A stretch of DNA of 44,631 nucleotides, from positions 1-44,631 of the forward strand of contig JAIEPD010000047.1 in the NCBI GenBank assembly GCA_019749935.1. Reading direction: 5' to 3'. Source of the DNA: Alphaproteobacteria bacterium. GTDB taxonomy: Bacteria; Pseudomonadota; Alphaproteobacteria; Paracaedibacterales; CAIULA01. The notes under the pieces were generated by a model. The model ran no database searches and was not told where the DNA came from. It saw nothing but the letters and a program-made list of their open reading frames with translations. Below, piece after piece: positions 1-44,631 of the stretch (its first letter is position 1; each line of letters starts with the position of its first letter). The position numbers and the translations under genes are program-made.

Positions 1-186
1 ATTAATGGTGAAACGATGGTTGTTTCCGGATATCCACCCTTAACCGTTTCTTATAAAAAATTACTAAAAAAAATCGGGCATATTTTCTCTGACCCTCTAC
101 TCTATCAATCAGATTCCGCATTCAAAAATGCGTATTTTTTCAGACTAACTCAGAATCCATATAAATCAATGCCTCAGCTATCATAA
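1..186 (+). CDS. C-terminal end of an unrecognised protein (5' truncated)
   Basis: An open frame enters from the left edge in frame 1 and ends at TAA 184-186, giving about 61 residues that finish ...NPYKSMPQLS. The gene start lies outside the window. The tail is lysine- and aromatic-rich and shows no membrane segment. It ends 20 nt before the luxI-like gene on the same strand, so the two may be co-transcribed. A LuxR regulator would be an attractive partner for a luxI gene, but this tail does not read like the C-terminal LuxR helix-turn-helix, so no function is assigned. Confidence 0.6.
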   Translation: MNGETMVVSGYPPLTVSYKKLLKKIGHIFSDPLLYQSDSAFKNAYFFRLTQNPYKSMPQLS

Positions 187-206
187 CGTGTAAGGTTTAA
201 AAAATT

Positions 207-815
207 TTGATTTATTTAATTGGCCCCCATAATTATAAGTTTCATCTTCAAGATTTAGAGGAGATGTATAAGCTTCGTTATGATTATTTTTATAAAAATC
301 TTCAATGGAATGTAAAAACGCACGATGAAATGGAAAAAGACGAATACGACAACAATGATGCTTATTATTTTATCTACAAAGATCAAAATGGCATTGTGAG
401 AGGATGTCTGCGACTTATTGAAATGACAAAAGAATGCATGTTTGACGGTCCTTTTAATTTTCTACTTTCTAATTTAGAAAGTTTTAAAAAACCAGGCAAT
501 TGGGAAATAAGCCGCCTTGCTATTGATCCGAACTGTAAAGAAAAAGAATTCAAAGAAATTTTCACGCACTTGGTTATGGCGCTAGGTCATTTTGGATTAA
601 AAAGCAATCCCCATAAAACTTATTTAGCCTTGTCTCACCCAATATTAGTTGAGCTTGCTAAAGCTTTAGGGATTTCCTTACACATCATTAAAGAAGACAA
701 CATTGAAAATAGATCAGTTCTTGTTTCTTCTTATACGCCTGATTCTGAAAGTCATGAAAAATTAAGACAAAAACTTTCCTCAACCTCAGGATTTGAAATT
801 CTAGCCAACTTGTAA
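207..815 (+). CDS. LuxI-type acyl-homoserine-lactone synthase
   Basis: Likely makes an N-acyl-homoserine lactone signal from S-adenosylmethionine and an acyl carrier protein-bound acyl chain, acting in the cytoplasm. The 202-aa protein has the family's usual length and nearly all conserved residues at canonical positions: R24, F28, W34, E43, D45, D48, R69, F83, E100 and R103, within the segments YKLRYDYFYKNLQW, EKDEYD, GCLRL and WEISRLAID. The C-terminal half is more divergent, as expected for the acyl-chain pocket. The start is TTG (207-209), with TAAGG at 191-195 as a plausible ribosome-binding site. No LuxR gene is visible in the window; a partner could lie upstream of it or elsewhere. The acyl chain cannot be predicted from sequence alone. 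Confidence 0.85.
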   Translation: MIYLIGPHNYKFHLQDLEEMYKLRYDYFYKNLQWNVKTHDEMEKDEYDNNDAYYFIYKDQNGIVRGCLRLIEMTKECMFDGPFNFLLSNLESFKKPGNWEISRLAIDPNCKEKEFKEIFTHLVMALGHFGLKSNPHKTYLALSHPILVELAKALGISLHIIKEDNIENRSVLVSSYTPDSESHEKLRQKLSSTSGFEILANL

Positions 816-988
816 ATTTATCACAAAAACTTTCCTTGTATTTTGCAAACAAAGCTTATATATTTCGATTATGATTATACGGTATTGTATCTTTTTTTCC
901 TCCCTCTCTTCTCGCTCATAAGCGACATTGCGTGTTTGCGCCCATTCCAAAAAATCACTTTTAAAATATATATAGAATACAAATAATC

Positions 989-2149
989 ATGTTAAAAAAA
1001 TTACCCGTTCAATTGCTTATATGCCTAATCGGTGGCCTCATTTTTGGGAATTACCTTAGCGCCGATGTCATAAATTTTTTCTATACAATAAGTTGCTTTT
1101 TAAAAGACTTGCTGATGATCATTCTCCCTGTCATCATCTTTGGCTATTTGTTTGCAGCCATTCTTTCTTTTGAAAAACAAGCTCCCCTACTCATTCTAAC
1201 CATTGTTATGCTCGTTATATGTTCAAATGCGACAACGGTCCTTACCGCTTATGGATTTGGTAAAATTGTCTTACCTCTCCTTTCCTATGAACCTCTTCAC
1301 ACGCTTTCTGCCACTCACGAAGAAATTAAAGCTCTATGGCGCCTTCCTTTTTCTTCACCGGTGACTCCTGATAAAACGATGATCTTTGGGGTATTCGTTG
1401 GACTTATCGCAAGCTTTTTGAATAAACCTATTTTAAAACAATTGGCCTTCTCACTCAGAGACAAAGCAACGATCGCTTTGAAAAAGGGATTTATCCCTTT
1501 TCTTCCTTTGTATGTGCTTGGGTTTATTTTGAAGTTGGACCGCGATGGGTCTCTTGGGTTACTCCTTCACAATTACAGCCGGATTTTCGTGATTAGTTGT
1601 ATATTAATTACGACCTATATCAGTTTTATGTATGCTATTGCTTCTAACTTTAGGTGGGGAAAATTTAAAGCTTTTGTCGGCGAAATGCTACCCGCAGGCC
1701 TTACAGGATTTAGTACCATGTCTAGTGCGGCGGCCATACCCGTTACTTTAGATGCCACAGAAACAAACTTAAATAATAGAGAATACGCAGATTTTGTTGT
1801 TCCTGCGACCGTTAACATTCACATGATTGGTGATGGCCTTAATATAGCTTTAACAAGCCTTGCTCTTTTGCTTATGACGGGGCATCCCATCCCTGAGTTC
1901 TCAGTGTTTCTAACGTTTACGCTGTATTATTGCATCGCCAAATTTTCAGCAGCTGGTATACCAGGAGGTGGAGTGATTGTTATTTTGCCTGTTGCCCAAC
2001 ATTATTTAGGCTTAAGTGCCGAAGCAACAACAATGCTTGCAACTATTTATATTTTGCAAGATCCTATTATCACAGCTGCTAATGTAATGGGTAATGGAGC
2101 ATTTGCCCTACTTACAGGAAAATTATTAAAAAAGGCCAAAAATGAATAA
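989..2149 (+). CDS. DAACS-family dicarboxylate/amino acid:cation symporter
   Basis: A 386-aa multi-pass membrane protein of the SLC1-like family, which brings C4-dicarboxylates or acidic amino acids into the cell with Na+ or H+. Family landmarks are visible in order: the serine-rich re-entrant loop (GFSTMSSAAAIPVT, near residue 240), the TM7 segment PATVNIHMIGDGLN, the second hairpin AAGIPGGGVIVILPV, and the TM8 region LQDPIITAANVMGNGA. The usual TM8 substrate-binding residues are changed (D..RT..NV.GD is normal), so the substrate may be unusual. It is shorter than typical members (about 420 aa), mainly at the C terminus. It overlaps the next transporter gene by 8 nt, which suggests translational coupling. 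A 173-nt gap separates it from luxI. Confidence 0.8.
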   Translation: MLKKLPVQLLICLIGGLIFGNYLSADVINFFYTISCFLKDLLMIILPVIIFGYLFAAILSFEKQAPLLILTIVMLVICSNATTVLTAYGFGKIVLPLLSYEPLHTLSATHEEIKALWRLPFSSPVTPDKTMIFGVFVGLIASFLNKPILKQLAFSLRDKATIALKKGFIPFLPLYVLGFILKLDRDGSLGLLLHNYSRIFVISCILITTYISFMYAIASNFRWGKFKAFVGEMLPAGLTGFSTMSSAAAIPVTLDATETNLNNREYADFVVPATVNIHMIGDGLNIALTSLALLLMTGHPIPEFSVFLTFTLYYCIAKFSAAGIPGGGVIVILPVAQHYLGLSAEATTMLATIYILQDPIITAANVMGNGAFALLTGKLLKKAKNE

Positions 2150-3065
2150 AGTCTCAGTCCATAATATTAAAGGTACTCTTTATGCTGCGCTTTCTGGCAC
2201 CCTCTACGGATGTCTAGCTTATTTTGGTTTCAAGCTTGTTAACACCAACTTTTCTTTTTCAGATATGTTGTTTTGGAGGTTCGCTCTCGCAACAGTTGCA
2301 CTGTTCCCTTTCGTTCTTCAAAAAAACCTATGGACTTCTGTTTCTCTTTACAAAATAGGGTTTCTCTTTCTTATAGGATTGTTTGTGTACAGCCTAGGGG
2401 CTCATTTTTATTTTCAAGCAGCAGAACGTATAGGCTCTGGTCTTGCTATGGTTATTTTCTTTATCTTCCCTCTGTTTGTTATTTTACTCAGCTGGACAAT
2501 CGATAAGCATACAATTGGAAAAGGAACAGTCGCTTCGATCACAATTATTTTAATTGGTCTTGGACTGTTAGCAGATTATGAACAAGCAAACATAAATTTT
2601 ATGGGCCTCTTTTTAGCACTGCTTTCAGGGCTTGGGTATGCCATTTATGTATACATAAGTAAAAAAATAAAAGTTCCTCCGATTTTATCCACTTTCATTT
2701 TATGTTTTGGAAGTGCTGTCCTTTTCTTTTTTCTATCGCTTTACCAAAATGGCGGCCAGACAATCCCTCTTCCATCGTGCTGGTTTAGCGTTGTTGTTTT
2801 AGGTATTATTTGTACACTGCTTCCAATCCTTTTACTTTTAAAAGCCATGGAAACAATCACAGCAACCAAAGCTTCTATCTTAGGAGTCCTAGAGCCTCTC
2901 GCAACGGTTGTTATTGGCATTCTGTTCTTAGATGAAACCATTACCCTTCGCCAATGGATGGGCACAGGTATTGTTCTTGCGGGTGCCCTTTTGGTGCAAT
3001 GCGAACCTTACTTACAAGGACTCTTCAAGAAAGTGAGTCGGTCTTCAAGGCAACTTGTGAAATAG
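2142..3065 (+). CDS. EamA/DMT-superfamily transporter
   Basis: A 307-aa inner-membrane protein with about ten hydrophobic helices and the internal duplication of the drug/metabolite transporter superfamily. The second repeat ends in the classical stretch KASILGVLEPLATVVIGILFLDETIT, of which only the core LEPLATVV...LDE need be cited, followed by QWMGTGIVLAGALL. Members export amino acids, metabolites or drugs, and the substrate cannot be told from sequence. The ATG at 2142 lies inside the end of the upstream symporter gene, so the two are probably one transcription unit. The acetyltransferase gene follows after 9 nt. Confidence 0.8.
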   Translation: MNKVSVHNIKGTLYAALSGTLYGCLAYFGFKLVNTNFSFSDMLFWRFALATVALFPFVLQKNLWTSVSLYKIGFLFLIGLFVYSLGAHFYFQAAERIGSGLAMVIFFIFPLFVILLSWTIDKHTIGKGTVASITIILIGLGLLADYEQANINFMGLFLALLSGLGYAIYVYISKKIKVPPILSTFILCFGSAVLFFFLSLYQNGGQTIPLPSCWFSVVVLGIICTLLPILLLLKAMETITATKASILGVLEPLATVVIGILFLDETITLRQWMGTGIVLAGALLVQCEPYLQGLFKKVSRSSRQLVK

Positions 3066-3074
3066 GGATTTGGA

Positions 3075-3617
3075 GTGCCCACACCTCAAAACTCTATCTC
3101 TTTTAGTTCTCTTCAATATGAGAATTTTCAGTTGCTTCATAAATGGATGAATGAGCAACAGGTTAAAAAATGGTGGGATGAAGGTAAAACTTGGACATTA
3201 GAAGATATTCAAAGAAAATATGACACTTACGTTAAGGGATATAAACTTTTAGGCAATTTAAAGGCTCCAATTCATGGTTTCGTCATCAACGCCGACAATA
3301 AACAAATTGGTTACATTCAACACTATGATGCTTATGATTTTCGAAGAGAACAGGAATATTTATTGGAAAACTTATCCCCTTCGCTCGCCTCGATTGACCT
3401 TTACATAGGAAATCCTGATTTTGTAGGAAAAGGTTTGGGCCCAAAGATCATTGAGCGATTTCTGGTCGCATATATATGGCCAAATTTTGAAGAATGTTTA
3501 GTCGATCCAAACCTATCTAATACAGCCGCAATAAAAGCCTTCCTAAGAGCCGGATTCACGGAGATTAAAGAGATAGAGGTTACCAATACTCTCCTGATGT
3601 TGAAAAGAAAGGACTGA
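3075..3617 (+). CDS. GNAT acetyltransferase, aminoglycoside 6'-N-acetyltransferase-like
   Basis: A 180-aa GNAT-fold enzyme expected to transfer acetyl from acetyl-CoA to an amine. The layout LLHKWMNEQQVKKWW near the N terminus, IGYIQHYDAYDF in the middle, SIDLYIGNPDFVGKGLGPKII (acetyl-CoA loop, core GKGLG) and ...DPNLSNTAAIKAFLRAGF near the end matches the AAC(6')-I branch closely. It could acetylate aminoglycosides, but siderophore-pathway or peptide acetyltransferases share this architecture. The start is GTG with AGGGA at 3064-3068 upstream. It follows the EamA gene after 9 nt and is probably the last gene of the unit; no clear terminator follows. Confidence 0.7.
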   Translation: MPTPQNSISFSSLQYENFQLLHKWMNEQQVKKWWDEGKTWTLEDIQRKYDTYVKGYKLLGNLKAPIHGFVINADNKQIGYIQHYDAYDFRREQEYLLENLSPSLASIDLYIGNPDFVGKGLGPKIIERFLVAYIWPNFEECLVDPNLSNTAAIKAFLRAGFTEIKEIEVTNTLLMLKRKD

Positions 3618-4173
3618 AAAGCAAAATTCACTATAAAATTTTATTTGTAGCTCATTTTATTTATCACCTCCTGACAGGATTTTTTAAATGATGCTCTGTT
3701 GGTGATAAAAGAGGGTAAAATTATTAGCATTATCGGGGTGTGATGAATATAGTTTTGGCCTTGCGGGGCCCACCTCTGAACCCCAAAACGGTCGCCCAAC
3801 CCAACCGCCACCTCAACAAAACTCCACCTTTTCCCTTTTTATCGCCTTTAAAAAGCTTACAAAGTTCCAATCCTTGATATGGGTTCCACCCCATAAAAAA
3901 GCAGTTTACACTTCAGATACGCGCGTATCTAAAAAACACGATGAACCTTTGTCAATATGTGGACAAAAGCGGCTTTAACAGCCAGTTTCGGACCCGGCAC
4001 AATCCAGATCTTTCTTACCGCCATTATTCAATATAGATATATAATATTAACACACCGTTAAAAAATGATAATTTTTTCTGAATAATCTTGTCGGATGGTA
4101 AGGCTCTTTTTACTTCAAACATTGACCAAATCTATAAAACTTGCCTATATTAAACTACCCGGTTTTAATATAA
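3618..4173. other. Long non-coding interval with palindrome
   Basis: About 550 bases without a convincing gene. It holds a short GC-rich patch at 3756-3835 (runs of CCCAACCC and GGGGCCC) that contrasts with its AT-rich surroundings, a perfect palindrome at 3915-3930, and an AT-rich stretch at 4035-4080. I found no translated segment with a recognisable motif in either direction; a minus-strand open stretch through 3740-3840 has no start and no domain. It may be a decayed gene or regulatory DNA. Confidence 0.4.
3915..3930. repeat. Perfect 16-bp palindrome
   Basis: AGATACGCGCGTATCT reads identically on both strands and is followed by six A. It has no loop, so it is better suited to a dimeric DNA-binding protein than to an RNA hairpin. 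It lies about 370 bp upstream of the metal ABC transporter operon. Its role is unknown. Confidence 0.55.
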
Positions 4174-4281
4174 ATGTATGTGATGACTTCTGACCCCTTA
4201 CTTCGTAATTTAATAGATCGCTTGAAATGGATTATCCTGCCTCTTGCTCTTTTGTGGGGAAGTGTGTTTTTATCACTTTGA
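4174..4281 (+). CDS. Possible small membrane peptide (leader ORF)
   Basis: A 35-codon frame from ATG 4174 (or 32 codons from ATG 4183) ends at TGA 4281, 4 nt before the ABC ATPase start. Its second half is a single hydrophobic helix (WIILPLALLWGSVFLSL) after a basic stretch, as in a small inner-membrane protein or a signal anchor. It may be translationally coupled to the ATPase gene, which lacks a good ribosome-binding site of its own. There is no homology I recognise and the peptide could be spurious. Confidence 0.3.
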   Translation: MYVMTSDPLLRNLIDRLKWIILPLALLWGSVFLSL

Positions 4282-4285
4282 CTTG

Positions 4286-4972
4286 ATGCTAGAGCTTTCT
4301 CATATATTTTATTCCTATAAAGATTTTCTAGCCCTAGAAGATATTACTTTTAAATTTCCTGTAAGATCATTAACAGCCATCGTTGGCCCCAATGGAGCTG
4401 GAAAAAGTACGCTATTAAAAACTATAGCTGGACTTATCAAGCCCTGTAACGGAAAGCTAAAATGGACAAAAGAAATCAAGCTTGCTTACCTTCCCCAATA
4501 TTCCCTTTTAGATCGTTCGTTTCCTTTAACTGTTTTTGATGTTGTTGCTATGGGAATGTGGCAGAAAATAGGCATTTTTGATGGGCTTTCTCATAAAAAA
4601 GCAGACGAAATTCATCAAGCTCTTGAAAGTGTTGGGCTCAAAGGGTTTGAGAAAAAAAGCCTTTCAGAACTAAGCGGCGGTCAATTCCAAAGACTTCTTT
4701 TTGCCAGAATGATTGTTCAAGATGCAGATTTTCTTCTGTTGGATGAGCCTTTTGCTGCCGTTGATGAAGCAACGACAAAAGACTTATTAAAGTTAATCCA
4801 GAACTGGCATCAACAAGGTAAGTCCATTATGGCCGTTATTCATAACTTGAATTTAGTTCGAAAATACTTTCCTCAAACGCTTCTTTTGGCAAAAAAAGTT
4901 GTTGCCTTTGGAGAGACTGAAACTGTTTTAACGACAGAAAGCCTTACTGAAACTAGTTTGATGGGGTTATAA
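4286..4972 (+). CDS. Zinc/manganese-type ABC transporter ATPase
   Basis: The ATP-hydrolysing subunit of a metal-ion importer of the ZnuC/MntB/SitB class. Visible motifs are Walker A GPNGAGKST, Q-loop LAYLPQYS, signature LSGGQFQR, Walker B ADFLLLDEPFA and the switch histidine in AVIHNLN. From ATG 4286 it is 228 aa, normal for the family. An in-frame TTG at 4244 would add 14 residues (LLFCGEVCFYHFDL) that do not fit the family, so ATG is preferred. The stop overlaps the permease start by one base (TAATG). No periplasmic metal-binding protein gene is adjacent, so it must be elsewhere or absent. Confidence 0.85.
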   Translation: MLELSHIFYSYKDFLALEDITFKFPVRSLTAIVGPNGAGKSTLLKTIAGLIKPCNGKLKWTKEIKLAYLPQYSLLDRSFPLTVFDVVAMGMWQKIGIFDGLSHKKADEIHQALESVGLKGFEKKSLSELSGGQFQRLLFARMIVQDADFLLLDEPFAAVDEATTKDLLKLIQNWHQQGKSIMAVIHNLNLVRKYFPQTLLLAKKVVAFGETETVLTTESLTETSLMGL

Positions 4973-5814
4973 TGGCAGAAATCTCTCTCATAAAATTAGC
5001 AATATCCCCTTTCTCTGATTACCTCTTTATGCGCAGAGCCTTGGTTGCGTGTTTGGGCATTGCACTTTCCAGTGCACCTCTTGGCGTCATTCTCATTCAA
5101 AGACGGATGAGTCTTATGGGTGAGGCTCTTTCTCACGGAATATTACCTGGAATTGCAATTTCCTATTTATTATTTGGCATGTGGCTTCCTGGCCTTAGCA
5201 TTGGCGGAATTGCGGCAGGGCTTATTATTGCTTTTTTAAGCAATTTCGCCACGCGCAAAACCATTTTAAATGAAGATGCAACCTTTAGCAGTTTTTATAT
5301 CATCGCGCTTGCCTCAGGTGTTTTGATCCTTTCTTTAAAAGGGGGCAATATGAACCTCTTGCACCTTTTATTCGGCAATGTACTGGCAGTTGATAGCAGC
5401 TCACTTCTTTTTATTTCCGGAACTTCCTCTCTCACATTAACGCTTGTCATCCTTTTATATCGCCCCATTATTTATGACTGTTTTGACCCTTTGTTTATGC
5501 AGTCCGTCGGCCTTAAAAGCATTTATTATAATGTTGTTTTCTTAAGCCTAATTGTGTGTAATCTTGTCGCTGCATGTCAAACGCTTGGAACATTGATGGC
5601 TCTTGGGATTATGATGCTCCCTGCCATAACCGCTAGGCTCTTATCAAAACGTTTATTTCCCATTTTTATTATCAGTATCGTCCTTGCGATTTCCTCTAGT
5701 TATATTGGACTTCTCATGTCTTACTATCTAAACTGGCCTTCAGGTCCTACCATCATTTTGGTAGCAGGAGTTGGATATTTTATTGCAATGATTTATAGCT
5801 TTATAAAAAAATGA
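4972..5814 (+). CDS. Zinc/manganese-type ABC transporter permease (ABC-3 family)
   Basis: A 280-aa inner-membrane permease with eight or nine hydrophobic helices. The N-terminal part has the family segment LIQRRMSLMGEALSHGILPG followed by glycine-rich helices, and the later TLGTLMALGIMMLPAITARLL is the typical ABC-3 permease helix. It forms the channel of the metal importer with the ATPase encoded immediately upstream. Its end overlaps the SCO-like gene by 4 nt (ATGA), so the genes are coupled. The metal (Zn2+ or Mn2+) cannot be decided without the binding protein. Confidence 0.85.
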   Translation: MAEISLIKLAISPFSDYLFMRRALVACLGIALSSAPLGVILIQRRMSLMGEALSHGILPGIAISYLLFGMWLPGLSIGGIAAGLIIAFLSNFATRKTILNEDATFSSFYIIALASGVLILSLKGGNMNLLHLLFGNVLAVDSSSLLFISGTSSLTLTLVILLYRPIIYDCFDPLFMQSVGLKSIYYNVVFLSLIVCNLVAACQTLGTLMALGIMMLPAITARLLSKRLFPIFIISIVLAISSSYIGLLMSYYLNWPSGPTIILVAGVGYFIAMIYSFIKK

Positions 5815-6431
5815 AATTCAAACCTTTTCATCGTTATATTTTAATGTTTGGGCTTACAAGTCTTGCTTGTGTATCCATAATTTTATATCAACTAAAAAAT
5901 ACCCCAATCTCTTATGTCCAAGATAAACCCTCAATTGGTGAAGCTGAACTTGGAGGACCTTTTGTCTTAACCGATCAATACGGAAAAAAACGTGATAGCC
6001 AAGAATTTAAAGGCAAATTTATACTGATTTATTTTGGCTATAGCTTTTGTCCCGATATTTGCCCCACGGGGCTTCAAAACATAAGTGGAGCTTTGAATTT
6101 GTTAAAACGCGACCGCGAACAAATTGTTCCTATATTTGTAACTATCGATCCTAAACGCGATACAAGCGAACACCTTAAGATTTATGCCAGTAATTTTCAC
6201 CCCAATTTCATTATGCTAACCGGAAGCGAAGATGCAATTAAGTCTCTTTCAAAACTGTATAAAGTTTATGCTGCAAAATCTGACGAAGGGCCGAGTGCAG
6301 CGGATTATCTGATTGATCACAGCACGCTTATCTATTTAATGGACCGAGATGGAAAATTTCTTGAATATTTTCCGCACAGCACTCCCCCTGAAAAACTAAG
6401 CTTGACCCTTCAAAAGCATCTTATCAAATAA
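5811..6431 (+). CDS. SCO1/SenC-family copper protein
   Basis: A 206-aa membrane-anchored periplasmic thioredoxin-fold protein that delivers copper to the CuA centre of cytochrome c oxidase or acts as a thiol reductant. One N-terminal helix (about residues 8-27) anchors it. The copper ligands are visible: the two cysteines of FCPDICP near residues 80-85, and the histidine in YLIDHSTLIYLMD near residue 170. The TIDPKRDT loop is typical of the family. It shares an ATGA overlap with the permease gene. No oxidase genes are in the window, so the link to respiration is inferred from the family. Confidence 0.9.
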   Translation: MKFKPFHRYILMFGLTSLACVSIILYQLKNTPISYVQDKPSIGEAELGGPFVLTDQYGKKRDSQEFKGKFILIYFGYSFCPDICPTGLQNISGALNLLKRDREQIVPIFVTIDPKRDTSEHLKIYASNFHPNFIMLTGSEDAIKSLSKLYKVYAAKSDEGPSAADYLIDHSTLIYLMDRDGKFLEYFPHSTPPEKLSLTLQKHLIK

Positions 6432-6443
6432 GAGTAATTATCG

Positions 6444-7154
6444 ATGACATCACCTAAAATTATTGCAGGCAATTGGAAAATGAATGGGACAGAGGCTTTT
6501 TTAAAAGAATGCTTGTCCTATTGGCAAAGTCTTGATTTAGTTCATAACCTTGTCATTTGCCCGCCCTTTACCCTTTTGACAGAGGCTTGTAAAAACATCC
6601 ACTCTTCTAAAGTCAGCCTGGGTGCACAAGATTGTCATCAAAAACTTAATGGAGCCTTTACGGGAAATATAAGCGCCAATCATATAAAAGAAACTGGATG
6701 TTCCCATGTGATTATTGGCCATTCTGAACGTCGTCAATATCATGGGGAAAATAATGATCTTATAAAAGCTAAGGCAGAAATAGCCATCTCTTCAGGATTA
6801 AAGCCCATTATTTGTGTTGGTGAAAATCTATCAGAGAGAGAACAAGGCATTGCCCTTAAGATCTTACAAACGCAAATCACGGCTTGTTTGCCGAATTCAT
6901 CCAGAGATTTTCTAGTTGCCTATGAACCTGTTTGGGCAATCGGCACTGGAAAAGCAGCATCTTTAAAAGATATTGAGGAAGTTCACAGCTTCCTTCGAGG
7001 ACTGGTTGGAGCTGGCATTTTACTTCTTTATGGAGGATCAGTTACTGCAGAAAATTGCAAAGAAATTCTATCCACAAATGATGTCGATGGTGTTTTGGTG
7101 GGCGGCGCAAGTCTTAAGAAAGAAGATTTTGGTCGTATGCTTTGCAACCAATGA
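6444..7154 (+). CDS. tpiA: Triosephosphate isomerase
   Basis: Interconverts dihydroxyacetone phosphate and glyceraldehyde 3-phosphate in the cytoplasm. At 236 aa it is slightly short (usual about 250) but complete. The catalytic lysine is in GNWKMNG (residues 9-15), the catalytic histidine in IGHSERR, the catalytic glutamate in AYEPVWAIGTGK (loop 6 follows), and the phosphate-binding GGSV and GVLVGGAS are present. The stop codon overlaps the recJ start as ATGA. Together with gap and tkt at the right end it shows that lower glycolysis and pentose-phosphate steps are retained. Confidence 0.96.
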   Translation: MTSPKIIAGNWKMNGTEAFLKECLSYWQSLDLVHNLVICPPFTLLTEACKNIHSSKVSLGAQDCHQKLNGAFTGNISANHIKETGCSHVIIGHSERRQYHGENNDLIKAKAEIAISSGLKPIICVGENLSEREQGIALKILQTQITACLPNSSRDFLVAYEPVWAIGTGKAASLKDIEEVHSFLRGLVGAGILLLYGGSVTAENCKEILSTNDVDGVLVGGASLKKEDFGRMLCNQ

Positions 7155-8914
7155 ATCAAGAATCGCCTTTATCTGTCACAGGAAAACTCTGGCATCTGAA
7201 AAACCCAGATGAACGCACTGTATTAGGTTTAGCACAGCAATATAATTTACCTGAAATCGTCACAAGATTGCTTGCAAATCGTGGGGTTACCCTTGAAACA
7301 GCAGATCATTATTTAAGGCCAACATTACGTGAATTGCTGCCCGACCCTTCTCTTTTACAAGACATGGATAAGGCAATTGAGCGAACAATTAATGCAATTG
7401 AAGCAAAACAACCGATTGTCGTTTATGGTGACTATGATGTAGATGGAGCGACTTCTTCTGCTCTTTTGCGCCGTTATTTTAAAGACATTGGTTACCCCAT
7501 TCAACTTTATATCCCTGATAGAATTGAAGAAGGGTATGGCGCCAATAAAGAAGCTCTTGAATTGCTTTATAAGCAAGGACAAAGACTTGTTCTTATGGTT
7601 GACTCTGGAACAACAGCCTTTGAGCCCTTAGAGTATGCCCATTCGCGTGGATTAGATGTCATTATTTTAGATCATCATACGGCTCAACCTTCTTTGCCTA
7701 AAGCAATTAGTATCGTTAACCCCAATCGCCTTGACCAAGATTTGGAAAATTATGAATACCTTCGCTATTTATGCGCCGCAGGTGTTTCGTTTTTGTTCTT
7801 AATTGCCCTGCAACGAGCCCTTCGTAAAAAAGGTTGGTTCAAAAATCGTCCTGAACCTGATTTACTTCAGTATTTAGATCTTGTTGCTCTTGGAACGGTT
7901 TGTGATGTTATGCCCCTTGTGGGACTCAACCGTGCTTTTGTCACCCAAGGACTTAAAATTTTAAAATCCCGTCAAAATCTAGGCCTTTCTATTCTGTCGG
8001 ATATCTCAGGCATTAATGAAGCAATTTCAACTTATCATATTGGTTTTATCTTAGGTCCGCGTATCAATGCTGGCGGACGGGTTGGAAAAGCTAATTTAGG
8101 TAGCCTTTTGTTAACAACTGATGACAAATTAGAAGCTCAGAAAATTGCAAATAGCCTCAATCAATTCAACCTTCAGCGCCAAGAAATTGAAAAACAAGTG
8201 TTGGAAGAGGCTATACAACAAATAGAGGCGCGTTCACTTTATAATCATCCTGTTCTGTTGGTAGGAGAGGAAGGTTGGCATCCAGGGGTGATTGGTATTG
8301 TCGCTAGCCGCTTAAAAGAACGTTATAATCGCCCTGCTTGCGTCGTTGGGTTTGAAAACGGAATTGGCAAGGGATCAGGACGCTCGATTACTGGTGTTGA
8401 ATTAGGTGCCGCTATGCATATTGCAGTACATCAATCCCTTCTTGAAAAAGGCGGAGGACATGCAATGGCCGCCGGTTTTACTGTCCACCAAGATAAATAC
8501 GACTTGTTCCATACTTTTTTAAATAATCATCTTGGTAAGCAAATCAGCGAAATCACCCCTACCCTTAAACTAGATGGATACCTATCGATCAGTGCTGCAA
8601 CCAAAGATTTGCTTGAAACAATTGCTTGCCTCGAGCCCTTTGGCAGCGGTAATGCATCCCCTAAATTTGCCTTTAATCAGGTTCGTGTTGCTTATATTGA
8701 CACTGTTGGAGAAAATCATTTGCGCTGCCAGCTTTCTGATGAAGCTGGAAATCGTATAAAAGCGATGGTCTTTAGAGCTAAAGATACGCCTTTAGGGCGA
8801 TATCTAGAAGAAACAAAAGGCAAACGAATTCAAGTCGCCGGAACCTTGAAGTTAGATTTATGGCAAGGTTCCTCAACTGTTTCATTTACAATTGAGGATG
8901 CAATGAATGCCTAA
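7151..8914 (+). CDS. recJ: Single-strand-specific 5'-3' exonuclease RecJ
   Basis: A DHH-family nuclease that degrades single-stranded DNA 5' to 3' in RecF-pathway recombination, mismatch repair and base-excision repair. Motifs are in order: YGDYDVDGATSSALL (motif I), LMVDSGTTA, LDHHTA (DHH motif), ALGTVCDVMPL, GPRINAGGRVG, then DHHA1 with GKGSGRS and GGGHAMAAGF, and a C-terminal OB domain. From ATG 7151 it has 587 aa, a normal length. An in-frame TTG at 7142 is less likely because the ATG forms the usual ATGA overlap with tpiA. The gene meets the antiporter gene tail to tail with 4 nt overlap. Confidence 0.96.
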   Translation: MNQESPLSVTGKLWHLKNPDERTVLGLAQQYNLPEIVTRLLANRGVTLETADHYLRPTLRELLPDPSLLQDMDKAIERTINAIEAKQPIVVYGDYDVDGATSSALLRRYFKDIGYPIQLYIPDRIEEGYGANKEALELLYKQGQRLVLMVDSGTTAFEPLEYAHSRGLDVIILDHHTAQPSLPKAISIVNPNRLDQDLENYEYLRYLCAAGVSFLFLIALQRALRKKGWFKNRPEPDLLQYLDLVALGTVCDVMPLVGLNRAFVTQGLKILKSRQNLGLSILSDISGINEAISTYHIGFILGPRINAGGRVGKANLGSLLLTTDDKLEAQKIANSLNQFNLQRQEIEKQVLEEAIQQIEARSLYNHPVLLVGEEGWHPGVIGIVASRLKERYNRPACVVGFENGIGKGSGRSITGVELGAAMHIAVHQSLLEKGGGHAMAAGFTVHQDKYDLFHTFLNNHLGKQISEITPTLKLDGYLSISAATKDLLETIACLEPFGSGNASPKFAFNQVRVAYIDTVGENHLRCQLSDEAGNRIKAMVFRAKDTPLGRYLEETKGKRIQVAGTLKLDLWQGSSTVSFTIEDAMNA

Positions 8915-10227
8915 ACAAGAACTCTCTCACTCTCAAGATTAATCGTCTTTTCTTTCGGACGATACCAAAACAGATAAAGAGGCAAACCACTTAATGTAAA
9001 GAGACCCGCAATCATCAATGTCCTAAGTGGCGTTTCGTAAATCACCCAAACACAAAAAACCGTAGCAATCAATCCAAAGAACCATAGAAATGGTTTTTGT
9101 TTTTCTTTGTTAGCCATTAATAGCTTAAAAAATGAGAAGCAGCATATTAAATACACAAACAAAAAGGCAACAACTGAAAAATCAATGATGGATGTGACTT
9201 GGCCAGCAATACTTTCATTAGAGGTAAGAATTAATAACGGAACAATTCCTCCACAACTTACCAAAAGACTACCAAACGGTGCATCATTCTTATTTCTCTG
9301 TCCAAAAAAACTTGGAATAAAACCATCTTCAGCCAGTCCAAGTGCAATTTGACCACTAGTTAAAACCCATGCATTAAGCGTCCCAATACAAACAATTGAA
9401 GCAATCACTGAAATTACCATGTGCCAATGCCCTCCAAAAACAACCTGCGCAACATCTGCATAAGGTGCTTTGGAATGCATTAAAACATCACCAGGTATTA
9501 AACCCATAACGCCAATGCTATTAAAAATATAAAGAATGGCAACACAGCTTGTTCCTAAAACAATGGCTCTTGGGATTGTTTTTTCAGGATTTTCAACAGA
9601 ACCAGCAGGCGTCGTTGCTGATTCAACACCTATAAAACCCCATAAAGTCAATAAGGCAACCTGCGAGAGAACTTGAGAAGTTGGCAAAGCAGATATGCTT
9701 TTATCGACAACAAAACTATCCATATTAAACATAAAAATAGCCGCAAATGGCATAATGATTAAGGGGATAAATTTTAAAAAAGTTAAAAAGAATTCAGCAT
9801 TTCCTGCAGTTTTAACACCCTTTAGATTGATCAGCATAACAATAAACAAAAGCCCAAATTCAAGCATCAAACTAAAACCTTGTGAATGATTGCCAATTAA
9901 AGGAGAAAGGTAGCCTATACTTGAAACAATCACAGCCGTTGTACTGACCCATGAAATAATCCAATAGGTCCAACCTGTAAAAAATGCCGCCTGCTTACCA
10001 AACGCATTTCCAACATATGCGTGTGGTCCTCCAGTTTTGGGAAATTTTGAGCATAATGAAGCAAAAACAAGGGCAAGAGCAATTGCCCCCAGCGATGACA
10101 ATACCCATCCATATAAACTTGATATTCCATAAGGAGCCAAGCTGGATGGCAACATAAACACGCCAGTTCCAATCTGGCTACCAGTAACCAGAGCAAAAAC
10201 AGACCAAAAACCCATTTTACGAGACAT
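8911..10227 (-). CDS. APC-family amino acid/polyamine antiporter (AdiC/PotE-like)
   Basis: A 438-aa inner-membrane protein with twelve hydrophobic segments. TM1 contains GSQIGTGVFMLPSSLAPYG, the substrate-binding glycine-rich unwinding typical of APC exchangers, and TM6 holds LTLWGFIGVESATTPAG, close to the AdiC/CadB/PotE branch. These proteins usually swap an amino acid for its decarboxylated amine. No decarboxylase gene is adjacent, so the couple cannot be named; uptake of host arginine or ornithine is a reasonable guess for a symbiont. The ATG at 10227 has AGAGGA nine bases upstream. A long intergenic region lies before it. Confidence 0.85.
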   Translation of the reverse strand: MSRKMGFWSVFALVTGSQIGTGVFMLPSSLAPYGISSLYGWVLSSLGAIALALVFASLCSKFPKTGGPHAYVGNAFGKQAAFFTGWTYWIISWVSTTAVIVSSIGYLSPLIGNHSQGFSLMLEFGLLFIVMLINLKGVKTAGNAEFFLTFLKFIPLIIMPFAAIFMFNMDSFVVDKSISALPTSQVLSQVALLTLWGFIGVESATTPAGSVENPEKTIPRAIVLGTSCVAILYIFNSIGVMGLIPGDVLMHSKAPYADVAQVVFGGHWHMVISVIASIVCIGTLNAWVLTSGQIALGLAEDGFIPSFFGQRNKNDAPFGSLLVSCGGIVPLLILTSNESIAGQVTSIIDFSVVAFLFVYLICCFSFFKLLMANKEKQKPFLWFFGLIATVFCVWVIYETPLRTLMIAGLFTLSGLPLYLFWYRPKEKTINLESERVLV

Positions 10228-10605
10228 TTTAAAAATCCTCTAACGACTTAATACTTGCAGATGAAAACAGTGAACGATAAAAATGATAGAGGATATGAAG
10301 GCGCCCTAGGGGGCCTTTCGGAAGGAAGAGAATTTTACAAAGGAACTAAGAATCATTTTTCAAACCTTATAAATAACACTTTAATTGAAACTCATTTATT
10401 TTAAAAAGTCAAGGTTTAATTAGATTCTTAGGAAATTTGAGGTTTTTTGCGTTGAATAATAGGGGGCATAGACCATTCCCTTCTTTTTCGAACCAGCTTT
10501 ATGCAGTTAATCTTTGTTTCAAAGGATGCCACGTATTACTATCATTACGCTCAAACGTAACTGCGTGCTATGCATTTCTTTAATTAGAACCTATCCCACA
10601 AGATT

Positions 10606-10646
10606 GCATTAGAATAATTTCAAGGTGCGTCTCATAATTCTAATGC
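10606..10646. repeat. Perfect 10-bp inverted repeat
   Basis: GCATTAGAAT at 10606-10615 pairs exactly with ATTCTAATGC at 10637-10646 around a 21-nt spacer. No T-run follows, so it is not a simple terminator. It could be an operator pair, an RNA element or the remains of a mobile-element end. Confidence 0.5.
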
Positions 10647-10656
10647 TAGATAATAA

Positions 10657-10839
10657 GCTAATTCTCACATAATTGATGGTTTTTTTGATATTCTTATAGA
10701 GTCGCTCATCTTTTTGGGTAAATATTTGGCAGAGCGACCAAATGCTTTTACTATTCTCAAAAATAGGCGAAATTATTTTCCTAAAGCGGTTAAAACGGAT
10801 TATCTTTATCTTGCTATTCCAATTTTATTTGCGCAATAA
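10657..10839 (+). pseudogene. Possible gene relic, no start codon
   Basis: After two adjacent stops at 10651-10656 a frame stays open for 60 codons to TAA 10837-10839. It has no ATG, GTG or TTG near its beginning. The reading contains FLGKYLAERPNAFTILKN and ends in YLYLAIPILFAQ, which looks protein-like with a hydrophobic tail, but I do not recognise it. It may be the remains of a decayed gene or chance. Confidence 0.2.
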
Positions 10840-10928
10840 TTCAAGTATTGTTTCCTCATATTTTAATCAAAATTTTATTTACACTTGGGACTTCCAGAAA
10901 AAAGGCTAGTAAAAGATGAAAGACAATT

Positions 10929-11165
10929 ATGAAATTTAAGCTCTATATCTCTATAAGTGCAGTGTTTTTAATAATATTATTATTTGTCGCTAATATTTTT
11001 GTGCGGAATGATGGTTTTAAAGATGACAAATCAGGCTCCCATCAAAGTGAGACAATGACTTCAATTGATTCTGCACAAAGAGAAGATTCTCTGCAAGAGC
11101 TCAAAAAAGCCACCGATCAAGGGTTTGCAGAAGCAAAACATCATTATGATAGATTAAGTAAGTAA
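10929..11165 (+). CDS. Small membrane-anchored or exported protein with a Sel1-like end
   Basis: A 78-aa protein with an N-terminal hydrophobic helix (about residues 4-24), which is either a signal anchor or a signal peptide, then a polar linker and a final stretch LKKATDQGFAEAKHHYDRLSK whose core QGFAEAKHHYDRL resembles half of a Sel1 repeat. It is followed directly by a good intrinsic terminator, which supports it being a real transcribed gene. The function is unknown. It could be a shortened survivor of a longer Sel1-repeat protein; a separate Sel1-repeat gene lies at 24278-24826. Confidence 0.55.
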   Translation: MKFKLYISISAVFLIILLFVANIFVRNDGFKDDKSGSHQSETMTSIDSAQREDSLQELKKATDQGFAEAKHHYDRLSK

Positions 11166-11173
11166 GATTAGAA

Positions 11174-11204
11174 GGCAGAAGATAAAATCCTCTGCCCTTT
11201 TAAA
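11174..11204 (+). terminator. Intrinsic terminator after the small exported-protein gene
   Basis: GGCAGAAGAT and ATCCTCTGCC form a 10-bp stem with one mismatch around AAA, followed by CTTTT. It lies 8 nt after the stop at 11165 and faces the oppositely oriented fabI gene. Confidence 0.75.
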
Positions 11205-11220
11205 AAATTAATGAACCGTC

Positions 11221-12030
11221 TTACACAACCGCAATGTCAGGTGCATCGACTGCCTTCATGCCGACAACGTGGTATCCCGCATCTACGTGATGGACTTCGC
11301 CAGTAACTCCGCTGGATAATGGGCTCAAAAGGTATAACCCTGCGCCACCCACATCTTCTAACGTTATATTACGCTTTAACGGGGAATTGTACTGGTTCCA
11401 TTTAAGAATATAACGAAAATCACCAATACCGGATGAAGCTAAGGTCTTTGCAGGCCCTGCTGAAAGAGCATTGACACGGATATTATCGCTGCCCAAATCA
11501 ACAGCAAGGTAACGCACGCTAGCCTCTAAGGCTGCTTTTGCAACGCCCATTACATTGTAATGTGGCATAACGCGTTCGGCGCCATAATAGGTTAACGTCA
11601 AAAGAGACCCGCCTTTCGGCATCAACTTAGAGGCTTCACGGCAAACCTCTGTAAACGAATAACAAGAAATATCCAATGAATTTAAAAAATTAGCCCGTGA
11701 AGTTGCAACATATTTTCCCTTAAGCTCTTCTTTATCAGAGTAAGCGAGTGAATGCAGAACAAAATCAATTGAATCCCAATGGCGGCCGATTTTATGAAAC
11801 GCCTCTGCAACTTGTCCAGGTTGGCTTACATCACATTGAATTAAGTGATTTGGATTAGAATTCAGCTTTGCTGCCAAAGGTTCTATACGTTTTAAAAGAG
11901 AGTCTGTCTGGTAGGTAAAGGCTAACTCAGCACCTTGATCCGCCAATGCTTTACTGATTCCCCACGCCAGAGAATGATCGTTAGCAAGGCCCATAATTAC
12001 GCCTCGTTTACCTTTCATTAAGTTCGTCAT
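11221..12030 (-). CDS. fabI: Enoyl-[acyl-carrier-protein] reductase (NADH)
   Basis: Catalyses the last reduction of each fatty-acid elongation cycle in the cytoplasm. The 269-aa protein is an SDR-fold FabI: cofactor loop MGLANDHSLAWGISKALA near residue 13, CDV and HSLAYSDKEELKG (FabI-type insertion), catalytic Tyr and Lys in YYGAERVMPHYNVMGVAK (Y-x6-K), and NALSAGPAKTLASSGI at the substrate-binding loop. The presence of fabI with fabD in the window indicates a working type II fatty-acid pathway. FabI is the usual target of triclosan-like inhibitors. The gene stands alone, minus strand, with a 127-nt gap to the Cache-channel operon. Confidence 0.95.
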   Translation of the reverse strand: MTNLMKGKRGVIMGLANDHSLAWGISKALADQGAELAFTYQTDSLLKRIEPLAAKLNSNPNHLIQCDVSQPGQVAEAFHKIGRHWDSIDFVLHSLAYSDKEELKGKYVATSRANFLNSLDISCYSFTEVCREASKLMPKGGSLLTLTYYGAERVMPHYNVMGVAKAALEASVRYLAVDLGSDNIRVNALSAGPAKTLASSGIGDFRYILKWNQYNSPLKRNITLEDVGGAGLYLLSPLSSGVTGEVHHVDAGYHVVGMKAVDAPDIAVV

Positions 12031-12157
12031 ATATCCTCATTCAGTCATTAGAGTATTTCACTTTAGCTATAGTAATGACCGATGCGGCAAAAGGATTCAA
12101 GCTCAAATCTGTTAAAATGAGCAAAAATTGAGAGATTAGTCTGTAAGATCTATTCGA

Positions 12158-13354
12158 TCATTTTTTATCCATCTTTTTTGATGTCTTATCTGAAGCCTCA
12201 AATAATTTTTCTAATACTTGCGCAAGAATTCCAATCTCATTGGGTTTTGAGGTGAATTCCTGAAATGTTGCTTTTCCGTCCTTTACTTTATCACGGCAAA
12301 TCATAATTATTTTACGAAGAGGATCAATCAACATTGTGTTATAGGCAAAAACAGCAATAAACGCTACTAAAATTACCTCGATTATATTGATGATAATCTC
12401 ATTAATAAACTTTGCGCGGTATTGAGCGTTTAATTTTTCAAACGTTTTATTAATAATAATAGTTCCAATTTTTGTACCACTAAAGTCAAAAAACGGACCT
12501 AGCGCTAATCCTTGCTCTGCGCCATCTATAATTGGCAATGTTGTATAAAATTCTGTACTTTTATTTAAGTAAGTTGATGTCATCATTGACATTACTTTTT
12601 CTTTATTGGTTGACTCCAAATATCTAAATCCACCGATTGTATTTTTAATTTCGATTTCTTCCTTCGTCAATTTTTTTGTATTTTTATCGTCATTAGGAAT
12701 TTTAGTACAGATTCTATCAAATAGTTTTTTATTAACAAAAATACTAACATCAGCTCCTGTAAGATCCTTTATTTTTTGCAAAATACTTTTAAATGAAAAA
12801 GCAAATTCCAAACTGCCAATATGTTTATTTTCATAAAAAACAGGCACCACACCGCGAATGCCGAGACCAGCACGACCTAATTCAAGCCCTTTTTGTGCGC
12901 TTTTTAATTTATTGGTACTCACAACAGTCTGTCTAAAATCACTTAAGTCTTCACCATAATCTCCTTCTTTATGAAGTTTAAGAAAGGTTGAAGCTGGTGC
13001 TTTGTGAAATTGTATTTCACTTACGTCATACTCTTTATTTTGTTTAAGAAACATTGGCCTTAATTGATTCAATAACCAGGCTCTATTTTCATCATAAAAT
13101 GCTTTATTAATTCCTGGAATTGTTGCAAGCATATCAGCTCTAGACTCAGCTTTACCTGCGATTTTTAAAAAATCAGAAGCTATCTGTTCAGAAATACCTA
13201 TCAGTTCATTTTTCTTAGCAACCACTAGAGCATGCTTATGATCAAAATAAGAAGATACCAACGTAAAGGATAAGGAAATTGCAGCAATAAAAGGAATAAG
13301 AAGAGGTATCTTGAATCTCATCGCTCGCATTCTTAATTTATTCAATACAATCAT
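12158..13354 (-). CDS. dCache_3-type membrane receptor with HAMP, no output domain (copy B)
   Basis: A 398-aa sensor-like protein: N-terminal helix (about residues 13-34), a periplasmic region of about 280 aa, a second helix (about 316-340), then a short HAMP-like cytoplasmic part (DPLRKIIMICRDKVKDGKA...NEIGILAQVLEKL) and a basic tail. The periplasmic region carries the Cache hallmark FLKLHKEGDYGEDLSDFR, followed by ELGRAGLGIRGVVPV and HIGSLEF, as in double-Cache type 3 domains that bind small molecules. No kinase, cyclase, GGDEF or chemotaxis domain follows. It is clearly a paralog of the protein at 14423-15688. It is the last gene of a three-gene minus-strand operon and starts 30 nt after the ion-channel gene, with GAGGAC upstream of ATG 13354. 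Confidence 0.8.
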   Translation of the reverse strand: MIVLNKLRMRAMRFKIPLLIPFIAAISLSFTLVSSYFDHKHALVVAKKNELIGISEQIASDFLKIAGKAESRADMLATIPGINKAFYDENRAWLLNQLRPMFLKQNKEYDVSEIQFHKAPASTFLKLHKEGDYGEDLSDFRQTVVSTNKLKSAQKGLELGRAGLGIRGVVPVFYENKHIGSLEFAFSFKSILQKIKDLTGADVSIFVNKKLFDRICTKIPNDDKNTKKLTKEEIEIKNTIGGFRYLESTNKEKVMSMMTSTYLNKSTEFYTTLPIIDGAEQGLALGPFFDFSGTKIGTIIINKTFEKLNAQYRAKFINEIIINIIEVILVAFIAVFAYNTMLIDPLRKIIMICRDKVKDGKATFQEFTSKPNEIGILAQVLEKLFEASDKTSKKMDKK

Positions 13355-13383
13355 AAATTGTCCTCATTAAAATGATCTATGGG

Positions 13384-14454
13384 TCATTGCTGCATAGCAT
13401 CAATGATAAAACCCGCAAGTAAAAAGAAAACAAATAAAGGAAATGCCCACTGACAATAGCGAACTAATGTTTTAAGTATGCTATTTGAATAAACCGTATG
13501 ACCAATATATTTTTCCAGAATACATACAAAAAATAATATCGTTATTTGAAATATGTAGCCAATCCCAAATACTTTAAGAACCAAACTGCCCACAGCGGAA
13601 CTATCTGGATACTTCAATGTAATTGTAAATTGCAACGTAATAAGCGCCAAAAGTGAGGACAACACAACGCTAATCTTGGCCATAATATTCATATTGCTTA
13701 CCCACAAAAGAATTAAGGGGAAAAGCATGATCATAAAATATGGAAAAAAGATCAGTGGGACATATGTCATTGAAGCGCGTTCAGCTTTGACTAAGAAACG
13801 CAAGTTTTGGTACAAATAACCATTCCACCCTCTGATCGTTTGCATTTTTGCATTAAAATTATGCAAATACCACAAAGGAGTGCTAGCACCGAGTGTAACA
13901 CCAGAACCATACTCCTCTTCTTCTTCATACACTAAACGCATTTCGGAGAGAGTGTTTTTTGTTGATTCAATGTCGAGCATTAAAATTTGATCGTCAAAAG
14001 GAAATGCTTTTGTATCAAGTGGTACTTCGAAAACACCTGATACTGTTGTTATATATTCAACCTTACCATCATTGTAAATAATTAAACCGTGATGTACTGA
14101 GTGTACAGGTTTCTTTAGGTTTTTGATTTTAAGCCCAGGGTTCCAAATGCTTGATAATTTTTGAATAGCTGATTCATCATCTAAAATAATACGGCTAACT
14201 CCTTTTGCTTTTTTATCAAAAACAAGATTTGGATCTCTCCATGTAATTTTCAACTGAATTGTACCGGAAAATCCCCCAATGACATTGCTAATATCATCTA
14301 ATTTTAAAACCAAAAGCTCAACTTTTACCGGTACAGGAAAAATCATTTTTTCTTCACTTTTATCTTCTGCGGAAAAAAGTTCGGTTTTTGTCAATATAAG
14401 ACACATTAACAAAAACAATACTTTAAGGCATGAGGCTTGAAAGAATCGCTGCAT
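13384..14454 (-). CDS. Prokaryotic pentameric ligand-gated ion channel (Cys-loop/pro-loop receptor family)
   Basis: A likely inner-membrane channel subunit that would assemble as a pentamer and open on ligand binding. From ATG 14454 it has 356 aa: a signal peptide (about 1-28), an extracellular beta-sandwich domain with LKITWRDPNLVF and SIWNPGLKIKN, the family's conserved loop VPLDTKAFPFDDQ (FPFDDQ at about 151-156), and four helices at about 229-252, 256-279, 290-315 and 333-352. As in other bacterial members the two loop cysteines are missing. The pore helix reads MAKISVVLSSLLALITL, without the acidic residue that lines the GLIC pore mouth. An alternative TTG start at 14472 adds six residues before the signal peptide. 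The gene overlaps the upstream receptor gene by 32 nt. Confidence 0.88.
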   Translation of the reverse strand: MQRFFQASCLKVLFLLMCLILTKTELFSAEDKSEEKMIFPVPVKVELLVLKLDDISNVIGGFSGTIQLKITWRDPNLVFDKKAKGVSRIILDDESAIQKLSSIWNPGLKIKNLKKPVHSVHHGLIIYNDGKVEYITTVSGVFEVPLDTKAFPFDDQILMLDIESTKNTLSEMRLVYEEEEEYGSGVTLGASTPLWYLHNFNAKMQTIRGWNGYLYQNLRFLVKAERASMTYVPLIFFPYFMIMLFPLILLWVSNMNIMAKISVVLSSLLALITLQFTITLKYPDSSAVGSLVLKVFGIGYIFQITILFFVCILEKYIGHTVYSNSILKTLVRYCQWAFPLFVFFLLAGFIIDAMQQ

Positions 14455-15688
14455 CGCTACTACCACTATCAATATTAGAAGGATTAGAAGAGTTATTATC
14501 TTTTAGAATGTATCTATTAGCTTTATCATCTATAAACTCTGGATATTCTTTTATTAGTATATCTGCAATTTTATCCAGTTCGTTATGATAATGCGCATAA
14601 TCCTTTAAGGATATTTTTTCCCCCAAAGCCAATGCTCTAGATCTTTTAATTAGTTCAGCTAATGGAAACAACAGTAAGCCATTGAAAGCAACAAAAACAG
14701 CACTAGCTATTACAATAATCTGAACAATTGAATTAATAATTTCCCATAATATCTTTTTAGAAAAAGCCAAATTAAGATCTTGAAACGATTTAACAATCGT
14801 GATCTTTCCAATAGTTTTTCCAGCAAAATCAAGCAGCGGAGCAAAAGCAATTCCTTCTTCAGCACCATTGATTATCGGAAATATAATGTTTAGTTCGGAA
14901 TTTTTTTGAAGGTTATCTTTATTAATAACAGAAAGTATTTTTTCTTTATTACTTGAATCTAAGTAATAAAACTCACCAATTGTATTGGCTTTTGTTTCTG
15001 CTGAGTTTTGATTTTTATCTGATTTCACACTCAGCTGAGTACAAGTCTTTTCAAAAAGATTTTTATCAATAAAAACACCTATTTCAGATGACGTTAACTC
15101 TCTGATTTTATTAATTATATTTTTTAACGTAAAAACAATTTCAAGACTGCCAATATGGCCTTTAGTATCTAAGATTGGCACAACACCTCTGATGCCTAAA
15201 CCAGCACGACCAAGCTCCATACCTCTTTGGGGGTTTTTTTCTTTATTTGTTAAAACAACTGTTTTTCGAAAACCACTCAGATCTTCACCATAATCACCAT
15301 CTTTATGAAGTTTAAGAAAAGTTGAAGCTGGAGGTTTATGAAATTGTAACTCGCTCATAAAATATTTTTGTTTTTGATTTAAAAACATTGGCTTTAGCTG
15401 TTCGATCATCGATTTACGATCTTCTTTTCTAAATGCCTCTACTATTTCTGGAATAGTTGCCAACATAACAGATCGTGATTCAGCAAGCATTGCTGTTTGG
15501 GCAATGTCTGATTCTATTTTTTCAACAATATCTGATAACAAAGCACGCTTCGTTTCAAGAAGCGCTTTTTTTTGTGCTGCATATGATAACAAAACACTTC
15601 CTCCAACAGCTAATATAACAAAAAGAATAACCGTTAGAGGCGCTCTTACTCTGAGTTGTGTTTTTTTAAGTTTTTCAAAGATAAACAT
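14423..15688 (-). CDS. dCache_3-type membrane receptor with HAMP, no output domain (copy A)
   Basis: A 421-aa sensor-like protein with the same plan as the gene at 12158-13354: N-terminal helix (about residues 15-36), a double-Cache periplasmic domain with FLKLHKDGDYGEDLSGFR, then ELGRAGLGIRGVVPI and HIGSLEI, a second helix near 325-345 and a HAMP-like segment (FPLAELIKRSRALALGEKI...HNELDKIADIL). It ends in a Ser/Asn-rich tail and no signalling output domain. The two copies align over almost the whole periplasmic part, so they come from a duplication. It is the first gene of the operon, and its 3' end overlaps the channel gene. No clear ribosome-binding site precedes ATG 15688. The ligand is unknown. 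Confidence 0.8.
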   Translation of the reverse strand: MFIFEKLKKTQLRVRAPLTVILFVILAVGGSVLLSYAAQKKALLETKRALLSDIVEKIESDIAQTAMLAESRSVMLATIPEIVEAFRKEDRKSMIEQLKPMFLNQKQKYFMSELQFHKPPASTFLKLHKDGDYGEDLSGFRKTVVLTNKEKNPQRGMELGRAGLGIRGVVPILDTKGHIGSLEIVFTLKNIINKIRELTSSEIGVFIDKNLFEKTCTQLSVKSDKNQNSAETKANTIGEFYYLDSSNKEKILSVINKDNLQKNSELNIIFPIINGAEEGIAFAPLLDFAGKTIGKITIVKSFQDLNLAFSKKILWEIINSIVQIIVIASAVFVAFNGLLLFPLAELIKRSRALALGEKISLKDYAHYHNELDKIADILIKEYPEFIDDKANRYILKDNNSSNPSNIDSGSSDAAILSSLMP

Positions 15689-15761
15689 TGAAAGCTGCGA
15701 TTATTTAACACCCTAATATCATCATGTGATAAAAATGGTTAATAAAATGTGAATCTATTCA

Positions 15762-15803
15762 CATCTTTTTTAACCGCATCTTTTTTAACCGCATCTTTTT
15801 TAG
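15762..15803. repeat. 15-bp tandem repeat, 2.7 copies
   Basis: The unit CATCTTTTTTAACCG is repeated at 15762-15776 and 15777-15791, with a partial third copy that diverges after CATCTTTTTTA. It lies between the receptor operon and the broken HAD gene, upstream of copy A. It could be slippage debris or a repeated binding site. Confidence 0.7.
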
Positions 15804-15815
15804 GGATAAGGAGCC

Positions 15816-16506
15816 TCAATAGCAGCGGTTTTCTAATTGAATGAGTTCTGGCAACTGCAGCATGTCATTAAATATAATATAGACTCCTGCCTCGAAAAAG
15901 CTTTGATCTGAAATCTTTTGACTTTGCGCAGTTCCTATAAAACCCAAAACTTTCATTCCCGCTTCATGAGCAGCTCGTGCTCCTGTAGGGATATCCTCGA
16001 TGACTAAGCATTCAGAAGGCAAAACTCCCATTTTTTCCTCAACAAACAGATAAAGCTCTGGAGAGGATTTAGGCTTACTAACCATATCAGCGCTAAAAAT
16101 ACAATCATCAAAATATTGATCTAAATGGCGGGAATTAAGAAGTTTAAGTAACCTTGGAAAATGACTATTTGAGGCCACGGCTTTTGGTAAATCAATTGCT
16201 TTCAAAGTTTCTGCTATATGAGGAATTATTTTGACTTCTTTTTCTAAAGCCTCTGTGATTTCCTTTTCAATCTCATTAATATCTGTATCACTAATAGAGG
16301 CACCCGATTCTTTTGTGATGGTCTGAAGAGCCTCAACCGTGGTAATTCCCGAGAACCTCTTTATATGCCTCTTCTTCTATAGAAATACCCAGCTTTTTTA
16401 AGGCACTAACTTCTATACGTCCACCGATTTCTTCTGAGTCAAGCAAGACACCATCGCAGTCAAAAATAATAGCTTTTATTGAGGGGAGAGATTTAGAGTT
16501 TTCCAT
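15816..16506 (-). pseudogene. HAD-superfamily phosphatase (beta-phosphoglucomutase-like), frameshifted
   Basis: The gene starts at ATG 16506 after a strong AGGAGG and encodes the motif I segment AIIFDCDGVLLDSEE. The frame then runs into a stop after ...YKEVLGNYHG. Shifting frame by one base near 16356-16357 (one extra G on the coding strand, GAGG for GAG) restores ...YKEFSGITTVEAL and leads into the rest of the protein: KPKSSPELY (motif III region) and VIEDIPTGARAAHEAGM (motif IV). Repaired, it would be about 229 aa, a normal length for a sugar-phosphate phosphatase or mutase. Either the gene is inactive in this genome or the base is a sequencing error. Confidence 0.8.
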
Positions 16507-16712
16507 AACAGACCTCCTGCGTTAAATATCATTTGGTCAACGGACTTTCAGTTAATTTTTATCTTATTTTTTAATTTTTTCAACTCCTAGATTTAACCTT
16601 TACATCTCCATAGTAAAGGAGTATCGGTAACGTGAGTAATAAATCCGTTATCGATTATGGTTGTGTAAGTTCTCTTTGTACAAATAATCTGTATTATTTA
16701 AGGAGATTTACA

Positions 16713-17104
16713 ATGAAATCAAATCTTTACTTTTAATTCTCACTCTTCTTTCTATGACCATTGAAACTGCCTTAGCGAGTACGCTATCGATCACGAGTGA
16801 AAATTCTAAAGAGCTTACAGTTTATATACAGGCAGAAGGCTCCCTTTCCGAAGACTTTCATTACTTAGAAGTCGTTATCCCTGCAAATACTAAAAACTTC
16901 GTGGTTAACATAACCCCAAAAGACATGGGAGGAAAGGCATTCTTTTTTGTAAGAGGCAAAACAAATCCAGTGACTCCAAGAGGCACATGCTCCAACTTAA
17001 GCATTGATAAAAATTACCTTGTCAATTTTAGTAACCTAAATGTTGGAACAGAATGCAAAAGCCAATTAGACTCAGGCACTGAAGCAACAAAAGAAAAAGA
17101 GTAG
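16713..17104 (+). pseudogene. Small exported protein with a frame break just after the start codon
   Basis: A ribosome-binding site (TAAGGAG, 16699-16705) precedes ATG 16713, but that frame ends after eight codons. One base away, the frame reads a perfect signal peptide (KSLLLLILTLLSMTIETALA) followed by the mature protein of about 105 aa. Inserting one A in the AAA at 16716-16718 would join them as MKIKSLLLLI.... As written, translation would have to begin at ATG 16754 and yield 116 aa lacking most of the signal peptide. The mature part is beta-rich, with two cysteines (GTCSN and TECKSQ), and I do not recognise it. It is followed by a hairpin and the ChaB gene. Confidence 0.6.
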
Positions 17105-17116
17105 AGTTTACTCCTA

Positions 17117-17157
17117 AGCACGAATGCCCTCTCGGTGTTCGTGCTCCTTCTCGTTTT
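17117..17157 (+). terminator. Hairpin, probable terminator before the ChaB gene
   Basis: AGCACGAA (17117-17124) pairs with TTCGTGCT (17138-17145) around 13 nt, and GTTTTTG follows at 17152-17158. The T-run is some distance from the stem, so termination may be weak. Confidence 0.5.
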
Positions 17158-17175
17158 TGTTAAAGGAGGAAAAAA

Positions 17176-17403
17176 ATGCCTTACTCCATTAATGCCAATC
17201 TCCCGGATGCCATCAAAAATAATTTGCCCGAACATGCGCAAGACATTTATCGTGCCGCCTTTAATGCAGCATGGGACGAATATAAAGAGCCAACAAAAAG
17301 AAGAACGTCAGAAACAAGAGAGCAAGTTTCTCATAAAGTTGCTTGGAGTGCTGTCAAACTGAAATATATAAAAAGAAATGATAAGTGGGTTAAAAAACAA
17401 TAA
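17176..17403 (+). CDS. ChaB family protein
   Basis: A 75-aa cytoplasmic protein that fits the ChaB family over its full length: it begins MPYSINANLPDAIKNNLP, continues with EHAQDIYRAAFNAAWDEY, and ends with KVAWSAVKLKYIKRNDKWVK. ChaB was named as a putative regulator of the ChaA cation antiporter in E. coli, but its molecular role is poorly known; no chaA is seen here. A strong AGGAGG lies just upstream of ATG 17176. It is followed after 12 nt by a proline-rich frame in the same direction. Confidence 0.88.
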   Translation: MPYSINANLPDAIKNNLPEHAQDIYRAAFNAAWDEYKEPTKRRTSETREQVSHKVAWSAVKLKYIKRNDKWVKKQ

Positions 17404-17415
17404 TAGGAGACTCAC

Positions 17416-17671
17416 ATGAATTTTATAAATAATACATCTCAACCAAAGCCTGAAATTCCGGCTCCCTTACCCAATACAGTTCCTCTTCTTGAAACCGACC
17501 CTTCTCAAAAACCACCTTATGTTCCCATACCGGATGACATAGAACCCGATCCAAAATCTCCAAATCCACAACCTACCCCCCCCTGAAATGCCACCATCAA
17601 ACGAGCCGCCAGACACTATTCCATCAAGCCCGCATCCAACTACCCCTCTTGATCCTATTGATTCAGCCTGA
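17416..17671 (+). pseudogene. Proline-rich protein with a C8 tract that breaks the frame
   Basis: From ATG 17416, after TAGGAGA, a proline-rich frame of 56 codons ends at TGA 17584-17586, immediately after a run of eight C (17576-17583). With seven C the frame continues with the same composition (EMPPSNEPPDTIPSSPHP...) for 28 more residues to TGA 17669-17671, giving about 84 aa. The unchanged style on both sides of the run is the evidence that it is one gene. It may be a phase-variable tract, a mutation or a homopolymer sequencing error. The protein has no domain I recognise. Confidence 0.55.
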
Positions 17672-18268
17672 TAGGTTGTGAAGAATCTCGTGTACACGTT
17701 CGCGTAAACACGGCAAAACCTCTTTCTCGAACCAGGGATTTTTTCTAAGCCAAGCATTATTGCGCCAACTGGGATGAGGAAGAGGAAAAAATTTGGGCAA
17801 ATACTCACTCCAGGCCATAATTGTTTCTGTTCCTGATTTTTTGGCCTTTTCTCCTAAATAATAAAGCTGGGAGTACCTTCCAACCAAGAGCGTTAACTCA
17901 ACAGCTGTTAATTGTTCCATCAGCTTCTTATGCCAATGCGAAGCACATTCGGGTCTTGGAGGATTATCTCCTCCTTTTGGATTTTTTCCTGGATAACAAA
18001 ATCCCATAGGCATAATTGCAATACGACTATCATCATAAAAAGTCGCTCGATCTATATACAACCAATTTCTTAACCTATCGCCGCTTGGATCATTAAAGGG
18101 AATTCCTGTTTGATGAACTAAATTTCCCGGAGCTTGCCCAATTATAAGCAAACGGCAACTAGGATTTGCTCTAACAACAGGTCTAGCGCCAAAAGGTAAA
18201 AACTTCTCACAAAGCGTACACGCTCTAATATCGTTTAAAAAGCTATGAAATGGTCTTTTAGGATTCAT
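17663..18268 (-). CDS. Uracil-DNA glycosylase superfamily protein
   Basis: A protein of about 201 aa (214 if it starts at GTG 18307) resembling the family 4/5 type uracil-DNA glycosylases. After ACTLCEKFLPFGARPV, where family 4 enzymes have cluster cysteines, comes the catalytic-loop segment IIGQAPGNLVHQTGIPFND with SGDRLRNWL, and near the end the second DNA-contact motif LPHPSWRNNAWLRKNP. Only two cysteines are near the N terminus and the remaining pattern (FCYPGKNPKGGDNPPRPECASHW) is like the UDG-like family often annotated as hypothetical glycosylase. Removal of uracil from DNA is likely but not certain. The gene overlaps the proline-rich frame tail to tail. Confidence 0.75.
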   Translation of the reverse strand: MNPKRPFHSFLNDIRACTLCEKFLPFGARPVVRANPSCRLLIIGQAPGNLVHQTGIPFNDPSGDRLRNWLYIDRATFYDDSRIAIMPMGFCYPGKNPKGGDNPPRPECASHWHKKLMEQLTAVELTLLVGRYSQLYYLGEKAKKSGTETIMAWSEYLPKFFPLPHPSWRNNAWLRKNPWFEKEVLPCLRERVHEILHNLSG

Positions 18269-18416
18269 CAAGAGTTCAAATGGTAGATAAGGAAAAGCAA
18301 AAAACACTTTGACTTCTTATACCACTTTTAAAGGTTAAAGGCTTAATTTTAAGCGTTACTTGCAACGCACTCATTATATAAAATTAAACCTTTATGAAAA
18401 GTAAGTCTTTCTTTGA

Positions 18417-20585
18417 TTACTTACTATGTAAGTGATTCACTCCATCCCAACCCTCACCTGGAGATGTCTTTTTATAAGCCTCACATCTTTCAATATAAAT
18501 CTCACATGGAAGATCCTCTGGATAACGAAGCTGCATATCCTTAAAGACAGCAATTGCTTCATCCCAACGTTGCTCAAGGTATAAAGTAAATCCACGCGCA
18601 AACTGTTCAACAAATTTGAGCTGTTCAGCTGTTGGCAACAATAAAGGATCTGTGTTTTGCAATGCTATTAACTCAAAGATCCTAACGCCCTCATTTTTTC
18701 CTTTTACAGCAACCACATCGAGCGGTCTTACCACTGCATAGTCTTGAATCTGTTTATAGGTTGCTTGACTGATAATGACACATGAACCGTAATTTTTGTT
18801 CACACCCTCTAATCTGGCAGCCAAGTTCACTGAATCTCCAATAGCTGTATAGTTTAATCTTTCCGTAGACCCAAGGTTTCCAACAATAACGTCACCTGTA
18901 TGAAGTCCCATCCTTGTAAACAAAACTGGCTTCTTTTCAAAACCCCATTTACGGTTGAGATCAAGAAGACGTCTTTGACAAAGAAGAGCAGCTTTACAAG
19001 CATGCAGCGCGTGATCTTTATCATTTCCAGGTGCCCCCCAAAAGGACATAATCGCGTCACCTATGTATTTATCAACCGTACCACTCTCTTCAATAATTAT
19101 TTGTGTCATTTCATCAAAATATTCAGATAAGTGATTCATCAATTTATCGGCAGGATAAGTTTCAGAAATCGTTGTAAAACCAGCAATATCAGTAAAAAGT
19201 AAGGTAACATTTTTCATTCTCCCCCCTACTTTTACATCAATCCCCTTGTCTATCAATTTTCGCACAAGAGCTTTAGGAACAAATTTACCAAACGAAGATA
19301 AACTATGACGCATTCTAGAAATAGAACTCTGAAGCTTTTGAATTTCCACAATTCCTGATTTTACTTCCAAAACATCGCCGAGGTCAAAAGTTGTAATTCG
19401 ATTCGCTTGATCAGCAAGAGCATTAATAGGTTTTGCAATTCGATGAGCAATCAAAGCCACAACAAAAATTGACAAAAAGAGAATCCCCAAGGAAATTAAC
19501 AAACATTTTTCCTGAGTGGTTTTAACTTTTCCAATAAATACATCCATAGGCGTTATGACAGTAAATATCCAATTCTTGAAGAATGATTGATCAAACTCTT
19601 TATAGGTCGCTATATACTGCTCATGATTGTAATCAAAAATAAAACGATGTTGTTGAGTGGATATAAAGGTCTTATAACCCAAAAAAGAAACCTTATCGCC
19701 TATATCTTCTAAGGTTACTAATTGTGTATCAGAAGCATTGACTACTTTTGCAGTAGTTTTTTCTGTTGGGTGAGCAATCAGTTCGCCTTTTTTATTAATA
19801 ATGATTGCAAGCCCTTTAACAGAATTATTTTTTAGAATTCCTGATAAGCTCATTAAAGGAATATCGGCGCCTATCGCCCCTATATATTTCCCACTCTCAT
19901 TTTGCAAAGGATGTGCGGTTGCAACACCAGGGAGCTTTGACGTGCTAAAAATATAAATGTCAGTCCAAATTTGTGCTTCCATTTGCATAGATTTATTGTA
20001 CCATTCACGTACGCGATGATCGAAAGTGATCTCGAAGTCAGGTAATTTCTCTTGCTCTAATATCTTTCCTTCTTGATTCAGATAATACCAAGTTTCTTCT
20101 TTACGATTTTCACCTCTATCAAGAATTCTAATGGCTATGGTTGCGTTTTTTGGCAGAAGTTTTGTCGTTAAAGATCTGTAAGTGGCCCCTTCTCCTAATA
20201 TCTTAACCTGCATAAAGCGTCCCGTTTCTATACCAATAAACATGCTCTCTAAGTATGGGTACTGTTTAACTGTCCCAATCATGTACTCCACTAATTTTTT
20301 ATTGCTTATATCGACATCTTGTGGACGATTGATCAGGTAAGATCCCAATGCAACTGAATTTTGAACACCTTTAAAATGATTATTTATTGTATCAATCTTA
20401 GTGCCACTCAAATCTTCCATCATTTTGTCAGAAAAATCGATGAGTGTTTCTTTGTTTGCGCTATACATGTAAAACATTATTGAAGCGGCAGTAATAATTT
20501 GAAGAACAAAAAAACTACTTAAAACATCAAATCTGAGCTGTCTTTTTGAAAAATAATCATGGATCGATTTGAAAATGTTAACCAT
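18417..20585 (-). CDS. Membrane adenylate cyclase: dCache sensor, HAMP, class III cyclase
   Basis: A 722-aa receptor cyclase. Order: N-terminal helix (about 22-44), double-Cache periplasmic domain (about 50-340, with WYNKSMQMEAQIWTDIY and GAIGADIPL, typical dCache_1), second helix (about 350-372), HAMP (about 373-425), and class III cyclase (about 450-635). The two metal aspartates are in LLFTDIAGFT and YIGDAIMSFWGAP, the purine-specifying Lys and Thr in VDKYIGD and NYTAIGD, and the transition-state Asn and Arg in VNLAARLE; together they indicate ATP as substrate. A C-terminal tail with FTLYLEQRWDEAIAVF is common in this group. It would convert an external chemical cue to cAMP. It is divergent from the transporter gene at 20746, sharing a 160-nt promoter region. 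Confidence 0.9.
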   Translation of the reverse strand: MVNIFKSIHDYFSKRQLRFDVLSSFFVLQIITAASIMFYMYSANKETLIDFSDKMMEDLSGTKIDTINNHFKGVQNSVALGSYLINRPQDVDISNKKLVEYMIGTVKQYPYLESMFIGIETGRFMQVKILGEGATYRSLTTKLLPKNATIAIRILDRGENRKEETWYYLNQEGKILEQEKLPDFEITFDHRVREWYNKSMQMEAQIWTDIYIFSTSKLPGVATAHPLQNESGKYIGAIGADIPLMSLSGILKNNSVKGLAIIINKKGELIAHPTEKTTAKVVNASDTQLVTLEDIGDKVSFLGYKTFISTQQHRFIFDYNHEQYIATYKEFDQSFFKNWIFTVITPMDVFIGKVKTTQEKCLLISLGILFLSIFVVALIAHRIAKPINALADQANRITTFDLGDVLEVKSGIVEIQKLQSSISRMRHSLSSFGKFVPKALVRKLIDKGIDVKVGGRMKNVTLLFTDIAGFTTISETYPADKLMNHLSEYFDEMTQIIIEESGTVDKYIGDAIMSFWGAPGNDKDHALHACKAALLCQRRLLDLNRKWGFEKKPVLFTRMGLHTGDVIVGNLGSTERLNYTAIGDSVNLAARLEGVNKNYGSCVIISQATYKQIQDYAVVRPLDVVAVKGKNEGVRIFELIALQNTDPLLLPTAEQLKFVEQFARGFTLYLEQRWDEAIAVFKDMQLRYPEDLPCEIYIERCEAYKKTSPGEGWDGVNHLHSK

Positions 20586-20655
20586 TCGAATAATACCTTA
20601 AAAGTTCATCTTTGGTTCAATATAACCAACAAAGAGTTTACAAAGAGTTAACCAA

Positions 20656-20671
20656 TTAACTAATTGATTAA
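20656..20671. repeat. 16-bp sequence repeated in inverted orientation at 23250-23265
   Basis: TTAACTAATTGATTAA here has an exact reverse complement at 23250-23265. It lies in the shared intergenic region of the cyclase and transporter genes, and the second copy lies just after the binding-protein gene. Each copy is itself partly palindromic (12 of 16 positions). In such AT-rich DNA chance cannot be excluded. Confidence 0.5.
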
Positions 20672-20745
20672 TTCAAAAAATCGAGGTACCATTAATTTAG
20701 TTAAAAATTTTAACAAATTTAACGATTTTAGTTTAAGGAGCCTTA

Positions 20746-22170
20746 ATGCAAGCTTCTGCATCAACAAATAGAACTTCTAAGTTTATTGAAGGAGCAGGAT
20801 GGTTATTGTCCATCTTAGTCCCGATTGCCTTATATTTTGTATTGATTTCTTTTTCATTAAACTCAGAAGTTGTTATTTTCTTATCTATATTATCCTCTGC
20901 AATTGTTATGTGGATTTTTAGAATAGTTCCGGAATATTTACCTGGGATTTTTGTTATTGTCGCCTGCGCTTCTTTAGGCCTTGTGCCAAGTAATATCATC
21001 TTATCTGGCTTTTCTTCTGAAACATTTATGATGGTATTCAGCGTTCTTTGCATGACTATCTTAATAGCAAGATCAGGACTTATTTCACGTTTTATATTAA
21101 TTTTATTAAGAGCGCTGCCTCAAAAAGAGGGGTATTTTAACTCAGTCTTTTTCATTAGCTTTTCACTTCTTACCCCTTTGATTCCATCTATTGTCAGCAG
21201 AACTCAGTTAGTTGCACACTCCTTAACAAACTTCATCAATATACTGAAATTAGAAACCAAAAATGAGCACATTACAAAATTAACGGCAAATGCATTTTTT
21301 GGTACAAGTTTGTTTAGTAGCATTTTCCTAAGTGCTTCTTTGATGAATTTCGTAATTTTGGCGCTTTTGCCATTACAAGAACAGCAACGCTTTCAATTAG
21401 TAGGCTGGTTTCAAGCTTCTCTAGCAGCAGCGATAGTTATGATTGTTGCTTATATGGTTATATTTGCAATTTTCTTTAGAGGTAAAGAAACTATCAAAAT
21501 TCCAAAACAGCTTATTATTGAACAATTAGAACGTCTTGGGCCTGTTTCAAAAGATGAATGGATATCTCTTGCAACAGTCGCTGCCTTTTTTATTGGAATG
21601 ATGACTTTTCCCTATCATAAAATCTCTCCAACCTGGATTGCGTTTGGGCTTGCTTATATCCTTCTTTCTTTTAATGTCTTGAATCGTGAAGACATTCAAA
21701 CGCGAGTTGATTGGTCATTCTTAATGTTTATGGCATCTGTTGTTGGTATTGCCTCAATTGCAACCTACTTTGATCTCTCAGGAACAATATCCACAAAACT
21801 CCAATCCTTCATATATTTAGTTGGAACTTCACAAGAGGCTCTAATTGGTTTCTTAACTATTTCAACTATCTTTGTTCGTTTTTTCCTACCCATAGGTGCA
21901 ACTGTAGCCCTTCTCATTCCTATTTTTATCTCCTTAGCTGGATTATATGGGATTAGTTGCTGGTCTGCTTGCTTTGTAAGCTTGATGATGGTTGATATGT
22001 GGTTTTTCCCCTATCAGTGTATTTTTTACACAGAAATGCGCGAAAGTTTTTCAGGACAAGAGCTTCCTTTTCAAGAGAAGAAGTTTCTTATATTTAATGC
22101 AGTTGTAAATATTGTGCGGATATTGGCAATTTTTGCATCTTTCTATTATTGGCAATGGCTTGGCTTGTAG
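20746..22170 (+). CDS. SLC13/DASS-type anion transporter
   Basis: A 474-aa inner-membrane protein with about eleven hydrophobic segments, resembling the divalent anion:sodium symporter family (CitT/SdcS type). Signs are the N-terminal repeat with LPGIFVIVACASLGLVP and FSSETFMMVFSVLCMTILI, and the second repeat with DWSFLMFMASVVGIASIA near residue 325 and the later conserved hairpin region. The diagnostic SNT motifs of well-studied members are not clear, so the substrate may not be a classical dicarboxylate. TAAGGAG precedes ATG 20746. The binding-protein gene follows 10 nt later, so they are co-transcribed. Confidence 0.7.
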   Translation: MQASASTNRTSKFIEGAGWLLSILVPIALYFVLISFSLNSEVVIFLSILSSAIVMWIFRIVPEYLPGIFVIVACASLGLVPSNIILSGFSSETFMMVFSVLCMTILIARSGLISRFILILLRALPQKEGYFNSVFFISFSLLTPLIPSIVSRTQLVAHSLTNFINILKLETKNEHITKLTANAFFGTSLFSSIFLSASLMNFVILALLPLQEQQRFQLVGWFQASLAAAIVMIVAYMVIFAIFFRGKETIKIPKQLIIEQLERLGPVSKDEWISLATVAAFFIGMMTFPYHKISPTWIAFGLAYILLSFNVLNREDIQTRVDWSFLMFMASVVGIASIATYFDLSGTISTKLQSFIYLVGTSQEALIGFLTISTIFVRFFLPIGATVALLIPIFISLAGLYGISCWSACFVSLMMVDMWFFPYQCIFYTEMRESFSGQELPFQEKKFLIFNAVVNIVRILAIFASFYYWQWLGL

Positions 22171-22180
22171 AGGATAAACT

Positions 22181-23233
22181 GTGAAAAAATTTAAAATCAA
22201 TAAATTATTACCCTTCGTAGCAACCACGGTAATTTTCAGTTACTTCGTATTCTTTAATATGCAGCGTAAAACTATCTTAATTCTTCATAGCTATCACCCT
22301 GAATATTCATGGGTAAGAGACGTTAACGAAGGAATAAAACGTGTTCTCAAAGATCAAAGCTTTGTGAATATTCGTTGGCATTACATGGATACAAAAAGAC
22401 ACCCAGATACATCTTTCAAAGCAAAAGCAGGCGCAATTGCTAAAAAAGTCATAGACTTTGTAAGGCCTGATGTATTACTTGCTGTGGATGATGATGCTCA
22501 TGAATATGCCGCTCAGTTTTATAAAAACAATCCTAACATCAAGATTGTACACGCAGGCATTAATGCTCCTCCTGAAAGATATGGCTATGATAAAGCCAAT
22601 AATGTTGTCGGAATCTTAGAAAGAATTCCAATTCAAGGGATCAAGAATGCTATTTTAATTTTTGCAAAAGAAAAGGGATTAGAAGGGCCTGTTCGGGTTT
22701 CACATGTTAGCGATAATTCTATGGTTGTGCAATTTGATGACCATAACATGCATGCATCAAAAGATTGGGATCCTTTAGAATTTGCCCCCTCCTTTCTTGT
22801 CCCAACATTTGATGAATGGAAAAAGGTAATCTTGGAAGCTGACAAACATATGGATATTATGCTCGTCTCCAATTACCGTAAAATGGCATATTCTAAAACA
22901 AATCCACAACTTGTTCCCTATAAAGAAGTGATGAGGTGGGCTTTTGAAAATTCTCCCGTTCCAATCATAGGTATTAATGGATTCGTATGTGAAGACGGAG
23001 CAGCTATTTCAATTGCGACTTCCCCATTTGAACAAGGTGAAGTCTCTATCCAGATGGCCCTTGACCTAGTCGGCGGAAAAGCAATTGAGGACATACCAAA
23101 TGAGCAAACACGTCAACACATTGTCATCATTGACGAAGCTCGGTTCAAGAAGTCTAAGATTAAGCTACCGAATGTGTATGAAAGCTTTGCTAGAGCCATT
23201 AACAAATTCTTTCCTGATAAAAAGAGAACATAA
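22181..23233 (+). CDS. Membrane-anchored periplasmic-binding protein (ABC_sub_bind type)
   Basis: A 350-aa protein with an N-terminal helix (about residues 10-26) and no lipobox cysteine, so it is anchored or secreted. The start of the mature part, TILILHSYHPEYSWVRDVNEGI, is the hallmark of a family of periplasmic-binding proteins found both alone and as sensor domains of kinases and cyclases. The rest has the alternating alpha/beta pattern with DVLLAVDDDAHEYAAQFY and PVPIIGINGFVCEDGA. The start is GTG 22181, after GAGGAT. No ABC permease or ATPase is adjacent; instead it pairs with the SLC13-like transporter. It could deliver a ligand to that transporter or to the cyclase on the other strand. 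Confidence 0.75.
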   Translation: MKKFKINKLLPFVATTVIFSYFVFFNMQRKTILILHSYHPEYSWVRDVNEGIKRVLKDQSFVNIRWHYMDTKRHPDTSFKAKAGAIAKKVIDFVRPDVLLAVDDDAHEYAAQFYKNNPNIKIVHAGINAPPERYGYDKANNVVGILERIPIQGIKNAILIFAKEKGLEGPVRVSHVSDNSMVVQFDDHNMHASKDWDPLEFAPSFLVPTFDEWKKVILEADKHMDIMLVSNYRKMAYSKTNPQLVPYKEVMRWAFENSPVPIIGINGFVCEDGAAISIATSPFEQGEVSIQMALDLVGGKAIEDIPNEQTRQHIVIIDEARFKKSKIKLPNVYESFARAINKFFPDKKRT

Positions 23234-23249
23234 GGGCTAGAAAGTTTTT

Positions 23250-23265
23250 TTAATCAATTAGTTAA
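23250..23265. repeat. Inverted partner of the 16-bp repeat at 20656-20671
   Basis: TTAATCAATTAGTTAA is the exact reverse complement of the copy at 20656-20671, so the two-gene transporter module is bracketed by an inverted repeat about 2.6 kb apart. The copy runs into the long hairpin that follows. Confidence 0.5.
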
Positions 23266-23315
23266 CTGATTTCGGTAGAAATTAAGTTCATACTTTAATT
23301 TCTACGAGATCAGTT
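23264..23315. repeat. Long near-perfect inverted repeat after the binding-protein gene
   Basis: The left arm (23264-23285, AACTGATTTCGGTAGAAATT...) pairs with the right arm (23295-23315) over about 21 bp with one G-U wobble and one bulge, around a 9-nt loop. It has no T-run on either side, so it is not a textbook terminator. It may protect mRNA 3' ends of the two convergent operons or be the remains of a small mobile repeat. Confidence 0.65.
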
Positions 23316-23372
23316 TAAGCAAATAATTCACACAATAAAAAGCTTATAAATCGTAGTTGAAAGCTTCATACC

Positions 23373-24275
23373 TTAGTTTTTCATTTCAGCTTGCAGCGGC
23401 TTATAGTATGGATAGCTAAAAAAGAGGAAATGAAACAAATTTAAACCGAAATGGCATAATACAGGTGCTTCTATATAACCTGTTTGTAGATAAGAAAAGC
23501 CATAAAACAATCCCGCCACAAAGGCAAGTGCGATATAGGTTATTCCCCCTTGATAATGTAATAGACCGAACCCAGCAGCAGCAATGAAAAGCGCTAAATA
23601 ATCACCTGTATAAATCGCTTCAAAAGAACTCATTAAGTATGATTGAATGTACCCCCTAAATAATGTCTCCTCTGCAAGACAAACAAAAAAAAGATTGTGG
23701 ATACACCAAAAAAAAATTGTAGAAGGAAATTTAATGTCAACCTTAATATATCCCACCAAAAGTCCAGCTACGATCAAAGTTGCAATAACTGCCACAAGAG
23801 AAATTGACACCCAATTACCAATCAATAACCACTGAGAAGAAGTAGATGCAGGTTTATGAAAAAAGGCCAGAAAAAGAAATGCTACAACAGCAGGGGACCA
23901 ACAAAAACTTTGGGAATAAAGGGCACATCCTTTTGAAAACCGTACTTGGTTCCAATAAAAAGGATTGAAAAAGCCTGGCAATTTTTGAAGATATAAAAGA
24001 ACAGCAGTAATGACTGCCCCTGTATAAAAAATCAAACTATGCGTTTGCTTATAATAAAGTGCAGATAAATAGATAAGCACAAAGAACAAAAGAAGCCAAA
24101 AGAGTCCCTTTTCGTTCACTCTTTTAAAGACATAAGCAGCAACGACACTTACTCCACAAAATGAATAGCCAATAATCTCTGGGAAAAACCAAAAAGATAA
24201 AAGCGCTAAAGCAATGAATATATCTGGAAAATAAGCTAAGGAATTTGAAGACGGATATGAAACATTTTGCTTCAT
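23373..24275 (-). CDS. CPBP-family intramembrane metalloprotease
   Basis: A multi-pass membrane protease of the CPBP (Abi/Rce1-like) family, about 300 aa. The catalytic motifs are visible: the glutamate pair in EETLFRGYIQSYL (about residue 205), the histidine in GFGLLHYQGG and the later HFGLNLFHF. Bacterial members process or inactivate peptides, mature bacteriocins or act in envelope stress; the target here is unknown. ATG 24275 is preferred over the in-frame TTG 24293, because AGGA lies just before it and it begins only 2 nt after the Sel1-repeat gene. The two genes form one transcription unit. Confidence 0.85.
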   Translation of the reverse strand: MKQNVSYPSSNSLAYFPDIFIALALLSFWFFPEIIGYSFCGVSVVAAYVFKRVNEKGLFWLLLFFVLIYLSALYYKQTHSLIFYTGAVITAVLLYLQKLPGFFNPFYWNQVRFSKGCALYSQSFCWSPAVVAFLFLAFFHKPASTSSQWLLIGNWVSISLVAVIATLIVAGLLVGYIKVDIKFPSTIFFWCIHNLFFVCLAEETLFRGYIQSYLMSSFEAIYTGDYLALFIAAAGFGLLHYQGGITYIALAFVAGLFYGFSYLQTGYIEAPVLCHFGLNLFHFLFFSYPYYKPLQAEMKN

Positions 24276-24277
24276 GT

Positions 24278-24826
24278 TTAATATCCTAAACAACCCTTTA
24301 CTTGATCTCTGTAATACGCAGCATCATGGCTCATTTCCCCTAAATCAGGATTATGAGCCGCTAAATCAAGCATCTCATAAGCCTGCTTTAAAGATACAGG
24401 ATTACCTTCACCATTTTTAAGCATAATACCTGCATTAAATTGGGCGGGGCCATATCCTAGTTTTGCTGCTTTTTCATAAAGCTGAAAAGCGATTGTCTTA
24501 TTAAGCTCTACACCCTCTCCGGCCATATAACTATCTGCAAGAGCTTTGATTGCAGGAGCAAATTCTAATGCAGCTGCTTTAGAGAAATAATAATTTGCTA
24601 ATCGTGCATCTTTAATTTGGGTGTATCCTTCTAAATAAATCATCCCCAATAAAGTTGTTCCTTCAAGGTTTCCTATACCATCCAATTGCTTTAAGAAATT
24701 TATTGCAACCTCTGAATTGCCTCGATGCAATTGTGTATATACATAACACTCAACACTTGAAGGATTATGTGCAAAAGTCTCGCTAATAAAATAAAAACAG
24801 AAAAATAGACCTAGAATTTTTTTCAT
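24278..24826 (-). CDS. Exported Sel1-repeat (SLR) protein
   Basis: A 182-aa protein with a clear signal peptide (MKKILGLFFCFYFISETFA) and about three Sel1-like tetratricopeptide repeats, such as ARLANYYFSKAAALEFAPAIKALADSYMAGEGV (cores NYYFSKAAALEFAPAIKALA) and KTIAFQLYEKAAKLGYGPAQFNAG. SLR proteins are protein-interaction scaffolds and, in intracellular bacteria, are often linked to host interaction. It is the first gene of a two-gene minus-strand unit with the CPBP protease. The upstream 100 bases hold the tRNA-Val promoter on the other strand. Confidence 0.85.
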   Translation of the reverse strand: MKKILGLFFCFYFISETFAHNPSSVECYVYTQLHRGNSEVAINFLKQLDGIGNLEGTTLLGMIYLEGYTQIKDARLANYYFSKAAALEFAPAIKALADSYMAGEGVELNKTIAFQLYEKAAKLGYGPAQFNAGIMLKNGEGNPVSLKQAYEMLDLAAHNPDLGEMSHDAAYYRDQVKGCLGY

Positions 24827-24884
24827 AGATTTTAAGAAACTTCAATTTTTGTCCTATCTTTGTGTATACCAAAAAACCCAAAGC

Positions 24885-24914
24885 TTGCAAAAAGCTATTT
24901 AACAATGCTATAGA
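24885..24914 (+). promoter_or_regulatory. Putative sigma-70-type promoter of the tRNA-Val gene
   Basis: TTGCAA (24885-24890) and TATAGA (24909-24914) are 18 nt apart and end 14 nt before the tRNA. The match is good and the position right, but no experimental support exists here. Confidence 0.45.
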
Positions 24915-24928
24915 CAGTGTTAAGAAAA

Positions 24929-25003
<75 letters not shown>

Positions 25004-25045
25004 TTCTTCTCTGTTATTTTATCCTGGTTTGTGTAAAATAAAAGA

Positions 25046-26086
25046 ATGATTTCAGAGTCTATTCAACCATCTTCTTCCTTTTTTCGTGTCTTTTTCAGGC
25101 AATTGATGCGATTTATGCTTATTCCATCAGTCTTTGCCCTTTCGATCTTGTTTGTTTTATATGGATCTGAAGGAATTTTAACAAAAGGTTCACGAACTCA
25201 AGATATAACCGTTATTATTAAGTCTGGCACGTCCTCATTTTCTATCTCTGAACAACTTGTACAAGAAGGCGTTTTTTCCCATCCTTGGTTTTTTCTAGCA
25301 GCTCAGCATCTTCGTTATCCCAAAAAGAAGCTAAAAGCAGGTGAATACCTCATTTCCAAAACGGCATCTCCATGGTCAATTATTACCCAAATGAGTGAGG
25401 GAAGAACTGTTATTCGTAAACTCACAATTCCCGAAGGATTAATGGTCAGCCAAATTGTGAGCATGTTGGAAAACACAGATTCTCTATCAGGAAGAATTAC
25501 ATTCATACCTCCAGAAGGAACCCTTTTACCGGAAACATATTCCTATTCTTATGGGGATGATCGACAGAAAATACTGAATCATATGCACAGTTCCATGACA
25601 AATCTTCTGAATGAGTTATGGCTTCAAAAAGTTTCAAACCATCCTCATACAAAAACACCGCATCATGCTTTGGTGTTAGCATCCATTGTTGAAAAAGAAA
25701 CGAGACTTCCAACAGAACGTCGCAGGGTTGCCAGTGTTTTTTTAAATAGATTGAAAATTGGCATGCGCCTTCAAGCAGATCCTACTGTAATTTATGCTAT
25801 TACCGAAGGGAAACATGTGTTAGAACGACAACTAACGAAAAAAGACCTACAGACAGAATCTCCTTTTAATACTTACACGGTGACAGGGCTCCCTCCCTCT
25901 CCTATTGCCTGTCCAGGGCGTGCCGCCATAGAAGCTGTTCTTGACCCTGAGACAACAAAGGATCTCTATTTTGTAGCGGATGGAACAGGAGGACATGTGT
26001 TTAGTGCAACTTTAAAAGAGCATAATCAGCGTGTAACAACATGGAGAAAGATCAGTCGCCGCAAAACGGAAGAGAGCAAACCATAA
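25046..26086 (+). CDS. mltG: Endolytic murein transglycosylase (MltG/YceG)
   Basis: An inner-membrane enzyme that cuts nascent glycan strands and sets their length. The 346-aa protein has one N-terminal helix (about 22-42), a LysM-like subdomain with IPEGLMVSQIVSML, and the catalytic domain: LLPETYSY, ASIVEKETRLPTERRRVASVFLNRL (catalytic glutamate in VEKE), MRLQADPTVIYA, SPFNTYTVTGLPPSPI and the end FSATLKEHNQRV. All signature residues are present. In many bacteria mltG lies with fabF, pabC or tmk; here it heads a unit with gmk, 2 nt apart, followed by ftsA and ftsZ. Confidence 0.95.
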   Translation: MISESIQPSSSFFRVFFRQLMRFMLIPSVFALSILFVLYGSEGILTKGSRTQDITVIIKSGTSSFSISEQLVQEGVFSHPWFFLAAQHLRYPKKKLKAGEYLISKTASPWSIITQMSEGRTVIRKLTIPEGLMVSQIVSMLENTDSLSGRITFIPPEGTLLPETYSYSYGDDRQKILNHMHSSMTNLLNELWLQKVSNHPHTKTPHHALVLASIVEKETRLPTERRRVASVFLNRLKIGMRLQADPTVIYAITEGKHVLERQLTKKDLQTESPFNTYTVTGLPPSPIACPGRAAIEAVLDPETTKDLYFVADGTGGHVFSATLKEHNQRVTTWRKISRRKTEESKP

Positions 26087-26088
26087 TC

Positions 26089-26724
26089 ATGCAATCCAAT
26101 TCTTATCGCGGCGTTATGTTGGTTTTATCTTCTCCTTCAGGCGCAGGAAAAACATCAATTGTAAAAGAATTACTTAAACAAGAATCAAACATTATTACAT
26201 CCATTTCCGTTACAACAAGGCCAGCCCGACCTGGAGAAATCGACGGACATGATTATCATTTTATTGATCATGATAACTATCACCAAATGCTTAAAGCCGG
26301 TGAATTGCTTGAACATGCAGAGGTTTATGGAAATTTTTACGGAACCCCTAAGACTCCTGTTTATGAGGCTCTTTCAATCGGCAAAGACATCATCTTTGAT
26401 TTAGACTGGCAAGGCACTCAACAACTGAGCGCAGCTGCGCGTGCAGATCTTGTTAGTATTTTTATACTCCCCCCTTCTCTTGAAGAGCTTGAAAATAGAT
26501 TAAGAAAGAGAGCGCAAGATAGTGAAGAAGTCGTTAAGCGTCGCATGGCATCAGCTTCCCATGACCTAACGCATTGGGCAGAATACGATTATGTTATTAT
26601 TAATGAAAATTTCGAGTATAGTGTTGAATGCGTCAGATCTATTTTAAAAAGTGAAAAATTAAAAAGAATTCGGCAACCCTCTTTACATAGTTTTGTAAAT
26701 TGTCTAAGAAATCCTAAAGGATAA
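26089..26724 (+). CDS. gmk: Guanylate kinase
   Basis: Phosphorylates GMP to GDP with ATP in the cytoplasm. The 211-aa protein has the P-loop SSPSGAGKTSIV, the GMP-binding signature TTRPARPGEIDGHDYHFI (core ending GHDYHF), FDLDWQGTQQL and the lid/R-rich region RLRKRAQDSEEVVKRRM. ATG 26089 is chosen, since the upstream in-frame ATG 26041 would add 16 residues encoded inside mltG that are foreign to the family. It follows the mltG stop by 2 nt. Confidence 0.96.
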   Translation: MQSNSYRGVMLVLSSPSGAGKTSIVKELLKQESNIITSISVTTRPARPGEIDGHDYHFIDHDNYHQMLKAGELLEHAEVYGNFYGTPKTPVYEALSIGKDIIFDLDWQGTQQLSAAARADLVSIFILPPSLEELENRLRKRAQDSEEVVKRRMASASHDLTHWAEYDYVIINENFEYSVECVRSILKSEKLKRIRQPSLHSFVNCLRNPKG

Positions 26725-26762
26725 TTCTGAAATCCTTTTTAAAAAATATTAAAAGAATAAAA

Positions 26763-28055
26763 ATGAGTTTATTTACAAAAAAAACACCTACTGAAAAAAG
26801 CGAATTATTTGCAGCCCTCGATATTGGTGCTAGCAAGATTTGTTGTGCAATTGCCAAAGTAAACAACCGAACCTCTGCTGGTGGAAATCCGAGCGACATT
26901 AACTCACAACTACGAATTGCAGGGGTTGGTTATCAAGTTTCACGCGGAATTAAGTCTGGAAAAATTATTGATCTTGAGGCTTTGGAAGATTCAATTTTAA
27001 ATGCTGTTCACAGCGCCGAACAAGCCGCAAATCAAAACATTAACAGTGTTTATGTCAATCTTCCTGCAGGGTCTACTTCTTCTCATAACATAAGAGCAGA
27101 AATTCATCTTTCCAATAGCGCCGTCGATGAGACTCATTTGCGCCGTTTATTAAGTGTTAATCGTGATAGTTCTATGAGTCCCGACAGACAAGTCATACAT
27201 ATGCTCCCCCTTTCTTATTCTCTAGACTCGATTGAAGGCATTAGAGATCCAAGAGGAATGATTGGCGAAAAACTGTCGGTTAATTTACATGTGGTGTCAG
27301 CGCCCACGGGGCTTATTCGGAACCTAACCAGTTGCATTGGTAGATGCCATTTAGATGTGGCAGGGTATGTTGTTCCCCCTTATGCCTCCGGACTTGCTAT
27401 CTTGGTTGAGGACGAGCTTGAACTGGGTGTTACTATCGTTGATCTAGGCGGAGGCAACACAACAATTGCTTCCTTTCATGAAGGAAATTTAGTCCATATC
27501 GCTAGCATTCCTTTAGGAGGCTCTAGCATCACCAAAGATATTGCACGTGGCCTCGCGACACCTCTTGCCCAGGCAGAGCGATTGAAAACCCTATACGGTA
27601 CGTTGATCCCCTCATCCTCAGACGACAGAGAAAGTATTTTGGTAACGCAAATGGGTGAAACGGATAAAACACACGCTTATCAAATTCCGAAAGGAACATT
27701 GATCCATATTATTCGCTCACGCGTTGAAGAAATCCTTGAGCTTGTTGGGGAGAATATGCGCACCTCAGCTGTTGATCCAGTTGTCTATCAGCGGATTGTT
27801 TTAACAGGAGGAACGAGTCAACTTCAGGGCATCAGAGAGATGGCATCGCAAATCTTGGGCAAACAAGTTCGTTTAGGACACCCGACAAGCTTAACAGGCG
27901 TTGGCGATATCGTTAATAGCCCCACCTTTTCAACCTGTGCAGGCCTGCTTCAATATGGACTTCAAGATTATAGCGGAAATCAAATCATTCGAATAAATAC
28001 AGGTAAATCTCAAGTATGGCAAAGATTTAATATGTGGATTAGAGAAAATTTTTAA
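26763..28055 (+). CDS. ftsA: Cell division protein FtsA
   Basis: An actin-fold ATPase that tethers FtsZ to the inner membrane and recruits the late divisome. The 430-aa protein shows phosphate 1 (FAALDIGASKICCAIA), the SHS2 subdomain, phosphate 2 with LGVTIVDLGGGNTTIASF and IPLGGSSITKDIARGL, and the adenosine motif IVLTGGTSQLQGI. It ends in a short segment (WQRFNMWIRENF) consistent with the C-terminal amphipathic helix. The usual ftsQ, ddl and mur genes are not upstream; gmk is. A 190-nt gap separates it from ftsZ. Confidence 0.96.
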   Translation: MSLFTKKTPTEKSELFAALDIGASKICCAIAKVNNRTSAGGNPSDINSQLRIAGVGYQVSRGIKSGKIIDLEALEDSILNAVHSAEQAANQNINSVYVNLPAGSTSSHNIRAEIHLSNSAVDETHLRRLLSVNRDSSMSPDRQVIHMLPLSYSLDSIEGIRDPRGMIGEKLSVNLHVVSAPTGLIRNLTSCIGRCHLDVAGYVVPPYASGLAILVEDELELGVTIVDLGGGNTTIASFHEGNLVHIASIPLGGSSITKDIARGLATPLAQAERLKTLYGTLIPSSSDDRESILVTQMGETDKTHAYQIPKGTLIHIIRSRVEEILELVGENMRTSAVDPVVYQRIVLTGGTSQLQGIREMASQILGKQVRLGHPTSLTGVGDIVNSPTFSTCAGLLQYGLQDYSGNQIIRINTGKSQVWQRFNMWIRENF

Positions 28056-28153
28056 AATTTATAATAAATTAAAATATAATGAAAAATTAAACTAACTATA
28101 GATTTTTTTTAAATCCCTGATTATCATAATAAAAAGTAGACGAATAAACTAAT

Positions 28154-28184
28154 TTGCCCTTGGTAATTGATGATTCTTTATAAT
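28154..28184 (+). promoter_or_regulatory. Putative promoter upstream of ftsZ
   Basis: TTGCCC (28154-28159) and a perfect TATAAT (28179-28184) are 19 nt apart in the ftsA-ftsZ gap, about 60 nt before the ftsZ start. The spacer is slightly long. It would let ftsZ be expressed independently of ftsA. Confidence 0.4.
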
Positions 28185-28245
28185 AGAATTAAAAGGATGA
28201 TGGTTTTCATTACTCACTTAAAAGTTGTAAGGATTAATAGTAACG

Positions 28246-29769
28246 ATGAGCACACAAAAAGCAAAAGCAGCTGACCCACAGGATCTTAGGCCACGAATTA
28301 CCGTTATTGGTGTTGGAGGTGCAGGAAGTAACGCTGTAAATAACATGATTCGCGCAAAATTAGAAGGTGTCGAGTTCATCGTTGCAAATACTGATGCTCA
28401 GGCTCTTGAGCAATCTTTAGTCGACCGTGTCAAAAGAATCCAACTGGGCCTGAATATAACTCAAGGTCTTGGCGCTGGATCAAAGCCAGATGTAGGACGT
28501 GCCTCTGCCGAAGAATCCATGGAAGAGGTTATCGACCATCTTCGTGGCAGCAACATGGTTTTTATTACTGCAGGCATGGGTGGTGGAACTGGAACAGGAG
28601 CAGCCCCTGTTATTGCCAGAGCTGCGCGTGAAAGCGGCATTTTAACGGTTGGGGTTGTTACAAAACCTTTCCATTTTGAGGGCTCTCATCGTGCTCGCTC
28701 TGCTGAAAAGGGTATCGATGAATTGCAACAATATGTTGACACGTTGATTATTATCCCAAACCAAAACCTTTTTAGAATTGCTAACGAGCGTACGACCTTT
28801 GCAGACGCCTTTAAAATGGCTGATGATGTGTTGTACTCTGGCGTTCGTGGCGTTACTGATTTGATGATGATGCCTGGTTTGATCAACCTAGACTTTGCTG
28901 ATATCAGAGCTGTTATGGCTGAAATGGGCAAGGCTATGATGGGAACAGGTGAGGCAGAAGGCGACAGACGTGCCCTAGATGCAGCAGAAGCCGCAATCTC
29001 CAATCCGCTTCTTGATGATGTTTCCATGAAAGGCGCCAAGGGCGTTCTTATCAACATCACAGGTGGTTATGATATGACCCTTTATGAAGTTGACGAAGCC
29101 GCAAACCGTATCCGAGAAGACGTTGAATCAGAAGCAAATATTATTTTTGGTTCCACGTTCGATGAAAAATTAAATGGAAGAATGCGCGTTTCTGTTGTCG
29201 CAACAGGTATTGGCGCTCCAACGGCAGCTTCTTCGTGGCGCCCCATAAGCGAAGTAAACTTTGCTTCTTCTTTAAAAACAACACCTGCAGCAGCGCATGC
29301 TAGCAATGCACAACAGTCCCCGTCTACATATTCCGGATTTGCAGCAAGCACAAATGAAGATACTTATGCATCTTTAGAAATTGAAAGAACACATACACCA
29401 GCAGCAGAAAGCTTAAATAACAACTCTGATTTTTCAAATTCTCATCTTTCAAATGGAAATAATGACTTCGAGACAACAGAAAAATCAGGCAATAACACTT
29501 CATTTGATCAGAGTGAGAACTTTGGAACGCCTCAAAACTACCAAGAAGAATCTCGTAGTTTTACACAACAAACTACAGCTCCAGATGAAAGAACAGAACG
29601 CAGAAGGACCCCTTCTTTGTTTGAGAGATTTACTGGAGTTAGCCGTAACCGCCCCCAACAACACCCGGTAACTGAGCAAGAGTTAAAGCATAACTCTAAA
29701 AACGCAGAAGACGATCGCGAAGTTGATATTTTGGATATTCCAGCATTCCTAAGACGTGGAAATAACTAA
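28246..29769 (+). CDS. ftsZ: Cell division GTPase FtsZ
   Basis: The tubulin homolog that forms the Z ring. The 507-aa protein has [14 protein letters not shown], the tubulin signature [13 protein letters not shown] (about residues 106-118), the synergy-loop aspartates and [12 protein letters not shown] in slightly altered form ([12 protein letters not shown]). After about residue 325 comes a long Asn/Ser/Gln-rich linker of some 165 residues, and then the conserved tail [14 protein letters not shown], of the type that binds FtsA in alphaproteobacteria. TAAGGA lies 11 nt before ATG 28246. The long linker accounts for the length excess over E. coli FtsZ (383 aa). Confidence 0.98.
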
Positions 29770-29776
29770 ACATCTT

Positions 29777-30292
29777 ATGGCCCGATTAACTGTTTTAACT
29801 GTTCCAGATCCAAGGCTTCGCATAAAAGCGGAGCCTGTTGCGCAAGTAGATGAGGCTGTGCATCAGCTTATGGCTGACTTAATGGAAACGATGTACGCTG
29901 AAGATGGCGCCGGTTTAGCGGCAACACAAGTTGGCATTAATAAAAGGGTTATCGTCTTTGATATATCTGAACATTTGCCGCACTTACCGCCTATGAAAAT
30001 GGCAAACCCTGAAATTATCTGGCGCTCTAAAGAAACGGTAATTGAGGCAGAAGCGTGCTTATCCGTTCCTGAGCAATTTGCCAATGTCAAAAGGCATAAA
30101 TCTGTTCGCGTGCGCTATCTTGACGAGCATAATCAGTCTCAAGAGCTTGAGGGGGAAGATCTTTTAGCGAAATGCTTGCAACACGAAATTGATCATTTGG
30201 ATGGAATTGTTTATATAGATCATCTGTCTACTCTTAAAAGACAATTAATTCTTCAAAAAGTTCAAAAGCTAAAAAAGCTATTTAAGCTTTGA
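29777..30292 (+). CDS. def: Peptide deformylase
   Basis: Removes the formyl group from the N-terminal methionine of new proteins. The 171-aa protein has the three deformylase motifs: GAGLAATQVG (motif 1), EACLSVPE (motif 2, where EGCLS is more usual, the metal cysteine kept) and QHEIDHLDG (motif 3, metal histidines and catalytic glutamate). ATG 29777 is preferred to 29756, which would overlap ftsZ and add MEITKHL. It partners functionally with fmt downstream, separated by a repeat element. It starts 8 nt after ftsZ, an unusual neighbour. Confidence 0.95.
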   Translation: MARLTVLTVPDPRLRIKAEPVAQVDEAVHQLMADLMETMYAEDGAGLAATQVGINKRVIVFDISEHLPHLPPMKMANPEIIWRSKETVIEAEACLSVPEQFANVKRHKSVRVRYLDEHNQSQELEGEDLLAKCLQHEIDHLDGIVYIDHLSTLKRQLILQKVQKLKKLFKL

Positions 30293-30306
30293 TTTAAAAC
30301 AAACCC

Positions 30307-30386
30307 CGTCATGGCGAGCAACGTCGTTGCGTGGCCATCCAGAAATACGCTGGATCGCCACACCCGCAAGCGGGTTCGCGATGACG
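30307..30386. repeat. Palindromic intergenic repeat element
   Basis: An 80-bp, GC-rich inverted repeat: CGTCATGGCGAGC... on the left mirrors ...CGCGATGACG on the right, with the central arms CCATCCAG/CTGGATCGCCACAC around AAATACG. The composition is unlike its AT-rich surroundings. It has the look of the dispersed palindromic repeats (CGTCAT-GCGAGC...CGCAATGACG type) known from rickettsial and other intracellular genomes. It sits between def and fmt; it may act as a bidirectional terminator. Confidence 0.75.
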
Positions 30387-30435
30387 TAGACCGTTATCAC
30401 TATAAGTAAACTGTAACATTAAGGAATCTGTAATC

Positions 30436-31335
30436 TTGCGCATTATCTTTATGGGAAGTCCTGAATTTTCAGTTTCTGCCCTTTCAAAATTGATTGAAGC
30501 GGGGCATGAAATCGTTGCTGTTTATTGCCAACCCCCAAGAGCAAAGGATCGCGGTCATACGGTTCAAAAGGGTGCTGTTCATTTGGCTGCAGAAGCCCTC
30601 AATCTTTCGGTTTACACACCTAAATCTTTAAAAGGCGAAGAAGAACAAGCTATTTTCAAAAGCCACAATGCTGATGTAGCGGTGGTTGCAGCTTATGGTC
30701 TGATTCTTCCGAAGGTCATTCTTGAAGCGCCCAAACTAGGCTGCATTAACATTCATGCATCCCTCTTACCTCGTTGGCGAGGCGCAGCTCCAATTCATAG
30801 AGCTATTTTAGAGGGCGACAAAGAAACCGGCATTACCATTATGCAAATGGATGAAGGACTGGACACGGGTGATATTTTAAGCATGCAAAGCCTGCCTATT
30901 ACCCAATCGACAACAACACCTACTTTGCATGACCAGCTTTCAAAATTGGGGGCCGAACTTATTGTCAAAACGCTTGAAAACCTTTCAACCATCACCCCAA
31001 CACCTCAACCCGCCGAAGGGGTAACTTACGCTCACAAACTTGTTAAAAGCGAAGGGCATTTAGACTGGAATCTGCCTGCAGTAGAATTAAAAAGGAAAAT
31101 TGCAGCATTAAATCCCTGGCCTGGGACGTGGTTTGATCACAAAGATATTCCCATCAAAGTTTTAGAAGCCTCTGTTATTTCGCAAAAAGGCAAACCTGGA
31201 GAGTTTTTACAAACCCTTGATCACTCTTGGGTTGTGTGTTGCAGTGAAGGCGCATTGTCTTTGGAAAAAGTTCAAAAACCTGGAAGCAAACCTCTTTCAA
31301 CGCTTGAGTTTCTGAGAGGATATCCGGTTTTTTAG
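30436..31335 (+). CDS. fmt: Methionyl-tRNA formyltransferase
   Basis: Formylates initiator Met-tRNA using 10-formyltetrahydrofolate. The 299-aa protein starts RIIFMGSPEFSVSAL and carries the catalytic region GCINIHASLLPRWRGAAPI (Asn, His) with the following aspartate in MDEGLDTGDI, then the C-terminal OB-like tRNA-binding domain (KIAALNPWPGTWF). The start is TTG 30436 with AAGGA at 30421. def-fmt pairing is common; here a palindromic repeat divides them. Confidence 0.96.
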   Translation: MRIIFMGSPEFSVSALSKLIEAGHEIVAVYCQPPRAKDRGHTVQKGAVHLAAEALNLSVYTPKSLKGEEEQAIFKSHNADVAVVAAYGLILPKVILEAPKLGCINIHASLLPRWRGAAPIHRAILEGDKETGITIMQMDEGLDTGDILSMQSLPITQSTTTPTLHDQLSKLGAELIVKTLENLSTITPTPQPAEGVTYAHKLVKSEGHLDWNLPAVELKRKIAALNPWPGTWFDHKDIPIKVLEASVISQKGKPGEFLQTLDHSWVVCCSEGALSLEKVQKPGSKPLSTLEFLRGYPVF

Positions 31336-31373
31336 ATGTAGTTTCCGTCAGTAATCAAATCAGTCTTTTGAGC

Positions 31374-31787
31374 TTACTGGCTCTCACCTGTATTTTGTTC
31401 ACCTAACAATCGTGTTGATTTTATAGGCGCTTTACGAAGTAGAAGAGTGTCTTTTCCATAAAGCCTAATACTCCAATTCTGAACAAATTCTGATGTGTTT
31501 TTCTCTACACGACTATTGAGTTTATTAATTTCTGCTTCTAATAATTTGAGTATAGGTTGATCACCTTCATTAACCTTTGCACACACGGACCGACCAATTA
31601 ACAGATCATCCCCTATATAGTCAGTATCAAGAGGTAATTGTCTAATTTCCTGAACAATACCTAAAAAATTATATTTTGGTTCACAAGTCTTGACTACATC
31701 ATCTATTTCAACTGCGTAGCAGAAGCTCGCGGCAAGCAAAGAAAGAAAAAATACAAAACTAAATATAACCTTCATAACCACCCTCAT
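31374..31787 (-). CDS. Small exported protein, paralog of the gene at 31905-32231
   Basis: A 137-aa protein with a signal peptide (about residues 1-25). The mature part contains DDLLIGRSVCAKV, a helical segment LEAEINKLNSRVEKNTSEF and the end VQNWSIRLYGKDTLLLRK. These align with the upstream neighbour's NDLLIAESLFVEI and EKDSSDLVYNWVARYYPEHDIVCIRR, so the two are diverged duplicates. I do not recognise the family. It is the last gene of a minus-strand group led by a secreted protease, which suggests a chaperone, inhibitor or co-secreted factor, but that is inference. Confidence 0.65.
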   Translation of the reverse strand: MRVVMKVIFSFVFFLSLLAASFCYAVEIDDVVKTCEPKYNFLGIVQEIRQLPLDTDYIGDDLLIGRSVCAKVNEGDQPILKLLEAEINKLNSRVEKNTSEFVQNWSIRLYGKDTLLLRKAPIKSTRLLGEQNTGESQ

Positions 31788-31904
31788 CCCTTGCCAATGA
31801 TCTTAAAGGTTATATAGGGTAATGTTCGAGAATTTACAACATTTATTTATTGATGCTAAGTATTTTATAAATAAACGATAGCTTAGAGAATTAATTGCGG
31901 ATTC

Positions 31905-32231
31905 TTATCTTCTTTTTGACCGGCGAATGCAAACAATATCATGCTCAGGGTAATACCGCGCAACCCAGTTATAGACTAGATCTGAACTGTCTTTCTCTAT
32001 AATTCCATCAATGTTGAGGATTTTCTTTTTAAACTTTTCAATAACCTTTGCGTTATTTTTTTTAATTTCTACAAATAATGACTCAGCTATTAGCAAATCA
32101 TTTTTTAAATAGGAATCATCATTTGAATTTTCAATTTCCTCAATAATTTGCTCAGCTTGGTATTTAGACTTGGCATAGCATGCATGACTCCATAATACTA
32201 AGAAAAACAGAAATACGACCCATCGTCCCAT
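31905..32231 (-). CDS. Small exported protein next to a secreted protease
   Basis: A 108-aa protein with a signal peptide (MGRWVVFLFFLVLWSHACYA) and a mature part of about 88 aa, mostly helical and charged, ending in a basic RRSKRR. It is a paralog of the protein at 31374-31787 (shared patterns DLLI..S and EK..S..V.NW..R.Y). It starts 20 nt after the protease stop codon, so the two are almost certainly co-transcribed. The function is unknown. Confidence 0.65.
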   Translation of the reverse strand: MGRWVVFLFFLVLWSHACYAKSKYQAEQIIEEIENSNDDSYLKNDLLIAESLFVEIKKNNAKVIEKFKKKILNIDGIIEKDSSDLVYNWVARYYPEHDIVCIRRSKRR

Positions 32232-32251
32232 TTTTAAACTCCGTCATATAT

Positions 32252-33676
32252 TTAAAGGGTTGCAATTACACTTTTGTATAGCAAATGACTTCCCTCTTTA
32301 AATAAACCGCCTCCTTGTATAACACCAATATGTCTGCACTTAATAGTAGCATGACCTGCATGAGTATCGACTTTACACATAAGAACAGGCCCTCCACTCA
32401 TTCCATTAGCAAAAGGAATAGGAATCGTTTGAAATGTTTCTGGTACATTCTCTGGCTCTCCTGCAATATGGTGCAGACTCGTGGTTGGATTCCGTGCAAA
32501 AATTTGATCTGGGTTACTTACCTCTCGAAAAGGAGGCATTATCTGAGTCACTACACCGTTATCATGATGATCCTTTAAATATTGTACAATATTTCCGTTA
32601 AAAACATCAGATACTAAACAAAAACCGTCAGAAGAGGCCTTTTGCAATATGGGACTTTTTGGCTTACCAAAAGCAAAAATACGATCAAAATGCACATGTT
32701 CAGCTTCAATTTCTCCTTGAAGATTAGCAACATGGTTGTCACCAGCGTGAAAAAGATGATTTCTCTGTAAGATATCCTGGATTCTGTTTTCCCCACTTAC
32801 TGCATTATTGCTGACACGGATAATTGCATAATCGTTATCCTTAAACTCCTCAATTTCTTCTTTATTTTTATATTTAATATATAACTGAGTAATTCTTGCC
32901 GCATCTAAAGGATGAGGTTCCATCCCAACTTGAACATCTTGAATCTTAAAAAAATTCTCAGCAACGGGAGCTTCGCCGTTCGGTAGAAAATAAAGCTCAT
33001 TGATAGGTCCAGCCTCCATCAAACCATGAAAACAGCTTATAACATTTGCTGTGTCTGAAGATATTTCCTGACCAGGCTGAATGATTCCAGAAAACATTTC
33101 TTCAGCATCGTCCACATCTTTTCCATCTTCCCAATACCAAAACGTTCCTGATAATTTTTGAACCTTCAATAAATCATTACTGCTTATATCACCATATTGA
33201 GCTTCTGTTAGAAGAAGGTTCGTATAGGGCTGTTGACGAATAATATCAACCCCATCAAAAAGCCATCCTGCAGCAAATCTGCGATCTCTAAAAGGACCAC
33301 TACCAATGTATCCTGATTCTAAAACGCCTACAGCATCTATATCTTTCCATATAAAATGAAAATTCAGATAATTTTCTAATGGATCTCCTATTGCAGCTCC
33401 TATATTTGGATGCGACGCATGAGCTAGATCCGCAACCAAAGCCCCCGTTCCCCTTCCCCGCCCATTTACAAATCTTTCTAATACTTTTCTTCTTTGTATC
33501 GCGGTTAACTCATCAGCTTTGTGCGCGGCGTCACATTCCATTTTTAATACTGCTTCTAACCAATTTTCTTGCCAATTTATACGCACAAGCTCTGCATGCG
33601 TTGCTTCCCAAGTAGTCGCCGAATAAGAAGTGATTGTAAAAAAAATGAATAAAAAAATAACTTTAAAAAAATTCAT
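32252..33676 (-). CDS. Secreted trypsin-like serine protease
   Basis: A 474-aa protein with a signal peptide (about 1-20). A chymotrypsin-fold catalytic triad can be read: His in NVISCFHGLM (about residue 222), Asp in NDYAIIRVS (about 286) and Ser in GMSGGPVL (about 433), with the GDSGGP-like motif well placed. A GRGTGALV strand occurs earlier than usual and a region of about 150 residues separates it from the catalytic histidine, so the protein has an atypical N-terminal extension or insertion. It may act on host or environmental proteins. It is the first gene of a three-gene unit with two small exported paralogs. Confidence 0.75.
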   Translation of the reverse strand: MNFFKVIFLFIFFTITSYSATTWEATHAELVRINWQENWLEAVLKMECDAAHKADELTAIQRRKVLERFVNGRGRGTGALVADLAHASHPNIGAAIGDPLENYLNFHFIWKDIDAVGVLESGYIGSGPFRDRRFAAGWLFDGVDIIRQQPYTNLLLTEAQYGDISSNDLLKVQKLSGTFWYWEDGKDVDDAEEMFSGIIQPGQEISSDTANVISCFHGLMEAGPINELYFLPNGEAPVAENFFKIQDVQVGMEPHPLDAARITQLYIKYKNKEEIEEFKDNDYAIIRVSNNAVSGENRIQDILQRNHLFHAGDNHVANLQGEIEAEHVHFDRIFAFGKPKSPILQKASSDGFCLVSDVFNGNIVQYLKDHHDNGVVTQIMPPFREVSNPDQIFARNPTTSLHHIAGEPENVPETFQTIPIPFANGMSGGPVLMCKVDTHAGHATIKCRHIGVIQGGGLFKEGSHLLYKSVIATL

Positions 33677-33835
33677 ACAAACTAATCTTTAGCCTAGTTT
33701 TCTTGATACAATCGTAAAAACAAACGATTAATAACTAATTAATTGAAACAGGAAGGATATATAATAATTTTCTATCGATTAATCAGCCTTCATGCTCTAT
33801 AAATAGGGATAATAAAACTATGGAGGCCTTTAATC

Positions 33836-34324
33836 ATGTCCACGTCTATAAAAGTCGGCGATAAAATCCCAAATGTTGTTGTAAAACAAGCAACATCCAA
33901 TGGTCCTATTGATCTCAACACCTCTGATTTTTTTAAAGATAAAACAACCATTCTTTTTGCAATTCCTGGCGCCTTTACACCAGTTTGTTCCTCAAAGCAT
34001 TTGCCTAGCTTTGTCACACATAAGCAACAGCTGGTAGACAAAGGCGTTGATCAAATTGCCTGTGTTTCAGTGAATGACCCATTTGTTATGCAAGCCTGGG
34101 CTGAAAGCCAACACACAAGAAATGAAATCGCTATGATTGCTGATGGAAATGGCGATTTGACGCGTGCTCTTGGATTAGGCATGGACCTAACTGCTCTTGG
34201 CCTTGGCTATCGTTCACAGCGCTATGCCATGATTGTAAAAGATGGAAAAGTTTCAAGACTTGAAGTTGAACCTGCTTCCACGTGCAGCTTAACAAGTGCA
34301 GAACATTTTTTAAACATTCTTTAA
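33836..34324 (+). CDS. Peroxiredoxin of the Prx5 type
   Basis: Reduces hydrogen peroxide and alkyl hydroperoxides with thiols. The 162-aa protein contains the Prx5 signature PGAFTPVCSSKHLPSF with the peroxidatic cysteine near residue 50, the partner arginine in GYRSQRYAMIV, and a C-terminal EPASTCSLTSAEHFL whose cysteine sits where the resolving cysteine of mammalian-type Prx5 lies. Thioredoxin (40374-40694) could recycle it. GGAGG lies upstream of ATG 33836 and a strong terminator follows the stop. Confidence 0.92.
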   Translation: MSTSIKVGDKIPNVVVKQATSNGPIDLNTSDFFKDKTTILFAIPGAFTPVCSSKHLPSFVTHKQQLVDKGVDQIACVSVNDPFVMQAWAESQHTRNEIAMIADGNGDLTRALGLGMDLTALGLGYRSQRYAMIVKDGKVSRLEVEPASTCSLTSAEHFLNIL

Positions 34325-34329
34325 GTATC

Positions 34330-34353
34330 ATGGGGCTTTAAGCCCCATTTTTC
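34330..34353 (+). terminator. Intrinsic terminator between the peroxiredoxin gene and addB
   Basis: TGGGGCTT and its complement AAGCCCCA form a perfect stem (TGGGGCTTTAAGCCCCA) followed by TTTTT. It ends one base before the addB ATG. Confidence 0.85.
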
Positions 34354-34354
34354 A

Positions 34355-37171
34355 ATGACACCTTTTAAAATCATCGGAATTCCTTTTGGTCAGTGCTTTT
34401 TAAAAAGCCTTTCTGAGCTTTTATTAAAGCAATACCCCAATCCTTTCGATCTTGCAAAGGCACTTGTCATCCTTCCAACCAAACGTGCCCTTTTAAATTT
34501 GACTGAGATTTTTCAAAGCGAGATTCAAACAGATCAGCCCTTAATGTTACCTAGGATGATTGCACTTTCTGATATTGAATCAGAAAATCCTCTTTTGCTT
34601 TTAGAAATTGACGAACTTCCTGAATCCATTAATCCTTTAAAACGTTTGGGGCTTTTCACCCAATTGGTTTTAAAATTGCCCAATTACACCCCAAGCAGAG
34701 CCTTAAAAGCAGCTCAAGGCTTAATTCATTTGATTGATGAAGCCGAAACAACGGGTATTGATTTAAATAATTTAAAAAGCTTAGTTGGGAGTGATTACGC
34801 GGAACATTGGCAAGAGACCCTTAATTTTCTGAAAATTGTCACTGACTATTGGCCATCGATTTTAACAGATTTGGGTGTTATTGAACCACAAGCCCGAACC
34901 CGAAAAAGCTTAAAGGCTTTAGCCCAAAATTGGAGGAAAAATCCACCAAACCACCCCATCATTATTGCAGGAACAACGGGCACTGTACCCGCCACAGCTG
35001 AGCTTATTAAAACCGTTTTGTCATTACCAAATGGACAGGTCATTTTGCCTGGCCTTGATACAGTCAATATCAATGATGATTTGCCCCTAACACATCCTCA
35101 ACATACGCTCTCTAACCTTTTAAAGTTTTTAGAAACTGACGAAGATGATACCGTAATTTTAAAGGATCTATCCCCCTTAGAAACCAGCCGCCATCAATTG
35201 CTTATTGCAGCAATGAATAATCAGGCACTCGATTTACCGTCGTCATTTTCGCCTGAACACTGGCCCCAGATGGTTGAATGTGATTTGGTTTCTGAGGAAG
35301 CAAAAATCATTGCCCTTATGATGCGTCATTACTTTGAAATCAGTGAAGGCACCATTTCGCTTGTCAGTCCTAACCAACATTTATGTCAATTGGTTGAAAC
35401 TGAACTTGAACGATGGAATTTGATCGCCAATACTTCAAGCGGAAGCGCCCTAGCAAATTCAGTTGTTGGCGGGTTTGTGTTATTGGTTTCTGATCTTTTT
35501 TCAACCCCTACCATCAGTCAATTATTAGTCGTTTTAAAACATCCATTATGTTTCAAATCAAATCGCCAACAACACCTAGAAAACGTTAGAATTCTAGAGA
35601 AAAATATCTTACGAAAATTTAAACTTGAGATTCATGATTTAGAAACTGTTATTTCAGAAAAACTTTCCTTTTTATCCTCTTGGTTTCAAGAAATTTTAAA
35701 CATTATCAATCCCCTTTTTTCATCCTCAAACAGCCATTTATTTAAAGACCTTTTGTCACTCCACAGGCAAACATGTCTATCCCTAACCGGCGACAATTCT
35801 GAGACATCTCCTTTGTGGGGGCAAACAGATGGAAAAATCGTACAAACTTTTTTTGAGAATTTGCTTATCGAAAGTGACCATTTTCCGCCTTTAAACCCAA
35901 GCCATTACCCTTCTTTTTTAAAATCCTTAATGCAACAAAATGATAAACTGAGAGATCATGAAGGAATTGGTTCAAGAATCAAGATCTGGGGAGCCCTAGA
36001 AGCACGCCTCAGTCATTCTGATGTGATGATATTAGGTGGCCTTAATGAGAACAGCTGGCCGCCCTCAATTGATCCCGATCCTTGGCTGAGCCGAAGCATG
36101 CGGCAACAATTAGGCCTGCCTCCCCTTGAACGGCGCCTTGGGTTATCAGCGCACGATTTTAGCAGCTGCTTTTATGCACCCCATCTTCTTTTAACGCGTT
36201 CCAGAATTGATCAAGGCACCCCAACGATTCCAAGCCGCTGGTGGAGACGTTTAGAAGTTGTGCAGAAAAAAAACGCTGACGTTATAAAAAATACATCTCA
36301 GCTACCGTGGAAAGAATGGGCGCAAAGCCTCTCTCCAAAGCTTGATTCTATTGCCTATGCCCCACCTACGCCGCGCCCACCTGTTCAAAGCAGGCCAACC
36401 TGTTTTTCAGTTACAGAAATTGAAGCCCTCATGCGGGACCCTTATGGCATTTATGCAAAACAGTGTCTCAAACTGCCCCCTCTTTCTCCGTTAGGAGCAG
36501 AACTTGGAAATGCAGACAAGGGCCAAATTATCCATAAAATTATGGAATCATATTTGAAATCTTATAGCTTTGAAAACAACACAATTGATGAATTGTTGAA
36601 ATTAGCAAAACCCCATTTTGATAAAAATCCTGTCACTCGCATTTTTTGGTGGTATCGGTTCGAGCAAATTGCAACATGGTTCTTAAATGAACTTCAGCGT
36701 AACCCTGCAAAAACCTATTTGACAGAGCAAAAAGGACAACTCACCCTTTCTTGTCAAAATTTTACCTTCGAACTGAAAGCCATCGCTGATAGGCTAGACA
36801 TTTTGGATGATGATCGTTTACGGATTATTGATTATAAGATAGGGACCCCTCCCAATTTAAAAGATATAAAAAATGGTTATTCTCCTCAGCTTTCTTTAGA
36901 AGCTTTAATGGCTGACCAAGGTGGTTTCGATATCAAAGCTGTTCCTGAGGAAATGGCCATTTGGCACTTAAAAGGCGGAGAGCCTGCTGGGAAAATTTCA
37001 AAACTTGAAATCACTTCCGAGTTTTTAAAAGAAACACAAACGGGATTATTAAACCTACTGTTAACTTTTATGAAGCCAGAAACCCCTTACCTCGCTTGCC
37101 CCATTCCTGAAAAAGCCCCTCCTTTTAATCCTTATAAGCATCTTGAAAGGCTTTCAGAATGGCGGCCATAA
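34355..37171 (+). CDS. addB: Double-strand break repair protein AddB
   Basis: The second subunit of the AddAB helicase-nuclease that resects double-strand DNA ends for RecA. The 938-aa protein is of alphaproteobacterial type: an inactive helicase-like N-terminal two thirds (ILPTKRALLNL at the start, IAGTTGTVPATAELI, LGGLNENSWPPSIDPDPWLSR) and a C-terminal PD-(D/E)XK nuclease with FSVTEIEALMRDPYGIYA, GQIIHKIMES (GxxxHxxxE) and RLDILDDDRLRIIDYKIG. It overlaps addA by 13 nt, which couples them. The only unusual point is the terminator hairpin directly upstream. Confidence 0.95.
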   Translation: MTPFKIIGIPFGQCFLKSLSELLLKQYPNPFDLAKALVILPTKRALLNLTEIFQSEIQTDQPLMLPRMIALSDIESENPLLLLEIDELPESINPLKRLGLFTQLVLKLPNYTPSRALKAAQGLIHLIDEAETTGIDLNNLKSLVGSDYAEHWQETLNFLKIVTDYWPSILTDLGVIEPQARTRKSLKALAQNWRKNPPNHPIIIAGTTGTVPATAELIKTVLSLPNGQVILPGLDTVNINDDLPLTHPQHTLSNLLKFLETDEDDTVILKDLSPLETSRHQLLIAAMNNQALDLPSSFSPEHWPQMVECDLVSEEAKIIALMMRHYFEISEGTISLVSPNQHLCQLVETELERWNLIANTSSGSALANSVVGGFVLLVSDLFSTPTISQLLVVLKHPLCFKSNRQQHLENVRILEKNILRKFKLEIHDLETVISEKLSFLSSWFQEILNIINPLFSSSNSHLFKDLLSLHRQTCLSLTGDNSETSPLWGQTDGKIVQTFFENLLIESDHFPPLNPSHYPSFLKSLMQQNDKLRDHEGIGSRIKIWGALEARLSHSDVMILGGLNENSWPPSIDPDPWLSRSMRQQLGLPPLERRLGLSAHDFSSCFYAPHLLLTRSRIDQGTPTIPSRWWRRLEVVQKKNADVIKNTSQLPWKEWAQSLSPKLDSIAYAPPTPRPPVQSRPTCFSVTEIEALMRDPYGIYAKQCLKLPPLSPLGAELGNADKGQIIHKIMESYLKSYSFENNTIDELLKLAKPHFDKNPVTRIFWWYRFEQIATWFLNELQRNPAKTYLTEQKGQLTLSCQNFTFELKAIADRLDILDDDRLRIIDYKIGTPPNLKDIKNGYSPQLSLEALMADQGGFDIKAVPEEMAIWHLKGGEPAGKISKLEITSEFLKETQTGLLNLLLTFMKPETPYLACPIPEKAPPFNPYKHLERLSEWRP

Positions 37172-40100
37172 ATAACCCTCAAGCCTTAGCTGCCAATCCG
37201 AATGCAAGCTGTTGGGTCAGTGCATCGGCTGGAACAGGGAAAACAAAAGTTCTGATTGATAGGCTTTTAAATCTGCTTTTAATGGGTACAGCGCCTGAAT
37301 CTATTTTATGTATTACCTTTACAAAAGCGGCTGCTATTGAAATGCAAAACCGCCTGACAGCAAAACTGCAAGAATGGGCAATCTTTGATGAAGATAGTTT
37401 ACAAAAAGATCTTCAAAAACTAACCAATCAACCCATCTCAAAAGAGGCTCTCGAACGAGCTCATCAATTGCTTTTCCATGTGATTGATACCCCTGGCGGC
37501 ATTCGCATTCAAACCATCCACAGCTTTTGCCAAAGCCTGCTTCAACGTTTTCCCCTTGAGGCTGCCATTGATCCTAGCTTTACTCTTTTAGAAGGGGATG
37601 AGGTCTATGACCTTTTAAAAAAGGCATACTATCAGGTTTTAAAAACTCAGGATCCTGAGCTTCAAGGCTTTTTGGAACACATTGCCACTTCTATGTCGGA
37701 TTATCATTTTGAAGGGCTTTTAAAAAGCATTCAAAGCCAACGCGGACAATTTGGAAAACTGCTCGCAACCTATCAAAATTTACAGGACTATAAGGCTGCC
37801 TTAGAAAGTTTTCTCAAAACAACTGAAAATATTCCCTCAAAAGATGTAAAGGCCCTACAACAGGCTGCCAAAATCCTTTTTGAACAGGGTAAGCCAGAAT
37901 TAGAAGAGGCCCTTAGCAGCGATGATTATTCTCATTTTTTCTTAACTCAAGATGGACAAATTCGAAAGAAACTTGTAAGCAAAGATATTCAAACCGATTT
38001 TCCAGATACCTACAAAACCCTTGAAGAAGAAGCATCCAGGCTTTTTAGAGAAAAAGAACAGCAAAAAAATCAAGCCATCATCCATTCAACGCTAGCGTTT
38101 ATGCATCTAACAGAGGCTATTTTCCAAAACTACCAAACGGAGAAAAAACAAGAAGGGTTATTGGACTTTGAGGATTTGATCGCCAGCACAAATGCGCTCC
38201 TTGGGCGTCCAGGAATTTCTGAGTGGGTTTTTTATAAACTTGATAATGCGCTAGATCATATTTTAATTGACGAGGCACAAGACACAAGCCCCGATCAATG
38301 GATGATTATATCAAAACTGATTGAATCCTTTTTAACCCCTGAAAAACCTTATCGCACCCTTTTTGTTGTGGGTGATATCAAGCAATCTATTTATAGCTTT
38401 CAAGGGGCTGAACCTCTTTTGTTTGCAACTTTGCGTCATACCTTTGAAGAAAAAACAAAGGCTTTAAAACAAGATTGGATGAATATTGAACTGCACACAT
38501 CTTTTCGTACCACTCCTGCTATTTTAGAAATTGTTGATAAAACCTTTAACACATGTACCAGCGGCATTAAATTCTTAAGCGAAACAATCCTTCATACCCC
38601 TTATCGTGAAGATCATCCGGGCGTTATTGAACTATTACCCCTGGTTAAAGGAGAAGAAATTGATTCAAAAGAAAACTCGTGGCCACTTCCGCTTTTTCAA
38701 CAAGATTCCACCTCCCAGCATGCTGAACTTGCAAAGCAAATTACGGTCAAAATTAAAAATCTTTTAGAAAGCCCTGAGATCCTCCCTAGCACCAATGCTA
38801 GAACAAAACCTGGAGATATTCTGATATTGGTGCGCAAACGTTCAGAATTAGTTCCAGCCCTTATTCAAAACTTAAAACATCATCATATCCCTGTGGCAGG
38901 CGCTGACCGATTGCAGATCAGCGAACACATAGCTGTTATGGACCTGCTCGCTCTTGGGAAGTTTTTATGCCTTCCGCAAGATGACTATAGCCTTGCTTGT
39001 GTTTTGAAAAGTCCGCTTATTAACAATGGATATGGAATCAGCGAAGAAGAATTATTCACGCTTTGTCACATGAGACCAGGCAGTTTGTGGCAATCTTTAG
39101 GTGAGCATGCCCCTAAAACGCAAATCTTTGAAAAGGCATACGAATTTTTAAAAAATCTTTTGAGCCAGATTGATCTTAAGTCCCCGCACAGTCTTTTTCA
39201 CAATGTCCTAAGACACACAGAAAATCAGTTTATTGCCCGATTGGGCAGTGAATGCCAAGAAGTCTTGGAAGAATTTTTGAACCTAGCCTTTTTATTTGGA
39301 GAAAAAAATCCCCCCACCCTTCAAGGGTTTATGAACCATATAGAAACCACCCAGTCAGAAATTAAACGAAGCCCATCTGGAAGTAAGCAAAATCAAGTCC
39401 GCATTATGACCATTCATGGGGCGAAGGGTCTACAATCTCCCATCGTGATTTTGGCAGACAGCACAGATCAACCTTCTTTGCAAAACGAAAATTTTTTGTG
39501 GCATGAGGATTTATTTTTGTTAAAGCCTGCTCAAAAAAAGGAATCAACAACGATAGCTGATTTGAAAGCTTCAGCTTTAAAAAAGCTTGAAGAAGAGAAC
39601 AACCGTTTATTTTATGTGGCCCTTACTCGCCCAGAAGATCGGCTTTATATAGCCGGCATTCAAAAAAACAAAGAGGAAAATTGGTACAACACCCTTAAAA
39701 CTATTTTGTCACCCCTAGCGCTTACAACAGCAGAGGAAGGTTTGGTTTATCAGCCAATTCCAAGCTTGATTGGAAATGAAGTTCTTTTAGAATCTGAAAC
39801 TTCTATCCAAACCCCAAAATGGCTTTTTGAAAAACCCCTATTACTTCCGATCTCTCTTAAGGAAAAGCAAGTCAAAACAGAAGCCATGCGAAGAGGTGAT
39901 TTGATTCACAAGCTTTTTGAAATTTTACCAACTTTGTCTGGAGATTTAAAAAAGTCAGCCGAAAGATGGATAGAAAAGCAAAAGCATAAAAATGTTTTAA
40001 AACCAGATGACCTTGAAAAAACGTTATCTATTTTAAATCATCCTGAATACGCTCATTTTTTTAAAGATGACTCTCTTGCTGAAGTTGCCATAACCCATCA

Positions 40101-40338
40101 AAATGCTCAAAAAAGAATCGATCGATTATTGGTAACAAAAGATACAGTTATCATTCTGGATTATAAAACGACAGTGAACCCACCTCTTTCCCCAGAGGAT
40201 GTCTCTAAGGATTACCAGGTCCAATTATATGAATACGCTGACATCATGCAAAAAATTTACAAAAATCATCAAATTCGCACATTTTTACTATGGACAGAAG
40301 GCCCTCATTTGATGGAAATTCCATATAAGGGTTTTTAA
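37159..40338 (+). CDS. addA: ATP-dependent helicase-nuclease AddA
   Basis: The motor and second nuclease subunit of AddAB. The 1059-aa protein has the UvrD-like helicase motifs: SASAGTGKTKVLIDRL (Walker A), ILCITFTKAAAIEMQNRL (Ia), ILIDEAQDTSPDQW (II), VVGDIKQSIYSFQGAEP (III), SFRTT (IV region), VRIMTIHGAKGLQSPIV (V) and LFYVALTRPEDRLY (VI). The C-terminal nuclease has GDLIHKLFE, RIDRLLVTKDTVIILDYKT and YQVQLYEYA. Length and order are normal. It is followed by trxA after 35 nt, a gene order often seen in alphaproteobacteria. Confidence 0.96.
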   Translation: MAAINNPQALAANPNASCWVSASAGTGKTKVLIDRLLNLLLMGTAPESILCITFTKAAAIEMQNRLTAKLQEWAIFDEDSLQKDLQKLTNQPISKEALERAHQLLFHVIDTPGGIRIQTIHSFCQSLLQRFPLEAAIDPSFTLLEGDEVYDLLKKAYYQVLKTQDPELQGFLEHIATSMSDYHFEGLLKSIQSQRGQFGKLLATYQNLQDYKAALESFLKTTENIPSKDVKALQQAAKILFEQGKPELEEALSSDDYSHFFLTQDGQIRKKLVSKDIQTDFPDTYKTLEEEASRLFREKEQQKNQAIIHSTLAFMHLTEAIFQNYQTEKKQEGLLDFEDLIASTNALLGRPGISEWVFYKLDNALDHILIDEAQDTSPDQWMIISKLIESFLTPEKPYRTLFVVGDIKQSIYSFQGAEPLLFATLRHTFEEKTKALKQDWMNIELHTSFRTTPAILEIVDKTFNTCTSGIKFLSETILHTPYREDHPGVIELLPLVKGEEIDSKENSWPLPLFQQDSTSQHAELAKQITVKIKNLLESPEILPSTNARTKPGDILILVRKRSELVPALIQNLKHHHIPVAGADRLQISEHIAVMDLLALGKFLCLPQDDYSLACVLKSPLINNGYGISEEELFTLCHMRPGSLWQSLGEHAPKTQIFEKAYEFLKNLLSQIDLKSPHSLFHNVLRHTENQFIARLGSECQEVLEEFLNLAFLFGEKNPPTLQGFMNHIETTQSEIKRSPSGSKQNQVRIMTIHGAKGLQSPIVILADSTDQPSLQNENFLWHEDLFLLKPAQKKESTTIADLKASALKKLEEENNRLFYVALTRPEDRLYIAGIQKNKEENWYNTLKTILSPLALTTAEEGLVYQPIPSLIGNEVLLESETSIQTPKWLFEKPLLLPISLKEKQVKTEAMRRGDLIHKLFEILPTLSGDLKKSAERWIEKQKHKNVLKPDDLEKTLSILNHPEYAHFFKDDSLAEVAITHQNAQKRIDRLLVTKDTVIILDYKTTVNPPLSPEDVSKDYQVQLYEYADIMQKIYKNHQIRTFLLWTEGPHLMEIPYKGF

Positions 40339-40373
40339 AAATAACATTTTACACTGAATCATAAGGACAGATT

Positions 40374-40694
40374 ATGGCACTTAATCAAACGACAGATGCA
40401 ACTTTTAAAACAGACGTTCTCGACTCAACAGTTCCGGTTCTTGTTGACTTTTGGGCTGAATGGTGTGGCCCTTGTCGCATGCTTCTTCCTGTTTTAGAGG
40501 AAATTGCACCAACAATGGCAAGCAAAGTTAAAATTGTAAAAATGAACATCGACGAAAATCCAGAAATCCCATCAAAGCATGGCGTGCGCAGCGTTCCAAC
40601 AATGATTTTGTTTAAAAACGGTGAAGCTGTTGCTGCAAAAGTTGGTTTAAATCCGAAAAACACCCTTATTGCATGGATTGAATCAAACATTTAA
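40374..40694 (+). CDS. trxA: Thioredoxin
   Basis: A 106-aa cytoplasmic disulfide reductase with the active site AEWCGPCR (WCGPC at about residues 30-34), the conserved aspartate in VDFWAEW and the cis-proline in SVPTMILF. It supplies reducing power to ribonucleotide reductase, peroxiredoxins and others. The position straight after addA is typical of alphaproteobacteria. The ATG is preceded by AAGGA (40362-40366). Confidence 0.97.
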
Positions 40695-40715
40695 TTTTTT
40701 AGGAAACACCTTTAA

Positions 40716-42680
40716 TTGACTAATCTTCACCCATTAGCTGCGGCAATTCGTGCATTAAGCATGGACGCTGTTGAGAAAGCAAAATCTGGTCATCCTGGTA
40801 TGCCTATGGGAATGGCCGATGTTGCAACCGTTTTGTTTCATGACTTTTTAAAGTTCAACCCTTCCGACCCTCATTGGGCAAATCGTGACCGATTTATTTT
40901 ATCCGCTGGTCATGGGTCTATGCTTCTTTATAGCCTTCTTTATCTAACAGGATATAAAGAAGCTTCTCTTGAAAAGCTCAAAAATTTCAGACAACTGCAC
41001 AGCAAAACAGCAGGACATCCGGAATATGGTCATTTAGAGGGCGTTGAAACAACCACAGGTCCTCTGGGTCAAGGGCTAGCAACCTCTGTTGGAATGGCCC
41101 TTGGTGAAAAGATGATGGCTGCAAGATTAGGCAGAGATGTCATTGATCATTATACCTATGTCATTGCCGGAGACGGTGATTTGATGGAAGGAATCAGTCA
41201 TGAAGCTATTTCGCTTGCAGGACATTTAAAGCTTAATAAACTGATTGTTCTTTTTGATGATAATAATATCACAATTGATGGAAAAGCTGACTTAAGTGTT
41301 TCTGACAACCAATTAAAACGCTTTGAAGCCTCTGGATGGAATACAGCTAGCATTGATGGCCATGATTATGGCGCCATTCACAAAGCTATAAAAGCGGCAC
41401 AAAGTTCAGATAAACCGTTTCTTATTGCGTGCAAAACAACAATTGCGAAAGGTGCCCCTAAAAAAGCAGGCACTTCAAGTGCCCATGGCAGTCCTTTAGG
41501 AACAGATGAAATTGCAGCTACCAGAGAAGCGATTGGGTGGCCCTATCCTCCCTTTGAAATTCCGGACGATATTTTAAAAAGCTGGAGAGACGTTCATAAA
41601 AGAAACACAGAAAGCTATCAAAACTGGAATAAGGAGTATCAATCTTTATCGCAAGACCAAAAGGACACTTTAAAAGGTAAACTTCCAACCAATTGGCAAA
41701 AGCATATTGAAGAGATAAAAAACCATTTCTTCAATGAAAAACCAACTCAGGCCACACGTCAACTTTCACAAACTGTTTTGGATGCACTAGCGCCTCATAT
41801 ACCCATGCTTATTGGCGGCTCAGCTGACCTTACAGGTTCCAACAATACAAAAGCCAAAGTTCAAAAACCGATAACGCCCGAAGATTTCTCAGGTAGTTAT
41901 ATTCATTACGGTGTTCGTGAGCATGGTATGGCAGCTGCTATGAATGGCCTCAACCTTTATGGCGGGTTTATCCCCTATGGCGGGACATTTTTAGTTTTCT
42001 GTGATTATCTAAAACCCGCTTTGAGGCTTTCCGCGCTGATGCAACAGGGTGTTATTTATGTTTTAACCCATGATTCGATTGGCCTTGGTGAAGATGGCCC
42101 AACGCACCAGCCTATCGAACACCTTGCAAGCCTCAGGGCCATTCCAAATCTTCATGTTTTGCGCCCCGCAGATGGCATAGAGGTTGCTGAAAGTTGGCAG
42201 CTTGCAATTGAGAATCGAAACACCCCTTCTGTCCTTGTGTTAACAAGGCAGAATGTTCCTCCTTTACGCTTACCTCAAAATCATGAGAATCTAACAGCCA
42301 AGGGAGGATACCTTTTAAGAGATTGTCCTGGCAAAAGACAAGCAACCTTAATTGCCACAGGATCTGAAGTTGGACTTGCCGTTGAGGCTCATGAAAACCT
42401 AAAGAAAATGGGAATTGAAACAGCAGTTGTTTCCATGCCTTGTTGGTCATTATTTGATAAACAACCAAAAGCTTATCAAGAAAGTGTTTTAGGTGAAGGC
42501 CTTAAAATTGGAATAGAAGCTGCATCAGAATTTGGATGGGCAAAGTATTTAGGTGAAAAAGGTGTGTTTATAGGAATGAAAAGCTTTGGTGCCTCTGCCC
42601 CAGCTTCAGAGTTATATAATCACTTTGGGATCACCACAGAAGCAATTGTAAAATCAGTTAAAGAAAGGATATCTCTATGA
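40716..42680 (+). CDS. tkt: Transketolase
   Basis: A thiamine-diphosphate enzyme moving two-carbon units between sugar phosphates in the pentose-phosphate pathway. The 654-aa protein shows IRALSMDAVEKAKSGHPGMPMG, TTGPLGQGLATSVGMALGEK, the ThDP/Mg2+ motif GDGDLMEGISHEA...FDDNNITIDG, the pyrimidine domain with GGSADLTGSN and HYGVREHGMAAAMNG (catalytic Glu), and THDSIGLGEDGPTHQP. The start is TTG 40716 with AGGAAA upstream. It overlaps gap by 4 nt (ATGA), so supply of glyceraldehyde 3-phosphate and its oxidation are encoded together. Confidence 0.97.
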   Translation: MTNLHPLAAAIRALSMDAVEKAKSGHPGMPMGMADVATVLFHDFLKFNPSDPHWANRDRFILSAGHGSMLLYSLLYLTGYKEASLEKLKNFRQLHSKTAGHPEYGHLEGVETTTGPLGQGLATSVGMALGEKMMAARLGRDVIDHYTYVIAGDGDLMEGISHEAISLAGHLKLNKLIVLFDDNNITIDGKADLSVSDNQLKRFEASGWNTASIDGHDYGAIHKAIKAAQSSDKPFLIACKTTIAKGAPKKAGTSSAHGSPLGTDEIAATREAIGWPYPPFEIPDDILKSWRDVHKRNTESYQNWNKEYQSLSQDQKDTLKGKLPTNWQKHIEEIKNHFFNEKPTQATRQLSQTVLDALAPHIPMLIGGSADLTGSNNTKAKVQKPITPEDFSGSYIHYGVREHGMAAAMNGLNLYGGFIPYGGTFLVFCDYLKPALRLSALMQQGVIYVLTHDSIGLGEDGPTHQPIEHLASLRAIPNLHVLRPADGIEVAESWQLAIENRNTPSVLVLTRQNVPPLRLPQNHENLTAKGGYLLRDCPGKRQATLIATGSEVGLAVEAHENLKKMGIETAVVSMPCWSLFDKQPKAYQESVLGEGLKIGIEAASEFGWAKYLGEKGVFIGMKSFGASAPASELYNHFGITTEAIVKSVKERISL

Positions 42681-43681
42681 CATTTCGCGTTGCAATTAAT
42701 GGCTTTGGGCGTATTGGTCGTATGGTCTTAAGGGCTCTTGCCGAAAACAATCGCCGCGACATTCAAATTGTTGCCATTAATGATCTTGGCTCTCTTGCCA
42801 GTAACGCTCATTTATTCAAGTATGATTCGGTTCATGGTCGTTTTAAGGGAAATGTCAAAACAACAGAAAGCAGCCTTGATGTCGGATTGGGGCCCATCCA
42901 AGCTATTGCTGAACCGAACCCAGACAAATTACCTTGGGGTGCTTTGGATATTGATTTGGTCATGGAATGTTCAGGTCGTTTTACCAAAAGAGACGACGCT
43001 GCAAAACACTTAAATGCAGGCGCAAAGCGCGTTCTTGTTTCTGCGCCCGCAGATGGCGCCGATTTAACTGTTGTTTATGGCGTTAACCATACCGAAATCA
43101 AAGCAGACCATACCGTTCTCTCGAATGCATCTTGTACAACCAACTGTCTTGCGCCTGTTGCCTATGTTTTGCATCAGGCGATTGGTATTGAGCACGGCTA
43201 TATGACAACAATTCATGCCTACACTGGCGATCAACGCCTTGTTGATACGCTGCATAGTGATATGCACAGAGCGCGCGCTGCATGTATGTCTATGATTCCA
43301 AGTTCAACGGGCGCTGCAAAAGCTGTTGGTCTTGTGCTTCCTGAACTGAAAGGAAAATTAGACGGTACTGCGATTAGAGTCCCAACAGCTAATGTTTCTG
43401 TTGTTGATTTCAAATTTGTTCCAAAGAAAAACACCACCAAAGAAGAAATTAACCAAGCCATTACGGCAGCAGCTTCTGGTCCTTTGAAGGGTATTTTAGG
43501 TCTTGTTAATGAGCCACTCGTTTCAATCGACTTTAATCACGACCCCCACAGCTCTAACTTTGATTTAACTCAGACCCAAGTTATTGATGGTCGTTTCTGT
43601 CGTATTTTGTCTTGGTATGATAATGAATGGGGCTTTGCAAATCGCATGTGCGATGTTGCAGGGTACCTTTCTAAACAATAA
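42677..43681 (+). CDS. gap: Glyceraldehyde-3-phosphate dehydrogenase
   Basis: Oxidises glyceraldehyde 3-phosphate to 1,3-bisphosphoglycerate. The 334-aa protein has the NAD-binding INGFGRIGRMVLRA, the catalytic cysteine in SNASCTTNCLAP (about residue 155), the histidine in TTIHAYTGDQ and the end SWYDNEWGFANRM. The NAD pocket begins INDLGS, where a D-to-G style change is not evident, so NAD use is presumed. In many alphaproteobacteria pgk follows; here fabD does. Confidence 0.97.
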   Translation: MTFRVAINGFGRIGRMVLRALAENNRRDIQIVAINDLGSLASNAHLFKYDSVHGRFKGNVKTTESSLDVGLGPIQAIAEPNPDKLPWGALDIDLVMECSGRFTKRDDAAKHLNAGAKRVLVSAPADGADLTVVYGVNHTEIKADHTVLSNASCTTNCLAPVAYVLHQAIGIEHGYMTTIHAYTGDQRLVDTLHSDMHRARAACMSMIPSSTGAAKAVGLVLPELKGKLDGTAIRVPTANVSVVDFKFVPKKNTTKEEINQAITAAASGPLKGILGLVNEPLVSIDFNHDPHSSNFDLTQTQVIDGRFCRILSWYDNEWGFANRMCDVAGYLSKQ

Positions 43682-43699
43682 AAATAAGAAAGTTTTAGC

Positions 43700-44631
43700 A
43701 TGTCAGTTGCACTCGTATTCCCAGGCCAAGGATCACAGGCCGTTGGGATGGGAAAAGATTTTATTGAACAGTTTGCATCCGCTCGTCTTGTCATGGAAGA
43801 AGCCGATGAGGTTTTAAAACAAAAGCTAACCAAGCTTATTCTAGAAGGACCACAGGACACGTTAACCCTAACGGAAAACACCCAGCCTGCCCTTTTAGCA
43901 ATCAGCATCGCAATTTTACGCACTCTTGAACAAGAAACAGGAAAGCCTGCTCATCAATTTGCAAAATATGTCGCAGGTCATTCTTTGGGTGAGTATTCAG
44001 CCCATTGCGCTGCTGGAACATTTAGTTTAGCTGATGCTTTGCGCCTTGTGCGCCTTCGAGGGGAAGCCATGCAAAAAGCAGTTCCGGTTGGAAAAGGAAG
44101 TATGGCAGCAATTCTTGGCCTTGAAATCGATCAAGTTGAATCTCTTTTAACAGACCTTAATAGTGAAACTAACCTTTGTGTTGTTGCCAATGACAACTCC
44201 CCTGGGCAAGTTGTCATCAGTGGTCATACAGCAGCTGTAGAAGAAGCCAACGCAAAGGCAACAGAGGCTGGCGCTAAAAGAGCTCTTTTGTTACCTGTTA
44301 GTGCGCCTTTTCACAGTCCCTTAATGGAACCCGCTGCAAATGTTATGAAAGAAGCTCTTAGCGAAACCTCTATTCAACATCCAAAAATAGAAGTCATTGC
44401 CAACATCACGTCCATGCCCATTCAAGGCAAAGAATTTATAAATGAAATGTTGGTAAAACAAATAACAGGACGTGTACGCTGGCGCGAGAGCGTCCAGCAT
44501 CTAGCGCAATTAAAAGCTGAACACGTTATTGAAATCGGTGCTGGAAAGGTCTTAACCGGCCTTAATAAACGTATTGACAATACCCTCAATGCATTCTCTA
44601 TTAATAATCCATCAGATATGGATGAATTCTT
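43700..44631 (+). CDS. fabD: Malonyl-CoA:ACP transacylase (3' truncated by window)
   Basis: Loads malonyl groups on acyl carrier protein for fatty-acid synthesis. The frame starts at ATG 43700 and runs to the end of the window (310 codons, nearly the usual 310-320). Motifs are VFPGQGSQAVGMGKDF, QPALLAIS, the active-site serine in GHSLGEYSAHCAAG, the arginine in LRLVRLRGEAMQ, and the catalytic histidine in PVSAPFHSPLM, then ITGRVRWRESV. The stop codon lies outside. fabG, acpP and fabF may follow, as is usual. Confidence 0.95.
   Translation, partial: MSVALVFPGQGSQAVGMGKDFIEQFASARLVMEEADEVLKQKLTKLILEGPQDTLTLTENTQPALLAISIAILRTLEQETGKPAHQFAKYVAGHSLGEYSAHCAAGTFSLADALRLVRLRGEAMQKAVPVGKGSMAAILGLEIDQVESLLTDLNSETNLCVVANDNSPGQVVISGHTAAVEEANAKATEAGAKRALLLPVSAPFHSPLMEPAANVMKEALSETSIQHPKIEVIANITSMPIQGKEFINEMLVKQITGRVRWRESVQHLAQLKAEHVIEIGAGKVLTGLNKRIDNTLNAFSINNPSDMDEF

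Follow-up and report, generated by a model that had tools for sequence, protein, structure and literature searches.

Bacterial relatives of the neurotransmitter receptors pose a long-standing question as to their role in the cell, and GLIC (Gloeobacter violaceus) and ELIC (Dickeya/Erwinia chrysanthemi), known to function as channels without a Cache partner, have served mainly as structural models. Tasneem et al. (2004/5; PMC549065) reported that a Rhodopseudomonas palustris channel gene and a stand-alone Cache gene form a predicted operon and that Cache/MCP-N or PBP-I domains occur fused to channels, and proposed that the two kinds of module cooperate in chemoreception. Such associations were known at the genome level only (Jaiteh et al.; PMC4795631). 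A decarboxylase gene adjoins that of ELIC (PMC3119659). DeCLIC carries a fused accessory N-terminal domain with jelly-roll-type folds, not Cache (PMC12664993). The locus described here shares with these fused channels a periplasmic accessory domain associated with a prokaryotic channel, but in the fused forms that domain lies within the channel polypeptide, whereas here it belongs to a separate membrane protein.

We analysed a 44,631-nucleotide stretch of DNA (the window; contig JAIEPD010000047.1 of assembly GCA_019749935.1) from an alphaproteobacterial lake bacterium. The relevant features are as follows.

14423-15688, minus strand: receptor B, a dCache_3 sensor of 421 aa and the first gene of the cluster
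13384-14454, minus strand: predicted pentameric ligand-gated channel, 356 aa from the ATG at 14454
12158-13354, minus strand: receptor A, a dCache_3 sensor of 398 aa
18417-20585: another Cache-HAMP cyclase, in the window near the cluster

Transcription on the minus strand runs from receptor B through the channel to receptor A. The initial annotation had described this order as an operon, and the three open reading frames were indeed found at these positions, as one tight cluster. The 32-nt overlap that it gave between receptor B and the channel holds with the channel start at 14454, while its 30-nt gap between the channel and receptor A measured 29 nt. All three genes are kept at 79-90% identity in a congener (G001, Alphaproteobacteria MAG AlinenLipids_bin-7672), and dN/dS between the window genome (G000) and G001 was 0.125 for receptor A, 0.043 for the channel and 0.177 for receptor B, which places all three under purifying selection. 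Because the genes are conserved in the congener with dN/dS of 0.04-0.18, the cluster is not a product of chance or decay. The operon reading stands. A scan of genome contigs returned G001 as the only match, and a PLSDB search for plasmid origin or spread returned none. Between positions 11900 and 16300, promoter-like sites were no commoner than in shuffled sequences and terminator-like sites fell within coding regions. Rfam gave a single type of match over the window, a tRNA away from the cluster.

The channel protein matched PF02931 at 61.7 bits (cut-off 26) and, in a search of PDB sequences, aligned to GluCl and GLIC at about 4e-14 over 300 residues that include the ligand-binding domain as well as the membrane domain. 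Its AF2 model had a mean pLDDT of 86.5, and Foldseek matched the model to chains of GLIC, the glycine receptor and the GABA-A receptor with TM scores of about 0.8. The alignment placed an FPFD Pro-loop at F151-P152-F153-D154, the pre-M1 arginine at Arg226, the M1 proline at Pro238 and a leucine at 9' in M2. These results establish the channel as a member of the Pro-loop/Cys-loop superfamily, with a ligand-binding domain and four membrane helices in the superfamily fold, as the initial annotation had recognised; pentameric assembly and ligand-gated conductance are predicted. GLIC and ELIC have the same fold, the same four membrane helices and likewise a Pro-loop in place of the Cys-loop, and identity to GLIC is about 19-21%.

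Both receptors matched PF14827 well above its cut-off of 25.7 bits (receptor A, 103.1 bits; receptor B, 105.4 bits) and belong to the dCache_3 sensor family, with a double Cache domain flanked by two membrane helices. Receptor B runs from TM1 through the periplasmic dCache_3 domain to TM2 and a HAMP-like tail of 78 residues, and receptor A has a tail of 52 residues after TM2; neither carries an output domain, and Pfam searches of both detected no MCP domain and no kinase domain (HisKA/HATPase). The AF2 model of receptor B (pLDDT 80.4) showed long transmembrane helices and Cache-like modules, and Foldseek related it, at modest TM scores, to the dCache ligand-binding domains of chemoreceptors and kinases such as Tlp3, DctB and PctA. 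A search for solved structures similar in sequence to the dCache_3 domain found none, and we know of no ligand for any dCache_3 domain; binding of a small ligand by those of A and B is putative. The initial annotation had called these proteins dCache-HAMP receptors. The dCache_3 assignment is firm, but the HAMP part amounts to a resemblance: the tails of A and B open with a HAMP-like P-L and by eye their second-helix pattern is HAMP-like, the Pfam HAMP profile gave no match to either receptor, and the relative L103 scored 17.4 bits, under the HAMP cut-off.

The two receptors are 42-43% identical, and both keep the distal module's invariant residues. A tree placed their duplication after the split from a further relative, G003 (support 100/99), which has a single Cache gene upstream of its channel. 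Receptor B is the positional counterpart of the upstream Cache gene at other linked loci, and receptor A is the duplicate; among the surveyed linked loci, a second, downstream dCache_3 gene occurred only in the window's genus (G000 and G001). Since both copies are conserved, two sensors that differ in specificity may act on the channel, or the two may form a heterodimer.

To survey the wider distribution of this arrangement, we searched PF02931 in samples of the window's order, class and phylum and in groups around two other carriers, took the DNA flanking each channel match, and identified neighbouring dCache_3 genes with a profile built from the receptors. The search yielded 48 channel genes from Pseudomonadota, that of the window included. 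For 25 of these 48 genes, from 7 families and at least two classes, the gene directly upstream in the same orientation encodes a dCache_3 protein; the remaining 23 lack any dCache_3 neighbour. The check that the initial annotation had proposed, whether homologous channels in relatives adjoin Cache genes, thus gave a strongly positive answer, and in a tree of 46 channels the 25 linked channels formed a single clade against 21 unlinked ones (support 100/100). Of the 25 linked pairs, 24 had a junction that could be placed, and about 15 of these showed a 4-nt overlap; nearly all fell between -32 and +3 nt, with one at +16, and the typical 4-nt overlap resembles that of translationally coupled gene pairs.

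The sensors mirror this division, though less firmly. In a dCache_3 tree built on a smaller set, the paired sensors grouped apart from output-bearing dCache_3 proteins (87/99), and in a larger set they fell on one side against MCP- and kinase-type dCache_3 proteins with modest support (85/78). Pairwise distances among channels and among sensors were correlated (r = 0.97 for 16 pairs; r = 0.88 for 25 pairs, with 0 of 5000 permutations as high). Any two genes inherited together would be expected to show such a correlation, which is therefore evidence of stable pairing and not of contact; the co-inheritance of tightly linked genes would by itself produce both the gene pairing and the correlated distances. 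Across families the paired proteins are only 20-30% identical and the flanking genes differ. No effector gene was seen adjoining the pair across the loci, and the channel was always present.

Co-occurrence was assessed in one family (f180), in which 11 of 297 sampled genomes carry 12 channels. A PF14827 search of the same 297 genomes found an output-less dCache_3 protein in all 11 channel genomes and in 0 of the 286 others, the other full-length dCache_3 matches lying in long MCP-type open reading frames or being cut by contig ends. Calculated naively, the probability of this pattern is about 10^-19, which exaggerates its significance, since genomes that share ancestry are not independent observations; the carriers belong to 7 genera. 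In 20 genomes checked singly, every short dCache_3 gene adjoined a channel. Three genomes (G820, G863 and G1029) offered candidates for a stand-alone dCache_3 protein without a channel; those of G820 and G863 looked short and that of G1029 lay at a contig edge. All three are in fact of the MCP type; contig ends truncate two of them, and the third contains a masked stretch. The channel is missing from most relatives, and five relatives of the window organism that have no channel were without any dCache_3 gene.

The linked pairs share features that may bear on mechanism. In the sensors TM2 closes with an invariant Pro-Leu, beyond which 9-78 residues remain, about 40-50 in most relatives, and the tail of the L045 sensor has 9 residues only, so that it can hold no cytoplasmic effector domain in cis. 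On the channel side, 25 of 25 linked channels and 0 of 21 unlinked ones have an invariant Gly-Trp in loop C together with an M2-M3 linker longer by one residue; GLIC/ELIC-type unlinked channels keep the canonical linker. Loop C and the M2-M3 linker lie on the gating path in this superfamily and couple the outer domain to the pore, and the two features may be adaptations to a partner or merely ancestral markers of the clade. At the inner pore mouth, position -1' is acidic in 19 of the 25 linked channels, while the window channel has Ala followed by Lys there and lacks the Pro of animal anion channels. Tasneem et al. tied an A-[RK] pattern to anion selectivity (PMC549065), and ion selectivity may accordingly differ between the window channel and its relatives.

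The comparative evidence supports well the idea, raised by the initial annotation, that sensor and channel are coupled, and because the pairing recurs wherever the linked channel branch was found, the sensor is probably the channel's working partner. On balance we favour the reading that the cluster encodes a sensor-gated channel, in which the dCache_3 protein serves a Cys-loop-type channel as a dedicated, modulating accessory subunit. The dCache_3 protein would be a membrane-anchored subunit of a homopentameric channel; its periplasmic double Cache domain would bind a small solute, and the protein would touch the periplasmic domain of the channel, its membrane helices or both. This contact would alter the channel's open probability and thereby convert a chemical signal into an ion flux. 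With the sensor gene duplicated in the window's genus, two sensors, or an A-B heterodimer, could act on one channel. The simplest candidate outputs are ion flux and membrane potential. In this model we infer the physical contact and the direction of signalling, as well as the ligand, the ion selectivity and the physiological output. Unlinked channels exist without a Cache partner, and gating in the superfamily therefore needs no Cache protein. A bolder version, which we regard as possible but doubtful, would make these pairs a widespread and unrecognised class of two-protein receptor in which the Cache sensor is an obligate gating subunit; the window system would then combine a doubled sensor, maybe an A-B heterodimer, with a pore perhaps shifted from cation to anion preference (A-K in place of the acidic -1' of most relatives) and with ionic signalling independent of chemotaxis.

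Other readings of the same loci were weighed against the sensor-gated channel. The Cache protein might concentrate a periplasmic ligand and hand it over to a channel that gates through its own subunit-interface site, as in the published model of Tasneem et al. (PMC549065). This would suit a channel that retains the full ligand-binding fold, and soluble binding-protein genes do adjoin other channels (a PF12974 gene lies 27 nt downstream of the L022 channel). The dCache_3 domain, however, is anchored by a membrane helix on either side and followed by a HAMP-like exit, which is the build of a signal transmitter rather than of a soluble carrier, and the altered loop C and M2-M3 linker of the linked clade also argue against simple delivery, which we consider unlikely. 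Auxiliary proteins for channel assembly, trafficking or clustering occur in animals, and the translational overlap of the genes suggests co-translational assembly; a factor of this kind without any ligand sensing would nevertheless hardly call for a Cache ligand-binding fold in the periplasm with its distal-module invariant residues kept in both A and B, and a pure chaperone would have no use for a second copy that has diverged. We judge this role rather improbable.

It is slightly less probable again that the genes share only their regulation, the Cache protein signalling through its HAMP-like tail to a cytoplasmic partner and the channel being merely co-expressed. The HAMP resemblance of the A and B tails and the Cache-HAMP cyclase encoded nearby would fit such a scheme, but the tail has only 9 residues in L045 and about 40-50 in most relatives, the constant neighbour across loci is the channel and never an effector, and CheW is missing from the window genome. 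A chance neighbourhood of unrelated genes, to which the absence of the channel from most relatives might point, is refuted by the survey and has a negligible probability: the pairing extends over 7 families and two classes despite low identity and different flanks, and co-occurrence was complete in the 297 genomes.

The initial annotation had also spoken of a chemosensory system. If chemotaxis is meant, this does not apply to the window's lineage. Searches for CheW found none in G000, G001 and G003, and searches for flagellin found none in G000 and G001 (genome completeness 91-96%), and a chemotaxis output was rejected for the lineage on these absences. Because CheW and flagellin are missing from the window genome, chemotaxis is unlikely as the output in this organism.

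Among the systems described so far that come close to the cluster is the predicted Rhodopseudomonas palustris operon, in which a stand-alone Cache gene likewise adjoins a Cys-loop-type channel, as at the window and 24 further loci; that report concerned one genome with one Cache gene and included no conservation test, whereas the window has two Cache genes. The suggestion of the initial annotation that this may be an undescribed system therefore needs changing, since Tasneem et al. (PMC549065) already had the predicted operon and had proposed cooperation. Literature searches on Cache proteins together with pentameric channels, with many subscription journals outside their reach, brought up Tasneem et al. 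as the one relevant work and found no later paper on separate Cache partners. The general idea is known; the clade-wide pairing, the co-occurrence, the output-less sensors, the channel signatures and the two-receptor form are added here, and of these the pairing, the co-occurrence and the two-receptor form appear to be undescribed.

The window sensors share the PF14827 periplasmic domain with dCache_3 chemoreceptors and histidine kinases, but they have no MCP, kinase or GGDEF domain, end soon after TM2 and are paired with a channel gene. Most of the 883 dCache_3 proteins in Upadhyay et al. carry kinase, MCP or GGDEF/EAL outputs, and none an ion channel (PMC4822843). A clade whose channels always come with a separate sensor provides a testable lead on bacterial channel function, with a defined partner and relatives that can be cultivated. 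If the favoured reading is true, a Cys-loop-type receptor would here have its chemical sensor and its pore on separate proteins, comparable to the Cache-bearing auxiliary subunits of animal calcium channels. The alpha2-delta protein of voltage-gated calcium channels also has its Cache domains in a separate auxiliary subunit, a parallel drawn by Tasneem et al. (PMC549065), although the channel family is unrelated and the Cache type is another, so that the likeness is one of analogy only. Set against these precedents, the window system strongly extends a published prediction and is not a wholly undescribed system.

The pore-lining M2 segment of the window channel (13384-14454) was compared with that of the channels that have a dCache_3 gene immediately upstream on the same strand (linked channels). 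The results showed that position -1' was acidic in 19 of the 25 linked channels, whereas at the inner mouth of the pore the window genus had A(-1')-K(0') and the L031 channel had L-S. Judged from these residues, the difference at -1'/0' between the window genus and L031 on the one hand and most of their linked relatives on the other points to a possible change in ion selectivity. Additionally, two Cache-channel pairs per genome were found in G850 (L043 and L048) and G1121 (L103 and L113); those of G850 belonged to different subclades, indicating that several versions of the module occur within a single cell.

The features near the cluster in the window, and those at other surveyed loci, were as follows:
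18417-20585, minus strand: dCache_1-HAMP-guanylate/adenylate cyclase (PF02743, PF00672, PF00211)
15816-16507, minus strand: HAD-type hydrolase gene, apparently frameshifted
L025:7054-7982 (genome G463): channel gene as two overlapping ORFs
L110:3426-7283 (example for L105, L108, L109 and L110, family f278): ELIC-like channel flanked by decarboxylase and PDC-sensor genes
L022:5614-8013 (genome G429): unlinked channel followed by a gene for a phosphonate-type periplasmic binding protein

The cyclase is a Cache receptor of a different kind, separate from the cluster yet close by, and was absent among the genes nearest to the cluster in the congener (G001). The hydrolase gene appears frameshifted: the ORF at 15816-16205 covers only the C-terminal half, and the apparent start lies near 16507 in another frame. 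At L025, the ligand-binding and membrane parts of the channel occupied separate ORFs overlapping by 4 nt, possibly through sequencing error, a frameshift or a true split.

In the f278 loci, the ELIC-like channel was preceded by a PLP-dependent decarboxylase gene (PF00282, 180 bits) and followed by a gene for a membrane protein bearing a PDC sensor domain (PF22673), and the intergenic gaps ranged from about -4 to 25 nt. A decarboxylase gene next to ELIC has already been published (PMC3119659); the third, Cache-like sensor gene may represent a second, independent sensor-channel pairing. At L022, the PF12974 gene (221 bits) was located 27 nt downstream of the channel, a pairing of the PBP type that Tasneem et al. 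described.
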